Shown: in pieces, positions 1 to 55,351 of the stretch
Position numbering within the stretch: the stretch's first letter is position 1
Layout of the letters: each line of letters starts with the position of its first letter
DNA from: an uncultured Ruminiclostridium sp.
GTDB taxonomy: Bacteria; Bacillota; Clostridia; Oscillospirales; Ruminococcaceae
Reading direction: 5' to 3'
DNA: 55,351 nucleotides
Assembly (NCBI GenBank): GCA_905235805.1
Contig: CAJOMV010000023.1
Location: 1 to 55,351 of the forward strand
The notes under the pieces: model-generated
What the model was told of the DNA's origin: nothing
The model's database searches: none
Seen by the model: the letters and a program-made list of their open reading frames with translations, nothing else
Position numbers and translations under genes: made by a program

Positions 1-9
1 GTAATACCA

Positions 10-186
10 TTACTTAAACTTACGCTTGCGTGCAGCTTCGGACTTTTTCTTACGCTTCACAGAAGGCTTTTCGTAATGTTCTCTTTTGCGAACTTCAGCA
101 AGCACGCCGTCTCTTGCGCACGAACGCTTGAAACGCTTTAACGCGGTGTCCAGCGACTCGTTTTTGCCAAGACGAATTTCTGCCAT
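10..186 (-). CDS. rpsU: 30S ribosomal protein S21
   Basis: A 58-residue basic protein beginning [20 protein letters not shown] and ending in a Lys/Arg-rich tail, which is the S21 pattern and the usual length. S21 is a late-assembling small-subunit protein that helps in mRNA binding. The start is fixed by GGGAGG ten bases upstream of the ATG. It has its own near-perfect promoter about 100 bases upstream, so it is probably transcribed apart from the rsfS operon behind it. Its downstream side lies outside the window. Confidence 0.95.
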
Positions 187-282
187 TCCAATTTCCCTCC
201 CTTTGCCTTACGGTACAGGATAATATATCATAACTTTTCGTAATGATCGTAATAATGCGGGTAAAACTCAAACCCACAAGTC

Positions 283-311
283 ATTATACATTATATAACA
301 AATTTTGTCAA
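283..311 (-). promoter_or_regulatory. sigma-A promoter of rpsU
   Basis: On the minus strand there is TTGACA (306-311), a 17-base spacer and TATAAT (283-288), a perfect consensus. A 12-base palindrome, AAATGCGCATTT (327-338), lies just upstream of the -35. Confidence 0.85.
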
Positions 312-349
312 GTATTATTTGCTCGGAAATGCGCATTTTCGGCATATCA

Positions 350-376
350 AACAAAATATCGCCCGATTTTTCGGCG
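350..376 (-). terminator. weak terminator after rsfS
   Basis: A minus-strand hairpin with CGCCGA and TCGGGCG arms and an A4 loop (360-376) has one bulged base and is followed by ATATTTTGTT. It is the only terminator-like structure between rsfS and the rpsU promoter; the pairing is imperfect. Apart from this, the palindrome and the promoter, nothing else is visible in 187-431. Confidence 0.35.
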
Positions 377-431
377 CAGAAAGCACCCGGAAGGCTCAAA
401 AATGCCCTCTTTGTTGTGATATTCAACAAAT

Positions 432-788
432 TCAGTCCTCGAGAAACTCGCTGACATTTATTTCCTCGCCGTCGCTCCACAGCTTCTCGAGACCGTAGAA
501 CTCTCTTGTCTCGTTTAGGAAAACGTGCACCACCACGTCGATATAGTCGAGGGTTATCCAGTTAGTGCCCTGCTGATTGATAGAGCACTTCGGCTGAACG
601 CCCCTCTCGCCCATCTGATACTCGACCTCGTCCGCGAGAGCCTTCACCTGTGTTGAGCTGGTGCCCTCAGCGATCACGAAATAGTTCGCGAGTATCGTTA
701 TGTCTCCGATGCGGATCACGCGGATATTGCCGGCTTTCTTTGAGTCAAGAGCCTTTACCGCGACCTTTACTTCATCAATGTCCTTCAT
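432..788 (-). CDS. rsfS: ribosomal silencing factor RsfS
   Basis: A 118-residue DUF143/RsfS-Iojap family protein. RsfS binds L14 on the free 50S subunit and blocks subunit joining in slow growth. The sequence covers the whole family domain, from the helix with VKALDSKKAGNI through the YFVIAEG and WITLDYIDVVVHVF strands to a C-terminal LEKLWSDGEEI. Its start overlaps the yqeK stop by four bases. The order nadD-yqeK-rsfS is the classical Firmicutes one, which supports the call. It is the last gene of the long minus-strand operon. Confidence 0.95.
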   Translation of the reverse strand: MKDIDEVKVAVKALDSKKAGNIRVIRIGDITILANYFVIAEGTSSTQVKALADEVEYQMGERGVQPKCSINQQGTNWITLDYIDVVVHVFLNETREFYGLEKLWSDGEEINVSEFLED

Positions 789-1360
789 TTTTTCTCCTTG
801 ATACGTTTATCCATATAGTAGTTGAATGCTTCGACAGTGCAGACGGGTATCTTCTTGTCGTTAGCGCTTAAATTCCCCACCGACCACTTCAGCGCTCTGT
901 ACATTCCGTCATCGAGGTCTTTCAGCGCGTACGCCCTGTACTTCTCCACGTCGGGGAAATCCCTCTCCGCGGACACAAGGTCGCCGAGGTACACTATCTT
1001 CTCGAGCTTTGTCATAGCCGCGTGCGCCACGGTGTGGTAGCGTATCGCATTGCAGATATCGTCGTCCTCTATCCCGAGCGTATTCCTCACATAGTATGCC
1101 GCCGCGATGCCGTGCCATGTGCTCTTCGAGGCAAGCTCGGCGGGGTCGACGTAATACCCGCTCGACATCATTTCCTGCTTCTGTATCTCCGGGTCGGCTT
1201 CCTTCCGGCAGTCGTGCAGTATCCCCGCCACATACGCTTTCCGCGTGTCCTCGCCGAATATCTGCGCGAGCTTCACGCACATATCCGCCACGTTGCAGCT
1301 GTGGATATACCGCTTCTTGCCCATCATTCCCTTTATCAGAGCCTTGTAGTCCTCAGCCAC
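785..1360 (-). CDS. yqeK: HD-domain Ap4A hydrolase YqeK
   Basis: A 191-residue HD-superfamily protein matching YqeK, the symmetrical diadenosine tetraphosphate hydrolase of Gram-positive bacteria. Metal-site residues are visible: His20 (RYIHS), the His49-Asp50 pair (ILHDC), a WHGIAAAYYV segment and RYHTVAH followed by YLGD. It overlaps nadD by eight bases and rsfS by four. The activity is known from family members and inferred here; removal of Ap4A, a by-product of tRNA charging, fits the translation-linked neighbours. Confidence 0.9.
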   Translation of the reverse strand: MAEDYKALIKGMMGKKRYIHSCNVADMCVKLAQIFGEDTRKAYVAGILHDCRKEADPEIQKQEMMSSGYYVDPAELASKSTWHGIAAAYYVRNTLGIEDDDICNAIRYHTVAHAAMTKLEKIVYLGDLVSAERDFPDVEKYRAYALKDLDDGMYRALKWSVGNLSANDKKIPVCTVEAFNYYMDKRIKEKK

Positions 1361-1943
1361 GGTACAGACCTTCTTTCGCGATATATTCCGGCACTCCTTC
1401 CGGCAGAAGCCCTGTCACATCTTCCCCCGCGGCGAGTCTTTCCCGTATCTCCGTCGATGAGATGTCCGGGATATCGCAGTTGAGTACCTTCACTCTCCCG
1501 AGCTCGTTCGCGTACTCCTGCATATCGGTGTAGCTCAGAGCCCCCCGCGTTACCGCGACCACATGGCTTTCCTTCAGCACCGACTCATAGCGGTACCACG
1601 ATTCTATCGTGTACAGCTGGTCCCCGCCTATTATCAGATACAGCTCAGTTTTCGGCGGCAGTATCTCCTTCAGCGCTCTTATGGTATTTATGGTGTAGCT
1701 CACGCCGCCGAGCTTCTTTTCGATGTCGGAGACCGCAAAGCCTTCCATTCCCGCGAACGCGAGCTTCGTCATCTCAAATCTGTCCCTGAATGCCAGAGCG
1801 TCCCTCTGCTTGAACGGGGAGCTGAACGCCGGTATCACCAGCACCTCCGACAGTCTGCATTCCTTCTTCGCCTGCTCCGCCAGCGCGATATGCCCGATAT
1901 GCGGCGGGTCGAAGGTCCCGCCCAGAATACCTACCTTACTCAT
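1353..1943 (-). CDS. nadD: nicotinate-nucleotide adenylyltransferase
   Basis: NadD makes nicotinate adenine dinucleotide from NaMN and ATP in NAD synthesis. The N-terminal GGTFDPPHIGH (residues 8-18) is the nucleotidyltransferase HxGH signature and the C-terminal SSTEIRERL is the partner motif. I start at the ATG at 1943 (MSKVGILGG); the open frame continues ten residues further up (to 1973), but family proteins begin at the beta-strand before GGTFDP. The resulting 196 residues is a usual length. The start overlaps the yhbY end by eight bases, suggesting translational coupling. Confidence 0.95.
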   Translation of the reverse strand: MSKVGILGGTFDPPHIGHIALAEQAKKECRLSEVLVIPAFSSPFKQRDALAFRDRFEMTKLAFAGMEGFAVSDIEKKLGGVSYTINTIRALKEILPPKTELYLIIGGDQLYTIESWYRYESVLKESHVVAVTRGALSYTDMQEYANELGRVKVLNCDIPDISSTEIRERLAAGEDVTGLLPEGVPEYIAKEGLYRG

Positions 1944-2232
1944 CGACGAACACAACTCTCTTGTCGGGGTCACGGTTCTGTCTGTATATCACGAACTTTG
2001 TGCCTATCACCTGTATCGGCTCGGCGTTCAGCTTTTCGCACAGCTCACTGCACACCTCTCTGGGCGTGAGCTCGCAGGTCTCATGCACCTTGCCCTTTAT
2101 CATCTCTCTTGCCGAGAGTGCCTCGTCAGCCTGCTTCATGACCTCGTCGTTTATACCGTTCTTTCCGACGAGAAGTATAGTTTCGTAGCTGTTCGCGATC
2201 CCGCGCAGCTTTGCTCTCTGTTTTCCTGTCAT
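1936..2232 (-). CDS. yhbY: CRM-domain ribosome assembly RNA-binding protein YhbY
   Basis: A 98-residue protein that is a single CRS1-YhbY (CRM) domain, an RNA-binding fold of 50S assembly factors. It begins MTGKQRAKLRG, has the VGKNGI loop characteristic of the domain, and ends with GTKFVIYRQNRD. Linkage to nadD and rsfS is common in Firmicutes. The role is inferred from family; the domain identity is clear. Confidence 0.92.
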   Translation of the reverse strand: MTGKQRAKLRGIANSYETILLVGKNGINDEVMKQADEALSAREMIKGKVHETCELTPREVCSELCEKLNAEPIQVIGTKFVIYRQNRDPDKRVVFVDE

Positions 2233-2241
2233 ATTATCCCC

Positions 2242-2583
2242 TTACAGCTTTATAAATCTGCCGTTTCTGCCGTCGTCATCGTCGCCGTCCGCGTCATCTT
2301 CCTCATAATATCCGTCACCGCCGTCCTCGCCGTCATCATCTTCCCCGGAGTTGATACGGTTGTTGCTTGCTATCTTGTAGGTGACCTTTTTGCGCGGAGA
2401 CAGGAACATACCCAGCACGATACCCCCGAGCAGCGCCACGGCTATCTCGAGCGCAAACGTCTTCCTGCTCATGGTCACAGTCTCCTCCGAGCGCTTTTCG
2501 AGCTGTTCGGCTGTCTTTGTGAGCACAGCCGCGGCGTCCTTTATCTTCTTATTCGCTGCCGCGGCAACTATCATCTTGTTCAT
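2242..2583 (-). CDS. small membrane protein with acidic tail, unknown function
   Basis: Not recognised. The 113-residue protein has an Ala/Lys-rich N-terminal helix (1-40) and one hydrophobic segment around residues 46-62 (EIAVALLGGIVLGMFL). A positively charged stop-transfer follows (SPRKKVTYK), then an Asp/Glu/Gly-rich tail (80-106) and a basic end. By the positive-inside rule the acidic tail is probably cytoplasmic. It sits nine bases from yhbY and 15 from rdgB, inside the operon, so it is co-transcribed. Confidence 0.7.
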   Translation of the reverse strand: MNKMIVAAAANKKIKDAAAVLTKTAEQLEKRSEETVTMSRKTFALEIAVALLGGIVLGMFLSPRKKVTYKIASNNRINSGEDDDGEDGGDGYYEEDDADGDDDDGRNGRFIKL

Positions 2584-2598
2584 TGCGTTTCCCTCCGT

Positions 2599-3189
2599 TT
2601 ATCTGGTTTCTTCCGAAAGTATCTCCGTGAGCTGCTTCAGCGCGTTCGCGCGGTGGCTTATGCGGTTCTTTTCCTCGGCGGGCAGCATTGCCACGCTCGT
2701 ATCCTCGTCCACCATGAATATCGGGTCATAGCCGAAGCCGTTCTCACCCATCGGCTCCGTGCCTATGAAGCCCTCCATAGTTCCGCGTACACTGTACTCG
2801 GTGTCGTCGTCGAGAATGCAGTACATGGCGCACACGAACCGTGCCGTTCTCATGCTTTCGTCCACGCCGTCGAGCTCGTCGAGTATCTTCTGTATGCGCT
2901 GCTCGTCCGAGGCTCCCTCACCGGCGTATCTTGCCGAGTATATGCCCGGGGCGCCGTCGAGGAAATCCACCTCCAGTCCGCTGTCATCCGCGACAACGGG
3001 GCAGCGGCAGATATCGTACACCGCCTTCGCCTTGATGTGCGCGTTCTCCTCGAAGGTCTCGCCGTCCTCGGCCACATTGATATCTATTCCCGCGTCCCTG
3101 AGTGAAACGGGCTCGTAGCCGAGCGGTTCCAGCATCTGTTTTATCTCTCTTACCTTGCCCTGATTGTTAGTTGCGATTATAAGCTTCAT
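2599..3189 (-). CDS. rdgB: non-canonical purine NTP pyrophosphatase (RdgB/HAM1)
   Basis: A 196-residue enzyme that hydrolyses ITP, dITP and XTP to monophosphates, keeping deaminated purines out of nucleic acid. The ATNNQGK motif (6-12) is the substrate loop. A central DDSGLEVDFL followed by GAPGIYSARYAG carries the metal-binding acidic residues, and GFGYDPIF and SHRANAL complete the set. It ends two bases before the next gene on the transcript's upstream side (ftsY), consistent with tight co-transcription. Confidence 0.95.
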   Translation of the reverse strand: MKLIIATNNQGKVREIKQMLEPLGYEPVSLRDAGIDINVAEDGETFEENAHIKAKAVYDICRCPVVADDSGLEVDFLDGAPGIYSARYAGEGASDEQRIQKILDELDGVDESMRTARFVCAMYCILDDDTEYSVRGTMEGFIGTEPMGENGFGYDPIFMVDEDTSVAMLPAEEKNRISHRANALKQLTEILSEETR

Positions 3190-3191
3190 TG

Positions 3192-4178
3192 TTATTCGTT
3201 ATCCTCTTCGTTCCCGTCGTATTCTTCTTCGTCGTCTTCGCTGTCTTCTTCCTCGTCCCTGTCCTTCCCGTCGTCCGCGAACAGTATTTCCGCGTAATCC
3301 TCGGGAATGAAGTTCTGCAGGTCATCTATCTTCTCACCCACGCCGACAAGCTTTACGGGTATCTCCAGCTCGTCCTTTATCGGGAGGATTATGCCGCCCT
3401 TTGCGGTGCCGTCGAGCTTGGTGAGCACTATTCCCGTTATATCGCAGACCTCCTTGAACAGTCTCGCCTGATTGACGGCGTTCTGTCCGGTGGTCGAGTC
3501 GAGCACCAGCAGGGTCTCGAGTGTGCTGTCCGGGAGCTGCTGTCCGATTATCCTCGCTATCTTCCGGAGCTCCTCCATAAGGTTCTTCTTGTTGTGCAGC
3601 CTTCCTGCCGTATCTACGATGAGCACGTCGGCGCTCCTCGCTTTAGCCGCCGCGCAGGCGTCGAACACCACGGAAGCCGGGTCGCTGCCCTCTGCGCGCT
3701 TGATTATATCCACACCCGCCCTGTCTGTCCAGACATTCAGCTGGTCGATAGCCGCGGCTCTGAAGGTATCGGCAGCCGCCACAAGCACTTTCTTCCCGTC
3801 GTTTTTCAGGTTATAGGCGAGCTTTCCTATCGTTGTGGTCTTTCCCGCGCCGTTCACGCCGATAACGAGTATCACCGACGGCTTTGTCTCCAGCGCGAGG
3901 GAATTGTCTCCCCGCAGCATATCGGCGATTATCCCTTTGAGCAGCCCCTTTACCGCCGTCGTTTCGGTGGTGCCGGTGCGCTTCACCTCCGCGCGGAGCC
4001 GGTCGCAGATATTCTCCGCGGTCACTGCTCCGATGTCGGAGAGAATGAGCGTTTCCTCGAGCTCCTCGAAGAAATCCTCGTCTATCCTCGTGAATGAGTT
4101 CACCAGTGTATTGACTTTCGAGACGAAGCTGTCCTTCGTCTTTTTCAGTCCTTCTTTTAACTTGCTGAAAAATCCCAT
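3192..4178 (-). CDS. ftsY: signal recognition particle receptor FtsY
   Basis: A 328-residue SRP-type GTPase. It has the N domain (1-90), a P-loop GVNGAGKT (107-114), DTAGR, and LTKLDGTAKGG before the GIGE-like closing loop VGVGEKIDDL. With Ffh it docks ribosomes making membrane proteins onto the translocon. Two things are unusual: there is no long acidic A domain at the N-terminus, but the last ~32 residues are almost all Asp/Glu. It lies 12 bases behind smc, a common Firmicutes arrangement. Confidence 0.95.
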   Translation of the reverse strand: MGFFSKLKEGLKKTKDSFVSKVNTLVNSFTRIDEDFFEELEETLILSDIGAVTAENICDRLRAEVKRTGTTETTAVKGLLKGIIADMLRGDNSLALETKPSVILVIGVNGAGKTTTIGKLAYNLKNDGKKVLVAAADTFRAAAIDQLNVWTDRAGVDIIKRAEGSDPASVVFDACAAAKARSADVLIVDTAGRLHNKKNLMEELRKIARIIGQQLPDSTLETLLVLDSTTGQNAVNQARLFKEVCDITGIVLTKLDGTAKGGIILPIKDELEIPVKLVGVGEKIDDLQNFIPEDYAEILFADDGKDRDEEEDSEDDEEEYDGNEEDNE

Positions 4179-4190
4179 AATAAACTCCGT

Positions 4191-7100
4191 TTAATCAAGT
4201 TCAAGCTCCATTTCGTCGATGAGCTCCTGATGTATCAGCCGTGACACGCCCTTCTCCTGCATGAAAACGCCATACAGCACGTCGCAGCCTTCGATAGTGC
4301 CGCGGCGGTGGGTGATTATCATGAGCTGGGTGCTGGTGCAGAAGCGCTTGAGGTAGGTGACGTACTTGACGACATTTATCTCATCGAGCGCCGCGTCTAC
4401 CTCGTCGAGCATACAGAACGGCGTCGGTCGGTGCAGCAGTATCGCGAAGTATATCGTGATAGCCACCATGGTCTGTTCGCCGCCCGAGAGGGAGATCAGG
4501 TTCTTGATGAGCTTTCCGGGAGGCGCCGCGAATATCTCTATGCCGCTCTCGAGCACATTTTCGGGATCCATTAGCTCGAGATGCGCCTCACCGCCGCCGA
4601 ATACCTCCACGAAAATCTTGCTGAATTTCTCGTTGATGTCGTTGAAGCTCTGGAGGAACTGTGATTTGATGTCAGCGGTGAGCTTGGCTATCAGCTTTTC
4701 GAGCTCGCTCTTCGAATTCTCAACATCTGTGAGCTGCTTTGACAGCGCGTCGTATTGACGGCTTACCTCCTCATACTCATCTATCGCGGCGAAATTCACG
4801 TCCCCGAGTGCGGCGAGCTGTCTGTGCAGGCTCTGGAGCTCGCTGCGCGCGCTCGCGAGGTCTCCCTCGAGCGGCTTTGCCTGCTCTCTTGCCTCGCTGA
4901 CCGTCATCTCGTGCTTTTCCCACAGCGAGAGGACGAGCTTCTCCTTCTCCTTTTCCGAGGCGGCTTTGCGTTCCGTCGCGGCAGCGAGAGCATTGGAGAA
5001 CTTCATCTTATCGTTGTTCTTTTCGCGGACTTCCTTTGCTATCTCGTTGATACGGAGCTCGCAGGAGTTTTCCTTCGCGTTGAGCGCGTCTATCGCGTCT
5101 CTTGTGTCGCCGTACAGCTTGTTGGCTTCCTCTATATTCTGCTTTTCCTTCTCTATGTCGAGTTTGAGCAGCCCGGTGGAGGCGTTCACCTCCGCTATCT
5201 CGCGGTCGAACTTCTCCCCGCTTCCGGCAGCGGCTTCCTTGGCGCTCACCGCGTCGGCACGCTGTGATCCGAGAGCCTCCGCGTCCTTTTCAGCGGCTAT
5301 CCTCGCTCCGTTCAGCTCGGAGATCCTGTCCGACATCTCCGCACGGGCGTTCGAGGCGTTGTTCAGCTTCTCGTTCGCCGCCTTCAGCTTCGCTTCATTG
5401 GCTTCTATGAGCTTGCCGATCTCCGTGATATCGGAGTTAGCCTGCTTTATCAGCTCGTCCTGCTCGGCGGACAGCTTACGGCTCTTTGCTATGGCATTCT
5501 CGGCTTCGTCCTGCTGCTTTTCCGACTGGGCTATCAGGTCCTTAACACCCGCTATTTCGGCGGTGATGCGGGCTTCGTCCTGCTTCAGCTCACCGATGCG
5601 CTCGGTGAAGCCCTCTATCTCTATCTCCATTTTGCCGACCTCGGCAGCCAGTGCCGAATAGTCAGCCTGTGAGATCTTTATCTTCTCGGATATTTTCGCG
5701 ATATCCGCTTCGAGAGCGTCTATTTCCTGCTTACGGCTGATAATGCCGGCATTCTTGCTGTCTGCCGAACCGCCGGTCAGCGAGCCGCCCGCGTTGATTA
5801 TCTGCCCGTCGAGGGACACTATCCTGAACTTGTATCCGTACTTCTTGGCAATGCGGTTCGCGGAGTTCAGGTCGTCCGCTATCGCAGTCCTTCCGAGCAG
5901 TGAGCGTACTATCCCGCGGTACTGCTCGTCGCACCTTATCAGCTCCGAGGCTATCCCCTCGAACCCGTCCTCATTCTCTATGCCGGGCTGCTGAAGGGTG
6001 TTTCCCTTTATGGTATTTATCGGATAGAAGGTCGCTCGTCCGCCGTTGATCTCCTTCAGATAGTTTATGCAGCGCTTTGCCGTTTCATCGGTGTCCACGA
6101 CGATATTCTGCATAGCGTTCCCGAGCGCGGTCTCGACAGCGGCGGTATAGCGCTGCTCCACCGATATGATATCCGCTACGGTGCCGCGTATGCCGCTCAG
6201 TCGTCCGTTCTTCTTCGCGCTCATTATCGACTTTACGCTTGCGAAGTAGCCCACCATGCTCTTCTCGATGTCGGAGAGGGTGTCGAGGCGCTGTCTCTTG
6301 CCGTCGAAGCTGCGGCGCATCTGCTCATACGCGGAGCGGCTCTCGGTGAGCTTGGAATTCTTGTTCTCGTACAGCTTTTTATAGCCGCCGAGCTTGTTCT
6401 CCAGCTCGTCCTTCTCCTCGCTCAGCTTCTCGAGCTGCTCGTTTAAGCTCCTGCGTCTCGCGCGGTAGTTGTCGGCGTCACGGTCGCGCTCCTCTATGCT
6501 GCGCTTGTCGGCTTCGAGGCGTTCCGTGAGCTCCTGCTTCGTCTTTTCCGCCTGCTGGAGCGTCAGCTTCGCTTCTGTCTGCTTCGCGTACAGTGCCGAG
6601 GTCTCCATATCGAGAGCCCTGTACTCGTCGCCGAGCTCTTTTCCGCCCTCATCGGCGGTCTCGAGCTTTCTTTTCAGTGTCTCTATCTCCTCCGAGATGC
6701 TTTCCGCCTCTCTGCGCTTTGCGGCAGCTGCCTTCTCCAGTCCCGCGATACGGGCGGTGAGCTCCTCGGTGCTCTTGCCGGCTTCTTTTTTCTGCTGCTC
6801 TATATCTTTTATCTTCTGCTCGTTGTGCTTTATGTCGTTTTCGAGTATCGCGATACGCTTGTCAGCCTCCGCGACCGCGTCTCTCGCCGTAGCCGAGCTT
6901 TTCCTCAGCTCCTCAAGCTGCGCGGCGTACTGCGACTTTTTCAGGGATAAGCTCTCGCTCTCCTCGTCAAGCTCGCGGAGCTCCCTGTCGAAATGCTCGC
7001 ACTGCCCCTGATTTTCGAGGATCGTGTTCTCGATAACGGTCATTTCCTTGTCTATCCGCTCCAGCTCCGCGGTGGTGACGGATATCTCTATCACAGTCTC

Positions 7101-7763
7101 CTGCTCCTTGAGCTTGGTAGCCTTCATAGCCTTCTCAGACTGCCGCTTCAGCACCGGGACACGCTCCGCGAGCGATTCCTCGGTATTTTTCAGCAGCTTG
7201 TAGTTCGCGTCCGCTCTCGCAAGCTCGCGCTCCGCTTCCGCCTTCCTGTGCAGGAACTTGGAGACTCCCGCCGCCTCCTCGAATATCTCTCTGCGCTGTG
7301 AGCCCTTCGCGTTGACTATCTCCGCCACGCGTCCCTGTCCGATGATAGAGTAGCCCTCACGTCCGAGACCCGTGCCCATGAGAAGCTCCTGAATGTCTTT
7401 CAGGCGCACCTTCTCGCCGTTTATCAGGTACTCGCTGTCGCCGGTGCGGTAGAGCTTACGGGTGATCACTACCTCATCGGTATCGCGGCTGAGAGCCCTG
7501 TCGGTGTTGTCGATAGTGAGCGAGACTTTAGCAAAGCCCATCTGCTTGCGGGACACAGTACCGTGGAAGATAACGTCCTCCATCTTGTCCCCGCGCAGGG
7601 TCTTCGCGCCCTGTTCTCCCATTACCCAACGGAGCGCGTCGCTTATATTGCTTTTGCCGTTGCCGTTGCTTCCGACCACGGCGGTCATTTTCGTATCGAA
7701 ATTCAGCACTGTCTTGTCCGCGAAGGACTTGAAGCCCTGTATCTCAAGTGTCTTGAAGTGCAT
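4191..7763 (-). CDS. smc: chromosome segregation protein SMC
   Basis: A 1190-residue SMC ATPase of normal length. It has an N-terminal Walker A GSNGNGKS (31-38), a long coiled coil rich in Glu/Lys/Ala, a hinge at roughly 510-680 (GIRGTVADIISVE ... GGSLTGGSA), a second coiled coil, and a C-terminal signature LSGGEQ near 1093 followed by the Walker B MLDEVDAALDE. It acts with ScpA and ScpB to compact and resolve chromosomes. The start overlaps the radical SAM gene end by 20 bases. Confidence 0.97.
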   Translation of the reverse strand: MHFKTLEIQGFKSFADKTVLNFDTKMTAVVGSNGNGKSNISDALRWVMGEQGAKTLRGDKMEDVIFHGTVSRKQMGFAKVSLTIDNTDRALSRDTDEVVITRKLYRTGDSEYLINGEKVRLKDIQELLMGTGLGREGYSIIGQGRVAEIVNAKGSQRREIFEEAAGVSKFLHRKAEAERELARADANYKLLKNTEESLAERVPVLKRQSEKAMKATKLKEQETVIEISVTTAELERIDKEMTVIENTILENQGQCEHFDRELRELDEESESLSLKKSQYAAQLEELRKSSATARDAVAEADKRIAILENDIKHNEQKIKDIEQQKKEAGKSTEELTARIAGLEKAAAAKRREAESISEEIETLKRKLETADEGGKELGDEYRALDMETSALYAKQTEAKLTLQQAEKTKQELTERLEADKRSIEERDRDADNYRARRRSLNEQLEKLSEEKDELENKLGGYKKLYENKNSKLTESRSAYEQMRRSFDGKRQRLDTLSDIEKSMVGYFASVKSIMSAKKNGRLSGIRGTVADIISVEQRYTAAVETALGNAMQNIVVDTDETAKRCINYLKEINGGRATFYPINTIKGNTLQQPGIENEDGFEGIASELIRCDEQYRGIVRSLLGRTAIADDLNSANRIAKKYGYKFRIVSLDGQIINAGGSLTGGSADSKNAGIISRKQEIDALEADIAKISEKIKISQADYSALAAEVGKMEIEIEGFTERIGELKQDEARITAEIAGVKDLIAQSEKQQDEAENAIAKSRKLSAEQDELIKQANSDITEIGKLIEANEAKLKAANEKLNNASNARAEMSDRISELNGARIAAEKDAEALGSQRADAVSAKEAAAGSGEKFDREIAEVNASTGLLKLDIEKEKQNIEEANKLYGDTRDAIDALNAKENSCELRINEIAKEVREKNNDKMKFSNALAAATERKAASEKEKEKLVLSLWEKHEMTVSEAREQAKPLEGDLASARSELQSLHRQLAALGDVNFAAIDEYEEVSRQYDALSKQLTDVENSKSELEKLIAKLTADIKSQFLQSFNDINEKFSKIFVEVFGGGEAHLELMDPENVLESGIEIFAAPPGKLIKNLISLSGGEQTMVAITIYFAILLHRPTPFCMLDEVDAALDEINVVKYVTYLKRFCTSTQLMIITHRRGTIEGCDVLYGVFMQEKGVSRLIHQELIDEMELELD

Positions 7764-8748
7764 ATATCCTTAGTCTTGTTCCTTTTTCGTTCTCTGTTCT
7801 GAATGTAAACCCAAGCCTTTCGAGCTTTATCCTGTTTTCTTTCTTCTGCCCGATGACCTTGCTGATGTTCTTCGGGTCGGTGCAGACAACGAATCTGTGT
7901 CCGCCGAGCCGTTTCATTTCCGCGAGCATATCCTCATAGAATGACCTGCTCTCGGCTATTTCGCGCAGTGCGGGGTGATATACTCCGCCGAGTCTTTTCG
8001 CCTCTACCTCCGTGCTTGCGTGGAGCCCGAGCCGTATCACGGGAATACCCGCGCTGTCGAACAGCCGCAGCAGCTTCGCGCACAGCTCTACGGTCTCATC
8101 GAAGGTAAAGCTGCTGTATTCTCCCCGCCTGTACAGCTCCCCGAGCTTTGTCCCCTCGAGTATCACAGTGGGGTAGATACGCACGGTGTCGGCTTTCATG
8201 GCGATGAAGCGCTCCGCCGTGTCAACGCAGTATTCCGGCTTGTCGCCGTACAGTCCCGTCATCATCTGGAGCCCGAGGGAAAATCCCCGTTCTCTTATCA
8301 TAGCCGCGGCTCTCTCCACTTCCTCGGGGGAATGCCCCCGCTCGTTGAGCCGCAGCACCTTCGCGTTCATGCTCTGCGCCCCCAGCTCCACCGCCGTCAT
8401 TCCGTACTCCTCGAGGATATCCAGCACCTCCGCGTCTATGAAGTCCGGTCTGGTCGAGCAGCGTATCCCGTTGTACACGTCCGGGAATTTCCGCACGAAC
8501 GAGTGCGCCGCCTCAAGCAGCGAGCGCATATATCCCCGGTCGATGCCGGTGAAGCTCCCGCCGAAGAAGGCTATCTCCGCGCACATTCCATTCCTGCGGA
8601 GCGTATCGACCTGCCCCTTGAGCAGCTCCCTTACCTCGTCCGCGGACGGGGGAGCCTGCGTTCCGCTGATAGACCGCTGGTCGCAGAAGGTACACCTGTG
8701 CGGACAGCCGCTGAACGGCACGAACACCGATATATTAGTCTGTCTCAT
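7744..8748 (-). CDS. Elp3-like radical SAM protein
   Basis: A 334-residue radical SAM enzyme with the cluster ligands Cys15, Cys19 and Cys22 in GCPHRCTFCDQ. An AFFGGSFTG strand follows, then a TIM-barrel core resembling the radical SAM half of Elp3 (COG1243-like) without an acetyltransferase domain. Genes of this kind are often found beside rnc and smc in Clostridia, so a tRNA- or RNA-linked role is plausible. The substrate cannot be read from sequence. It overlaps rnc by 14 bases and smc by 20. Confidence 0.85.
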   Translation of the reverse strand: MRQTNISVFVPFSGCPHRCTFCDQRSISGTQAPPSADEVRELLKGQVDTLRRNGMCAEIAFFGGSFTGIDRGYMRSLLEAAHSFVRKFPDVYNGIRCSTRPDFIDAEVLDILEEYGMTAVELGAQSMNAKVLRLNERGHSPEEVERAAAMIRERGFSLGLQMMTGLYGDKPEYCVDTAERFIAMKADTVRIYPTVILEGTKLGELYRRGEYSSFTFDETVELCAKLLRLFDSAGIPVIRLGLHASTEVEAKRLGGVYHPALREIAESRSFYEDMLAEMKRLGGHRFVVCTDPKNISKVIGQKKENRIKLERLGFTFRTENEKGTRLRIYALQDT

Positions 8749-9409
8749 ATCCCATGAGCGAAAGCGCCTCCTTGGCGGCAGCCTGCTCCGCTTCCTTCTT
8801 GCTCTGTCCCGAGCCGGAGCCGATAGCCTGTCCGTTCAGCAGCACCTGTGCCGTGAAGGTTCGGTTGTGAGCCTTGCCGGTCTCGTCGGTTATCATATAT
8901 TCGATATGCTCCTCGGGGTTCTGCTGTATGACCTCCTGAAGACTGGTCTTGTAGTCGCCGAGAATGAGCTTTGCGCTTTTTATCTGTTCTATCGGCGGCA
9001 TGAAGCCGAGCACGAATTCCGAAGCCGCCTCCAGTCCCCCGTCAAGGTATATCGCCGCGATGACAGCCTCGAACGCGTCCGCGAGTATGGATTTCCTTGT
9101 GCGTCCGCCGGTTGATTCCTCGCCCTTGCCGAGCTTAATGTGGGCGCCGAGGTCGATGCGCTTTGCGAACTTGTAGAGCGTGTCCTCGCACACGAGCTTT
9201 GCGCGTATCTTTGTCAGCCTGCCCTCCGGCACGTCCAGCGACAGGAACAGGTACTTCGACACCACCACCGACAGCACACTGTCGCCGAGGAATTCCAGTC
9301 TCTCATTGCTGTTCTGCTTGCCGTTGACATAGGAGGAATGTGTCAGAGCGCGTTCGAGATACGCACGGTTTTTGAAGGTATATCTGATAGTTTTTTCAAA
9401 ATCACTCAT
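8735..9409 (-). CDS. rnc: ribonuclease III
   Basis: A 224-residue dsRNA endonuclease with the catalytic signature ERLEFLGDSV (36-45), the second acidic site ILADAFEAVIAAIYLDGG near 115, and a C-terminal dsRNA-binding domain from about 153 (DYKTSLQEVIQ through QSKKEAEQAAAKEAL). It matures rRNA precursors and cuts structured mRNA. The start overlaps the plsX stop by eight bases. No acpP lies between plsX and rnc, where many Firmicutes have it. Confidence 0.96.
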   Translation of the reverse strand: MSDFEKTIRYTFKNRAYLERALTHSSYVNGKQNSNERLEFLGDSVLSVVVSKYLFLSLDVPEGRLTKIRAKLVCEDTLYKFAKRIDLGAHIKLGKGEESTGGRTRKSILADAFEAVIAAIYLDGGLEAASEFVLGFMPPIEQIKSAKLILGDYKTSLQEVIQQNPEEHIEYMITDETGKAHNRTFTAQVLLNGQAIGSGSGQSKKEAEQAAAKEALSLMGYETD

Positions 9410-10424
9410 TACCTGCCGCCTCTTTTGTCTTTGCGTTCACCGCCGCGAGAGCCGCGGCAATCTGTGCGTTCACGTCGTTCTCGACGAACTCCTTAGCCTG
9501 TCTTATCGCGTTCTTGAAGGCAAGAGCATCGCTGCTTCCGTGAGCCTTGAACACCGGCTTCGCGGAGCCGAGCAGGGGAGACCCTCCCACCTCGCGGTAA
9601 TCCATCTGCTTTGATATCTTTTTTATGCCCTTCATAGCAAACAGCGCTCCGACCTTTGACAGACCGCCGCCGAATATGTCCTCCTTCAGAGCCTTCTTCA
9701 TGAATTTTCCCATGCCCTCGACGGTCTTGAGGTAGATGTTCCCGGTGAAGCCGTCGGTGACTATCACGTCCACAGCGCCCAGCGGCACATCTCTTCCCTC
9801 GACGTTCCCGATGAAGTTGAGCCCCGAGCTTTTCAGCAGCTCATACGCGCCGTGCTCGAGCTCGCGCCCCTTTTCCTCCTCGGCGCCGATATTCAGGAGA
9901 CCCACTCGGGGGTTCTTTACCCCCATTATCTTCTCCATATATACAGAACCCATTACCGCGAACTGTAAGAGCATTTCCGGGCGGCATTCCGCGTTTGCTC
10001 CTCCGTCGAGCAGCAGGTACAGTCCCTCCGTGCTCGGCATTATCGGCACAAGTGCCGGGCGCTTCACGCCCTTCAGTCTGCCTGTGACCACGGTGCCGCC
10101 GACCACGATAGCCGCCGTGCTTCCCGCGCTCACAAAGGCGTCAGCCTTACCCTCGTTCACGAGCCTGAACGCCTTACCCATTGAGCAGTCCGCCTTAGCC
10201 TTGCGGATATCCATAGGGTCGTCCTCTATCTGTATAACGCCGTCAGCGTTCTCGATCGTAATACCTGTCCGGTCAACGCCGAGAGCCGCTATGCGCTCGT
10301 TTATCTTCTTTTCGTCGCCGGTCAGCACGACCTCGACACCGTATTCCTTCACCGCGTCCGCGGCACCCTTTATAACTTCATCGGGCGCGTTGTCTCCGCC
10401 GAACGCATCTACTGCTATCCTCAT
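9402..10424 (-). CDS. plsX: phosphate acyltransferase PlsX
   Basis: A 340-residue acyl-ACP:phosphate acyltransferase that makes acyl-phosphate for PlsY in phospholipid synthesis. Family hallmarks are the N-terminal RIAVDAFGGDNAPDEVIKGA, the SAGSTAAIVVGG segment, LLDGGANAECRPEML and DGFTGNIYLKTVEG. Length is typical. It is 12 bases after trmFO and overlaps rnc. The fapR/fabD/fabG genes often found next to plsX are absent, so here it is embedded in an RNA-processing operon. Confidence 0.96.
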   Translation of the reverse strand: MRIAVDAFGGDNAPDEVIKGAADAVKEYGVEVVLTGDEKKINERIAALGVDRTGITIENADGVIQIEDDPMDIRKAKADCSMGKAFRLVNEGKADAFVSAGSTAAIVVGGTVVTGRLKGVKRPALVPIMPSTEGLYLLLDGGANAECRPEMLLQFAVMGSVYMEKIMGVKNPRVGLLNIGAEEEKGRELEHGAYELLKSSGLNFIGNVEGRDVPLGAVDVIVTDGFTGNIYLKTVEGMGKFMKKALKEDIFGGGLSKVGALFAMKGIKKISKQMDYREVGGSPLLGSAKPVFKAHGSSDALAFKNAIRQAKEFVENDVNAQIAAALAAVNAKTKEAAGNE

Positions 10425-10436
10425 ATATTTCTCCTT

Positions 10437-11729
10437 TTACAGTGCCGCCAGCATTGCTCTGAACGCGCTTATCCCGCGCTCGGATATTGCCGCGTAGCGT
10501 TCCTGCTTGTTCTTTATATTTCTGTCGAGCATTGGGAGCATTCCCATATTCGCTCCCATAGGCTGGAAATCTGCGTTTTCGGTGCTGATATGCCGCGCCA
10601 GCGCTCCGGTCATGGAGACCTCCGGCAGCGGGAGGCTTTCCTTTCCTCCGAGCGCACGGACTATGTTGATACCTGCTATTATGCCGCTCGCGGCGCTTTC
10701 GGTGTACCCCTCCACGCCGGTCATCTGCCCCGCGAAGTATATGTTATCGCTGCACTTCAGCTTAAAGCCGCTGTCGAGCAGTGCCGGAGAGTTCAGGAAC
10801 GTATTCCTGTGCATTACGCCGTACCGCACGAATTCCGCGTTCTCAAGCCCCGGTATCATGCCGAATACCCGTTTCTGCTCACCGAATTTCAGGTTTGTCT
10901 GGAATCCCACGAGGTTGTACATAGTCCCCTCGGAGTTCTCCTTCCGAAGCTGCACCGCCGCATAGGGTCGGCGTCCCGTACGCGGGTCGGTAAGCCCGAC
11001 GGGCTTCATGCAGCCGTACCGCACGCTGTCGATACCGCGCTTTGCGAGCACCTCCACGGGCATACAACCCTCGTACACGGTGAGATCCTCAAATTCGTGC
11101 AGCGGCGCTGTCTCCGCGCTCACCAGCGCCTCATAGAACCGCTCGTATTCTTCCTTCGTGAACGGACAATTGAGATAATCCGCGCCGCCCTTGTCATAGC
11201 GGGAGGCGAAGAACGCCTTGGTCGTGTCTATGCTCTCCGCAGTGACAATCGGAGCCGCCGCGTCGTAGAAGCTGAGCGCTTTCCCGAGCCTTCCGTATAT
11301 GACCTCCGCGAAGCTGTCGCTTGTGAGAGGTCCTGTGGCTATAATCGTGTTCTTTTCGGGAAATGCCGTTATTTCCCGCTCTTCTATCGTGATGTTCGGG
11401 TGGGAGCGAAGCTTATCCGTGATATAGTCCGAAAAATCCGTCCGGTTCACGGCGAGCGCACCGCCCGCCTCAACGGCGGTCGCCTCCGCAGCCTCCATGG
11501 TGAGCGAGCCGAGCAGCCTCATCTCTTCCTTGAGCATTCCCGCCGCGCTGTCGATACGGGCGGCTTTGAGGGAATTGCTGCACACCAGCTCCGCGAACCC
11601 CGCGTACCTGTGCGCCGGGGACATCTTCGCGGGCTTCATCTCAAAAAGCGTTACTTCAGCCCCGCGGTTCGCGGCAGCCCATGCCGCCTCCGACCCCGCG
11701 AGCCCCGCTCCGATAACGTCAACCCTCAT
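10437..11729 (-). CDS. trmFO: methylenetetrahydrofolate-tRNA-(uracil-5-)-methyltransferase TrmFO
   Basis: A 430-residue folate- and FAD-dependent enzyme that makes m5U54 in tRNA. It replaces the SAM-dependent TrmA in most Firmicutes. The Rossmann motif GAGLAG (7-12) binds FAD. The segments PAHRYAGFAELVCSNSLKA and YFAGQMTGVEGYTESAASG are strongly characteristic. It overlaps the end of topA by 11 bases; topA-trmFO linkage is classical and supports both calls. Confidence 0.96.
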   Translation of the reverse strand: MRVDVIGAGLAGSEAAWAAANRGAEVTLFEMKPAKMSPAHRYAGFAELVCSNSLKAARIDSAAGMLKEEMRLLGSLTMEAAEATAVEAGGALAVNRTDFSDYITDKLRSHPNITIEEREITAFPEKNTIIATGPLTSDSFAEVIYGRLGKALSFYDAAAPIVTAESIDTTKAFFASRYDKGGADYLNCPFTKEEYERFYEALVSAETAPLHEFEDLTVYEGCMPVEVLAKRGIDSVRYGCMKPVGLTDPRTGRRPYAAVQLRKENSEGTMYNLVGFQTNLKFGEQKRVFGMIPGLENAEFVRYGVMHRNTFLNSPALLDSGFKLKCSDNIYFAGQMTGVEGYTESAASGIIAGINIVRALGGKESLPLPEVSMTGALARHISTENADFQPMGANMGMLPMLDRNIKNKQERYAAISERGISAFRAMLAAL

Positions 11730-13833
11730 TCTTGTCGCTGCTCTCCGTCTCGTAGCCGCAGCCTTCCTTCGCGCAGTAGATCTTACCCTTCCTGCCCGCC
11801 TTCTTGAAGAGAGTGCAGCCGCACTGCGGGCATTTATCCGGGATAGGTGTGTCCCATGTCATGAAGCCGCAGTCCTTGTAATCCTCGCAGCCGAAGAAGG
11901 GTTTTCCCTTCTTGCTCTTTCTCGCGAGCATCTTCTTGCCGCATTTCGGGCAGTTCCCGCCTGTCTCGGTGACGATCTTCCGGGTGTTCGTGCACTCCGG
12001 GAAGCCCTCACACCCGAGGAATTTCCCGTACGGTCCTATCTTTATGACCATGTGTCTGCCGCACTTCTCGCAGATGATATCGGTGGGCTCGTTCGGCACC
12101 TTTACGCGCTTGCCCTCCATATCGTGCTCCGCCTTTTCGAGGGTCTCGGCAAAGTCGCCGTAGAAGTCCTTAAGGACTTCAAACCACTGTTCTCTGCCTT
12201 CCTCCACCTTATCGAGGTTCCCCTCCATCTGCGCGGTGAACTTGGTATCGACTATATTCTCAAAATGATCCTTCAGCAGCTCGGTGATAACATCTCCGAG
12301 GGGAGTGGGCTTGAGCTGCTTCTGCTCGCGCTCCACATAGTGGCGGTCGAGTATCGTCGTGATAGTCGGCGCGTAGGTGGACGGTCTTCCGATGCCGTTC
12401 TCCTCCAGCGCCTTTATCAGGCTCGCTTCCGTGTAACGCGGAGGCGGCTGTGTGAAGTGCTGGTTCCCGAGCAGCGACATAACGGTGAGCTTTTCATCCT
12501 TGTTCAGCTTCGGGATAGCACCGCCCTCCTCGGAATTGTTCTCGGTCGTCTCCTCATACAGTCTTGTGAAGCCGTCGAACTTTACGGTGAAGCCCGTAGT
12601 CTTGAACAGGCAGTTCCCCGCCATGATGTCGATAGCCGCCGCGTCCAGCAGGGCGTTCTCCATCTGGCTCGCCATAAATCTCTCCCATATCAGCTTGTAG
12701 AGCTTATACTGGTCGGAGGAAAGGCTCGATTTTACCTCCTCGGGGGTAATGTCGATAGTCGAGGGACGTATCGCCTCATGCGCGTCCTGCGCGTTGCTCT
12801 TAGCCTTGTACACACGGGGCTTTGCGGGGAGGTACTCCTCGCCGAAGCGCTCCCTTATCATATCCGCGGCGGCTTTCTGCGCCTCTTCCGAGACACGCAG
12901 GCTGTCGGTTCTCATATAGGTGATGAGACCTACCGCGCCGCGCCCTTCTATTTCGATACCTTCGTACAGCTCCTGCGCCGCCTTCATGGTTCTTCTCGCG
13001 TTGAACGAGAGCCTGCGGGACGCTTCCTGCTGGAGGGTGGAGGTGGTGAACGGCGGAGCGGGCTGCTTCTTGCGCACCGACTTTTTGATCGCGGTCACGA
13101 TGAAATCCTTGTCCTTCAGGTATTCCAGCACCTTGTCGGCTTCTTCCTTCGTTTTCAGCTCCGCCTTCTTGCCGTCTATCTCGGCGAGCTTGGAGGGGAA
13201 CTGCTTTCTCGAAGCCGTACCGTGCAGCTTCGCGTCCACAGTCCAGTATTCCTGGCTCTCGAACGCCTTTATCTCATTTTCCCTGTCAACGATGAGCCTT
13301 ACCGCCACGGACTGCACTCTTCCGGCGGAAAGCCCTCTGCGCACCTTTTTCCACAGGAAGGGGCTGAGCTTATAGCCCACTATCCTGTCGAGAATGCGGC
13401 GCGCCTGCTGCGCGTTGACGAGATCCATGTCTATGCTTCTCGGCGCGGACATACCGTTCTGTATGCCTGTCTTGGTTATCTCGCTGAACGTGACGCGTAT
13501 CGGCTTGCTGCCGTCGAGTCCCAGCACATGGGCGAGATGCCACGATATCGCTTCACCCTCGCGGTCCGGGTCGGTCGCGAGGTACACGGTGTCGGCTTTC
13601 GCTGCCTGTGACTTGAGTTCCTTTATCAGCGCGGATTTTTCCCGCTTGTTCTCGTACATCGGCTGGAAATTGTTCTCTATATCCACGCCGAGCTTCGATT
13701 TCGGCAGGTCTCTTATATGACCTACGGACGCCACCACGTCATAATCCTTGCCGAGGTATTTCTTTATGGTCTTTGCCTTTGCGGGAGACTCAACAATTAC
13801 TAAATCGGACAATTTTCTGATCTTTCCTTTCAT
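11719..13833 (-). CDS. topA: DNA topoisomerase I
   Basis: A 704-residue type IA topoisomerase that relaxes negative supercoils. The TOPRIM domain carries VIVESPAKAKTIKKYLG (12-28) and DPDREGE (88-94). The active-site tyrosine is Tyr306 in GLITYMRTDS. From about residue 585 there are three four-cysteine zinc ribbons (CEKCG...CEGFPEC, CPKCG...CEDYKDC, CPQCG...CAKEGC) that bind single-stranded DNA. Its start overlaps the RNA methyltransferase stop by four bases. Confidence 0.97.
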   Translation of the reverse strand: MKGKIRKLSDLVIVESPAKAKTIKKYLGKDYDVVASVGHIRDLPKSKLGVDIENNFQPMYENKREKSALIKELKSQAAKADTVYLATDPDREGEAISWHLAHVLGLDGSKPIRVTFSEITKTGIQNGMSAPRSIDMDLVNAQQARRILDRIVGYKLSPFLWKKVRRGLSAGRVQSVAVRLIVDRENEIKAFESQEYWTVDAKLHGTASRKQFPSKLAEIDGKKAELKTKEEADKVLEYLKDKDFIVTAIKKSVRKKQPAPPFTTSTLQQEASRRLSFNARRTMKAAQELYEGIEIEGRGAVGLITYMRTDSLRVSEEAQKAAADMIRERFGEEYLPAKPRVYKAKSNAQDAHEAIRPSTIDITPEEVKSSLSSDQYKLYKLIWERFMASQMENALLDAAAIDIMAGNCLFKTTGFTVKFDGFTRLYEETTENNSEEGGAIPKLNKDEKLTVMSLLGNQHFTQPPPRYTEASLIKALEENGIGRPSTYAPTITTILDRHYVEREQKQLKPTPLGDVITELLKDHFENIVDTKFTAQMEGNLDKVEEGREQWFEVLKDFYGDFAETLEKAEHDMEGKRVKVPNEPTDIICEKCGRHMVIKIGPYGKFLGCEGFPECTNTRKIVTETGGNCPKCGKKMLARKSKKGKPFFGCEDYKDCGFMTWDTPIPDKCPQCGCTLFKKAGRKGKIYCAKEGCGYETESSDKNEG

Positions 13834-14609
13834 TTCCTGCGGTTTCGCATCTCATAGCAGAATATCGCAGCCGCCACCGAGGCGTTCAGCGATTCCGCAC
13901 TGCTTATCGGAATATATATATTTCCGTCTGCCGAATTTATTACTTCCCGGGAAACTCCGTTCCCCTCGTTTCCGATTATCACCGCGCATTTCGGCGGGAA
14001 TGTCACCTTGTCTATGCCGTGAGCCTTCTCGTCGAGCACCGCGGCGTATATCGAGAAGCCCTGCGAGTGCAGTCTGCTTATGGACTCTGTCAGCGGCGTG
14101 ACCGTGACCGGAAGCCTGAACAGACTTCCCATGGCGCTTCTTACCACTTTGGGCGACCATATATCCGCACATTCCGGCGAGAGCGCTATCCCGTCTATCC
14201 CGAGAGCCTCTCCCGTGCGTATCATAGTCCCCACATTGCCCGGGTCCTGCACCCCGTCAAGCAGCAGCAGCCTGCACTCCTCGCCGTCTGTCGCGGGTAT
14301 GTTGACGGGAATCTCCGCTGTGAGAAACACGCCCTGCGGAGATTTGGTGTCGGAGATGTACGCGCCGAGCTCGTCGGTTATCATGACAGGCTCGGTGTGC
14401 TCTCTTATCAGCCCGCACACCTTCGGGTACCTGTTCAGCGCGCTTTCCGTGATGAACGCGGCGGTCAGAGTAAGTCCCGCCTCCAAAGCCTCCTCGCAGA
14501 GCCGGACTCCCTCGATGTTGAACCTTCCCTCCCGGACACGGGCTTTCCTGTCGGCGCTCAGCTCGCGGTAAGCCGTGACTGCGGGATTTTTTCTTGATGA
14601 AACTGTCAT
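13830..14609 (-). CDS. TrmH/SpoU-family RNA 2'-O-methyltransferase
   Basis: A SPOUT-fold RNA ribose methyltransferase with an N-terminal substrate-binding domain (RFNIEGVRLCEEAL). It has all three SpoU motifs: DGVQDPGNVGTMIRTGEA, IGNEGNGVS and IPISSAESLNASVAAAI, which form the knotted SAM site. I chose the second of two in-frame ATGs (14609) because AGAGGA at 14619-14624 lies nine bases away; the first (14615) would leave only three. It probably heads the 14-kb operon. The target nucleotide is not deducible (rlmB-like or another 23S site). Confidence 0.9.
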   Translation of the reverse strand: MTVSSRKNPAVTAYRELSADRKARVREGRFNIEGVRLCEEALEAGLTLTAAFITESALNRYPKVCGLIREHTEPVMITDELGAYISDTKSPQGVFLTAEIPVNIPATDGEECRLLLLDGVQDPGNVGTMIRTGEALGIDGIALSPECADIWSPKVVRSAMGSLFRLPVTVTPLTESISRLHSQGFSIYAAVLDEKAHGIDKVTFPPKCAVIIGNEGNGVSREVINSADGNIYIPISSAESLNASVAAAIFCYEMRNRRK

Positions 14610-14637
14610 TGACATTGTTCCTCTTATGTGTTAGAAT
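14609..14637 (+). promoter_or_regulatory. sigma-A promoter of the membrane-protein gene
   Basis: TTGACA (14609-14614), a 17-base spacer and TAGAAT (14632-14637) lie 20 bases before the divergent membrane-protein start. The -35 hexamer overlaps the start codons of the methyltransferase on the other strand. Confidence 0.8.
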
Positions 14638-14656
14638 AGTTGCGGAGGGGATCTGT

Positions 14657-15607
14657 ATGTTCAGTGAATTAAGCGGTATCACTGCCGAGACCGGTCTCGC
14701 GTATTCCGCGGAGCACAATGCTCTGTACGGGACTGTGCGCGGCTTCGGGGTTACCGTTTCCGACCGTGGGGGTCGGTACATCGTCGATATATTCTGCGAA
14801 AAGCCGTCGGAGCGTTCCGAGCGGATCCACGCGCTGATAAGCGAGCTCGGTGAAGGTTTACCCAAAAATGCGCTCATATCGCAGTCCTGCGGCATCGAGA
14901 GCGTCACTGCCGAGCTTGACAGCTTCAGCCTTATGCAGGAGAATGTGATATATCTTATCGGGTTCTTGGATAAGCTTACCGAGGGGCTTGACGCGCTCGG
15001 ACTGACCGGGAGCGGTTACCGCTTCTTTGCCGCAGAGAAGCCCGCGCAGGTCACGGGCGGCGAGAACGAATACCGCGTGAAGCTCGGCTTCGATCTGCGG
15101 AGCGTGCTCGGAGTTATCGGCGCTGTCATAGGTGCCGCCGCAATGGTCGTCATCGCGGTGCTCACAGTGAGAGCGGATATCGAGATAACGGCTTTCGGGC
15201 TTTCTACCGAGATTTCTGCGTATATACTTTCGGGCATTACCGCCGTAGTGGTTTTCGCGGATTACCGTTTCCTTGCCCGCAAGCTCGACGCGTGCGGGGT
15301 CATAGCATGTCCGCTCCTTACCGTGCTCGCGGTCATTGTTTCCGGGCTTGGCGCGGGCGTGAAAGCCTGTGCGGCTTTTGCCGGAGTATCGTTCATTCAG
15401 GCGATCGGAGATTATGCCGCCCTGCTTGCGGAATACCCGGAGGCTGACAGCTTCGTGACGGGCTATATCACCCGCGGAGCGGTGCTTGCTGTGGTTGCTT
15501 CGATAGGCTTCTGCGTCTTCTATTTCAACCGTCACCCCGACGAGACGATACGCACCGAAAAGGTGGTCTCGCGGGACGAGGATCCGCTCGGGATACGCCG
15601 CGGATAA
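14657..15607 (+). CDS. membrane protein of unknown function
   Basis: Not recognised. About 316 residues. A soluble N-terminal half (1-145) is followed by roughly five hydrophobic segments from residue ~150 to 295 (VLGVIGAVIGAAAMVVIAVL, ISAYILSGITAVVVF, GVIACPLLTVLAVIVSGLG and others) and a charged C-terminal tail. I start at 14657 (MFSELSG) because GGAGGGG lies seven bases upstream and the promoter ends 20 bases before; the frame opens earlier, inside the promoter. It is a monocistronic unit with a strong terminator behind it. Confidence 0.75.
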   Translation: MFSELSGITAETGLAYSAEHNALYGTVRGFGVTVSDRGGRYIVDIFCEKPSERSERIHALISELGEGLPKNALISQSCGIESVTAELDSFSLMQENVIYLIGFLDKLTEGLDALGLTGSGYRFFAAEKPAQVTGGENEYRVKLGFDLRSVLGVIGAVIGAAAMVVIAVLTVRADIEITAFGLSTEISAYILSGITAVVVFADYRFLARKLDACGVIACPLLTVLAVIVSGLGAGVKACAAFAGVSFIQAIGDYAALLAEYPEADSFVTGYITRGAVLAVVASIGFCVFYFNRHPDETIRTEKVVSRDEDPLGIRRG

Positions 15608-15636
15608 GCGTTTTTTCAAAACCTCATAATGCGAAA

Positions 15637-15680
15637 ATATCACGCCCGCGCGAAACGGGCGTGATATATTTTTCCGTATC
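15637..15680. terminator. bidirectional terminator
   Basis: A perfect 12-base stem, ATATCACGCCCG (15637-15648) with CGGGCGTGATAT (15656-15667), is followed on the plus strand by ATTTTTCC. The A-rich left flank gives a T-tract for the minus strand. It separates the membrane-protein gene from the convergent rplT. Confidence 0.85.
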
Positions 15681-16032
15681 AGAGCGCGGCTTTTGCCTTG
15701 TCGCAGAGAGCTGTGAAGCCTGCTGCGTCATTGATCGCTATTTCGGAGAGCATCTTGCGGTTGAGCGAGATGTCAGCCTTTTTCAGACCGTTGATGAAGG
15801 TCGAATAATTCATGCCGTTGAGCTTGCACGCCGCGGAAATTCTTGTGATCCAGAGCTTTCTGAAATCTCTCTTCTTCAGGCGTCTGCTGATGTAAGCGTA
15901 CTGACCGCTCTTCCATACGGCTTCCTTGGCTGTTTTGAAGAGCTTGCTCTTGCCGCCCCAGTAGCCCTTTGCGAGCTTTAATGTCTTATTTCTTCTTTTG
16001 CGCGTAGCTAAAGCGCCTTTTACTCGTGCCAT
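15679..16032 (-). CDS. rplT: 50S ribosomal protein L20
   Basis: A 117-residue basic protein with the L20 pattern: [24 protein letters not shown] at the start, then SQ-type helix residues ([18 protein letters not shown]) and [21 protein letters not shown]20 is essential for early 50S assembly. In Firmicutes it represses its own operon through the infC leader. It is the last gene of infC-rpmI-rplT, with AGGAGG before the ATG. Confidence 0.97.
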
Positions 16033-16054
16033 TTTCTATTCCTCCTGTTTCCGA

Positions 16055-16261
16055 TCAGTTTGCGTAGGGCATAAGTGCCTTGATCTCGGCTACGTTTGTC
16101 TTATCCGAATAACCTGCCGCGCGGTTGACTCTCTTACGCTTGGTAGCCTTCTGTGTCAGTCTGTGACGGCGGTTTGTACGCTGGTACTTGATCTTACCGG
16201 TTGCTGTAAACTTAAAGCGCTTCTTGGCACCGCTGTGAGTTTTGATCTTGTTCTTTGCCAT
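16055..16261 (-). CDS. rpmI: 50S ribosomal protein L35
   Basis: A 68-residue highly basic protein starting [17 protein letters not shown] and carrying [12 protein letters not shown], the L35 signature. It is the middle gene of infC-rpmI-rplT, 22 bases from rplT and 20 from infC, with AGGAGG upstream of the start. Confidence 0.97.
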
Positions 16262-16281
16262 TTCTTTTGTATCCTCCTTAA

Positions 16282-16842
16282 TTATTCTTCGCCTTCGGTG
16301 TTCTTTGCTTTCTTGGGAGCGGATCCCTGCTGCTTCGGGGAAATTACTATCATATAGTTTCTTCCCTCAAGTGTCGCGGGCTTATCCGTACTGCCGTATT
16401 CAGCGCAGGCATCCACGAACTTCTTCATCAGGTCTTCACCGAGGTTCATGTGGGACATTTCTCTTGCTCTTCTGAAGCGGACGCGCAGTTTTACCTTATC
16501 GCCGCCCTTGAGGAACTTGACTGCCTGATTTACCTTGGTGTTGAAATCGTTGGTATCGATATTGAGAGACATTTGTATCTCTTTGAGCTCCGCCTGCTTC
16601 TGGTTCTTGCGGGCTTCCTTCTCACGCTTTGCCTGCTCGAAGCGATATTTGCCGTAGTTCATTATGCGGCATACGGGCGGATTGCCCTGAGGCGCTATGA
16701 GCACGAGGTCGAGGTCTTCCTCCTCCGCTTTTGCGAGTGCGTCCGCAGACGACATGATGCCGAGCTGTTCGCCCTCCGATCCGATAACTCTGACTTCCTT
16801 TTCGTGAATCTCATCATTAATGAGCAGATCCTTTTTGCTGAT
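16282..16842 (-). CDS. infC: translation initiation factor IF-3
   Basis: IF-3 binds the 30S subunit and checks start-codon pairing. The N domain ([21 protein letters not shown]) and C domain ([12 protein letters not shown], with an acidic tail) are complete. The frame opens with GTG at 16851, but AAGGGAG ends only one base before it. The codon at 16842 is ATC, ten bases from that site, and gives the usual IF-3 N-terminus [10 protein letters not shown] therefore start at ATC; non-AUG starts are known in infC and allow IF-3 to limit its own translation. With the ATC start the protein is 186 residues. Confidence 0.93.
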
Positions 16843-16851
16843 GGTGTACAC

Positions 16852-17028
16852 TCCCTTTCGTTAGCACTTTTAGTGAAGACAAATTTTAAATCCAAACAAA
16901 AAGACGCAGGTCTCACCCACGTCCAAAGATCCAGTCACATTATTGAATGAACCTTATAAACAACCGCGCCTGACTGCTCTCCGGCGTCGGCGGGTGAGAA
17001 AACTTTCTTCTTCCTGTTTATAATACAA
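16852..17028 (-). ncRNA. infC operon leader with attenuator (L20-leader type)
   Basis: A long untranslated leader lies between the promoter and infC. Near its 3' end GACGTGGG and CCTGCGTC (16903-16923) form a hairpin closed by a TGAGA loop and followed by TTTTTGTTT, an intrinsic terminator. Upstream, the transcript carries TCTCACCC (16992-16999), exactly complementary to the GGGTGAGA inside the terminator (16911-16918), so a competing antiterminator can form. This layout matches the known Firmicutes leader bound by L20; the match to that family is inferred. Confidence 0.75.
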
Positions 17029-17033
17029 TGGCT

Positions 17034-17062
17034 ATTATACAACATTTTTCACTGTTTGTCAA
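17034..17062 (-). promoter_or_regulatory. sigma-A promoter of infC-rpmI-rplT
   Basis: TTGACA (17057-17062), a 17-base spacer and TATAAT (17034-17039) on the minus strand, perfect consensus. It begins 18 bases after the end of the upstream gene. Confidence 0.88.
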
Positions 17063-17079
17063 TAGCTTTATGAAATTTT

Positions 17080-17493
17080 TTATTCTTCGCCGGACTTATT
17101 GCCGTCCTCGCCGCCGTCGTCCTCGCCGAACAGCTCATAATCCGAGAGCACCGGACCGCTGTTCTCGCGGTCCTCGTAGGTTCGGCGCCCCTTTATCTCT
17201 CCCGCCTTGAGCTTTGCCTTATAGACATCGTAATCCTCATCTACCGCTGCCGCGAGGTCGGACATACCCTTCTCGCTGTTCTCCGCTTCATGCTCGCTGA
17301 CCGTTTCCGAAAGCTCGAAGCTCTTCATCCCGTACCATACCCACAGGTGTATCTTATCCGCGTCCTTATCCAGCTTGAAGCGGTAGTTGAAGGTATTCTC
17401 GCTGCCGATATATGTATTTCCCGCTCTGATGATGCCATAGTTGGGGAGCTTGAAATATATCGACTTGGGGTAGCTTGTTTTTTCCTGTGCCAT
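17080..17493 (-). CDS. hypothetical protein
   Basis: Not recognised. A 137-residue soluble protein. The first ~75 residues look like a compact beta-rich domain (SIYFKLPNYGIIRAGNTYIG, WVWYGMKSFELSE). They are followed by a helical stretch and an acidic tail (DYELFGEDDGGEDGNKSGEE). A good AGGAGG (17499-17505 region) precedes the ATG. A terminator hairpin stands only about ten bases upstream of that site, so the gene depends on read-through from secG or a promoter I could not identify. Confidence 0.7.
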   Translation of the reverse strand: MAQEKTSYPKSIYFKLPNYGIIRAGNTYIGSENTFNYRFKLDKDADKIHLWVWYGMKSFELSETVSEHEAENSEKGMSDLAAAVDEDYDVYKAKLKAGEIKGRRTYEDRENSGPVLSDYELFGEDDGGEDGNKSGEE

Positions 17494-17504
17494 ACATATC
17501 CTCC

Positions 17505-17543
17505 TGAAAAAATTTCGCGGTACGGGATATACACCGTACCGCG
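17505..17543 (-). terminator. terminator after secG
   Basis: Arms CGCGGTACGG (17516-17525) and CCGTACCGCG (17534-17543) form a perfect ten-base stem. On the minus strand it is followed by AAATTTTTTC. Confidence 0.8.
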
Positions 17544-17567
17544 TCCGATATTCTTTCCGACTGTTTA

Positions 17568-17981
17568 TTACTCGGCTGCGACCGTTTCCGCAACGTCATC
17601 CTCGGCTTCTTCGGGTGCTGCGGTGGTCTCTGCGGCTTCGCTGTCATCGGCTGCCGTATCTTCCTCGGGAACGATATCGAAGTTAAGGTCGGTGACTGCT
17701 GCCGACGAACCTGCATCGGAGGAATTATCCCCGCCCCAGTAAACTGTGATGAGGTTCACCGCGATAGCAATGACGAACACGAACACAGCGGCGATCTTGG
17801 TAGCTCTCGAGAGCTTCGCTTCCTTCGTTCTTCCGCTGTTCTTCTGGAAGTAGTTATCCGAGCTTCCGCCCGAGATGACGTTCGACATACCCTGCTTTGA
17901 TTCCTGCATGAGTACGACAGCGATTATGAAAACGCACGCGAGTATGAGCAGAATTGCAAAAATTATTTCAAGCACTGACAT
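17568..17981 (-). CDS. secG: preprotein translocase subunit SecG
   Basis: A small subunit of the SecYEG channel. It has two transmembrane helices (about 4-24 and 60-80), separated by the typical cytoplasmic loop VVLMQESKQGMSNVISGG. The family is usually 75-110 residues; this one has 137 because of an added tail of about 50 residues rich in Ala, Asp and Glu after the second helix. The function of the tail is unknown. It has its own promoter and a strong terminator. Confidence 0.92.
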   Translation of the reverse strand: MSVLEIIFAILLILACVFIIAVVLMQESKQGMSNVISGGSSDNYFQKNSGRTKEAKLSRATKIAAVFVFVIAIAVNLITVYWGGDNSSDAGSSAAVTDLNFDIVPEEDTAADDSEAAETTAAPEEAEDDVAETVAAE

Positions 17982-18023
17982 TTCTCTTTATCTCCTTACA
18001 TATTTTCCGATAATGCAGAAATC

Positions 18024-18052
18024 ATTATAACACACTTTTCCTTCAAATGCAA
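18024..18052 (-). promoter_or_regulatory. sigma-A promoter of secG
   Basis: TTGCAT (18047-18052), a 17-base spacer and TATAAT (18024-18029) on the minus strand. It is divergent from the cellulase promoter about 50 bases away. Confidence 0.8.
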
Positions 18053-18101
18053 GTATTTTTTCAAAAAAATATCGTTTTAATGAAAAATTACAAAAATGCG
18101 G

Positions 18102-18130
18102 TTGCGAAAATCATGTTTATATGTTATAAT
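18102..18130 (+). promoter_or_regulatory. sigma-A promoter of the GH9 cellulase-methionine operon
   Basis: TTGCGA (18102-18107), a 17-base spacer and TATAAT (18125-18130), 42 bases before the cellulase start. No further promoter was seen before metF. Confidence 0.75.
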
Positions 18131-18172
18131 AGAATAGATTTTCTGTACATACCGCGAAAGGAGCGTTTATTT

Positions 18173-20998
18173 ATGAGAACAAGAAGAGCGGCTGCGGCAC
18201 TGCTTGCGGCAGCGGTCATGCTTTCGGGCTGCGGACAGTCCGAACGTCCCGCGCCCGCGGAGACCGCCTCCGCCGCGCCGACGGCTCCGGAGTCCTCGGG
18301 CGGCACCTCCGGGGAGACCTCGGGTACCTCCGGCACGTCGGGAACAAGCGGCGCCGAAGGCTCGTCCGACACCTCTGCCACTGCCGGGACCTCCGCGGAA
18401 GCTTCCGATACAGCGGAGACCTCCACCGCCGGAACTGCTGCCACAACTGCCGGTACGGAGGGTAACACGGCCGCTGCAACGGCTGGCACGACCGCTTCCG
18501 AAACGCAGTCTGTCACCGAAGCGGTGACTACCGCCGGAACAACCGCCTCGGCACCGAAAAGCAGCGCTTCCTCGAAATATACCGCGAACGGCGGCTATGA
18601 GGGCAGGGAGCAGACCTCGGTCTTCAACTACGGCGAGGCTCTCCAGAAGTCCATTATGTTCTATGACCTCCAGCGCTCGGGAGACCTGCCGGACGATTTC
18701 CGCTGCAACTGGCGCGGGGATTCCTGCCTGAACGACGGAAAGGACAACGGGCTCGACCTGACCGGAGGCTTCTTTGACGCGGGCGACAATGTAAAGTTCA
18801 ATCTTCCCATGTCCTACTCGATGGCTGTCCTCGCATGGTCGGTCTATGAGGACAAGGACGCGTATAAGGAGAGCGGTCAGCTCGACTACATACTCGACGT
18901 TATACGCTGGGGCAACGACTACTTCATCAAGTGTCACCCAGAGGCGAATGTCTACTACTATCAGGTGGGCGACGGCAATGCCGACCACGGCTGGTGGGGA
19001 CCTGCCGAGGCTGTCGAGGCGCAGATGAAGCGCCCCTCCTATAAGGTAGACCTCAACAATCCCGGCTCCACTGTCACAGCCTGCACCGCGGCTTCCCTCG
19101 CTTCCTGCGCGGTGGTATTCAAGGATACCGACAGCGCATACTCTCAGCAGTGCATCAAGCACGCGAAGGAGCTCTATGCCTATTCAGAGAAGGTCAAGTC
19201 CGACAGCGGCTATACCGCCGCGAACGGCTTCTACCAGTCCTACGGCGGCTTCAACGACGACCTCGCGTTCGCGGCGTTCTGGCTGTATAAGGCTACCGGC
19301 GAGGAGGATTACCTCAAAAAGGCGAAGGACTGGTTCCATGAGGGCGACGCGAACTGGGCGCTCTGCTGGGACGACAAATCGTGGGGCACGGCTGTTCTGC
19401 TCGCCAACGAGACAGGCAGCGCCACCTACCGTGTCGCTATCGAAAAGCACCTCGACTATTGGGTGAACGAGATATACAAGACCCCGAAGGGTCTCGCTTA
19501 CTGCGACCAGTGGGGCGCGCTCAGATACGCGACCACGACAGCCTTTGTGGCGCTCTCCTACGTCACACACGGCAAGCCCACCTCCGCCGATAAGGCAGAG
19601 GCTTACAAGAAATTCGCGAAAACGCAGGTAGATTACGCTCTCGGCAGCACCGGGCGCAGCTTCGTCTGCGGCTACGGCGAAAATCCCCCCGTCAACCCGC
19701 ACCACCGCACAGCGCATGGCTCCTACACCAACAATATAGGTGACCCGTCGGGCAACCGCCACATTCTTTACGGCGCTCTTGTGGGAGGTCCCGGACGCAG
19801 TGACGATTACTCCGACGACCGCAGCAACTACGTCAACAATGAGGTCGCCTGCGACTATAACGCGGGCTTTACCGGAGCTCTCGTGAAGCTCTGGAGCGAG
19901 TACGGCGGCAAGACCCTCAAAAACTTCGGCGCCATAGAGCCCCCCGACGACGAGCTCTACGCCGACGCTACCATAAATGTGAACGGTCAGGATTTCATCG
20001 AGATAAAGGCTCTCGTCTATAACAAGACCGCCTACCCGGCGCGCAATACCGACGACCTGAAGCTTTGCTACTTCTTCGATATCTCCGAGATAATCGCCGC
20101 GGGCGGCAGCGCCTCCGACCTTGTGGTGAGCACCAACTATATGCAGGGAGGCTCAGCCAGCGACGTGCTTTGCTGGAACAAGGACAAGAACCTCTACTAT
20201 GTCGCGATAGATTTCACCGGCACCAACATCTACCCCGGCGGACAGGACACCTACAAGAAGGAGGTACAGTTCCGCATACGCAATACGAAGGGCGTGTGGG
20301 ACAACTCCAACGACCCGTCCTATATAGATGTGGGGCAGGTCGGCTCCGGTACCCTGGTCAAAGCGGAGAATATGGCGCTTTATGAGGGCACGTCTCTCGT
20401 ATTCGGCACCGAGCCCAACGACAAGAATACCGGCGACGCGATAAAGGATATCAAGCCCTCGCTGAACACGAACAATAACAGTGGCGGCAATAACAACAGC
20501 GGCGGAAGCTCCGGCGGCGGTTACTCCGGCTCCGGCACAGTAAACAACGCTCCCGCCGTGCAGATGTCCGACAAGGGAACGGTAAGTGTAGCCCTCGAAC
20601 AGCAGCAGGCGAGCGGCACGGGCAACACTATAGCATTCTCCCTTAAAATAACCAACACCGGCAGCACAGGAATAGACCTCTCCAAGCTCACCGCCGATTA
20701 TTTCTTCACCAACGACGGCGGCGGAGATGTGGTATTCGAGTGCGACTACGCCGACATTCAGGGCAGCACCTATCAGGCGGTCACCGGCAATATCTCCGGC
20801 AGCTTCTCCAAGGCTACCGGTGACAAGACCGACACCAAATGCACGATGAAGGCTTCGGGAGTGCTCCCGGGGGGCGATACCCTCACCATAAACGTGCGCA
20901 TACATAAGTCCGACTGGACGGAAATGGACCTCGGGAACGACTTCTCCGGCGCGAATGCCGATAATGTCACGATCACCTACAACGGAAAGAAGCTTTAA
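18173..20998 (+). CDS. lipoprotein GH9 cellulase with CBM3c and CBM3 modules
   Basis: A 941-residue secreted endoglucanase. The N-terminus is a lipoprotein signal with lipobox LSGC, so the enzyme should be lipid-anchored to the membrane outer face. A Ser/Thr/Ala/Gly linker (~24-140) holds the GH9 domain away from the membrane. The catalytic Asp pair is D202/D205 in FFDAGDN and the proton donor is E557 in NEVACDYN. Next come a CBM3c-type module (~585-750), a Gly/Asn/Ser linker and a second CBM3 (~790-941, ending in KSDWTEMDLGNDF). GH9-CBM3c enzymes are typically processive endoglucanases. AAAGGAG nine bases upstream fixes the start; the frame opens 42 codons earlier. No dockerin is present. 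The stop is two bases from metF. Confidence 0.95.
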   Translation: MRTRRAAAALLAAAVMLSGCGQSERPAPAETASAAPTAPESSGGTSGETSGTSGTSGTSGAEGSSDTSATAGTSAEASDTAETSTAGTAATTAGTEGNTAAATAGTTASETQSVTEAVTTAGTTASAPKSSASSKYTANGGYEGREQTSVFNYGEALQKSIMFYDLQRSGDLPDDFRCNWRGDSCLNDGKDNGLDLTGGFFDAGDNVKFNLPMSYSMAVLAWSVYEDKDAYKESGQLDYILDVIRWGNDYFIKCHPEANVYYYQVGDGNADHGWWGPAEAVEAQMKRPSYKVDLNNPGSTVTACTAASLASCAVVFKDTDSAYSQQCIKHAKELYAYSEKVKSDSGYTAANGFYQSYGGFNDDLAFAAFWLYKATGEEDYLKKAKDWFHEGDANWALCWDDKSWGTAVLLANETGSATYRVAIEKHLDYWVNEIYKTPKGLAYCDQWGALRYATTTAFVALSYVTHGKPTSADKAEAYKKFAKTQVDYALGSTGRSFVCGYGENPPVNPHHRTAHGSYTNNIGDPSGNRHILYGALVGGPGRSDDYSDDRSNYVNNEVACDYNAGFTGALVKLWSEYGGKTLKNFGAIEPPDDELYADATINVNGQDFIEIKALVYNKTAYPARNTDDLKLCYFFDISEIIAAGGSASDLVVSTNYMQGGSASDVLCWNKDKNLYYVAIDFTGTNIYPGGQDTYKKEVQFRIRNTKGVWDNSNDPSYIDVGQVGSGTLVKAENMALYEGTSLVFGTEPNDKNTGDAIKDIKPSLNTNNNSGGNNNSGGSSGGGYSGSGTVNNAPAVQMSDKGTVSVALEQQQASGTGNTIAFSLKITNTGSTGIDLSKLTADYFFTNDGGGDVVFECDYADIQGSTYQAVTGNISGSFSKATGDKTDTKCTMKASGVLPGGDTLTINVRIHKSDWTEMDLGNDFSGANADNVTITYNGKKL

Positions 20999-21000
20999 TT

Positions 21001-21873
21001 ATGAAAATATCCGAACTTTTCAGACAAAATGACAAGGCGGTGCTCTCATTCGAGGTATTCCCGCCGAAAAAGACGAGCGGTGTGGAGAGCATTACCGCGG
21101 CGGTGGACGAGCTTGCGGCTCTGAAGCCCGCGTATATCAGCGTTACCTACGGCGCCGGCGGCAATACCGCCAACACCTTCACCCGGGATATTGCCGCCCA
21201 TATCAAGAATGACTGCGGGATCGAAGCAATGGCGCACATCACCTGCGTCAACAACTCGAAGGAGGAAGTCATCACGGTAATGGACAGCTTCAAGGAGAAG
21301 GGGATAGAGAATATCCTTGCCCTTCGCGGGGACATAAGCCCCGACAAGCCGCCCAAGACCGATTTTAAGCACGCGAATGAGCTTATCGCCTTTATCCGCG
21401 AGCACCACGAATACGACAGCATAGGCATTTCGGGGGCATGCTACCCCGAGGGGCATACCGAGGCGGAGAGCCTCACCGCGGATATCCTCAATCTCCGCAA
21501 AAAGGTGGACGCGGGAGCCGAGGAGCTGATAAGCCAGCTCTTCTTCGACAACGCGTTCTTCTACGACCTTCGCGAGAAAGCGACCATAGCGGGGATAAAT
21601 GTGCCGATATCGGCGGGGATAATGCCGGTGACGAGCAAGTCGCAGATAGAGCGTATGGTGACGATGTGCGGCGCTTCGCTCCCGCAGAAGTTCGTGCGCA
21701 TGGTCACGAAGTACGAGAGCCGCCCCGAGGCACTTATCGACGCGGGTATAGCCTATGCCGCCGACCAGATAACCGACCTGCTCGCGAACGGCGTTGACGG
21801 CGTGCACATCTACACGATGAACAACCCGTATGTCGCGAAGAAGATAGTCGGGATAGTGGAGAAGCTTCTGTGA
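21001..21873 (+). CDS. metF: methylenetetrahydrofolate reductase
   Basis: A 290-residue FAD enzyme that reduces 5,10-methylene-THF to 5-methyl-THF, the methyl donor for MetH. Family features are FEVFPPKK near the start, SVTYGAGG, AHITCVNNS, LALRGD and ISGACYPEGH. Length is usual. It starts two bases after the cellulase stop and overlaps the next gene by four (GTGA), so it is in one transcript with both. No separate promoter was found. The next two genes supply the rest of the methionine-synthase step. Confidence 0.96.
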   Translation: MKISELFRQNDKAVLSFEVFPPKKTSGVESITAAVDELAALKPAYISVTYGAGGNTANTFTRDIAAHIKNDCGIEAMAHITCVNNSKEEVITVMDSFKEKGIENILALRGDISPDKPPKTDFKHANELIAFIREHHEYDSIGISGACYPEGHTEAESLTADILNLRKKVDAGAEELISQLFFDNAFFYDLREKATIAGINVPISAGIMPVTSKSQIERMVTMCGASLPQKFVRMVTKYESRPEALIDAGIAYAADQITDLLANGVDGVHIYTMNNPYVAKKIVGIVEKLL

Positions 21874-22517
21874 CGGACGTGAAGAGCGAGGCGCTGCGGT
21901 ATCTCGGCTACCGGGGGCATACGCCCGACGAGACCACCGCGGCGCTGCTCGACAGGGGATATGAGGAGCTGACCGCTGCCGCCGTAATGCGCTCCTGTCA
22001 CAAGATAGTGAGCAAGTCCGAGGCGGCGCCGCTGCTTATCGGGGACGATATAGCCGCGCACCTCGCGAAGAGCGACAGGGTGATATTCTTCGCCGCCACT
22101 CTCGGGAGCGCCGCGGACGGCGTGATACGGCGGGCGGAGATAGCGAATATGGCGTACGCGCTGATACTGGACGCTCTTGCGAGCGCCATGACCGAGGAGT
22201 TCTGCGACCGCATCGAGCGGGAGATAGCCGCGGCGACGGAGGGCTTCCTCACATGGCGGTACAGCCCCGGCTACGGGGACTATCCTATCTCGGTGCAGCC
22301 GGAGCTGATACGCTTCCTGAACGCCGACAAGCTGATAGGGCTTACTGCGACGGAGAGCGATATTCTCCTACCGAGAAAGTCGGTTACAGCCGTGATAGGC
22401 GTGTCCGACAACGAGCAGGAGCGGAAGGTGCGCGGCTGCGCGGTCTGCAATTTAAGAGAAAAATGCCAATTCCGAAAGGACGGGGGACATTGTGGCAACA
22501 GTCAGGGAACTGCTTGA
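21870..22517 (+). CDS. stand-alone methionine synthase reactivation-domain protein
   Basis: A 215-residue protein of the vitamin B12-dependent methionine synthase activation family, the domain that in long MetH proteins reductively remethylates cob(II)alamin. The core includes LLIGDDIAAHL, FAATLGSAADGVIR, RYSPGYGDYPISVQ and LLPRKSVTAVIGVS. A Cys-rich C-terminus (CAVCNLREKCQF) could bind metal. It starts with GTG overlapping the metF stop and overlaps metH by 26 bases. The following metH lacks this domain, so the two genes together equal one full MetH. Confidence 0.9.
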   Translation: MTDVKSEALRYLGYRGHTPDETTAALLDRGYEELTAAAVMRSCHKIVSKSEAAPLLIGDDIAAHLAKSDRVIFFAATLGSAADGVIRRAEIANMAYALILDALASAMTEEFCDRIEREIAAATEGFLTWRYSPGYGDYPISVQPELIRFLNADKLIGLTATESDILLPRKSVTAVIGVSDNEQERKVRGCAVCNLREKCQFRKDGGHCGNSQGTA

Positions 22518-24852
22518 CAGAGATTATGTGATACTTGACGGAGGCTTCGGCACCGAGCTCCAGAAGCGCGGAATGAAGCCGGGGGAGACCTCCGAGATAA
22601 TGAATTTCGCCCGCGAGGACGATGTTTACGCCATTCACCGCTCGTACATCGAGGCGGGGGCGAACATCATCAACGCCAACACCTTCGGGGCGAACCGCCT
22701 GAAGCTCGCGAAAAGCGGCTACACTACCGCGGAGGTCGTGGACAAGGCGCTCACCATTGCCCGCAGAGCCGCCGAGGGAACGGAAACGCTCGTTTCGCTG
22801 GACATAGGACCTACGGGACAGCTCCTCGAGCCGGCGGGAACTCTTGCCTTCGAGGACGCCTATGACATCTTCCGCGAGATAGTTGTCGCCGGAAGGGATA
22901 AAGCCGACCTCGTCATAATCGAGACCATGACCGACCTGTATGAGATAAAGGCGGCACTGCTGGCGGCGAAGGAGAATTCCGACCTGCCGGTATTCGCGTT
23001 CATGTCCTTCGAGAAGAACGGGCGCACCTTCACGGGCTGCTTACCCTCCGCCATGGCGATGACACTGACGGGGCTGGGGGCGGACGCCGTGGGGGTGAAC
23101 TGCTCACTTGCACCGGACGAGCTCTATGAGATAGTGGAGGAGATAACCCGCTACACCGACCTTCCGGTCATGGTGAAGGCGAACGCGGGGCTTCCCGACC
23201 CGGCTACCGGCGCGTACAGCGTTTCGGCGGAGCAGTATGTCTCCGACTGCGTTAGATACACGGAAATGGGCGTGAAGGTGTACGGCGGCTGCTGCGGTAC
23301 CACACCCGACTACATCAGCGGGCTTAAAGCCATGCTCGGGGAGCATTCCCCCGTCGTCCGCGGCAGAAGGAACGGCACCTCGGCGGTATGCAGCTACAGC
23401 CGCACCGTGCTCATAGACTGTCCCCGCATTATCGGCGAGCGCATAAACCCCACCGGCAAAAAGCTCTTCAAGGAAGCGCTCAAGAACAACGATATCAATT
23501 ATATCCTTAATCAGGCGCTCGAGCAGGTCTCGGCAGGCGCGGATATCCTCGACGTGAATGTCGGTTTGCCGGAGATAGACGAGAAAGAGATGATGGCGCG
23601 GGTGGTGAAGGCGCTTCAGGGCATCACCGACCTGCCCCTCCAGATAGACAGCACAAAGCCCGATGTCATCGAGGCGGCGCTCAGGGTTTATAACGGCAAG
23701 GCGATAGTCAACTCCGTCAACGGCGAGAATGCCGTCATGGAACGCATTCTCCCGATAGTGAAGAAATACGGCGCCGCAGTAGTCGGTCTTACCCTCGACG
23801 AGAACGGTATCCCCCCAACAGCCGCGCAGCGCGTAGCAATAGCGGAGCGCATACGGGACAAGGCTGCGGGGTACGGTATACCGAAGGAGGACGTTTTCAT
23901 CGACTGTCTCACCCTGACGGTCAGCACCGAGCAGAAGGCGGTATATGAGACCCTTAACGCTCTGCGCGAGGTCAAGGAGCGCCTCGGAATGCACACCGTC
24001 CTCGGCGTGTCGAACATTTCCTTCGGTCTCCCGACCCGCGAGCTCATCAACAGCACATTCCTCTCTATGGCTATGGAATGCGGGCTCGACTTACCTATCA
24101 TAAACCCGAACATCACCGCGATGTCCGGCGCGGTATTCGCTTACCGCGTACTTGCCGCCCATGACGCGAACGCTACAGCCTTCATCGAGCGCTTCGGAGC
24201 CGACACCTCGAAAAAGCCCACCCTCCCGAAAGCCGAGGTCACTCTCGCCTACGCGATAGAGAAGGGGCTCGACAAGGACGCGGAGCAGCTCACGAAGCAG
24301 AAGCTCGCCGAGGGTGTCGATTCCATGGATATCATCAATAACGAGCTTATCCCGGCTCTCGACCGCGCGGGCGACGATTTCGGCAAGAACAAGATATTCC
24401 TGCCGCAGCTCATTCTTTCCGCGAATGCCGCGCAGGCGTGCTTCTCGGCGATAAAAGCGTCCATGAGCGGCGAGAACCGTATCAGCAAGGGCAAGATAGT
24501 CCTCGCCACCGTCAAGGGCGATATCCACGACATCGGCAAGAATATAGTCAAAACGCTCCTTGAGAACTACGGCTACACGGTCATAGACCTCGGCAAGGAC
24601 GTCCCCGAGCAGAAGGTCGTTGACGCGGCGATAGAGCATGACGTGAAGCTCGTGGGACTCAGCGCCCTGATGACTACCACGCTCGGAGCAATGGAGAACA
24701 CCATAAAGCTTCTCCGGCAGAGCGGTCACGATGCGCGCGTAGTGGTCGGCGGCGCTGTCCTCACGCAGGATTACGCCGACGCTATCGGTGCCGATTGCTA
24801 CGCTAAGGACGCAAAAGATACCGTGGATTACGCGAAAAAGGTTCTCGGCTGA
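22492..24852 (+). CDS. metH: B12-dependent methionine synthase lacking the activation domain
   Basis: A 786-residue enzyme that transfers a methyl group from 5-methyl-THF to homocysteine. The homocysteine domain (1-~290) has zinc ligands at about Cys204 (GVNCS) and GGCC near 265. The pterin domain begins near 315 (GERINPTGK). The cap and cobalamin domain follows (~575-786), with DIHDIGKN near 676 whose His ligates cobalt. It starts with GTG behind GGGGGA. It stops at the end of the B12 domain, so reactivation must come from the preceding gene. Confidence 0.96.
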   Translation: MATVRELLDRDYVILDGGFGTELQKRGMKPGETSEIMNFAREDDVYAIHRSYIEAGANIINANTFGANRLKLAKSGYTTAEVVDKALTIARRAAEGTETLVSLDIGPTGQLLEPAGTLAFEDAYDIFREIVVAGRDKADLVIIETMTDLYEIKAALLAAKENSDLPVFAFMSFEKNGRTFTGCLPSAMAMTLTGLGADAVGVNCSLAPDELYEIVEEITRYTDLPVMVKANAGLPDPATGAYSVSAEQYVSDCVRYTEMGVKVYGGCCGTTPDYISGLKAMLGEHSPVVRGRRNGTSAVCSYSRTVLIDCPRIIGERINPTGKKLFKEALKNNDINYILNQALEQVSAGADILDVNVGLPEIDEKEMMARVVKALQGITDLPLQIDSTKPDVIEAALRVYNGKAIVNSVNGENAVMERILPIVKKYGAAVVGLTLDENGIPPTAAQRVAIAERIRDKAAGYGIPKEDVFIDCLTLTVSTEQKAVYETLNALREVKERLGMHTVLGVSNISFGLPTRELINSTFLSMAMECGLDLPIINPNITAMSGAVFAYRVLAAHDANATAFIERFGADTSKKPTLPKAEVTLAYAIEKGLDKDAEQLTKQKLAEGVDSMDIINNELIPALDRAGDDFGKNKIFLPQLILSANAAQACFSAIKASMSGENRISKGKIVLATVKGDIHDIGKNIVKTLLENYGYTVIDLGKDVPEQKVVDAAIEHDVKLVGLSALMTTTLGAMENTIKLLRQSGHDARVVVGGAVLTQDYADAIGADCYAKDAKDTVDYAKKVLG

Positions 24853-24874
24853 AAAAAACATAAATACAAAAAAA

Positions 24875-24905
24875 CTCCCCGCATTTCTGCGGGGAGCTTC
24901 TTTTT
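24875..24905. terminator. bidirectional terminator between metH and nifJ
   Basis: Arms CTCCCCGC (24875-24882) and GCGGGGAG (24889-24896) enclose ATTTCT and are followed by CTTCTTTTT. The A-run on the left serves the convergent nifJ transcript. Confidence 0.88.
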
Positions 24906-24910
24906 AATGC

Positions 24911-27900
24911 TTATGCCTTGTAGTAGTCAACGAGTCTTACGAGGTCGTCGTACTTCTGCTTGCTGTTTTCGATAGCGATGTTGAAGAGTTTTTCTGCTCT
25001 GTCGGGGTTGGAGCGTGCAAGCGAGTTGTAACGAACCTCACGCATCATGAAGGTCTTGTAATCGCCTGTCGGAGCCTTGCTGTCGAGAGTGAACCTCTGC
25101 TCTGCGTCGGGGTTGAATCTGAACAGATGCCAGTAGCCTGCATCAACGGCTTCCTTCTCTACCTGCTGAGCTATTGTCAGACCGCCCTTGATACCGTGGT
25201 TGATGCAAGGTGCATACGCGATAACGAGCGAAGGTCCGTCATAAGCCTCTGCTTCTGCGAGAGCCTTGATGCACTGGTTTCTGTCGGCGCCCATGGCGAT
25301 CTGTGCTACATAAACGTAGCCATACTTCATAGCCATACCCGCGAGATCCTTCTTCTTTACAGCCTTACCTGCTGCCGCGAACTGTGCGACCGCACCGATG
25401 TTGGTAGCCTTGGAAGCCTGACCGCCTGTGTTGGAGTAAACCTCGGTATCGAATACGAGGACATTTACGTTCTTACCGCTTGCGAGGACGTGGTCAACGC
25501 CGCCGTAACCGATATCGTATGCCCAGCCGTCGCCGCCGAATATCCAGTTGGACTTCTTGGACAGGTAGTTCTTGAGCTTGAGAACTTCAGCCTTCTCGGG
25601 GTTGTCGCAGTCGCACTTCTCGAGCTTGGAAACGAGAGCCTCGGTAGCCGCGAGGTTAGCCGTACCGTCGTTTATTGTGTCGAAATATGCCTTGATAGCT
25701 TCCTGCATTTCGGGCTTAGCCTGCTCGCAGAGAGCCTTGAGGTGCTGCTGTGCTCTTGTGCGGAGTGTATCCTGCGCAAGGAACATACCGAGACCGTATT
25801 CCGCGTTGTCCTCGAAGAGGGAGTTGCCCCATGCGGGACCTCTGCCTGCCTTGTTGGTGGTGTACGGAGTGGAAGGCTCGGAGCCGCCCCAGATGGACGA
25901 GCAGCCTGTCGCGTTGGCGATATACATTCTGTCGCCGAAGAGCTGTGTAACGAGCTTAGCGTAAGGAGTCTCGCCGCAGCCCGCGCAAGCGCCGGAGAAT
26001 TCAAGCAGCGGCTGCTTGAACTGCGAACCCTTTACTGTAGTGGGCTTGAACTTTTCGAGAACTTCCGGCTTGTCGGAGGTCTTGATAGCGTAATCGAAGC
26101 ACTTCTGCTGAGCTTCCTGTGTCTCGAGACCCTTCATTGTGAGAGCCTTCTCGCCCTTCTTGCCGGGGCATACGTTAGCGCAGACACCGCAGCCTGTGCA
26201 GTCGAGCACGGAAACAGCCATTGTGAATTTCTTGCCTGCAAGTCCCGTAGCGTCGAGAGTCTTTGTTCCCTCGGGAGCAGCCGCGGCTTCAGCCTCATCA
26301 AGTATGATCGGTCTGATGACAGCGTGCGGGCAGACCATAGAGCACATATTGCACTGGATACAGTTGTCGGGATTCCACTCGGGCACCTTGACAGCTATGC
26401 CGCGCTTCTCGAATGCCGCCGTACCCTGCGGGAATGTACCGTCCGCGATATCAACGAAGGTCGATACGGGGATCTGGTTGCCGCGCTGAGCATTAACGGG
26501 GATCTGAACGTTGTTGATGAAGTCAACGAGGAACTTGTTGTCGCCCTCTGCGTGATGTGTCGGGAGCGAGCCCTCAGCATTTGCCCACGAAGCGGGAACG
26601 TCTACCTTGATGACCTCGCCTGCGCCCTTGTCGATAGCGGCGTAGTTCATGTTTACAACGTCATCGCCCTTCTTTGCGAAGGACTTGTAAGCCATCTTCT
26701 TCATATACTCAACAGCGTCTGCCGGAGGAATGATGTTCGCGATAGAGAAGAACGCGGACTGGAGAACTGTGTTGGTTCTGTTTCCGAGGCCGATCTCAGC
26801 AGCTACCTTGATAGCGTTGATGATATAGAAGTTGATGTTGTTCTTTGCGATATAAGCCTTGACGGGAGCGGGGAGCTTCTCGTCGAGCTCGTCAACTGTC
26901 CACTGTGTGTTGAGCAGGAACGAACCGCCGGGGTTAACGTCCTGTACCATATCGTACTTGTCGATATAGGACGGGTTGTGACAGGCAACGAAGTCAGCCT
27001 TGTTCACGAAGTAGGTGGACTTGATCGGGGACTTGCCGAAACGCAGGTGCGAAATGGTAACGCCGCCGGACTTCTTGGAGTCATACTCGAAGTAAGCCTG
27101 AGCGTACATATCGGTGTGGTCGCCGATGATCTTGATAGAGTTCTTGTTCGCGCCGACAGTACCGTCAGAGCCGAGACCCCAGAACTTGCAGCATGTTGTG
27201 CCTTCGGGAGTGGTGTTCGGATTTTCGGTGATCGGGAGCGAGAGGTTTGTGACATCGTCCGTGATACCGATAGTGAAGCGGGGCTTGCTGTCGTTGTTGT
27301 ATACGGAGATGATCTGCGCGGGAGTGCAGTCCTTGGAACCGAGACCGTATCTGCCTGTGTATACGGGAACGTCCTGGAACTTGCCTTCCTGCTTGAGAGC
27401 TGCAACTACGTCGAGGTAGAGCGGCTCGCCTATGGAACCGGGTTCCTTTGTTCTGTCGAGAACGGTGATCTTCTTTACAGTGGAAGGAATTGCTGCCGCG
27501 AATGCGGAAGAAACGAACGGTCTGTACAGTCTTACCTTTACGAGTCCGACCTTCTTGCCCTGCTTTAAGAGGTAGTCGATAGTTTCCTCGATAGTATCGT
27601 TTACGGAACCCATAGCAACTATTACCTGCTCAGCGTCGGGAGCACCGTAGTAGTTGAAGAGCTTGTAATCGGTACCGATTTCCGCGTTTACCTTGTCCAT
27701 GTACTCGGTAACGATCTCGGGGATCTTGTCATAGTATGTGTTGGAAGCTTCTCTTGCCTGGAAGAAGATGTCGGGGTTCTGTGCGGAGCCGTGGAGAACA
27801 GGCTGCTCGGGGTTGAGGGCTCTGTTTCTGAATTCTGCTACGGCGTCCTTGTCAACCATCTTGTCGAGGGTATCGTAATCCCATACTTCGATCTTCTGGA

Positions 27901-28438
27901 TCTCGTGAGATGTTCTGAAACCGTCGAAGAAGTGGAGGAACGGAACTCTGCCCTTGATCGTTGCGAGATGAGCTACCGCGCCGAGATCCATAACTTCCTG
28001 GGGGTTGGTGGAGCAGAGCATAGCGTAACCGGTCTGGCGGCATGCGTAGATATCGCTGTGGTCACCGAAGATAGAGAGCGCGTGGGAAGCGAGCGCACGA
28101 GCCGAAACGTGGATAACGTTCGGGAGCAGCTCACCTGCGATCTTGTACATATTCGGGATCATCAGCAGGAGACCCTGCGAAGCGGTGTAGGTAGTGGTGA
28201 GAGCACCTGCGGAAAGGGAGCCGTGAACTGCGCCTGCCGCGCCGCCCTCGGACTGCATCTCTACGATCTGCACTTCCTGACCGAAAATGTTCTTTCTGCC
28301 TGCCGCAGCCCACGAGTCCGTAACTTCAGCCATAACGGACGAGGGGGTAATGGGGTAGATAGCCGCTACTTCCGTAAACGCGTATGACACGTGACCGGCA
28401 GCGTTATTACCGTCCATTGTAAGTTTTTGTCTTGCCAT
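24911..28438 (-). CDS. nifJ: pyruvate:ferredoxin (flavodoxin) oxidoreductase
   Basis: A 1175-residue single-chain PFOR that converts pyruvate and CoA to acetyl-CoA, CO2 and reduced ferredoxin, the central step of clostridial fermentation. It has the N-terminal domain with EVAAIYPITPSS, then two ferredoxin-type clusters near residues 691 (CIQCNMCSMVC) and 745 (CTGCGVCANVCPG). A further cluster Cys set begins GACAGCGE, and TPP binding is at GDGWAYDIGYGG near 967. Length and order are canonical. AAGGAGG precedes the start. It is monocistronic, with its own promoter and a long 5' leader. Confidence 0.97.
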   Translation of the reverse strand: MARQKLTMDGNNAAGHVSYAFTEVAAIYPITPSSVMAEVTDSWAAAGRKNIFGQEVQIVEMQSEGGAAGAVHGSLSAGALTTTYTASQGLLLMIPNMYKIAGELLPNVIHVSARALASHALSIFGDHSDIYACRQTGYAMLCSTNPQEVMDLGAVAHLATIKGRVPFLHFFDGFRTSHEIQKIEVWDYDTLDKMVDKDAVAEFRNRALNPEQPVLHGSAQNPDIFFQAREASNTYYDKIPEIVTEYMDKVNAEIGTDYKLFNYYGAPDAEQVIVAMGSVNDTIEETIDYLLKQGKKVGLVKVRLYRPFVSSAFAAAIPSTVKKITVLDRTKEPGSIGEPLYLDVVAALKQEGKFQDVPVYTGRYGLGSKDCTPAQIISVYNNDSKPRFTIGITDDVTNLSLPITENPNTTPEGTTCCKFWGLGSDGTVGANKNSIKIIGDHTDMYAQAYFEYDSKKSGGVTISHLRFGKSPIKSTYFVNKADFVACHNPSYIDKYDMVQDVNPGGSFLLNTQWTVDELDEKLPAPVKAYIAKNNINFYIINAIKVAAEIGLGNRTNTVLQSAFFSIANIIPPADAVEYMKKMAYKSFAKKGDDVVNMNYAAIDKGAGEVIKVDVPASWANAEGSLPTHHAEGDNKFLVDFINNVQIPVNAQRGNQIPVSTFVDIADGTFPQGTAAFEKRGIAVKVPEWNPDNCIQCNMCSMVCPHAVIRPIILDEAEAAAAPEGTKTLDATGLAGKKFTMAVSVLDCTGCGVCANVCPGKKGEKALTMKGLETQEAQQKCFDYAIKTSDKPEVLEKFKPTTVKGSQFKQPLLEFSGACAGCGETPYAKLVTQLFGDRMYIANATGCSSIWGGSEPSTPYTTNKAGRGPAWGNSLFEDNAEYGLGMFLAQDTLRTRAQQHLKALCEQAKPEMQEAIKAYFDTINDGTANLAATEALVSKLEKCDCDNPEKAEVLKLKNYLSKKSNWIFGGDGWAYDIGYGGVDHVLASGKNVNVLVFDTEVYSNTGGQASKATNIGAVAQFAAAGKAVKKKDLAGMAMKYGYVYVAQIAMGADRNQCIKALAEAEAYDGPSLVIAYAPCINHGIKGGLTIAQQVEKEAVDAGYWHLFRFNPDAEQRFTLDSKAPTGDYKTFMMREVRYNSLARSNPDRAEKLFNIAIENSKQKYDDLVRLVDYYKA

Positions 28439-28467
28439 TGGAAAACAACCTCCTTAATTTTTAGCGC

Positions 28468-28527
28468 ACCCCGGCACAGTGCGGGGTATCGCATTGCATT
28501 ACCTTAGACAAAAATGGTATGCACCAT
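28468..28527 (-). promoter_or_regulatory. nifJ leader: hairpin and palindrome
   Basis: Between the promoter and nifJ the leader holds ATGGT-ATGC-ACCAT (28514-28527), an inverted repeat just after the likely transcription start. It also holds a hairpin with ACCCCG/CGGGGT arms (28468-28487) just before the ribosome-binding site. Either could be an operator or an mRNA 5' stabiliser; no known regulator site matches. Confidence 0.45.
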
Positions 28528-28533
28528 ATCAAT

Positions 28534-28562
28534 ATAATACCACATTTTTACCAATTTGTAAA
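28534..28562 (-). promoter_or_regulatory. sigma-A promoter of nifJ
   Basis: TTTACA (28557-28562), a 17-base spacer and TATTAT (28534-28539) on the minus strand. Confidence 0.75.
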
Positions 28563-28611
28563 CATCTAAATTCAATTTTTTCTCAGATTTTGCAAAAAAA
28601 TTCTGCGGGCA

Positions 28612-28640
28612 TTGACAAATATTATAATATAGTGTATAAT
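28612..28640 (+). promoter_or_regulatory. sigma-A promoter of tRNA-Pro
   Basis: TTGACA (28612-28617), a 17-base spacer and TATAAT (28635-28640), perfect consensus, 31 bases before the tRNA. Confidence 0.88.
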
Positions 28641-28671
28641 ATCAGCACGGCAAAACAGCCAGTTATCATAT

Positions 28672-28747
28672 CGGGGCGTAGCGCAGTTGGTAGCGCGCCT
28701 GCTTTGGGAGCAGGATGTCGTCAGTTCAAATCTGGTCGCCCCGACCA
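28672..28747 (+). tRNA. tRNA-Pro (anticodon UGG)
   Basis: A full cloverleaf of 76 bases. The acceptor stem is CGGGGCG/CGCCCCG with discriminator A and an encoded CCA (28745-28747). The D arm is GCGC..GCGC. The anticodon arm is CCTGC-TTTGGGA-GCAGG with anticodon TGG, and the T arm has TTCAAAT. The terminator about 25 bases downstream lies in the first of four tandem repeat units. Confidence 0.96.
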
Positions 28748-28771
28748 GCGGGGAACGCCCCGCCGCGAATA

Positions 28772-28804
28772 CCGTCTCTTACTTTTAGTAAGGGACGGTT
28801 TTTT
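28772..28804 (+). terminator. tRNA-Pro terminator (repeat unit 1)
   Basis: Arms CCGTCTCTTAC (28772-28782) and GTAAGGGACGG (28788-28798) give 11 pairs including one G-U. They are followed by TTTTTTC. Confidence 0.8.
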
Positions 28805-28879
28805 CTGCCTCGCTGTCCAGAGTTATCAAAAAATCTAAAGCGTTCGACACAGATAGGCGCGGAGCACGCGCTCCCAATA

Positions 28880-28911
28880 CCGTCTGTTGCTTATGTAGCA
28901 GGCGGTTTTTT
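28880..28911 (+). terminator. terminator-like hairpin (repeat unit 2)
   Basis: Arms CCGTCTGTTGC (28880-28890) and GTAGCAGGCGG (28895-28905) pair fully with three G-U pairs. TTTTTTC follows. Confidence 0.7.
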
Positions 28912-28979
28912 CTGCCTCGCAGTCGCGAGAAACATCTAAACCGTTCGGCAGAGACAGCCAGCGTGACGCTGGACCCAAT

Positions 28980-29013
28980 CCCGTCTCGGGCGTACAGCTT
29001 GGGACGGGTTTTC
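28980..29013 (+). terminator. terminator-like hairpin (repeat unit 3)
   Basis: Arms CCCGTCTCGGGC (28980-28991) and GCTTGGGACGGG (28997-29008) give 12 pairs including three G-U. TTTTC follows. Confidence 0.7.
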
Positions 29014-29230
29014 TGAGTCTGTCAGTCAGCCCTCTGTCATCTGCGGTGCCCGGAATAAATCTCTAAAGCGTTAAAACTCTGGACAGCTGCGGGCGCGCGG
29101 CATCAATACCGTTACTTGCTCTCAGTGCGGAGTGTTTTTTCTACCTCGCTGTTCAGAGATATATTTAAAGTGTAAATCCCTGATATCCCAAGTAGTTTTG
29201 ATATAGTGCTTTTTCCTATTTTTCACAAAG

Positions 29231-29263
29231 AATTTTCTGTGAATTTGTTGAAAACAGAAAATT
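29231..29263. promoter_or_regulatory. perfect inverted repeat upstream of the AraC-type regulator
   Basis: AATTTTCTGT (29231-29240) and ACAGAAAATT (29254-29263) are exact reverse complements separated by 13 bases. They end 22 bases before the regulator's -35. A dimeric regulator operator, possibly autoregulatory, is plausible. Because of the AT-rich surroundings, chance or a weak terminator cannot be excluded. Confidence 0.45.
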
Positions 29264-29285
29264 AAGGTGCCATCGTACAAAAGAA

Positions 29286-29314
29286 TTGCCTATATTTATG
29301 ATTTGTGATATAAT
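29286..29314 (+). promoter_or_regulatory. promoter of the AraC-type regulator
   Basis: TTGCCT (29286-29291), a 17-base spacer and TATAAT (29309-29314). The start codon is about 235 bases downstream, so a long AT-rich leader would be transcribed; nothing else is recognised between 29315 and 29549. Confidence 0.6.
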
Positions 29315-29549
29315 ATAATGATGAATAAATAACTGGAAATTTCGTGAATGACTGATGAACTCGCGTAGGCGCAAACAAGCAAAAAAGAGTTTCTTGAAGA
29401 AATAAAGCGATAATTCCGTGGCAAGAATTCATATACAAGTTACAGCTGTACTATTTATATATAATGGACGGGGTGGAAAAACAGAATTGTTTTAGCTCGA
29501 AAAGCAATGATGGGTGAGTGAAAGAAATGTGGGGAAGGGGGCAGTTAAT

Positions 29550-30416
29550 ATGGATGAGTTGTTTTCAAATAATGCCTCGTCAATAGTTGCCTCTAATCGT
29601 ATTTTATATACACCTTCTGCTTTTGCGCGATCAAGTCTTCTTCATCTCCAAGAGATTGGAGAGCTCGAAGCGAAGAGATGCCATACCAGTTCACGTTCAG
29701 GATTATCTTCTTATCTATTCTTTATTGTGACCGCTGGTTCCGGTACTCTTGTTTATAATGATAAATCGTATAAGCTGGAAGCGGGAGATTGTGTGTTCAT
29801 TGACTGCAGCATTCCATATTCTCATACAACGGAGGAGCATAACTTGTGGACTCTCCGCTGGATCCATTTCTATGGACCAACAATGGGAAATATATATGAT
29901 AAGTATAAGGAGCGAGGTGGAAGACCGGTTTTCGCGCCGGACGATCCCACTCCGTTTTTTGCTGTCTGGGATGAGATGATGAAGGTGGCTGGTTCCGGAG
30001 AATATATGCGCGATATGCTGATAAACCAGTATTTATCTGAACTCCTAACACGGCTAATGAAGTATAGCTGGCATCCGGAAGATCAGGTTAAAGCAAAAAA
30101 GAAACAATCAGTACTTTCAATCAAAGAGTATGTGGATCAGAACTATAATCTGAAAATCACTTTGGATGGACTGGCATCTCAGTTCTACATTAACAAGTAT
30201 TATTTGAGCAAAACTTTCAAGAAACAGTTCGGGCAATCTTTATCTTCATATATCCTATCTGTGCGTATTACGAAAGCAAAACAGTTATTACGATTCAGTG
30301 ATAAGTCCGTCGAAGAGATAGGATACGAGTGTGGATTAGGAGCACCGCATTATTTCAGCCAGACGTTTAAGTCTATAGAAGGAGTGCCGCCAAGCAAATA
30401 CAGGGAACAGTGGTAG
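29550..30416 (+). CDS. AraC-family transcriptional regulator
   Basis: A 288-residue regulator. The N-terminal cupin-type sensing domain (~30-150: YLFFIVTAGSGTLVYND, LEAGDCVFIDCSIPYSHT) is followed by a linker and a C-terminal double helix-turn-helix (~190-288: LDGLASQFYINKYYLSKTFK and IGYECGLGAPHYFSQTFK). It appears intact. I start at ATG 29550 behind GGGGAAGGGGG; the frame opens at a GTG 12 codons earlier. Codon use is A/T-rich, unlike the flanking core genes. It lies just upstream of broken GDP-fucose genes and may once have controlled them. The ligand is unknown. Confidence 0.88.
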   Translation: MDELFSNNASSIVASNRILYTPSAFARSSLLHLQEIGELEAKRCHTSSRSGLSSYLFFIVTAGSGTLVYNDKSYKLEAGDCVFIDCSIPYSHTTEEHNLWTLRWIHFYGPTMGNIYDKYKERGGRPVFAPDDPTPFFAVWDEMMKVAGSGEYMRDMLINQYLSELLTRLMKYSWHPEDQVKAKKKQSVLSIKEYVDQNYNLKITLDGLASQFYINKYYLSKTFKKQFGQSLSSYILSVRITKAKQLLRFSDKSVEEIGYECGLGAPHYFSQTFKSIEGVPPSKYREQW

Positions 30417-30471
30417 AAAAAAGCTTCCCATATAACATATAAATCAGTCTCAAAACGAAAGAGTGATATCT

Positions 30472-30982
30472 ATGAACACGAGTTTATACCTTTCTCAATC
30501 CTACTCTGATGCGTGGGGTGATTACCAGAGGAGCATTTCAATCCCAACATTTCCCGTATGGGATCATGTGATATTGACTGCCTCAAATGAGCATCAGGCA
30601 TTATCTTTCCAGAAGCAAATCGAGAACAGGAAGTCTTATCTTCCAAGCCACACCAAATTTGCCGTTATTCCCGATGAATATGGTGTGAGGGTCGGTAGCG
30701 GCGGTGCAACCTTGTCTGTTCTTCGCTATCTTTATGAACAAGGTGGCTGGGAGGGAAAAAGAATTCTGGTCATCCATTCAGGCGGAGACAGTAAACGAGT
30801 TCCCCAGTATAGTGCTTTAGGAAAACTTTTTAGTCCGGTTCCTCATGAACTGTCTGATGGACGCAGTTCGACTCTATTTGATGAATTCATGATTGCAATG
30901 TCCCCTGTTCCTGGACGTATCCGGGAGGGCATGCTGCTACTTTCCGGTGATGTACTTCTGCTTTTCAATCCCCTACTGATCC
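30472..30982 (+). pseudogene. truncated L-fucokinase / fucose-1-phosphate guanylyltransferase, 5' fragment
   Basis: About 170 residues match the N-terminus of the fucokinase/fucose-1-P guanylyltransferase family: HVILTASNEHQALSF, a VRVGSGGATLSVLRYL loop, ILVIHSGGDSKRVPQYSALG and LLSGDVLLLFNP. The family protein is several times longer. Homology stops at about 30972, after DVLLLFNP. The next bases switch into a different gene in another frame, so the open frame closes with ten unrelated residues at 31002. This is a remnant, probably made by an internal deletion. Confidence 0.82.
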
Positions 30983-31222
30983 GTAAACGCCGGTACTGGT
31001 AAGGAACTTACTATTAAGGAACTGACCGAGCTTGTGGCGAAAGTCGTTGGATATACAGGGAAGATAGAATGGGACACAAGCAAACCCAATGGAACTCCCC
31101 GCAAGCTGCTTGATGTATCGAAAGCAACAAAACTCGGCTGGACATATAATACTGAACTTGAAGACGGAATTCGCCTAGCGTATGAGGATTTCTTGAATAA
31201 TCCTATGAGAGCAGAGCGGTAG
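30983..31222 (+). pseudogene. GDP-L-fucose synthase, 3' fragment
   Basis: From GTA at 30983 the frame reads VNAGTGKELTIKELTELV and later SKPNGTPRKLLDVSKATKLG, ending LEDGIRLAYEDFLNN. This is the C-terminal ~75 residues of GDP-L-fucose synthase (WcaG/Fcl). A stop (30977-30979) lies immediately before in the same frame, and the N-terminal Rossmann domain is missing. The fragment is joined directly to the fucokinase fragment, so everything between (rest of fucokinase, probably gmd, and the head of fcl) has been lost. It ends five bases before the manC start. Confidence 0.85.
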
Positions 31223-31227
31223 CAGAC

Positions 31228-32571
31228 ATGAACATAATCCTTTTATCCGGCGGTTCCGGAAAGCGCATGTGGCCGTTATCCAATGATATCCGCTCAAAAC
31301 AGTTTATAAAGATATTTAAGAAGCCTGAGCATGATATCCCTATGGGGAGTGAAGTAGCTGATGGCTACGAATCAATGGTACAGCGGATCTATCGCCAGAT
31401 CAAGACGGTAGATCCGTCTGGAACTGTAACGATAGCAACTTCAAAATCGCAGGTTTCAGCCCTCCATAATCAACTCGGTGAGAATGTGGGCATTTCAGTC
31501 GAACCATGCAGAAGAGACACTTTTGCGGCAATTGCTTTGGCTACAGCATATCTTCATGATGTTCAGGGAGTGCCGGAGAACGAAGCGGTAGTTGTCTGCC
31601 CGGTTGATCCTTATGTGGAAGAGGGATACTTTAGAACACTGGCTGCGATGTGTGAAGCAGCCCAGAATGGTAATGAGAACCTTGTTCTTATGGGAATCGA
31701 ACCGACATATCCAAGCGAAAAGTATTGATATATTAAGCCGATGAAGGGCGAGGACGGAACCTATTCATGGGGATTCACTGAGAAACCTACCAAGGAGAAG
31801 GCTGAAGAGTACATCAAAGACGGCGCACTCTGGAACGGTGGTGTATTTGCTTATAAGCTGTCATATGTGCTCAGTAAGTCAAAGAAACTGCTTGGTACCG
31901 CTGATTATGATACACTATTCTCTACATACGACAAGCTGAAGAAGATTAGCTTTGATTATGCTGTGGTTGAGCAAGAAACGAGTATAGAGGTACTTCGTTA
32001 TTCTGGCACATGGAAGGATCTTGGTACGTGGAATACTCTTACTGAAGCAATGGAAGAGTGTGCGGTAGGTGATGTAAGGTTTAATGAAAAGTGTTCAAAC
32101 GTTCATGCTATCAATGAGCTTGGGGTTCCAATCTTGATAATGGGCTGTAAGGATATTGTTGTCAGCGCCAGCCCCGAAGGTATTTTGGTATCTGACAAAG
32201 AGCAGAGTTCATACATTAAACCTTTCGTAGACGATATTGATCAGCAGATCATGTTTGCAGAGAAGAGTTGGGGATCGTATCGTGTTCTCGATGTTGAAGA
32301 GGACAGCATGACCGTTAAAGTTACGCTGAATCCCGGACACAAGATGAATTACCATTCTCATGAAAAGCGTGATGAGATTTGGAATGTGATTCACGGAACA
32401 GGAAGAACTATTGTTGATGGTATGGAACAGCCGGTAAAAGCGGGAGATGTGATCACAATGTCCGCAGGATGCAAACATACAGTAATTGCAGACACAGAGC
32501 TGCAGTTGATCGAGGTTCAGCTGGGAACTGACATCAATGTAGCTGACAAGAAGAAATATGATGCGATATAA
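31228..32571 (+). pseudogene. manC: mannose-1-phosphate guanylyltransferase/mannose-6-phosphate isomerase with internal stop
   Basis: A continuous 447-codon frame interrupted by one TGA (31726-31728). The first part begins NIILLSGGSGKRMWPLSN with the pyrophosphorylase loop and continues to EPTYPSEKY. After the stop the same frame resumes YIKPMKGEDG...FTEKPTKEKAEEY and a C-terminal cupin (NPGHKMNYHSHEKRDEIW...GCKHTV). Family proteins have Gly at the stop position (KYGYI), so a single GGA-to-TGA change explains it. The enzyme would make GDP-mannose, the precursor of GDP-fucose. If real, the gene is probably inactive. Confidence 0.85.
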
Positions 32572-32764
32572 TAATACTTGACACATTTCTTTCAAAAGAA
32601 TACGGTAAAAGGAAGATGTTAAGAACCGGTAAGCACTCGTTCCTGAAAACATACAATCAAGCCTTTTGTGCGATAGCACACGATTGCCTCTGAAGAACCC
32701 CTCAACAATGTTTTTTGATGATTCTCTTAGGCATGAACTGTTTTTGTACTTACGAATATATGCC

Positions 32765-32812
32765 AAATCCCTTATTTCCCGCATAATTCAGCGGAAGATA
32801 AGGGATTTTTTA
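32765..32812 (+). terminator. terminator at the end of the AT-rich segment
   Basis: Outer arms AAATCCCTTAT (32765-32775) and ATAAGGGATTT (32798-32808), with inner TTCCCGC/GCGGAA pairing, are followed by TTTTA on the plus strand. It closes the manC side and also lies just behind the convergent glycosylase stop. Nothing else was recognised in 32572-32764. Confidence 0.75.
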
Positions 32813-33307
32813 CAGGAAGCTTTTTATTTTTCCCGACCACTCCGTGATGAGCCGTTCAAGGCTCCATGCCGCGTTTGCGGGGCTTGTGGAGGGCAGGGGT
32901 ATGGCTTCGAGTCCGGTGACGGGGTAGTGGTATTTCCGGTATGTACGTTCCGAAGCCGCTCCGTTGGTGAAAACTGCGGCTATCGCAGCTGTGCGGAGAA
33001 TGGGGGAAAGGTCTGTGGGAACGACGTTTCGTATGCTCGCGTCGGACGAGCCGGCGATATCGCACTCATATATCGTGTCGTACAGGGCGATGCGGTTACG
33101 GAGCAGGAATGCCCGCTTTTCCTCCACGCTCCCGGGGAGGGTATCCCCCGTCACCGCGGCGAGCACCTTCCAGAAGCGGTTCTGCGGGTGTCCGTAGAAG
33201 AACTGCTGCTCTCGGGACTTGACGGACGGAAGGCTGCCGAGGATAAGTACACGGCTGTTCTCGTCATACACGGGCGGAAATCCGTGCTTTATGTGAGCGT
33301 ACTCCAT
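32810..33307 (-). CDS. DNA-deoxyinosine glycosylase (UDG superfamily)
   Basis: A 165-residue member of the hypoxanthine-DNA glycosylase branch of the uracil-DNA glycosylase superfamily. The LILGSLPSVKSREQQFFYG box followed by HPQNRFWKVL is characteristic of that branch. PSTSPANAAWS near the C-terminus is the second UDG motif. It would remove deaminated adenine from DNA. The start overlaps the stop of the upstream gene by one base (TAATG), so the two are translationally coupled. Confidence 0.88.
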   Translation of the reverse strand: MEYAHIKHGFPPVYDENSRVLILGSLPSVKSREQQFFYGHPQNRFWKVLAAVTGDTLPGSVEEKRAFLLRNRIALYDTIYECDIAGSSDASIRNVVPTDLSPILRTAAIAAVFTNGAASERTYRKYHYPVTGLEAIPLPSTSPANAAWSLERLITEWSGKIKSFL

Positions 33308-34443
33308 TACCTGTCATACTCCCCGTACTCACAGCCGATGTGGTCGGCGCGGATACGGTCTACCAGCACCCGTTTTCCGCCTGTTTTGCGGTACAGTGTT
33401 ATCTCGCCGAGCCCGTTCCCGCCGTTCCAGAGGCGGTTATGGCGCTTGGAGCCGTCGGGAGCCTCGTAGTTTATCAGTATCATATCCTCCTTCCGGCAGC
33501 GCACTTTCGTTATCATTATCGCGCTGACGGTCTCCTGTCGCACATACCAGAAAATCTCTCTGTCCGTTTCCTTTGACCTGAAACGCGTCTTTGTGCCTGT
33601 CCAGAATTTGGAGAAATTGAACTCGAACTCCTCGCCCTCATACAGGAACGCGCTCAGCAGCTTTCGTTCAAGCGCGATATTATACACCTTCGGGCAGCCT
33701 CCGCCGATATCGAACACACTGTTGTTAAGCCGCTTACCTGAGAGCAGGCTTGTGAGGCTGCTCGACGAGAGCCACACCCAAGGGCTGGTGAAGCCGCGTC
33801 CCCAGTTCTTGTCCGCGTAGCCGCAGGAGCGCTCCGGCTTGACGGAGAAGCTCTCGCCGTTCAGCAGTATGCTCCCGGAGAACCGGCTCTTCATTCCCTC
33901 GGCGTGCCAGTACATCTCGAATGCTTTGGCGCTGCGCATGGGCTTGCTCGCGCCGTAGCCTACGTTGAAGGCGTCTATCTTTTCTATTGTCAGCTCCCAG
34001 ACCATTGACCCGCTGTCGCACATATACTCCGGGTGTGCGCTTACCTCCTCCTCTGTGAGCGACACGGAGCCGCGCAGCTCGGTGTCAGAGGCGTAGCAGT
34101 CCCCGGCGGAGATGCTGAACGGCGCGTCCCGGGTAAGCTTCACCTCATTCCAGCCGAAGAAGCGGTGGAGCTGGCATTTCCCCTCGCCCCAGCAGCCCGC
34201 CTTCACCATGAGGTAAGAGGGGCGCTTTCCCGCCGCTTTGTTCTCCGGGAGCTGCCCGAACACCGGCTTGTCGCCGCCGAGTGCGGGATTGCAGGTGTAG
34301 AACTCGATAAAGAACTGCTTTTCCTTGCCGGTGAGGTCGCTGACGGCGGTGAAGGAATGCCACCACCAGTCGTACCCCTCGCTTGCGAAGCTGCCATCAA
34401 GCATGAACGCGTTTCTGCTTCTGTCCTGTATATTGAATGACAT
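33307..34443 (-). CDS. tocopherol-cyclase-like (lipocalin-fold) protein
   Basis: A 378-residue soluble protein without a signal peptide. The pattern FMLDGSFASEGYDWWWHSF...SYLMVKAG in the N-terminal half and GYADKNWGRGFTSPWVWLSS in the C-terminal half resembles the tocopherol-cyclase-like/AttH calycin proteins, which bind hydrophobic ligands. Plastid-type vitamin E synthesis is not expected here, so the ligand is unknown. It is coupled to the downstream DNA glycosylase. The family call is moderate; the coding call is strong. Confidence 0.65.
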   Translation of the reverse strand: MSFNIQDRSRNAFMLDGSFASEGYDWWWHSFTAVSDLTGKEKQFFIEFYTCNPALGGDKPVFGQLPENKAAGKRPSYLMVKAGCWGEGKCQLHRFFGWNEVKLTRDAPFSISAGDCYASDTELRGSVSLTEEEVSAHPEYMCDSGSMVWELTIEKIDAFNVGYGASKPMRSAKAFEMYWHAEGMKSRFSGSILLNGESFSVKPERSCGYADKNWGRGFTSPWVWLSSSSLTSLLSGKRLNNSVFDIGGGCPKVYNIALERKLLSAFLYEGEEFEFNFSKFWTGTKTRFRSKETDREIFWYVRQETVSAIMITKVRCRKEDMILINYEAPDGSKRHNRLWNGGNGLGEITLYRKTGGKRVLVDRIRADHIGCEYGEYDR

Positions 34444-34472
34444 AGTATGCCTCCTTAAAGCGCTATACCAAT

Positions 34473-34500
34473 ATTATATCACATAAAAGCCGCAATTTCA
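34473..34500 (-). promoter_or_regulatory. promoter of the tocopherol-cyclase-like gene
   Basis: TATAAT (34473-34478) with TGAAAT (34495-34500) 16 bases upstream on the minus strand. AAGGAGG lies before the start. The rest of 34501-34688 is AT-rich; TATATATA near 34611 could be a -10 for the divergent gene but has no clear -35. Confidence 0.55.
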
Positions 34501-34688
34501 TTCGTGAAAATGCACAAACAGAAACGTGGAAATTGTGCATAACAGAGAATAAATGGCATTTTTTGAAAATTTTTGAAAAAAAGCGTAACGAAATGCCCCC
34601 GAAAATCGTTTATATATATAGAAGCCCAAAAACGAACGGGCTTCCGGGAAAAGGGATCGGATAATGCTTTGAAGGCGGGAGAGGAAAA

Positions 34689-35414
34689 ATGAGACTTCAC
34701 GGAACAAGAATGTCGGGCGCGAGCAGATATCAGGCAAGGAACAGCGGCGTTAAGCGCAGCTCGACTTACAGCCGCAGCAGTGCCCGTGCGACAAATCGCT
34801 ATAAAGCATTGTTCGCCGAAACGAAGGAGCAGCTCGGCGAGACGGACAAGACAGATAAGACCGAAGGCACCGAGCAGCAGTCCTCCAAGTCGTCGGTGAT
34901 GTCGAAATATACGCGAACTAAGGCAAAGACCTACACTGCCACAGGCAGCAGGTTCAACGACGGCGTGACTGCCATAACCGGCGGGATAAAGGAAATGGAC
35001 GATATCCTGTCGGACGATGCTCCCGACATGGAGAAGGCATACTCGGCGGCGAAGGAATTCGCTGACGGGTACAACGACCTCTACTCCGCGGTGAGCACCT
35101 CGGCGCTCAGCTCCGTATCCAAAAAGACCGACTATCTCGACGAGGTGACGGGAATGTTCTCCCGCCGTCTCGACAAGGTGGGCATATCGGTCGGCAAGGA
35201 CGGGAAGCTCACCGTTGACAAGGACAAGCTCATGAAAGCCGAAAAGAGTGACCTGTCCGCGATATTCGGGAAAAAGAGCTCCTACGCCGCGATGATATCC
35301 GAGCAGGCTGACAACGTCAGCAGGATATCCTCTGCCGCAGAGCTTTCCGGCACTTCCGTCTACGGCTCGGGCGGTTCCGCGTTCGGCGGCAGCTTCTTCA
35401 ACAGCAAGTTTTGA
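34689..35414 (+). CDS. orphan protein with a FliD-like C-terminal segment
   Basis: 241 residues, no signal peptide or membrane segment. The first ~75 residues are Arg/Ser/Thr-rich and disordered-looking (ARATNRYKALF, TDKTDKTEGTEQQSSKSS). The middle is helical. Residues ~160-205 read GISVGKDGKLTVDKDKLMKA...LSAIFG, which resembles the filament-cap protein FliD (a 'dGkL.lD..kL' stretch followed by a short '.lF'). The end is Ser/Gly-rich. No other flagellar gene is in the window. AGAGGA precedes the ATG, and a strong hairpin follows the gene. Function unknown. Confidence 0.7.
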   Translation: MRLHGTRMSGASRYQARNSGVKRSSTYSRSSARATNRYKALFAETKEQLGETDKTDKTEGTEQQSSKSSVMSKYTRTKAKTYTATGSRFNDGVTAITGGIKEMDDILSDDAPDMEKAYSAAKEFADGYNDLYSAVSTSALSSVSKKTDYLDEVTGMFSRRLDKVGISVGKDGKLTVDKDKLMKAEKSDLSAIFGKKSSYAAMISEQADNVSRISSAAELSGTSVYGSGGSAFGGSFFNSKF

Positions 35415-35453
35415 TCTTAACATACGATACCTCTTAATAGTTTAAGTACCCCT

Positions 35454-35495
35454 ACACGGAAATGCCCCGCCCTTAGTGACGGGGTGTTTTCGTGT
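35454..35495 (+). terminator. terminator after the FliD-like orphan
   Basis: A 16-pair stem including G-U pairs: ACACGGAAATGCCCCG (35454-35469) with CGGGGTGTTTTCGTGT (35480-35495). It has no long T-run outside; the T-rich part is within the stem. Confidence 0.65.
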
Positions 35496-35530
35496 GCGGA
35501 GCCTGAAGGGTAAAAAATTTTCAAAAACCC

Positions 35531-35559
35531 TTGACAAATCGTGACTGTTGTGTTATAAT
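35531..35559 (+). promoter_or_regulatory. sigma-A promoter of rplJ-rplL
   Basis: TTGACA (35531-35536), a 17-base spacer and TATAAT (35554-35559), perfect consensus, about 185 bases before rplJ. Confidence 0.88.
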
Positions 35560-35565
35560 AATCAC

Positions 35566-35700
35566 GCTGTTCTAAAGACAGCAGGTCATTGCGACGGGAA
35601 TACCCGCCGGAATGCTAACGGGAGACCGCCTGCCGAGGAATGGGAGATAACAGATGAAAATTCCCCGTTCGCTCTATGTCCGAACGGGGATTTTATATTT
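35566..35700 (+). ncRNA. L10 leader with terminator hairpin
   Basis: The gene-free stretch 35415-35743 holds a terminator, the promoter and this leader. The leader contains AAAGACAGCAGGT ... CCGCCTGCCGAGGAAT, matching the conserved core of the ribosomal L10 leader that L10(L12)4 binds to repress rplJ-rplL. Near its 3' end TCCCCGTTCG (35662-35671) and CGAACGGGGA (35681-35690), flanked by AAAA/TTTT, form a hairpin followed by TTTTATATTT. This is a likely attenuator. Confidence 0.82.
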
Positions 35701-35743
35701 CCCCTTTAGTCAGCAAAAAATCTATAAAGGAGGAAAAACCAGA

Positions 35744-36262
35744 ATGGCAAGTGAAAAGATCCTTCAGCAGAAGCAGGAATACGTTGAAGAGCTCGCTAAG
35801 AAGCTCGAAAATGCTGCGGGCGGCGTTATCGTTGATTACAAGGGTATCACCGTCGCGGAAGATACCGCTCTCCGTAAGGCACTCCGTGAGGCAGGCGTGG
35901 ATTACTTCGTAGTAAAGAACACCCTTCTCAAGAGAGCTATCGACAAGGCAGGCATCACAGGCGTTGACGAGCACCTCGAGGGAACAACGGCTATCGCCCT
36001 CCATACGGACGATATCATCTCCGCTCCCAAGATCCTTTACAAGCAGTCCCAGGACTGCGGTGACAACCGCTTCAACATCAAGATCGGTTTCATCGGTAAG
36101 GAAGCTATCTCCGTTGCGGAGGTAGAGGAGTACGCAAAGCTCCCGAGCAAGGAAGTGCTCATCTCCAAGCTCCTCTTTATGCTCCAGTCTCCTATGCAGA
36201 GACTCGCGATCGCAGCAAGCGAGATCGCCAAGAAGAAGGAAAGCGAAGAAGGCGCTGCGTAA
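35744..36262 (+). CDS. rplJ: 50S ribosomal protein L10
   Basis: A 172-residue L10, the base of the ribosomal stalk. Typical segments are VEELAKKLENAAGGVIVDYKG, LRKALREAGVDYFVVKNTLL and a C-terminal helix that binds L7/L12. I start at 35744 (MASEKILQQ) behind AAAGGAGG. The same frame is open upstream through the leader terminator from 35654, but that part is non-coding leader. L10 also regulates the operon through the leader. Confidence 0.96.
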   Translation: MASEKILQQKQEYVEELAKKLENAAGGVIVDYKGITVAEDTALRKALREAGVDYFVVKNTLLKRAIDKAGITGVDEHLEGTTAIALHTDDIISAPKILYKQSQDCGDNRFNIKIGFIGKEAISVAEVEEYAKLPSKEVLISKLLFMLQSPMQRLAIAASEIAKKKESEEGAA

Positions 36263-36340
36263 TTACATTTACCGCGGCATAACACAGCAGTCCGCTTGAC
36301 GGACACACATTCAAAAATTAATATCAGGAGGAAAATCAAA

Positions 36341-36718
36341 ATGGCATCAGAGAAAGTTTTAAAGATCGTTGAAGATGTTAAGGAACTCACAGTTCTCGAG
36401 CTTAACGACTTAGTAAAGGCACTTGAGGAAGAATTCGGCGTATCCGCCGCAGCTATGGTAGCAGCAGGTCCGGCAGCAGGCGCAGGCGCTGCAGCAGCAG
36501 AAGAGAAGACAGAGTTTGACGTAGTCCTCGCTTCCTTCGGCGACAGCAAGATGGGCGTTATCAAGGCTGTCAAGGATATCTGCGGTCTCGGTCTTAAGGA
36601 GGCTAAGGAGCTCGTTGAGTCCGCTCCTAAGGCTATCAAGGAAGGCGTTGCAAAGGCAGAGGCTGAGGAGATCAAGGCTAAGCTCGAAGAGGCTGGCGCA
36701 AAGATCGAACTCAAGTAA
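36341..36718 (+). CDS. rplL: 50S ribosomal protein L7/L12
   Basis: A 125-residue acidic stalk protein. The N-terminal dimerisation helix region ([19 protein letters not shown]) is followed by an Ala/Gly hinge ([15 protein letters not shown]) and the C-terminal factor-binding domain ([21 protein letters not shown]). The start at 36341 is preceded by AGGAGG; the frame opens 15 codons earlier but without a good start. It recruits elongation factor GTPases. It follows rplJ by 78 bases. Confidence 0.96.
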
Positions 36719-36738
36719 GTTCACATCACCCGCAAAAA

Positions 36739-36776
36739 AATCCCCGGTACTTATCGTACCGGGGATTTTGTGTTTT
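36739..36776. terminator. terminator of rplJ-rplL
   Basis: Arms AATCCCCGGTAC (36739-36750) and GTACCGGGGATT (36756-36767), perfect 12 pairs, then TTGTGTTTT. The A7 on the left gives a T-tract for the convergent gene. Confidence 0.88.
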
Positions 36777-38745
36777 ATTCGCTGTCCTCAACGTCGATGT
36801 TTGATTTCGCGCGCTTTCTTCTGTGTACCGTCTTTCTCGCGAGCAGTACGCAGCCTGTCAGCGCGGCAGGTATGATGACAGCTGCGGCAACGCCCGTGTT
36901 AGGGTTGAGAGCCCCGTTGTGAGCGGAGTTCTTGCCCGAGATGAGTCCGCTGCTGCCGTCGTCGATCTCTATGTATTCGCCCGACTGCGCGTCGCCGGAG
37001 ATGTCCGCAAGCATATACGGGGAGAAGGAGTCGGCGGAGAACTTCACAGCGACCTGTCCGTCGTCGTAAACTATCTCTCTGTCAAGTGATACCGGACGAC
37101 CGCCGGCAATATGGAACACCTCGATACTTTCCGGGTCCTGCGCCAGATTCTGTGGAACCGGCATCTGTATCTCGACAGTGCCGCCGTTCACGAGCTTAGT
37201 CACATAGCTGTTTGTGTCGGTGTTCAGTACGCTGATGTCAAACGCGTAGAAGGCATGTCCCGACATGCCGAGTTCATCAAGAGCGTCCTCCGCGCTGGAG
37301 TTCGCGTTGAGGGAGTTGCTGATGACCAGCTTGCATACGCCGGGGAAGAAGCTGTTTTTGGTAGTGACCATGACCTTTGAATCGGTCAGTCCCGAAAGTC
37401 CGCTGCAATCCAGCGATACGCTGCCGTTTGTTATGATATAGGTGGGGTCGTCATCGGGCTCGAGCGGGTCGTCGCCTTCATCGGGACCGAAAAGCTCGTC
37501 GTCGGGGTCACCGCCGTCCTCGGAGAAGTCGTCATCATCGACCGGGTCGTCGTCATTCCCGCTTATATCTATCTCCGTCATTCCGGCGCTCGATTCCTCA
37601 TAATCCGCTTCCTGCGCGGGGATAGTGGTATCTGTCTCCTCGCTGTCGGAGTATTCTATCTCGTCGTCGTAGAAACGCGGATCCAGCGTTGTGATCCTCG
37701 GACTTGTGAAGGTAGTGGTGGTTGTGGTATTCTCCGGTGTCACAACGATATTGCCGGGGGAGAAGGAGGAGCTTCCCGAGCCGGAGCCGCTGCTCTTATA
37801 GATCGTTCCCGTGGCTGTCGTGGTCTTGGGTGTCCACAGCTCTCTGTACGCAAGCTTTGAGGTGTCGTAGAAGGTGAAGCTCGCCTGAGTGAGATTGAAC
37901 TTATACGCCTTTATGGTGGCGGTGTCTCTTACCCGGAGAGTGGCTGTCAATGTTCTTCCGCCGGTAAGGTCGATATATGAGCCGGAGCTGTTTGTCTGCA
38001 AATTGAAGTAGCTTGTGCCGGAATTTGCGGTAGCTCCCGCGATATCCGGCGCCCATGATACGAGCTCGAACGCGTTGCCGTCATATTCCACCAGAACAGC
38101 GGCGGTCTCGGCAGTTCTGAGCGCGGGGATCTTTATCCGCACATCGAAGGTGCTGCCGCGGTACAGCGTGGAGGTGGAGAGCTCGATGCCCCCGTCCTTC
38201 ACGGGGTACGAGTCGGTGGTCGTGTCCGTCTTTATCTCAACCGAGGTCTCCGTGGTGTCGGGGAACCATAGGTCGTCGTTTGTTATCGAGGTGCCGTCGG
38301 TAACTACCGTGGTGAGGGAGTGGTCGGTAAGCTTGAGCACGTTTCTGCCGAGCGGGGCGGTAGATCTTGCTTTCATCTCGGCAGCGAAGGTATAGCCGCG
38401 GGACATATCTATCGCGTCATCGGTGGTTATGGACTTGATGCGGAAGTAGCCGGAGGTATTGTTGAAATCGCATGTCACATCGTCATCTGACAGACCGATA
38501 TCGGCGCTCCATGAGACTACCTGAAATACGTTCGGGTCGAAGTCCACCCTCATGTTGAGCGCGCTTGCGGGCTCGTCCATAGCGGGTATCTTCACATACA
38601 CATCGAATTTCTCATTGCGTTCGACGGAGAGCTTTGATGTATAGATACCGCTTATTTCGACGGCTCCCGATGCCGGCACCGGGAAGAATGTCAGTGCTAT
38701 CAGCGCCGCAATGAATATACACAGCGTTTTTAATGGCTTGGTCAT
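36775..38745 (-). CDS. secreted cohesin-like protein with NPNTG wall-sorting signal
   Basis: 656 residues. A Sec signal peptide (1-~27, LCIFIAALIALTFF then ASGA) is followed by two similar cohesin-like beta domains at ~28-165 and ~187-330. Both contain a VSW..DI strand (FQVVSWSADIG and FELVSWAPDIAG). Then come a Ser/Thr linker, a strongly acidic stretch (~365-430) and another beta domain (~435-600). The end is NPNTG near 614, a hydrophobic helix and RRKRAK, a sortase-type sorting signal. I start at 38745 behind AAGGAGCG, not the earlier ATG at 38784, which lacks a signal-like start. A surface scaffold or adhesin is inferred; true cohesin binding to dockerin is unproven. Confidence 0.8.
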   Translation of the reverse strand: MTKPLKTLCIFIAALIALTFFPVPASGAVEISGIYTSKLSVERNEKFDVYVKIPAMDEPASALNMRVDFDPNVFQVVSWSADIGLSDDDVTCDFNNTSGYFRIKSITTDDAIDMSRGYTFAAEMKARSTAPLGRNVLKLTDHSLTTVVTDGTSITNDDLWFPDTTETSVEIKTDTTTDSYPVKDGGIELSTSTLYRGSTFDVRIKIPALRTAETAAVLVEYDGNAFELVSWAPDIAGATANSGTSYFNLQTNSSGSYIDLTGGRTLTATLRVRDTATIKAYKFNLTQASFTFYDTSKLAYRELWTPKTTTATGTIYKSSGSGSGSSSFSPGNIVVTPENTTTTTTFTSPRITTLDPRFYDDEIEYSDSEETDTTIPAQEADYEESSAGMTEIDISGNDDDPVDDDDFSEDGGDPDDELFGPDEGDDPLEPDDDPTYIITNGSVSLDCSGLSGLTDSKVMVTTKNSFFPGVCKLVISNSLNANSSAEDALDELGMSGHAFYAFDISVLNTDTNSYVTKLVNGGTVEIQMPVPQNLAQDPESIEVFHIAGGRPVSLDREIVYDDGQVAVKFSADSFSPYMLADISGDAQSGEYIEIDDGSSGLISGKNSAHNGALNPNTGVAAAVIIPAALTGCVLLARKTVHRRKRAKSNIDVEDSE

Positions 38746-38809
38746 ATTGATCCGCTCCTTACAAGTTCTTGTATATAAATGCACAGTTAACCACTATATA
38801 TTCTGTTAT

Positions 38810-38838
38810 ATTATAACACTATTTGATGTTTTCGTCAA
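38810..38838 (-). promoter_or_regulatory. promoter of the cohesin-like gene
   Basis: TTGACG (38833-38838), a 17-base spacer and TATAAT (38810-38815) on the minus strand. The remaining divergent intergenic DNA (38839-38995) is AT-rich; no clear promoter was seen for the plus-strand gene. Confidence 0.78.
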
Positions 38839-38995
38839 CTCACTGTAAAAATGATTGTGAAATCAGCACAAATATTTTGTAAAAGTTTGTCGATTTTCAC
38901 AACAAAAACAGTGTCACATTTATGCTGTGAATGTCGTTTACAGATATAGAAGGCAAAAACGCGCGATTTTGCCAGAATATGGAAAGGAATGATGA

Positions 38996-40198
38996 ATGAT
39001 GAAAAACAGAATGAAGCTGTCAGCCGCGGCGTTTGCCGCGGTCATGGCAATGTCGGCAATGACTGCCTCCGCGTCGGCGAAGGTGTGGCTGGGAGTGGAG
39101 AACGGTATCACCTACCGCTACTCGCAGGAAGAGGGCAGCTGCGTTCAGGACGCGACAGAGTACACCGGCTGGGCAAGGAGCTCCTCCGGCGAGAGGTATT
39201 ACTACAAGAACGGCAAGCGGCTGAAAAGCACATGGCTCTCCGTCAGCGGGGAGAAGATGTACTATCTCGACAAAAAGGGCAGAATGCTGAGGGACACAAG
39301 CATCACCCGCGGGGGCGCTACCTACTGGTTCGACAGGAACGGCAGGGTCATGGACGACAATGTCTCCGAGTGGGGCATAACCGGCGAGGCAAAGTACATG
39401 AAGACCCGCGAGGGCATGAGTATTTCCATATCCCGGGACAAGTCCGCCGACGCGAACGAAGTCACATGGGGCGAGGAATTCCGGATAGAGCGGCTCGGCG
39501 AGGACGGTGTCTGGTCGGCGCTCCCGTACAAGACCGACGAGATAGGCTGGGACGATGTGGCGAGCTACGTCGAAGCGGGAAAGTCAACCGACCGCTGGTG
39601 CGACTGGTCATATATGTACGGCTCGCTTGAGGACGGCAGCTACCGCCTTGTCAAGGCGCTCACCCGCAAAGTCCCCGGTAAGTCCTATACCCGCTCGAAG
39701 CTGCTGTACATAGAGTTCGATATCGACGAGAAAACGGGTCACTATCTCTACAACCCGCCCGAAATGACGGTGAACGGTGTCAGGGCGGACGGAGCGAACT
39801 CCTCATGGTGGTGCGTTTACCCCGACGGGCAGGGAACAGAAGCGGAAGCCTGCGGTCTCGGTCCGCTCGACGAGGACGCGGTAATGCCAGTAATCAAAGC
39901 GACGGCGGGGGAAATGCTCCCGCTCGGTTTCAGCTTCACGAAAGCCCCGGCGGAATTCCTCGGGCTGTATTACACCGAGAATCCCTACGAGATAAAGGCG
40001 CAGAGCTGGGACTATTCCGAGCGGGGAAATGACAGCGCGAAGTCCGACGACGTCCCGGTGAAGGAGCAGTCCATAAAGGCGGTAAGCGGCAAGCATATCT
40101 ATCAGGTCACCGCAAAGTGGACTTATCCCGAAAGAAAGGATTCCACAGGCACAATGGGCGGCACTGTGAACTATTACTTCGCTGTGGAAGCCGATTGA
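38996..40198 (+). CDS. secreted protein with glucan-binding-type repeats and an Ig-like domain
   Basis: 400 residues with a signal peptide (1-~28, ending ASASA). Residues ~30-120 hold short aromatic repeats of the cell-wall/choline-binding type (GERYYYKNGKRLKSTWL, GEKMYYLDKKGRMLRD, GATYWFDRNGRVMDD). Residues ~130-250 resemble the bacterial Ig-like domain with a closing GSLEDGSYRLVK (Big_14-like). The C-terminal ~150 residues are unrecognised. A wall- or polysaccharide-bound surface protein is inferred. GGAAAGGA lies seven bases before the first of two adjacent ATGs; either may be used. It is divergent from the cohesin-like gene. Confidence 0.8.
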   Translation: MMKNRMKLSAAAFAAVMAMSAMTASASAKVWLGVENGITYRYSQEEGSCVQDATEYTGWARSSSGERYYYKNGKRLKSTWLSVSGEKMYYLDKKGRMLRDTSITRGGATYWFDRNGRVMDDNVSEWGITGEAKYMKTREGMSISISRDKSADANEVTWGEEFRIERLGEDGVWSALPYKTDEIGWDDVASYVEAGKSTDRWCDWSYMYGSLEDGSYRLVKALTRKVPGKSYTRSKLLYIEFDIDEKTGHYLYNPPEMTVNGVRADGANSSWWCVYPDGQGTEAEACGLGPLDEDAVMPVIKATAGEMLPLGFSFTKAPAEFLGLYYTENPYEIKAQSWDYSERGNDSAKSDDVPVKEQSIKAVSGKHIYQVTAKWTYPERKDSTGTMGGTVNYYFAVEAD

Positions 40199-40223
40199 CA
40201 AAAGCCCCTTTTTGTGGTACAAT
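40195..40223 (+). promoter_or_regulatory. promoter of the nitroreductase gene
   Basis: TTGACA (40195-40200), a 17-base spacer and TACAAT (40218-40223). The -35 hexamer contains the TGA stop codon (40196-40198) of the preceding gene. Confidence 0.8.
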
Positions 40224-40255
40224 TCAGTTATCACAGAAACGGAGGTATTATTCCC

Positions 40256-40771
40256 ATGAAGGATTTTCTGCAGCTCGCGCATGACCGTTATTCCGTCCGC
40301 GGCTTTGACGGACGCGATATCCCGCAGGAGGATATTGACAAGATAATAGAAGCGGGTATGGTGGCGCCGACGGGCGTTAATTTCCAACCCATAAAGATAT
40401 GGGTGTTCAAGAGCGCGGAGGCTCGCGAGAAGCTCGTTTCCTGCACAAAGATGAAGTTCATCGAGCCCGCTAAGGTGATATTCGCGGTGGGCGCGGACCC
40501 GTCCCACGCTTGGAACCGCCCCTTCGACGGCAAGAATTTCGCGGATATCGACGCTGCTATCGTTATCACCCACATGATGCTCGAGATACACGACCTCGGC
40601 TATGGCTCCACATGGATAGGGCATTTCGACCCCGGAGCACTGGCGGAGTATTTCCCCGAGACAAAGGATTACAGCATAGTCGGGCTTCTTCCCGTCAGCG
40701 GTATCGCTATGGAGCCCTCCGAGCGGCATACCAAGTACAAGCCGAAGGATGAGCTCGTTACAGAAATGTGA
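40256..40771 (+). CDS. nitroreductase-family flavoprotein
   Basis: A 171-residue FMN-dependent oxidoreductase of the nitroreductase superfamily. RYSVRGFDGRDI near the start carries the FMN-phosphate Arg/Ser set, APTGVNFQPIKIWVF is the conserved second segment, and GYGSTWIGHFD the third. Substrates in this family are broad (nitroaromatics, flavins, enones) and cannot be fixed here. The start at 40256 has GGAGG ten bases upstream; the open frame extends 14 codons earlier, into the promoter. It is monocistronic, with its own promoter and terminator. Confidence 0.9.
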   Translation: MKDFLQLAHDRYSVRGFDGRDIPQEDIDKIIEAGMVAPTGVNFQPIKIWVFKSAEAREKLVSCTKMKFIEPAKVIFAVGADPSHAWNRPFDGKNFADIDAAIVITHMMLEIHDLGYGSTWIGHFDPGALAEYFPETKDYSIVGLLPVSGIAMEPSERHTKYKPKDELVTEM

Positions 40772-40777
40772 GATATG

Positions 40778-40818
40778 AAAATTCCCGTATGCGATGAAGC
40801 ATACGGGAATTTTTGTTA
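40778..40818. terminator. bidirectional terminator between nitroreductase and ftsH
   Basis: Perfect 15-base arms AAAATTCCCGTATGC (40778-40792) and GCATACGGGAATTTT (40799-40813) around GATGAA. The T-rich ends serve both strands. Confidence 0.88.
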
Positions 40819-42792
40819 TTCATTGCTTTCGGTATTGTTGCTGTCCCCGATCTTTATATCGTCAACAGACGGTACCGATATATCCGATGCCGGAGTGCTC
40901 TCCGCAGCGGGAGCCGCGGGCTGCTCCGCGTCAACGTACAGCTCGTTCTTCATGAGCTTCTCGAAGGTGTCACCGTCCATTTTCTCATTCTTGATGAGGT
41001 ACTGAGCTACACGCTCGAGGCAGTCGCGGTGAGTTTCGAGGATATTGCGGGCGCTCTCGTAAGCGGTGTCGACCAGCTCTCTGATCTCCGCGTCTATCTC
41101 GCCTGCGATGTTCTCCGAATAGTTGCGCCCCTGCGAGTAGTCACGTCCGAGGAATACCTCGCTGTCGTTCGTGCCGTAGACTATGGGACCTATCTTCTCA
41201 CTGAAGCCGTAGCGTGTGACCATATTGCGTGCCACGCGGGTAGCGCGCTCGATATCGTTGGAGGCACCTGTGGAGATGTCCTCGAGCACGACCTTCTCCG
41301 CGACGCGTCCGCCGAGGAGGACTATAAGCTCCTCCTCCATTTCCCGCTTGCTGACATAGTTCTTGTCATGCTCCGGGAGCGACATCGTGAAGCCGCCCGC
41401 CGAGCCGCGGGGGATTATCGTGATGTGGTGCACTCTGTCCTGGGTGGGGCAGAAGTAGGTGCAGACCGCGTGTCCTGCCTCGTGGTAGGAGGTGAGGCGC
41501 TTTTCCTTTTCCGTGACAACTCTCGACTTCTTCTCGGGGCCTGTCACGACCTTGATAGCCGCTTCCTCCACGTCCTCCTGCACGATAGCCTTGCGGTTCT
41601 TGCGTGCGGCGAGAAGCGCGGACTCATTGAGCAGGTTCTCGAGGTCGGCACCGGTGAAGCCGGCGGTGGATTTCGCGATTGTGGCGAGGTTGATGTCGGG
41701 GGAGAGCTTCTTGTTCCTTGTGTGTACCTTGAGTATCTCCTCGCGCCCCTTGATATCGGGGTAGCTTACGGTTATCTGTCTGTCGAAGCGTCCCGGACGG
41801 AGAAGTGCCGGGTCGAGTATGTCACGGCGGTTGGTTGCCGCCATTACGATGATGTTCTGATTTTCGGTAAAGCCGTCCATTTCCACGAGCAACTGGTTGA
41901 GCGTCTGCTCGCGCTCGTCGTGACCGCCGCCGAGACCCGCGCCTCTCTGTCTGCCGACTGCGTCTATCTCGTCGATGAATACGACAGAAGGGGTGTGCTT
42001 CTTTGCCTGGTCGAACAGGTCGCGGACACGCGACGCACCAACGCCGACGAACATTTCCACGAAGTCCGAGCCGCTTATGGAGAAGAACGGTACTCCGGCT
42101 TCACCGGCCACCGCTTTCGCGAGCAGGGTCTTACCGGTTCCGGGAGGTCCTACGAGCAGTACGCCCTTGGGTATTCTCGCGCCGAGCTCCTGATATTTGC
42201 GTGGATTTTTCATGAAATCCACGATCTCCTCGAGCTCCTGCTTTTCCTCGTCCGCACCCGCTACGTCGGCGAAGGTCACCTTCTTGCCGTTTGCGGGCTG
42301 GTTGCGGGTATTGGCGCGGGAGAACTGGTTGAGCTTGCCGCTGCCGGTCGTCTGACGCATGATGACGAAGGTGAAGCCTATCATCAGCGCTATCAGTATG
42401 AGGTACGGCACGAAGCTGAGCAGGAAGGAGTTGTCGGTTATCGGCTTGTAGTCGAAAACTACGGGGGACTCCGGGTTCTGCGCGTTGTACTTTTCGCGGT
42501 AGCTCTCTATGTCATTCACGAACAGGCTCACGTTAGGCACATTGTACCGGTAGGTGGTGTTCGTGTTGTCGCTCGACTTGAAATCAAGCTGACCGCTTCC
42601 GAGGTCGAGCTTGTATTCGGTGACCTTCAGCGCGTCGAATTCGTCAAGGAGCTGCGAATACGAGCCGCTGAACGCTGTCACACCCGCCGTTCCGTATGCG
42701 GGCACGAGCGTGTTCAGTATCGCGATAAGTCCCGCCACAAGGAGCGCTATTATCGCAATGTAGATAAATACGCCTTTGAATTTGTTCTGCAT
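40816..42792 (-). CDS. ftsH: ATP-dependent zinc metalloprotease FtsH
   Basis: A 658-residue membrane AAA+ protease that removes misassembled membrane proteins and selected regulators. It has an N-terminal membrane helix (~7-30), an external domain and a second helix (~120-140). The AAA module has GPPGTGKT near 214 and [10 protein letters not shown], and the zinc protease site HEAGH is near 435. The C-terminal tail is Ala/Pro/Ser-rich. It lies 39 bases after hpt. The order tilS-hpt-ftsH is conserved in Firmicutes and supports the calls. Confidence 0.97.
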
Positions 42793-42831
42793 TTAGACCG
42801 CCTTTCTTGTTCTTCACAATATTTTATTTAT

Positions 42832-43374
42832 TCAATTTTCGTAAACTTCATGCTTAAGTACGCCGATATACGGCAGATTGCGGTAGTGCTCGGCGTAGTC
42901 CAGCCCATAGCCCACCACGAATTCGTTCTCGATGTCGAAGCACTTGTAGTCGGCTTTCGCGTCTCCCGCCTTTACTGCCGTCACCTTGTCGAGCAGCGCG
43001 CATATCTTCACCGAAGCGGGCTTTTTGCCGAGCAGGTAGGTCTTTACCGCCGTAAGAGTTCTTGCCGTATCGAGGATATCCTCTACGATTATTATATCCA
43101 TTCCTGTGATGTCGGTGTCGAGGTCCTTCAGTATCTTGACATTTCCCGAGGACACAGCCGCGTTTCCGTAGGACTTCGCGACCATGAAGTCGATCGAGCA
43201 GTCGAGGTCTATGTGCCTCATAAGGTCGGTCATGAATACCACCGAGCCCTTGAGTATGCCCACCAGCAGGGGCTTTCTGCCATCATAGTCCTTCGTTATC
43301 CGCTCACCGAGCGCTTTTACCGCGTCTGTGAGCTGTTCTTCCGTAAAAAGTATCCTCTCAACGTCCTTATGCAT
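42832..43374 (-). CDS. hpt: hypoxanthine phosphoribosyltransferase
   Basis: A 180-residue purine salvage enzyme that makes IMP and GMP from hypoxanthine, guanine and PRPP. The PRPP-binding loop IIIVEDILDTARTL is at about 93-106, and the preceding LLVGILKGSVVFMTDL and the C-terminal VVGYGLDYAEHYRNLPYIG are family hallmarks. In Firmicutes it sits between tilS and ftsH, as here. It has its own promoter. Confidence 0.96.
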   Translation of the reverse strand: MHKDVERILFTEEQLTDAVKALGERITKDYDGRKPLLVGILKGSVVFMTDLMRHIDLDCSIDFMVAKSYGNAAVSSGNVKILKDLDTDITGMDIIIVEDILDTARTLTAVKTYLLGKKPASVKICALLDKVTAVKAGDAKADYKCFDIENEFVVGYGLDYAEHYRNLPYIGVLKHEVYEN

Positions 43375-43412
43375 ATTTTTTCTCTCCGCAGTTTATAAAT
43401 TGTCAATAAAAT

Positions 43413-43441
43413 AGTATATCATACTTATGTGAAAAAATCAA
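43413..43441 (-). promoter_or_regulatory. promoter of hpt-ftsH
   Basis: TTGATT (43436-43441), a 17-base spacer and TATACT (43413-43418) on the minus strand, about 40 bases before hpt. Confidence 0.7.
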
Positions 43442-43488
43442 CACATAAAATGTTCAAATTCTGAAAATTATATAATATAAAGGAAAAA

Positions 43489-44463
43489 TTATCCTTTATC
43501 GGTACGGTTTTTGTACTCCTGATACTCTGTTTTTACAAAAAATACCTTTTTCCGCACATAAGCGAACCTGTCCTTGCAGAGATTTACCCGTCCCATGCCG
43601 CGGAAGATAAGCTCCTCGCACTGCGAGATCCGCAGTGCGGACGGCTCTATGCCGTTTTCCTTCAGCACCGCCGCTATAATGCGGAACCTTACCGCCGGGT
43701 GCAGCTCTTTGAGCCTGCGGGAGTCATACCCGCCCTCTGTGCGCGCCTTCTCCGCGTATTCCGCCGCGTACTGTGCCATGAAGTCCTCATCCTCGCCCAC
43801 CGCGCGTGTCATGCGTGACACCGCCGCGATAAACGACGGGTTGAACTCCTTCAGCAGAGGGAGCACGTTGTGGCGTATACGGTTGCGGGTGCAGTCGTCC
43901 TCGAGATTGGTGCTGTCGGTGACGTACTCTATCCCGTTTTTCCGGCAGTAGTCTTCTGTCTGCTCCCTTGTGCAGAGAATGAGCGGGCGTATCATTCCGT
44001 CACGCACCGGCGGTATCCCCGCCAGTCCCTTTGTGCCTGTGCCGCGTATCATGTTCATCAGCACAGTCTCGGCGTTGTCGTTCGCGGTATGCGCCGTAGC
44101 TATCACCGAGCCGAAACGCTCTCTTGCCTTCTCAAAACACTCATACCGCAGCCGCCGTGCCGCCTGTTCAATGCTCTCGTGCTTGCCGACAGCGGAGCGC
44201 ACGTCTATGCGGTACACCTCCGCGGGCACGCCGAGCTTATCGCAGAGCTCCCGGGCGAACATCTCGTCACGGTCACTCTCCGCGCCGCGCAGGGAGTGGT
44301 TGATGTGGCACGCCGACAGCTCTATGCCCAGCTCCTCCCGCAGCGAGTACAGCGTCCCGAGGAGCGCGCAGCTGTCCGCTCCGCCGCTGAGTCCCACCGT
44401 CACGCTCCGGCAGGCTTCAAGCATACCGAAGCTTGTCAGAGCCTCAGTGACCCGGATCTTCAT
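43489..44463 (-). CDS. tilS: tRNA(Ile)-lysidine synthetase
   Basis: About 324 residues. TilS modifies C34 of tRNA-Ile(CAU) with lysine so that it reads AUA. The PP-loop ATPase motif SGGADS is at about residue 25, with CHINHSLRGAES, IATAHTANDNAETVLMNMIRG and RNRIRHNVLPLL after it. I start at ATG 44463 behind GGAGG, inside the dnaB end (20-base overlap). The protein lacks the extra C-terminal domain of longer TilS enzymes (about 450 residues); shorter forms are known. Confidence 0.93.
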   Translation of the reverse strand: MKIRVTEALTSFGMLEACRSVTVGLSGGADSCALLGTLYSLREELGIELSACHINHSLRGAESDRDEMFARELCDKLGVPAEVYRIDVRSAVGKHESIEQAARRLRYECFEKARERFGSVIATAHTANDNAETVLMNMIRGTGTKGLAGIPPVRDGMIRPLILCTREQTEDYCRKNGIEYVTDSTNLEDDCTRNRIRHNVLPLLKEFNPSFIAAVSRMTRAVGEDEDFMAQYAAEYAEKARTEGGYDSRRLKELHPAVRFRIIAAVLKENGIEPSALRISQCEELIFRGMGRVNLCKDRFAYVRKKVFFVKTEYQEYKNRTDKG

Positions 44464-45805
44464 ATCTGTCCTCCACCGAGCTGAAGCGTGTGTATTCACC
44501 GTCCCAGCGCAGCGGTATGGTGCACTGCTTACCGTGACGGTTCTTTGCGATTATGCACTCGCAGGCGTTTATGTGGTCTGTCTTTTCCTTGTGGTAGTAG
44601 TAGTCGCGGTACAGGAACAGAACCACGTCCGCGTCCTGCTCTACGGAGCCCGAGTCACGCAGGTCGGACAGCAGCGGGCGCTTGTCCTCTCTCGCGTCTG
44701 GTCCTCTCGAGAGCTGCGACAGCGCGATGACCGGGACATTCAGCTCCTTCGCCATTATTTTCAGGTTGCGGGTTATCTCTGTGACCTCCGCGACCTTGTT
44801 GCCGCTGTTCTTTCCCTTTACGGTGATAAGACCGATGTAGTCGATGACCACCAGCCCCACATTGTTCATGCGGCGGAGCTTGGCTTTCATCTCCCCGACG
44901 GTCATATTCGCGGTATCGTCGACATATATCTGGGTCTGCATGAGCATTTCCGCGGCTTCGTAAAGCCCTGCCCAGTGTGATTTGTCTATCTGTCCGGTCT
45001 TCATGGAATCGGAGTTTATCTTGCCCTCGGACGAGAGCATTCTCTCGACGAGCTGACTGCGCGACATTTCGAGGCTGAATATCGCCACCTTCTTGTCGCG
45101 GTTCATTCTCGCGGCGTTCACCGCTATGTTCATCGCGAACGAGGTCTTTCCCATACCGGGACGGGCTGCGATAAGTATAAGGCTCGTCGGCATAAGTCCG
45201 TATATGACCTTGTCGAGATTTGGGAACCCGGAGCCTATGCCGCGTTCCTCGGCGGGCTCGAGATTTTGGGCGACCCTCATCAGATGCCTGAGCACGTTGA
45301 CGACGGTAGGCTCGATGAGCAGCAGACCGCCGGTCTCCTTGTCGCTGCGGATGTCGAAGATACGGCGCTCCGCGAACTCGAGCAGAGCCGCGGGGTCCTC
45401 CGTGCCGGAGGTCGCCTTCTCGAAAATCTCACGGGACGCGTATATAAGCTCGCGCAGCACAAATTTCTCGTCGAGGAACTGCGCGTAGCTTTCTATCGAC
45501 GAGCTTTCCACCGCGAGCATTGAGAGCTTGAACAGGTATTCCTTCGCCTGGTCGAGCGAATCGAAAAGCTGTTCTCTCGCACAATACTCGGAGAGGCTTA
45601 TGATATTGATTTCCTTGCCGCTCACGAACAGCTTCTGCATCACCGAGTAGATGCCGGAGTGCGTTTTTCTGAAGAAATGCTCGGGCGACAGCTTGTCTGT
45701 CACCTTTGTCAGCAGCTCGGGGTCTGCGATTATCGACCCCAGCACCATCTGTTCGGCGTCCGTATTGTACGGCAGGTTTACATCGCTTATTTCAAGTTCT
45801 GCCAT
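44444..45805 (-). CDS. dnaB: replicative DNA helicase
   Basis: A 453-residue hexameric helicase (called DnaC in Bacillus). It has the N-terminal primase-interacting domain (LPYNTDAEQMVLGSIIADP), then the RecA-like core with Walker A PGMGKTS near 215 and LVVIDYIGLI as Walker B. LSQLSRGPDAREDKRP and DLRDSGSVEQDADVV complete the core. Length is typical. It is downstream of rplI, a frequent Firmicutes pairing, and overlaps tilS. Confidence 0.97.
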   Translation of the reverse strand: MAELEISDVNLPYNTDAEQMVLGSIIADPELLTKVTDKLSPEHFFRKTHSGIYSVMQKLFVSGKEINIISLSEYCAREQLFDSLDQAKEYLFKLSMLAVESSSIESYAQFLDEKFVLRELIYASREIFEKATSGTEDPAALLEFAERRIFDIRSDKETGGLLLIEPTVVNVLRHLMRVAQNLEPAEERGIGSGFPNLDKVIYGLMPTSLILIAARPGMGKTSFAMNIAVNAARMNRDKKVAIFSLEMSRSQLVERMLSSEGKINSDSMKTGQIDKSHWAGLYEAAEMLMQTQIYVDDTANMTVGEMKAKLRRMNNVGLVVIDYIGLITVKGKNSGNKVAEVTEITRNLKIMAKELNVPVIALSQLSRGPDAREDKRPLLSDLRDSGSVEQDADVVLFLYRDYYYHKEKTDHINACECIIAKNRHGKQCTIPLRWDGEYTRFSSVEDRYEDPGH

Positions 45806-45814
45806 TATGAGCCG

Positions 45815-45875
45815 GGGGAAAAACTTTTTTGAAAAAAGTTTCTTCCCAAAACCCCCTTTTCAAAAAACTTTAAAT
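45815..45875 (-). terminator. hairpin element between rplI and dnaB
   Basis: AAACTTTTTT (45821-45830) and AAAAAAGTTT (45832-45841) are self-complementary. G5 (45815-45819) and C5 (near 45852-45856) flank the core and can pair around it. It is terminator-like but lies inside an otherwise continuous operon, so it may give partial termination. Nothing else is seen in 45806-45898. Confidence 0.5.
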
Positions 45876-45898
45876 TATTGATCGGTATTTGAGGTATT

Positions 45899-46348
45899 TT
45901 ATTCCGCTTCCGTTACCTGGACCTTGAACTTGGCTGTGACGCCGTTGTAGAGGCGCGCTTCCGCCTCAAAGGTGCCGAAGGTCTTGATATCATTCTTGAG
46001 CACTATCTTCTTCTTGTCAACGTCAAGCCCGTGCGCGTCCTTGATCAGCTTTGATATGTCCTTGCCGGTCACGGAGCCGAAGAGCTTGCCGTTCGCGCCT
46101 GCCTTCACGGCTGTTTTGAAGGTCTTGCCGTCTATGATATCGGCGATCTTCTTCGCGTTGGCGATCTCGGTATCTATCTTGTGCTGCGCGTGAGCCTGCT
46201 GACCCTCGAGTATGTTCATGTTGGCGTTGGTAGCCTCGACGGCGAGCTTCTGCTTTATGAGACAGTTGCGCGCGTAGCCGTCCTTGACCTCCTTGACCTC
46301 GCCCTTCTTGCCTGTGCCCTGTACGTCCTGTAAAAGTATTACCTTCAT
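45899..46348 (-). CDS. rplI: 50S ribosomal protein L9
   Basis: A 149-residue L9. The N-terminal RNA-binding domain begins [21 protein letters not shown]...GYARNCLI; the long connecting helix ([20 protein letters not shown]) and the C-terminal domain ([16 protein letters not shown]) follow. Length is typical. The order gdpP-rplI-dnaB is well known in Firmicutes and matches here. Confidence 0.97.
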
Positions 46349-46367
46349 TTTTTCTGTCTCCTGTTCT

Positions 46368-48344
46368 TTATGAATTGAGGCTTTCGTAGTACTTGTCTAT
46401 TGCCTCTTTAAGTCGTGCCGTCACGTCCTCGACGGTCGTATCGCGGAATTGTGCGCCCGCCATTGTCTGATGTCCTCCGCCGCCTAAGCTCTCGGCTATG
46501 AGCTGTACGTTTATCGCGCCGAGGGAACGGCAGTTGAGGGCTATTTCGTCAGCCGACGTGCGCGCTATGACGAATGCCGCCTTCACGTCCGCGACTCCGA
46601 GCATATCGTCCGCTGCCTGCGGAGCGGCAGTCCTCATATCCTGCAGCACCTTGTCCGCGGCGGCTATGGCGCAATTCCTGTAAACCGAAGCTGAGGCGAC
46701 TATCTCGGACTTCTGCCGGTATGTCTCCACGGTGTTCGCGAACAGCGCCTTGACGTTCACGGTATCGGCTCCGAGCTTACGCAGCGCCGCCGCCGCCTCG
46801 AACGTCCTCACGCCCGTCCGCAGCGTAAAATTCTTGGTATCGAGCATGATACCCGCCAGCAGAGCCTCCGCCTGCACCGAGGATATCTTGCCCGCGTCCC
46901 CGAGATACTGGAGCAGCTCCGTGACAATTTCGCAGGCGCTTGAGGCGTAAGGCTCGATATGGAATATTATGGCATTGTCGATATGGTTTATCATTTTGCG
47001 GTGGTGGTCTATGACCACTACCTTGTCCGCCCGCTCGAGCAGCTCAGGAACGTCCACGATATCCGGGTTGTGGGTATCCGTGACTATCAGCAGGGAATTC
47101 TCCCCGAAATTCTCCTTTGCCTCCGAGGGAGTTGTGAACAGATAGCCCTTCTCCTTCTCGTAGATGTAGTCATACAGCCGCAAAGCCATAGTGGTCTGCT
47201 TGTCTATGACGGCGTAGGAGTTCTTGCCGAGCCTGCGTATGGCTCCCGCAAGTCCGACGCACGCGCCCACCGCGTCGAGGTCGCTGTTCCGGTGTCCCAT
47301 TATGTAAACATCGGAGGACTGCTCTATCGCTTCTATGAGGGAGCTTGCGATGATACGGGTCTTTACCTTTGTATGGCGTTCGACGCCCTTCGACACGCCG
47401 CCGTAGAACTCAAAGCCGTTATCCGTCTTGATAGCCGCCTGATCTCCGCCGCGTCCGAGAGCCATATCGAGAGCCTGCTTCGCGTATTCCTCGCTTTCAG
47501 CAATGCTTTTCGCGTTTCGTCCTATACCTATCGACAGGGTGACGCTGATACGGTCGTTGACCTGTATCGCCCTCGCCTTGTCGAGTATCTTCACCTTGTC
47601 GTCGATCATTGCGCGTATATAGCGCTCCTCGACCACCGCCCAGAAGCGCTCATGGTTGTACTTGCGCAGTATCCCGTTTGTGCCGCTTATGAAATCCTCG
47701 AGGAGCTTGTCTATCTGTACGGTTATCTTCGCGGTCTCACTCTCGGAGCTTCCGCCGAAAAGCTCGTCGTAGCTGTCTATGACGAATATCATCACCACAG
47801 GCTGCGCGAGGCGCTGCTCCGTCTCGAGAGCGCGTATCCGCGTGATATCCGCGAAATACAGCATATACACGTCTTTCGCCTCTTCTTCTCCGGGAGTGTC
47901 GGCGTATACCTTATAGTAGTTGTTCTTATACTTTATCTCGTAATAGCCCTCTTTTTCGAGAAGCTTATCGAGCGGCAGCTTGGTGATTATCTCTATGGAC
48001 TGTCCATACACCGCCTCGTCGGTGAAGCGCTTCGAGAAGTCCTCGTTGAACCATACCAGCCGGCTCCCGCTGTCAACGATAGCGATACCCAGCGGCATAT
48101 AGTTCATGGAGACGCGCTCCATTTTGTCTATCTCCGAGTCTATCCTCGCGAAGTACTGGAAATTCTTCCTCGTAACGGAGATGAGCTTCGCCGCGGTGAA
48201 GCCGCCCGTTACGCACAGCACCGGCGCGAATATGCAGAACGCCTCCAGCGACAGCTCATACATGAATATCAGCATGACTATCGCCGATATCAGCAGCGCA
48301 ACTATCGCTATCACAAGTCCCGCGTCGCGGAAATTGTTCTTCAC
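46368..48344 (-). CDS. gdpP: cyclic-di-AMP phosphodiesterase GdpP (DHH family)
   Basis: A 658-residue membrane protein with two N-terminal helices (~8-55), a PAS domain (~75-170) and a degenerate GGDEF domain (~175-300) in which GGDEF is replaced by a YDELFGGSS-type sequence. Then comes the DHH phosphodiesterase: [10 protein letters not shown] near 350, VIDHH near 443 and DHHA1 [10 protein letters not shown] near 618. It hydrolyses c-di-AMP to pApA and so affects potassium balance and wall stress. All catalytic motifs are present. It is co-transcribed with rnj upstream and rplI downstream. Confidence 0.95.
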
Positions 48345-48384
48345 CGCAAGCCCTCCTTTACAAGTAATTTACGATATCGCCGCG

Positions 48385-50313
48385 TCAGACCTCCATGATT
48401 ATCGGAAGTATCATGGGGCTTCTGCCGGTCTTGGAGAAGATGAAGGCGCTCAGCGCTTCCTTCAGCTCGTTCTTGAGACTCGTCCATTCACGGGTATTCG
48501 GCGCGAGGTGCTTTTTCAGGACAGCTCTCGCCTTGTCCTTCATCTCTTCCATGAGCTCCTCGGACTCGCGCACATACACGAATCCGCGGGATACCGTGTC
48601 CGGTCCCGAGAGCACTCTGCCTGTGGAGACCTCCACGGCTGTTACGATTATGATGAGTCCGTCCTGTCCGAGATGCTTGCGGTCACGCAGCACCACAGAG
48701 CCCACATCTCCCACTCCGAGACCGTCTATCAGCACTCTGCCCGCCGGCACCTGACCGGCTATTTTCATGTTTATGCCGTCCGTCTCTATGACAGTTCCGT
48801 TTCCGGCTATAAAGATGTTCTCTTCCGGTATGTGGAGCTGCTTTGCTAGCTCCGCGTGCTTGTACATGTGCTTGTATTCGCCGTGTATCGGAATGAAGAA
48901 TTTCGGGCGGGTGAGGGAGATCATCATTTTCAGCTCTTCCTGACACGCGTGTCCCGAAACGTGCACATCATACATTGCTTCATATATTACAGTCGCGCCC
49001 GCCTTCATCAGCTCATTCACGACATGCCCGACCAGCTTTTCGTTGCCGGGTATGGGGTTCGCGGAGATGATGATGAGATCCTGCGGCGTTATGGTCACCT
49101 GACGGTGCTCGTTGCTCGCCATTCTCGACAGTGCCGACATCGGCTCGCCCTGGCTGCCCGTAGTGATGATGACGAGCTGCTCCGGGGGTATCTTCCTTAT
49201 ATTCTCGATATCCACGAGTATTCCTTTGGGTACTCTCACATAATTCAGCTCGATAGCCGTGGTGAGCACGTTGATCATGCTTCTGCCTGAGACGGCGACC
49301 TTTCTGCCGGTCTTTTCGGCATTGTCGATTATCTGCTGTATGCGGTGGATATTGCTGGAGAAGGTGGCGACGATGATACGCTTGCCCTCAGCCTGCGCGA
49401 AAAAATTGCGGAAGGTGGTGCCGACCTTGCGCTCGGAATTCGTAAATCCGGGACGCTCTGCATTCGTGCTCTCCGACAGCAGCGCAAGAACGCCCCTGTT
49501 CCCGAGCTCACCGAATCTCGCGAGGTCGATTATCCCGCCCTCGATAGGGGTATAGTCCACCTTGAAGTCACCGGTATGGACGATGACTCCGGCGGGGGTA
49601 TATATAGCAAATCCGCACGAATCCGGTATCGAATGGTTCACGCGTATGAACTCGACAGCCATACAGCCGAGCTTTACGGTCTGGCGCGGCTGCACGACGT
49701 TCAGTGTGCACTCCGACAGTATGCCGTGCTCCTTCAGCTTGCCCTCGACGAGACCGAGGGTAAGGCGCGTTCCGTAAACGGGGACATTCACCTTCTTGAG
49801 AAGGTAAGCGAGGCTTCCGATATGGTCCTCATGACCGTGGGTGAGCACAATGCCGCGGAGCTTCTCCTTGTTCTTGATGATGTAGGTGAAATCCGGTATC
49901 ACAAGGTCAACACCCAGCATATCGTCGTCGGGGAAGGCAAGTCCGCAGTCCACGATGAACATATCGTTGCTGCATTCATAGAGGTAGAGGTTCTTGCCTA
50001 TCTCGTCCAGTCCGCCGAGAGGTATTATCTTCAGGGGCGCGGACTTCCGCGGAGCTCTCGCGGGTGTGGTGGGGAAGGGCGCAGTATTCGCGCTTGTCTT
50101 GCGCCTGTCGTTCCGCAGTATTTCGCGGGGCTTATTTTCCGCCGCGGCAGCGGGCTGCTTCTTTACATGCTTCTGCGGCTTCTTTGCGTTGTACGCTGTC
50201 TTTCCTTTCTTTGCGGGCTGCCGGTTAGCAGTTTTTCCCGGCATGAGATACTTGCCCGCCGGCGAACGCTTCTTGTTTGCCGCGGACTGCTTCTGTTCAT
50301 TCTTTTTTTCCAT
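48385..50313 (-). CDS. rnj: ribonuclease J with basic N-terminal extension
   Basis: A 642-residue metallo-beta-lactamase/beta-CASP RNase with 5'-3' exo- and endonuclease activity in RNA decay. The metal motif HGHEDHIG is near 159-166, followed by YTPAGVIVHTGDFKVD and the CASP segment; ANPIPGNEKLV and ISGHACQE-like VSGHACQE follow. RNase J normally starts near LKIIPLGGLDEIGKN; here ~92 residues rich in Lys, Ala, Pro and Arg precede it. It is first in the operon rnj-gdpP-rplI-dnaB-tilS. Confidence 0.95.
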   Translation of the reverse strand: MEKKNEQKQSAANKKRSPAGKYLMPGKTANRQPAKKGKTAYNAKKPQKHVKKQPAAAAENKPREILRNDRRKTSANTAPFPTTPARAPRKSAPLKIIPLGGLDEIGKNLYLYECSNDMFIVDCGLAFPDDDMLGVDLVIPDFTYIIKNKEKLRGIVLTHGHEDHIGSLAYLLKKVNVPVYGTRLTLGLVEGKLKEHGILSECTLNVVQPRQTVKLGCMAVEFIRVNHSIPDSCGFAIYTPAGVIVHTGDFKVDYTPIEGGIIDLARFGELGNRGVLALLSESTNAERPGFTNSERKVGTTFRNFFAQAEGKRIIVATFSSNIHRIQQIIDNAEKTGRKVAVSGRSMINVLTTAIELNYVRVPKGILVDIENIRKIPPEQLVIITTGSQGEPMSALSRMASNEHRQVTITPQDLIIISANPIPGNEKLVGHVVNELMKAGATVIYEAMYDVHVSGHACQEELKMMISLTRPKFFIPIHGEYKHMYKHAELAKQLHIPEENIFIAGNGTVIETDGINMKIAGQVPAGRVLIDGLGVGDVGSVVLRDRKHLGQDGLIIIVTAVEVSTGRVLSGPDTVSRGFVYVRESEELMEEMKDKARAVLKKHLAPNTREWTSLKNELKEALSAFIFSKTGRSPMILPIIMEV

Positions 50314-50407
50314 TTTGCCTCTTTTCGTCGGGAGCGTGCGCGGCGTTCAGGGTAGTTGTGATGATAGTGCGCAAATGCTCCGCTGTTGTCTTGTTTTACT
50401 TATATAA

Positions 50408-50423
50408 AACGGTATCGACCGTT
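50408..50423. promoter_or_regulatory. palindrome in the rnj leader
   Basis: AACGGT-ATCG-ACCGTT is an inverted repeat with exact six-base arms, placed about 25 bases downstream of the -10. It could be an operator or a 5' mRNA hairpin. Confidence 0.4.
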
Positions 50424-50446
50424 AAGCACATAAAAATACATTATCT

Positions 50447-50475
50447 ATTATAACCCATTTACGGTCAAAAGTCAA
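50447..50475 (-). promoter_or_regulatory. sigma-A promoter of the rnj operon
   Basis: TTGACT (50470-50475), a 17-base spacer and TATAAT (50447-50452) on the minus strand. Confidence 0.82.
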
Positions 50476-50509
50476 GTGATATTTACGTTCAAGCGACCCG
50501 TTTGACCGC

Positions 50510-52798
50510 TCACTTATCGCGCACGGTTTTCTGCGTGAGGGAGCTGACGGCGTTCCGGATCTGCTTTTCCGCCTTATCGCAGAGGGAAGCGGCGGTCTCC
50601 GCGCTGCAGCTTTCGGCGAACAGGAAAATACCGGTGCCGCGTCTGTCGGGGCGTAGGAACACCCGCTCACCGTCGGTGCCGAGAACTGCCCCCTCGTTTT
50701 CCTCGGGTACGGCTTTGAGACGGTCGAGGACGCGCTGGGGCGGCACGCTCACCCGCACGAACCTGTCGGCGGTTGAGGAACGGGGCAGCGCTTCGAGAGC
50801 GTCCTTCGGCGACAGTCCGAGGTCGTGCATATACCGCAGCGCCCTGACCGCGCAGGCAAATCCGTCCCGCAGTATGAGCTGCTCCTGCGCGAGAGCACGC
50901 GCCCGCTCGTCGCGGTCGTCCATGGAGCTCTCGAAATATCGCAGGATATGCTGCCCGTACTGCGCGGCAGCGTTCTCGGCGGTGCGCGGGAACGCAAAAG
51001 GCAGGGCGGTGTCACGCCCGTCCCTCGCCTCCGCCGCGCATACCAGCAGCACGAGCGAGACCGGGTCGATGCGGGTCTCGCCGCAGGATATCTCGGCAGT
51101 GTCCCCGCGCTCCGAGACCGTCACCGTCATTCTGTCACGCCCCGCCGACAGCATTGCCGCGAAGGGAGCGCATACCGCGCGTATCTCGGGGTTGCGGGAT
51201 ATCACGCGGATATCGTACGGCACCGTGAATGCACACAGCTCGGCAAGCTCCGACTCATAGAGCATCTTCGCCCCCGTGAAGCGTTTTATCTCCCCAAAGC
51301 TGTCCCAGCCCGCTGTCATATACTCGCCGCGGGTCACTGCCCCCTGCAGTATGCGCTCGCGGCTGCGCTTGAGCGGCAGCATACCCGCGGAGAATACCGA
51401 TATCTTCGTCTGCACCTTTGCCGAGACGTGTATGATGATATCAGCCCCGAGAAGTGCCGCCGAGCGTGTGAGCGCGGGCAGCGGAACGCTCCCGCAGTCG
51501 TAGGAGACCCTTCCCGAGGAGGAAATGCCGCAGAGCACAGCGTTTTTGAGGCATACGGCAGCTTCTCCCTCGGAGCAGGAGACCGCTATCCCGGTCTCGG
51601 ATATCTTCGCGGCGGAGCAGCCTGCCCGCACGGCGAATTCCGGCGTTATGACCGTGTTCGTGGCTCCGCAGATGCCGTCCTCCGTTATTTCGGGAACTGC
51701 CGCGGAGCCGTACTTCACGTCGGCGGTGACCGACGCTCCGCGGGCTATGCGCTTGTTGTTCCATATCTTCACGCCGCTGCTGACCACGGCGTTCTCGCCT
51801 ATGACGGCACCCTCGCCGACCACAGCACCCTCATACACCGCGGCTCCGCCGCCCACTCTCGCGTTGGCGCACACTATGCAGTCGTTGAGGGTCACGCCCT
51901 CGCCGACGAACGCTCCGTCCATGACGGTGGCGTTGTGGAGCTTCGCGCCGTCGGAGATATACGCTCCCGAGCCGATGCAGGAGCAGCCCGCCGCGAGAGC
52001 CTTCGGGGAGATATACGCGCCCTTTGAGACGAAGGAACCCTCACTGACGGCGCAGTTCTTCGGGAGCTTTTCCCGCTCCGGGAGCTGCGCCCGTATCTTC
52101 CCGTCTATCAGGTCGGCGGTGCAGCGCTTGTATGCCGCGATATCACCGATGTCGCACCAGTAGCCGCTTTCCTCGTAGTACCCGAGCTTCATTCCCCGCC
52201 TGAGCATTTCCGGGAACACGTCCTTCGCGAAATCCACTGACCTTCCGTCCTCAATGAGCCCGAATATCTCCGGCGATATCACATATATGCCCGTGTTGGC
52301 AAGGTCGCTGCGGCAGTTGATGAACGACGGCTTCTCGGAAAATCCCGTCACCTCGCCCTTCTCGCCGAGTATCAGCCCGTACTCGCGCGGGTCGTCCACC
52401 GAGCGCACCGCAATGGTCGCGGAGGCTCCCGAGCGCAGGTGCCGCTCGTAGATAGCCGCAAGGTCGAAGTCGCACATGGCGTCCCCGCTGATGATGACGA
52501 GGGGCTCCGAGGTGTCGGCGGCAGCCTTCTTCACGCAGCCTGCCGTCCCGAGAGGCTTATCCTCGTACGACACATAGGTCCGCAGCTTTCCGTAGCGCCC
52601 GTCTCCGAGGGCGGCTTCTATCTTCTCGCCCTTGTAGCGCACGGCTACCGCGGCTCTCTCGCAGCCGCACCGTTCGAGCAGCTCCAGAATGTAGAACAGC
52701 ACCGGTTTTCCGCATACCGGCACAAGCGGTTTCGGAAGGTCGCAGGTCAGCGGTCTGAGCCGCGTTCCCTCGCCTCCCGCAAGTATAACAGCGTCCAT
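50510..52798 (-). CDS. sugar-1-phosphate nucleotidyltransferase fused to a degenerate phosphomannomutase
   Basis: 762 residues in three parts. An N-terminal nucleotidyltransferase (1-~235) starts with MDAVILAGGEGTRLRPLT and has PLGTAGCVKKA and IISGDAM. A left-handed beta helix (~250-375) carries hexapeptide repeats such as ARVGGGAAVYEGAVVGEGAV. A phosphohexomutase-like C-terminus (~380-762) lacks the normal phosphoserine loop (usually TASHNP): the corresponding region reads ADIIIHVSAKVQTKIS. The start at 52798 follows GGAGGAAAT; the frame opens 22 codons earlier. Activity is probably GDP-mannose or UDP/ADP-glucose formation; substrate uncertain. Confidence 0.85.
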   Translation of the reverse strand: MDAVILAGGEGTRLRPLTCDLPKPLVPVCGKPVLFYILELLERCGCERAAVAVRYKGEKIEAALGDGRYGKLRTYVSYEDKPLGTAGCVKKAAADTSEPLVIISGDAMCDFDLAAIYERHLRSGASATIAVRSVDDPREYGLILGEKGEVTGFSEKPSFINCRSDLANTGIYVISPEIFGLIEDGRSVDFAKDVFPEMLRRGMKLGYYEESGYWCDIGDIAAYKRCTADLIDGKIRAQLPEREKLPKNCAVSEGSFVSKGAYISPKALAAGCSCIGSGAYISDGAKLHNATVMDGAFVGEGVTLNDCIVCANARVGGGAAVYEGAVVGEGAVIGENAVVSSGVKIWNNKRIARGASVTADVKYGSAAVPEITEDGICGATNTVITPEFAVRAGCSAAKISETGIAVSCSEGEAAVCLKNAVLCGISSSGRVSYDCGSVPLPALTRSAALLGADIIIHVSAKVQTKISVFSAGMLPLKRSRERILQGAVTRGEYMTAGWDSFGEIKRFTGAKMLYESELAELCAFTVPYDIRVISRNPEIRAVCAPFAAMLSAGRDRMTVTVSERGDTAEISCGETRIDPVSLVLLVCAAEARDGRDTALPFAFPRTAENAAAQYGQHILRYFESSMDDRDERARALAQEQLILRDGFACAVRALRYMHDLGLSPKDALEALPRSSTADRFVRVSVPPQRVLDRLKAVPEENEGAVLGTDGERVFLRPDRRGTGIFLFAESCSAETAASLCDKAEKQIRNAVSSLTQKTVRDK

Positions 52799-52912
52799 AT
52801 TTCCTCCGGTCCCCGCCGGACTGTCAAACCGGCGGCTTTGCGCATAAAATATCAAGGGAAACAAAATTCCCGTATCACAGGATAGTATTACACACGAAAG
52901 GGTGATTTATTT

Positions 52913-53185
52913 ATGGGATATTCAATTATTCCGCTTGATTCATATACAGCAGCGGTGAGAGCAAAACGTTATCTCGCCTCGAAAGGTATATCCGTGAGCG
53001 TGGAGAAGATAAGCTCCGACAGGCGGGGCTGCCGCTTCGGCATCAGGACCTCAGACCCGCCTGGAATGGTGTGCGATATGCTTTCGGACATCGGCATACG
53101 CTGCGGGAGCTCCATGCCCGTACCGCCGCCGAAGCCTCCGCGCCCGCCGAGACCTCCCCGTCCTCCGCGCCGTCCGCGCAGATAG
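52913..53185 (+). CDS. DUF3343 putative Se/S-carrier-like protein with Pro-Arg tail
   Basis: A 90-residue protein. Residues 1-~68 match the DUF3343 family of small proteins proposed to carry sulfur or selenium, often encoded beside a cysteine desulfurase, as here (22 bases upstream of one). The C-terminus is a repetitive Pro/Arg tail with four PPR-type repeats ending RRPRR, which is not part of the family fold. A cysteine (GMVCDML) may be the carrier residue. It is divergent from the nucleotidyltransferase fusion; AAAGGGTG lies upstream. Confidence 0.8.
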   Translation: MGYSIIPLDSYTAAVRAKRYLASKGISVSVEKISSDRRGCRFGIRTSDPPGMVCDMLSDIGIRCGSSMPVPPPKPPRPPRPPRPPRRPRR

Positions 53186-53207
53186 TCTCGCGAAGGGGTG
53201 ACGGAGA

Positions 53208-54332
53208 ATGATATACTTTGACAATGCCGCGACCACATACCCCAAGCCGCCCGCCGTACTCGCGGCAATGTCGCGGGCGCTGGTGAGGTACGGGGCGAAC
53301 CCGGGACGGGCGGGACATTCCATGTCCATGGAGACCGCTGCCGCGGTGTACGACGCCCGGGAGAAGTGCGCGGAGTTCTTCAGGGCGACTCCCGAGAATA
53401 CCGTGTTCATGCCGAACTGCACCTTCGCGCTCAACACCGCGATAAAGGGGATAATGACCGAGAATTCCCACGCCGTCATCAGCGATATCGAGCACAACGC
53501 TGTACTGCGTCCGCTGTACGCCATATCGAAGTGCTGGGGCGTGTCGTACACCTCCGCGGTGACGGGCTCGGACGATGAGACCGCAGAAGCGTTCCGCGCC
53601 GCGATAAACCGCCGCACGAAGGCGGTGATATGTACGCTCGCGGGGAACGTTACCGGGCGGATAATGCCGGTGAAGCGGATAGCGGAGCTTTGCCGGGAGA
53701 AAGGGATATGCTTCATCGTGGACGCGGCGCAGGGGGCGGGCGTACTTCCGGTGAAGCTGTCGGACGGCATAAACGTCATCTGCGCCGCGGGACACAAGGG
53801 ACTGTACGGACCCATGGGAACGGGGCTGCTGGTGACCGACGGGAAATACCGCCTCTCCACGCTCGTCGAAGGCGGCACGGGAAGCTTATCCAAGGAGCTC
53901 TCCCAGCCGGAGTTCCTCCCCGACCGCTTCGAGAGCGGCACCATAAACACCGCCGGTGCCATATCACTCGGGGCGGGCGTGGATTTCGTGAACTCGAAGG
54001 GCATCGACAATATCCGTGCCCATGAGAGCGCATTGTGCAGGCTTTTCTTTGAGGAAGCCGGTAAACTGCCGCACATCAGGCTGTACAGTGACGCGTTCGA
54101 TGAGCGCTTTGCCCCCGTTATCCCGTTCAACGTCGGCAGCATTCCCGCCGAGCGTGCCGCCGCGATGCTTTCCGACGCGGGGTTTGCGCTGCGCGGCGGC
54201 TTCCACTGCGCCTATCCCGCTCACCGCAAGATAGGCACTGCCGAGCAGGGGGCTGTGCGTTTCGCTCCGTCCGTATTCAACACACCTGCCGAGGTAAGGG
54301 CTCTGGTGCGGGCTCTGCGTACAATAAAATAA
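53208..54332 (+). CDS. cysteine desulfurase-like class V aminotransferase
   Basis: A 374-residue PLP enzyme. It begins IYFDNAATTYPKPP, typical of the SufS/Csd-like branch. The PLP lysine is K197 in AGHKGLYGP, VDAAQGAGVLP is the cofactor Asp segment, and the active-site cysteine is C334 in RGGFHCA. It removes sulfur from cysteine (or selenium from selenocysteine) as an enzyme-bound persulfide. The preceding DUF3343 gene may supply the acceptor. No nifU/iscU scaffold is adjacent, so a role in iron-sulfur assembly is not shown. Confidence 0.92.
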   Translation: MIYFDNAATTYPKPPAVLAAMSRALVRYGANPGRAGHSMSMETAAAVYDAREKCAEFFRATPENTVFMPNCTFALNTAIKGIMTENSHAVISDIEHNAVLRPLYAISKCWGVSYTSAVTGSDDETAEAFRAAINRRTKAVICTLAGNVTGRIMPVKRIAELCREKGICFIVDAAQGAGVLPVKLSDGINVICAAGHKGLYGPMGTGLLVTDGKYRLSTLVEGGTGSLSKELSQPEFLPDRFESGTINTAGAISLGAGVDFVNSKGIDNIRAHESALCRLFFEEAGKLPHIRLYSDAFDERFAPVIPFNVGSIPAERAAAMLSDAGFALRGGFHCAYPAHRKIGTAEQGAVRFAPSVFNTPAEVRALVRALRTIK

Positions 54333-54340
54333 TGACAGGG

Positions 54341-54372
54341 AAAGCGCATATTGATCTGTGCGCTTTTTCTTT
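54341..54372 (+). terminator. terminator after the cysteine desulfurase
   Basis: Arms AAAGCGCA (54341-54348) and TGCGCTTT (54359-54366) are followed by TTCTTTG, with T5 spanning the stem end. Confidence 0.8.
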
Positions 54373-54424
54373 GTTGAAATTCACTAATTCTGTTAGTAAA
54401 AAATGATGATTTTTTTATAAACTC

Positions 54425-54452
54425 TTGAAATTTTCTGAAAATGTGGTACAAT
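54425..54452 (+). promoter_or_regulatory. promoter of glgA
   Basis: TTGAAA (54425-54430), a 16-base spacer and TACAAT (54447-54452). Two small leader hairpins follow: GCAAA/TTTGC near 54461-54476 and GGGC/GCCC near 54482-54494. The second stands just before AGGAGG. Confidence 0.65.
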
Positions 54453-54515
54453 ATAATATAGCAAATTGTAGTTTGCCATACGGGCTTCTCGCCCTTAAGA
54501 CAGGAGGAGTTTAAC

Positions 54516-55351
54516 ATGAAGATATTATATGCCGCAAGCGAGGCGCAGCCGTTTGCTGCTTCGGGCGGACTTGCCGACGTTGCGGGATCGCTCCCCAAGG
54601 CACTTGTAGAGGCGGGTCACGAGTGTATGGTGGTAATGCCGTACTACTTCAATACCATAAAGCCCGAGGTGCGTGAGAGCCTGGAATATGTGATGAATTT
54701 CTATGTTCCGGTAGGCTGGCGTTCGCAGTACTGCGGCGTTTTCACCACCACACTCAACGGAGTGAAATATTACTTCCTCGACAATGAGTACTACTTCAAG
54801 CGTGATTTCGGTCTGTACGGATATTACGACGACGCGGAAAGATACGCGTTCTTCTCGAGAGCCATTCTCGAAATGCTCGAGCACCTCGAGATAAAGCCCG
54901 ACATAATCAATTCAAACGACTGGCAGACAGCTCTTGTACCTATCTACTACAATATCTACTACAAGTATCACCACAATATGTGGGGCATACGCAACGTGTT
55001 CACTATACACAACATCGGATATCAGGGTCAGTACGGGCTTGAGCTTACCGAGGAGATATTCTCTATCCCGAGACATTTAAGCTCCATTATCGAGTACGAC
55101 GGCGACGCGAACCTCATGAAGGGCGCTATCGAAATGGCGGATAAGGTAACTACCGTCTCCCCGACCTACGCGAAGGAAATACTCAATCCGTGGTTCTCGC
55201 ATGGTCTCGACCGCTGTCTCAACACCAAGCAGTACAAGACCTGCGGCTTCCTGAACGGTATCGACACCGATATGTACAACAGCAAGACCGACAAGGATAT
55301 CCCCGCTAATTTCAGCGTGGGTAAAATGGCGGGCAAGAAGACCTGCAAGGA
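54516..55351 (+). CDS. glgA: glycogen synthase (partial, cut by window end)
   Basis: The first 278 residues of a GT5 ADP-glucose-dependent glycogen synthase. The frame is open to the window edge, so the C-terminal half is missing. The N-terminus MKILYAASEAQPFAASGGLA is the start of the family, followed by DIINSNDWQTALVP, VFTIHNIGYQGQYG and VTTVSPTYAKEI, and then FLNGIDTDMYN. AGGAGG lies before the ATG. At the KxGGL site, where the ADP-glucose-binding Lys15 of Escherichia coli GlgA sits, this protein has Ala15 (ASGGL). Related Clostridia sequences may share this; activity is uncertain. Confidence 0.92.
   Translation, partial: MKILYAASEAQPFAASGGLADVAGSLPKALVEAGHECMVVMPYYFNTIKPEVRESLEYVMNFYVPVGWRSQYCGVFTTTLNGVKYYFLDNEYYFKRDFGLYGYYDDAERYAFFSRAILEMLEHLEIKPDIINSNDWQTALVPIYYNIYYKYHHNMWGIRNVFTIHNIGYQGQYGLELTEEIFSIPRHLSSIIEYDGDANLMKGAIEMADKVTTVSPTYAKEILNPWFSHGLDRCLNTKQYKTCGFLNGIDTDMYNSKTDKDIPANFSVGKMAGKKTCK

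Follow-up and report, generated by a model that had tools for sequence, protein, structure and literature searches.

What are the repeated paired elements that stand in series behind a tRNA-Pro gene in this uncultured Ruminiclostridium sp.? The window, by which we mean the whole analysed stretch of 55,351 nucleotides, holds a tRNA-Pro gene whose CCA is directly abutted by the H1 hairpin of the first of four units (Table 1), and an earlier note, made from the sequence alone, had described these as four two-hairpin modules of no recognised family. tRNA trailers are usually viewed as throw-away ends with one simple terminator.

Layout, folding and covariation of the four units

Table 1. Features of the tRNA-Pro locus in window coordinates (H1, short hairpin; H2, long hairpin).
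Feature	Position	Strand	Detail
Predicted promoter of the tRNA unit, TTGACA-17-TATAAT, sigma-70-type	28612..28640	+	consensus match only
tRNA-Pro(TGG), encoded CCA	28672..28747	+	tRNA and Rfam calls
Unit 1 core	28748..28815	+	H1 28748-28763, terminator H2 28771-28799, T-run, CTGCCTCGCTG box
Linker 1	28816..28856	+	TCTAAAGCGTT-like, unstructured
Unit 2 core	28857..28922	+	H1 28857-28871, terminator H2 28879-28906
Linker 2	28923..28957	+	
Unit 3 core	28958..29025	+	H1 28958-28972, terminator H2 28980-29008
Linker 3	29026..29085	+	longest of the three
Unit 4 core, apparently a decayed copy	29086..29151	+	H1 29086-29101 intact; H2 region ~29108-29135 unpaired

The module spans ~100 bp and consists of a GC-rich H1, a CCAAT/CGAAT box, H2 with its T-run, a CTGCCTCGC[T/A]G box and a linker. 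As delimited by the covariance model R1, built from 11 units of the window's own genome, the four cores lie on one strand with an identical order of parts, in agreement with the earlier note; its claim that the same boxes recur in every unit does not extend to unit 3, which has CTGAGTCTG in place of the CTGCCTCGC box. The predicted promoter matches the consensus at 12/12 positions, and tRNA-Pro begins 31 nt downstream of it.

The short hairpins pair in all four units as had been proposed, except that the lowest-energy fold of H1 in unit 2 uses a GCGCG/CGCGC stem and not GGAGC/GCTCC. The two-hairpin description holds for units 1-3, whereas unit 4 retains the short hairpin only. The cores of units 1, 2 and 3 folded with z values of -5.4, -4.6 and -4.2, each beating 200/200 dinucleotide shuffles, while the unit 4 core (z -0.6; 46/200 dinucleotide shuffles equally or more stable) lacks excess stability because its long hairpin is broken. 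Unit 4 looks decayed, and therefore not all four units appear to be maintained. A stable hairpin followed by a T-run is the established form of an intrinsic terminator; units 1-3 have this form and unit 4 does not, and terminator-like hairpins were called in units 1-3 only (3 found vs a mean of 0.8 in shuffles).

The earlier note had taken compensatory changes as a sign of selection on structure and had named paired substitutions beyond chance as the test, and on both points the data bear it out. Among the 11 own-genome units, both-side changes occurred at 9/18 pairs, a level matched by 0/500 shuffles, and covariation was 0.418 compared with 0.202 in shuffled and at most 0.108 in slid controls. 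Larger sets of 112 units (97 distinct; 95.5% of cells pair) and 150 units (125 distinct; 95.3% of cells pair), the latter comprising the genus plus some relatives from other genera and families, gave covariation of 0.637 (0.188 shuffled, ≤0.114 slid) and 0.724 (0.187 shuffled, ≤0.126 slid), values to be read with the bias towards structure of alignments fitted to a covariance model and with the relatedness of units within one array. Both-side changes are saturated in the 150-unit set (18/18 pairs; 79/500 shuffles reach the same) and so not informative there. Both hairpins covary, and the action of selection on structure is supported.

Folding of 40 distinct linkers revealed no structure (mean z -0.21, no value below -2); a third hairpin within the linker, hinted at by the fold of L003, was rejected as a general feature on the same 40 sequences. 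The CTGCCTCGC[T/A]G box behind the T-run is conserved while the linkers differ. A pure terminator needs no conservation behind its T-run, and the terminator alone does not explain this box. Loops and stems differ freely among copies, leaving no conserved exposed seed apart from the boxes. As a separate observation, an exact 13-nt inverted repeat joins 28812-28824, at the end of unit 1, with 29075-29087 in the linker preceding unit 4; its length was reached by 0/100 mononucleotide shuffles of 28748-29170, and we have no explanation for it beyond shared linker pieces.

Copies behind tRNA genes and their history

The window array has dispersed relatives: a BLAST search of its own genome (2.43 Mb, 80.7% complete) led to nine places, and R1 gave 26 matches there at E ≤ 0.05, 16 of these below E 1e-7. 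Over 60 genomes (own included), 19 had an R1 match at E ≤ 0.01 and five, the own genome among them, had more than 20. A broader model, R2, whose underlying alignment includes about three doubtful opposite-strand rows, matched 31/71 genomes of the genus at E ≤ 1e-4, with at least four matches in 21. A scan of genome contigs with too short a pattern gave at least 117 stretches, and R1, run on 23 of them, matched in four (L020, L121, L050 and, weakly, L027).

Position relative to tRNA genes was clearest in the relative G011 (3.8 Mb, 97% complete), where 49 R1 units at E ≤ 0.01 were grouped as 25 arrays: 41 units (19 arrays) stood no more than 400 nt behind a tRNA or shared an array with a unit that did, and 18/25 arrays started 3-5 nt past the RF00005 match, which puts their start no more than 1 nt from the end of the CCA; our own estimate for random placement is ~0.0005 arrays. 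Two further G011 arrays (L243, L244) stand behind apparent tRNA 3' halves, one (L485) directly behind a stop codon, and two (L241, L245) have neither a tRNA 3' half nor a stop codon directly upstream. Another, L242, follows a duplicate tmRNA 3' end that lies ~120 nt past the tmRNA gene itself, the arrangement expected had an integrated element pushed the native trailer away from its gene. In the own genome, 10/26 R1 matches lie ≤400 nt behind a tRNA, and L008 and L138 stand behind tRNA 3' halves. The tRNA or tmRNA 3' remnants before L008, L138, L242, L243 and L244 fit a displacement of native trailers by integrated elements, and such units are possible attachment-site markers.

Copies do occur behind other tRNA genes, as the earlier note had suggested checking. 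Units are directly preceded by 54 tRNA genes of 21 isoacceptors (gap 0 in 46, 1 nt in 8), a table that gives no share of all tRNAs because its loci were chosen for R1/R2 matches, and a lower bound for those loci in that it omits H1 types reusing the A of CCA (L181, L184, L186, L187, the Ser array of L182, and L246). One unit follows 23 of these genes, two follow 12, three follow 13, four follow three, five follow two and six follow one. Counted from the tRNA side, an R1 array stood directly behind 16/32 terminal tRNAs in G011 and 5/23 in the own genome. Reading by eye of 14/16 G011 terminal tRNAs without an array found integrase-like coding sequence behind five (L227, L229, L232, L233, L234) and a degenerate two-hairpin trailer at L235, L236 and L239. 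Among genus loci from the R2 survey, 17/23 examined (L315 and L331 left out) had a same-strand tRNA directly upstream.

As a control, 60 loci were chosen for their tRNA score in 54 genomes where matches were absent or few (G001, G005 and G029, which are weak carriers, among them). These loci contained 3 R2 matches in 173,593 bases, compared with 163 in 188,350 bases of the 70 match-picked loci. By eye, most control tRNAs fit the single-terminator view, their trailers mostly having one ordinary terminator. Automatic flags for H1 plus terminator in the controls (5/23 and 9/34) were mostly a single terminator counted twice, and by eye the two-hairpin layout was present in L156, L157 and L294 only, the first two of which entered the control reading because R1 had found them; at L287, a palindrome abuts CCA without a called terminator. 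One array stands apart from any called tRNA: at L195:470-735 (G007:C154), linker-type sequence and then two units come after what by eye resembles a TTGACA/TATAAT promoter, and no tRNA was called in the interval.

The earlier note had argued against a fresh duplication, and for the window this is upheld: with 87 units compared, no window unit had its nearest relative inside the array, the nearest being L007 for unit 1, L005/L004 for unit 2, L194 of G007 for unit 3 and L002 for unit 4. (These 87 were drawn from the 112 units, excluding L020, L121, L050, L156, L157, L174 and weaker or cut-off rows.) In multi-unit loci of relatives, the nearest relative was within the own locus for 15/27 units in G011, 8/20 in G002, 7/10 in G034 and 0/2 in G007. 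G011 carries one and the same core after tRNAs for Gln, Arg, Gly and Trp, and in G002 one H1 type (13/20 units) occurs with four or more types of H2 and with two types of linker. The number of units per array also differs between genomes, being 1, 1, 1, 3 and 5 for Arg(ACG) and 1, 1, 2, 2, 2 and 3 for Cys. The units are thus mosaics exchanged between loci, in arrays whose length varies by genome.

Copies in other genera and behind stop codons

At E ≤ 1e-5, R2 matched 14/394 genomes of the order (a subset of a larger group), three of which belong to the genus. In five of the other 11, a match immediately follows a tRNA or tmRNA: G361, of another genus in the same family, where this applied to all five fetched loci of seven matches; G115, G282 and G302, with one match each behind a tRNA; and G254, with matches behind both a tRNA and the tmRNA. 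No R2 match directly behind a tRNA or tmRNA was found in G132, G331, G372, G415, G416 or G435. Weak R1 matches in other families (L159, L161, L162, L167, L168, L177) had no tRNA called and are probably due to chance.

Part of the module is distributed more widely. H1 of unit 3 is CCAGCGTGACGCTGG followed by an ACCCAAT box, a form common to other genera and families, and the combined motif CAGCGTGACGCTGSACYC (window 28958-28976) was present in 34/394 genomes and 22/168 genera of the order, with a backward control of 0. With one locus taken from each of 30 genomes, 11/30 motifs started ≤5 nt from an ARAGORN tRNA/tmRNA end; of the remainder, some were behind apparent tRNA 3' remnants and many were away from tRNA. 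G166 has 62 copies of CAGCGTGACGCTGSACYC, and no tRNA was called beside the motif in seven examined loci (L368, L489-L494). G361 has five H1-plus-box copies not directly behind tRNA (L375, L495-L498). The 13-base palindrome with its ACCC(AAT) box is common to many genera and to IMG/VR contigs classed as viral.

Some copies begin exactly at the ends of protein genes. In G011, 4/9 examined loci (L482, L485, L338, L340) have H1 0 nt past a stop codon, behind ORFs of 168, 196, 397 and 355 codons, respectively, and they share an H1 different from CAGCGTGACGCTGSACYC; the module is therefore not confined to tRNA. In IMG/VR (80 loci of 89 stretches), 16/84 distinct motifs start 0 nt past the stop codon of an ORF with 60 or more codons, compared with 1/84 for a control site, and for 64/84 no stop codon of this kind lies within 7 nt. 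The loci of the order gave 2/30 motifs at 0 nt, and in the 11 nt preceding 17 own-genome and 4 G011 places there was no stop codon of an ORF of ≥50 codons. Exact placement of a hairpin at gene ends thus extends beyond tRNA, yet is not the rule.

Two further layouts were observed. At L340 (G011:C1, ~281206-281524), tandem units stand behind a protein gene and their linkers include a copy of its terminal bases, ATCCACAACTGA, a sign that the gene end was probably part of the duplicated segment. In trailers of other genera (L365, L373, L374, L376-L378, L388, L390, L391), which by eye read CAGCGTGACGCTGGACCCAA...TTGGGTTCAGCG-T-run, the short hairpin uses the CA of CCA and shares a CGCTG arm with the terminator hairpin, so that the two are mutually exclusive and attenuator-like.

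Readings of the array and known systems

On balance, we think that the array probably consists of tandem tRNA 3'-trailer modules, each a CCA-abutting hairpin plus an intrinsic terminator, belonging to a lineage within the genus. With the module behind many tRNA genes in related species, and often in tandem, it looks like a lineage-specific tRNA tail and not a relic. Position, structure, covariation, promoter, T-runs, distribution and mosaic make-up are computed observations; in the mechanism that we propose from them, H2 of unit 1 would end the tRNA-Pro transcript, units 2 and 3 may serve as intact back-ups for read-through polymerases with a fail-safe benefit, and unit 4 would be decaying. 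H1 may shield or set the CCA end during 3' maturation. Arrays would lengthen and shorten through unequal recombination, and modules would be exchanged among tRNA loci and kept similar by recombination, an exchange that would give hairpins and linkers of mixed origin. Several results count against the trailer reading: only 10/26 own-genome matches lie close behind a tRNA, 16/32 terminal tRNAs of G011 have no R1 array directly behind them, the CTGCCTCGC box is conserved past the T-run, and copies exist at stop codons and, in G361, off tRNA.

Here a lineage has set a module of two covarying hairpins behind tRNAs of 21 or more isoacceptors, in series of up to six and with copies mixed between loci. 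This raises the questions of why tRNA units would need serial terminators, what effect a CCA-touching hairpin has on 3' maturation, and how short non-coding modules travel between gene ends; the covariance model could aid the annotation of tRNA ends and attachment sites in related Clostridia.

An unlikely alternative is an interspersed repeat, mobile or able to spread by itself, whose target is the exact 3' end of a gene (CCA or stop codon) and which multiplies there in tandem; that its middle part became or stayed a terminator behind tRNA genes, as this account adds, is unlikely to the same degree. Gene-end precision and dispersed degenerate copies are better accounted for in this way than by trailers: the stop-codon starts in G011 and IMG/VR and the spread of CAGCGTGACGCTGSACYC over genera fit it, and by eye the gaps in the own genome hold degenerate copies with the same ends and no H2 pairing, about seven R1 matches being such dispersed copies without a working H2. 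On the other hand, most IMG/VR motifs, nearly all order loci and all 21 of the own-genome and G011 places run counter to a stop-codon rule, the IMG/VR motif comprises the first hairpin and box only and may be unrelated to the module, and gene conversion would likewise make loci similar. No enzyme, target duplication or empty site was identified, and no match was found for the window array in 50,697 phage records or for the array of the relative G077 in 72,556 plasmid records. We regard as quite doubtful the related proposal that the module descends from a mobile gene-end element, either the ~100-bp repeat or a CAGCGTGACGCTG-type first hairpin, which would target the exact final base of genes for insertion, occur across several families and in viral-classed contigs, and have been turned here into tandem tRNA terminator arrays.

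Trailers may also be processed into small regulatory RNAs or sponges, for which rtT and the leuZ trailer of E. coli are examples, tandem copies then raising the dose. Stable covarying hairpins behind a tRNA promoter, and the G007 array at L195 behind its promoter-like sequence with no tRNA called, are compatible with this. The leuZ 3' external transcribed spacer, a sponge, is alike in being a tRNA trailer that has its own function; the base-pairing role is that of leuZ. We nevertheless judge small RNAs improbable, as the free variation of loops and stems leaves only the boxes as conserved exposed seeds, and the T-runs that follow the H2 hairpins would leave later units rarely transcribed. About as improbable, or slightly more so, is a neutral by-product of slippage-duplicated repeats with no function past unit 1: the lost H2 pairing of unit 4 and the identical, apparently fresh copies in G011 agree with it, but the old, divergent units 2 and 3 retain both stems. 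The relic of a lost tRNA array offered by the earlier note is very improbable indeed, since no second tRNA match appeared up to E 5 in 28600-29300, relatives bear tandem units behind intact tRNAs, and the tRNA 3' halves that precede units in the own genome and G011 (L008, L138, L243, L244), which would suit a relic, look like attachment-site remnants of integrated elements, L008 having an integrase-like gene nearby as judged from sequence. The attenuator and recombination-substrate ideas of the same note found no positive evidence within the window.

Set beside known systems, the trailer modules resemble tandem intrinsic terminators in having a GC hairpin plus T-run, three in series behind one tRNA; they differ in adding a second conserved hairpin ahead, which touches CCA in unit 1, and in forming a homologous mosaic family across loci. 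The tyrT tRNA operon of E. coli has a tandem-repeat layout, and its RtT repeat includes a duplicate of the tRNA 3' end. No tRNA 3'-end copy was detected in the units up to E 5 over 28600-29300, a search that a short piece could escape. RtT of the tyrT operon is the nearest precedent: RNA units are released from the tRNA operon transcript (PMC4986893), whereas the present module stands behind tRNAs of 21 isoacceptors and the array had no match to RtT RNA (RF00391) up to E 5. In Methanopyrus kandleri, a palindrome CGTTA(N)9TAACG lies ~10 bp behind about half of the tRNA genes and was proposed by the authors as a 3'-maturation signal (PMC5217627). It is likewise a small palindrome at a fixed distance behind many tRNA genes, but belongs to an archaeon, has another consensus and stands at ~10 bp and not at a gap of 0, and the passages on it mention neither a terminator nor a tandem array (PMC5217627). 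REP/BIME elements are also short extragenic palindromes in many copies (PMC2817692). BIMEs alternate in orientation; the four window units share one strand, and units in fetched arrays, many at gene ends, are co-oriented save for a small number of weak matches on the other strand.

A survey of structured RNAs in microbiomes reports many terminator-like candidates, its passages on these naming none of this kind (PMC8040213), and a paper on variable elements, in its passages on tRNA ends, mentions these only as insertion hot spots (PMC10589994). Among the papers listed on tRNA repeats, terminators, trailers and the 13-base motif, subscription journals being mostly outside this scope, none described the module. 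In line with the earlier note, Rfam 15 gave no family but tRNA at the gathering cut-off in the array, sub-threshold rows lying far under their cut-offs. Elsewhere in the window, a ribosomal protein L10 leader (RF00557) was called at 35554-35705 with a score barely over the cut-off.
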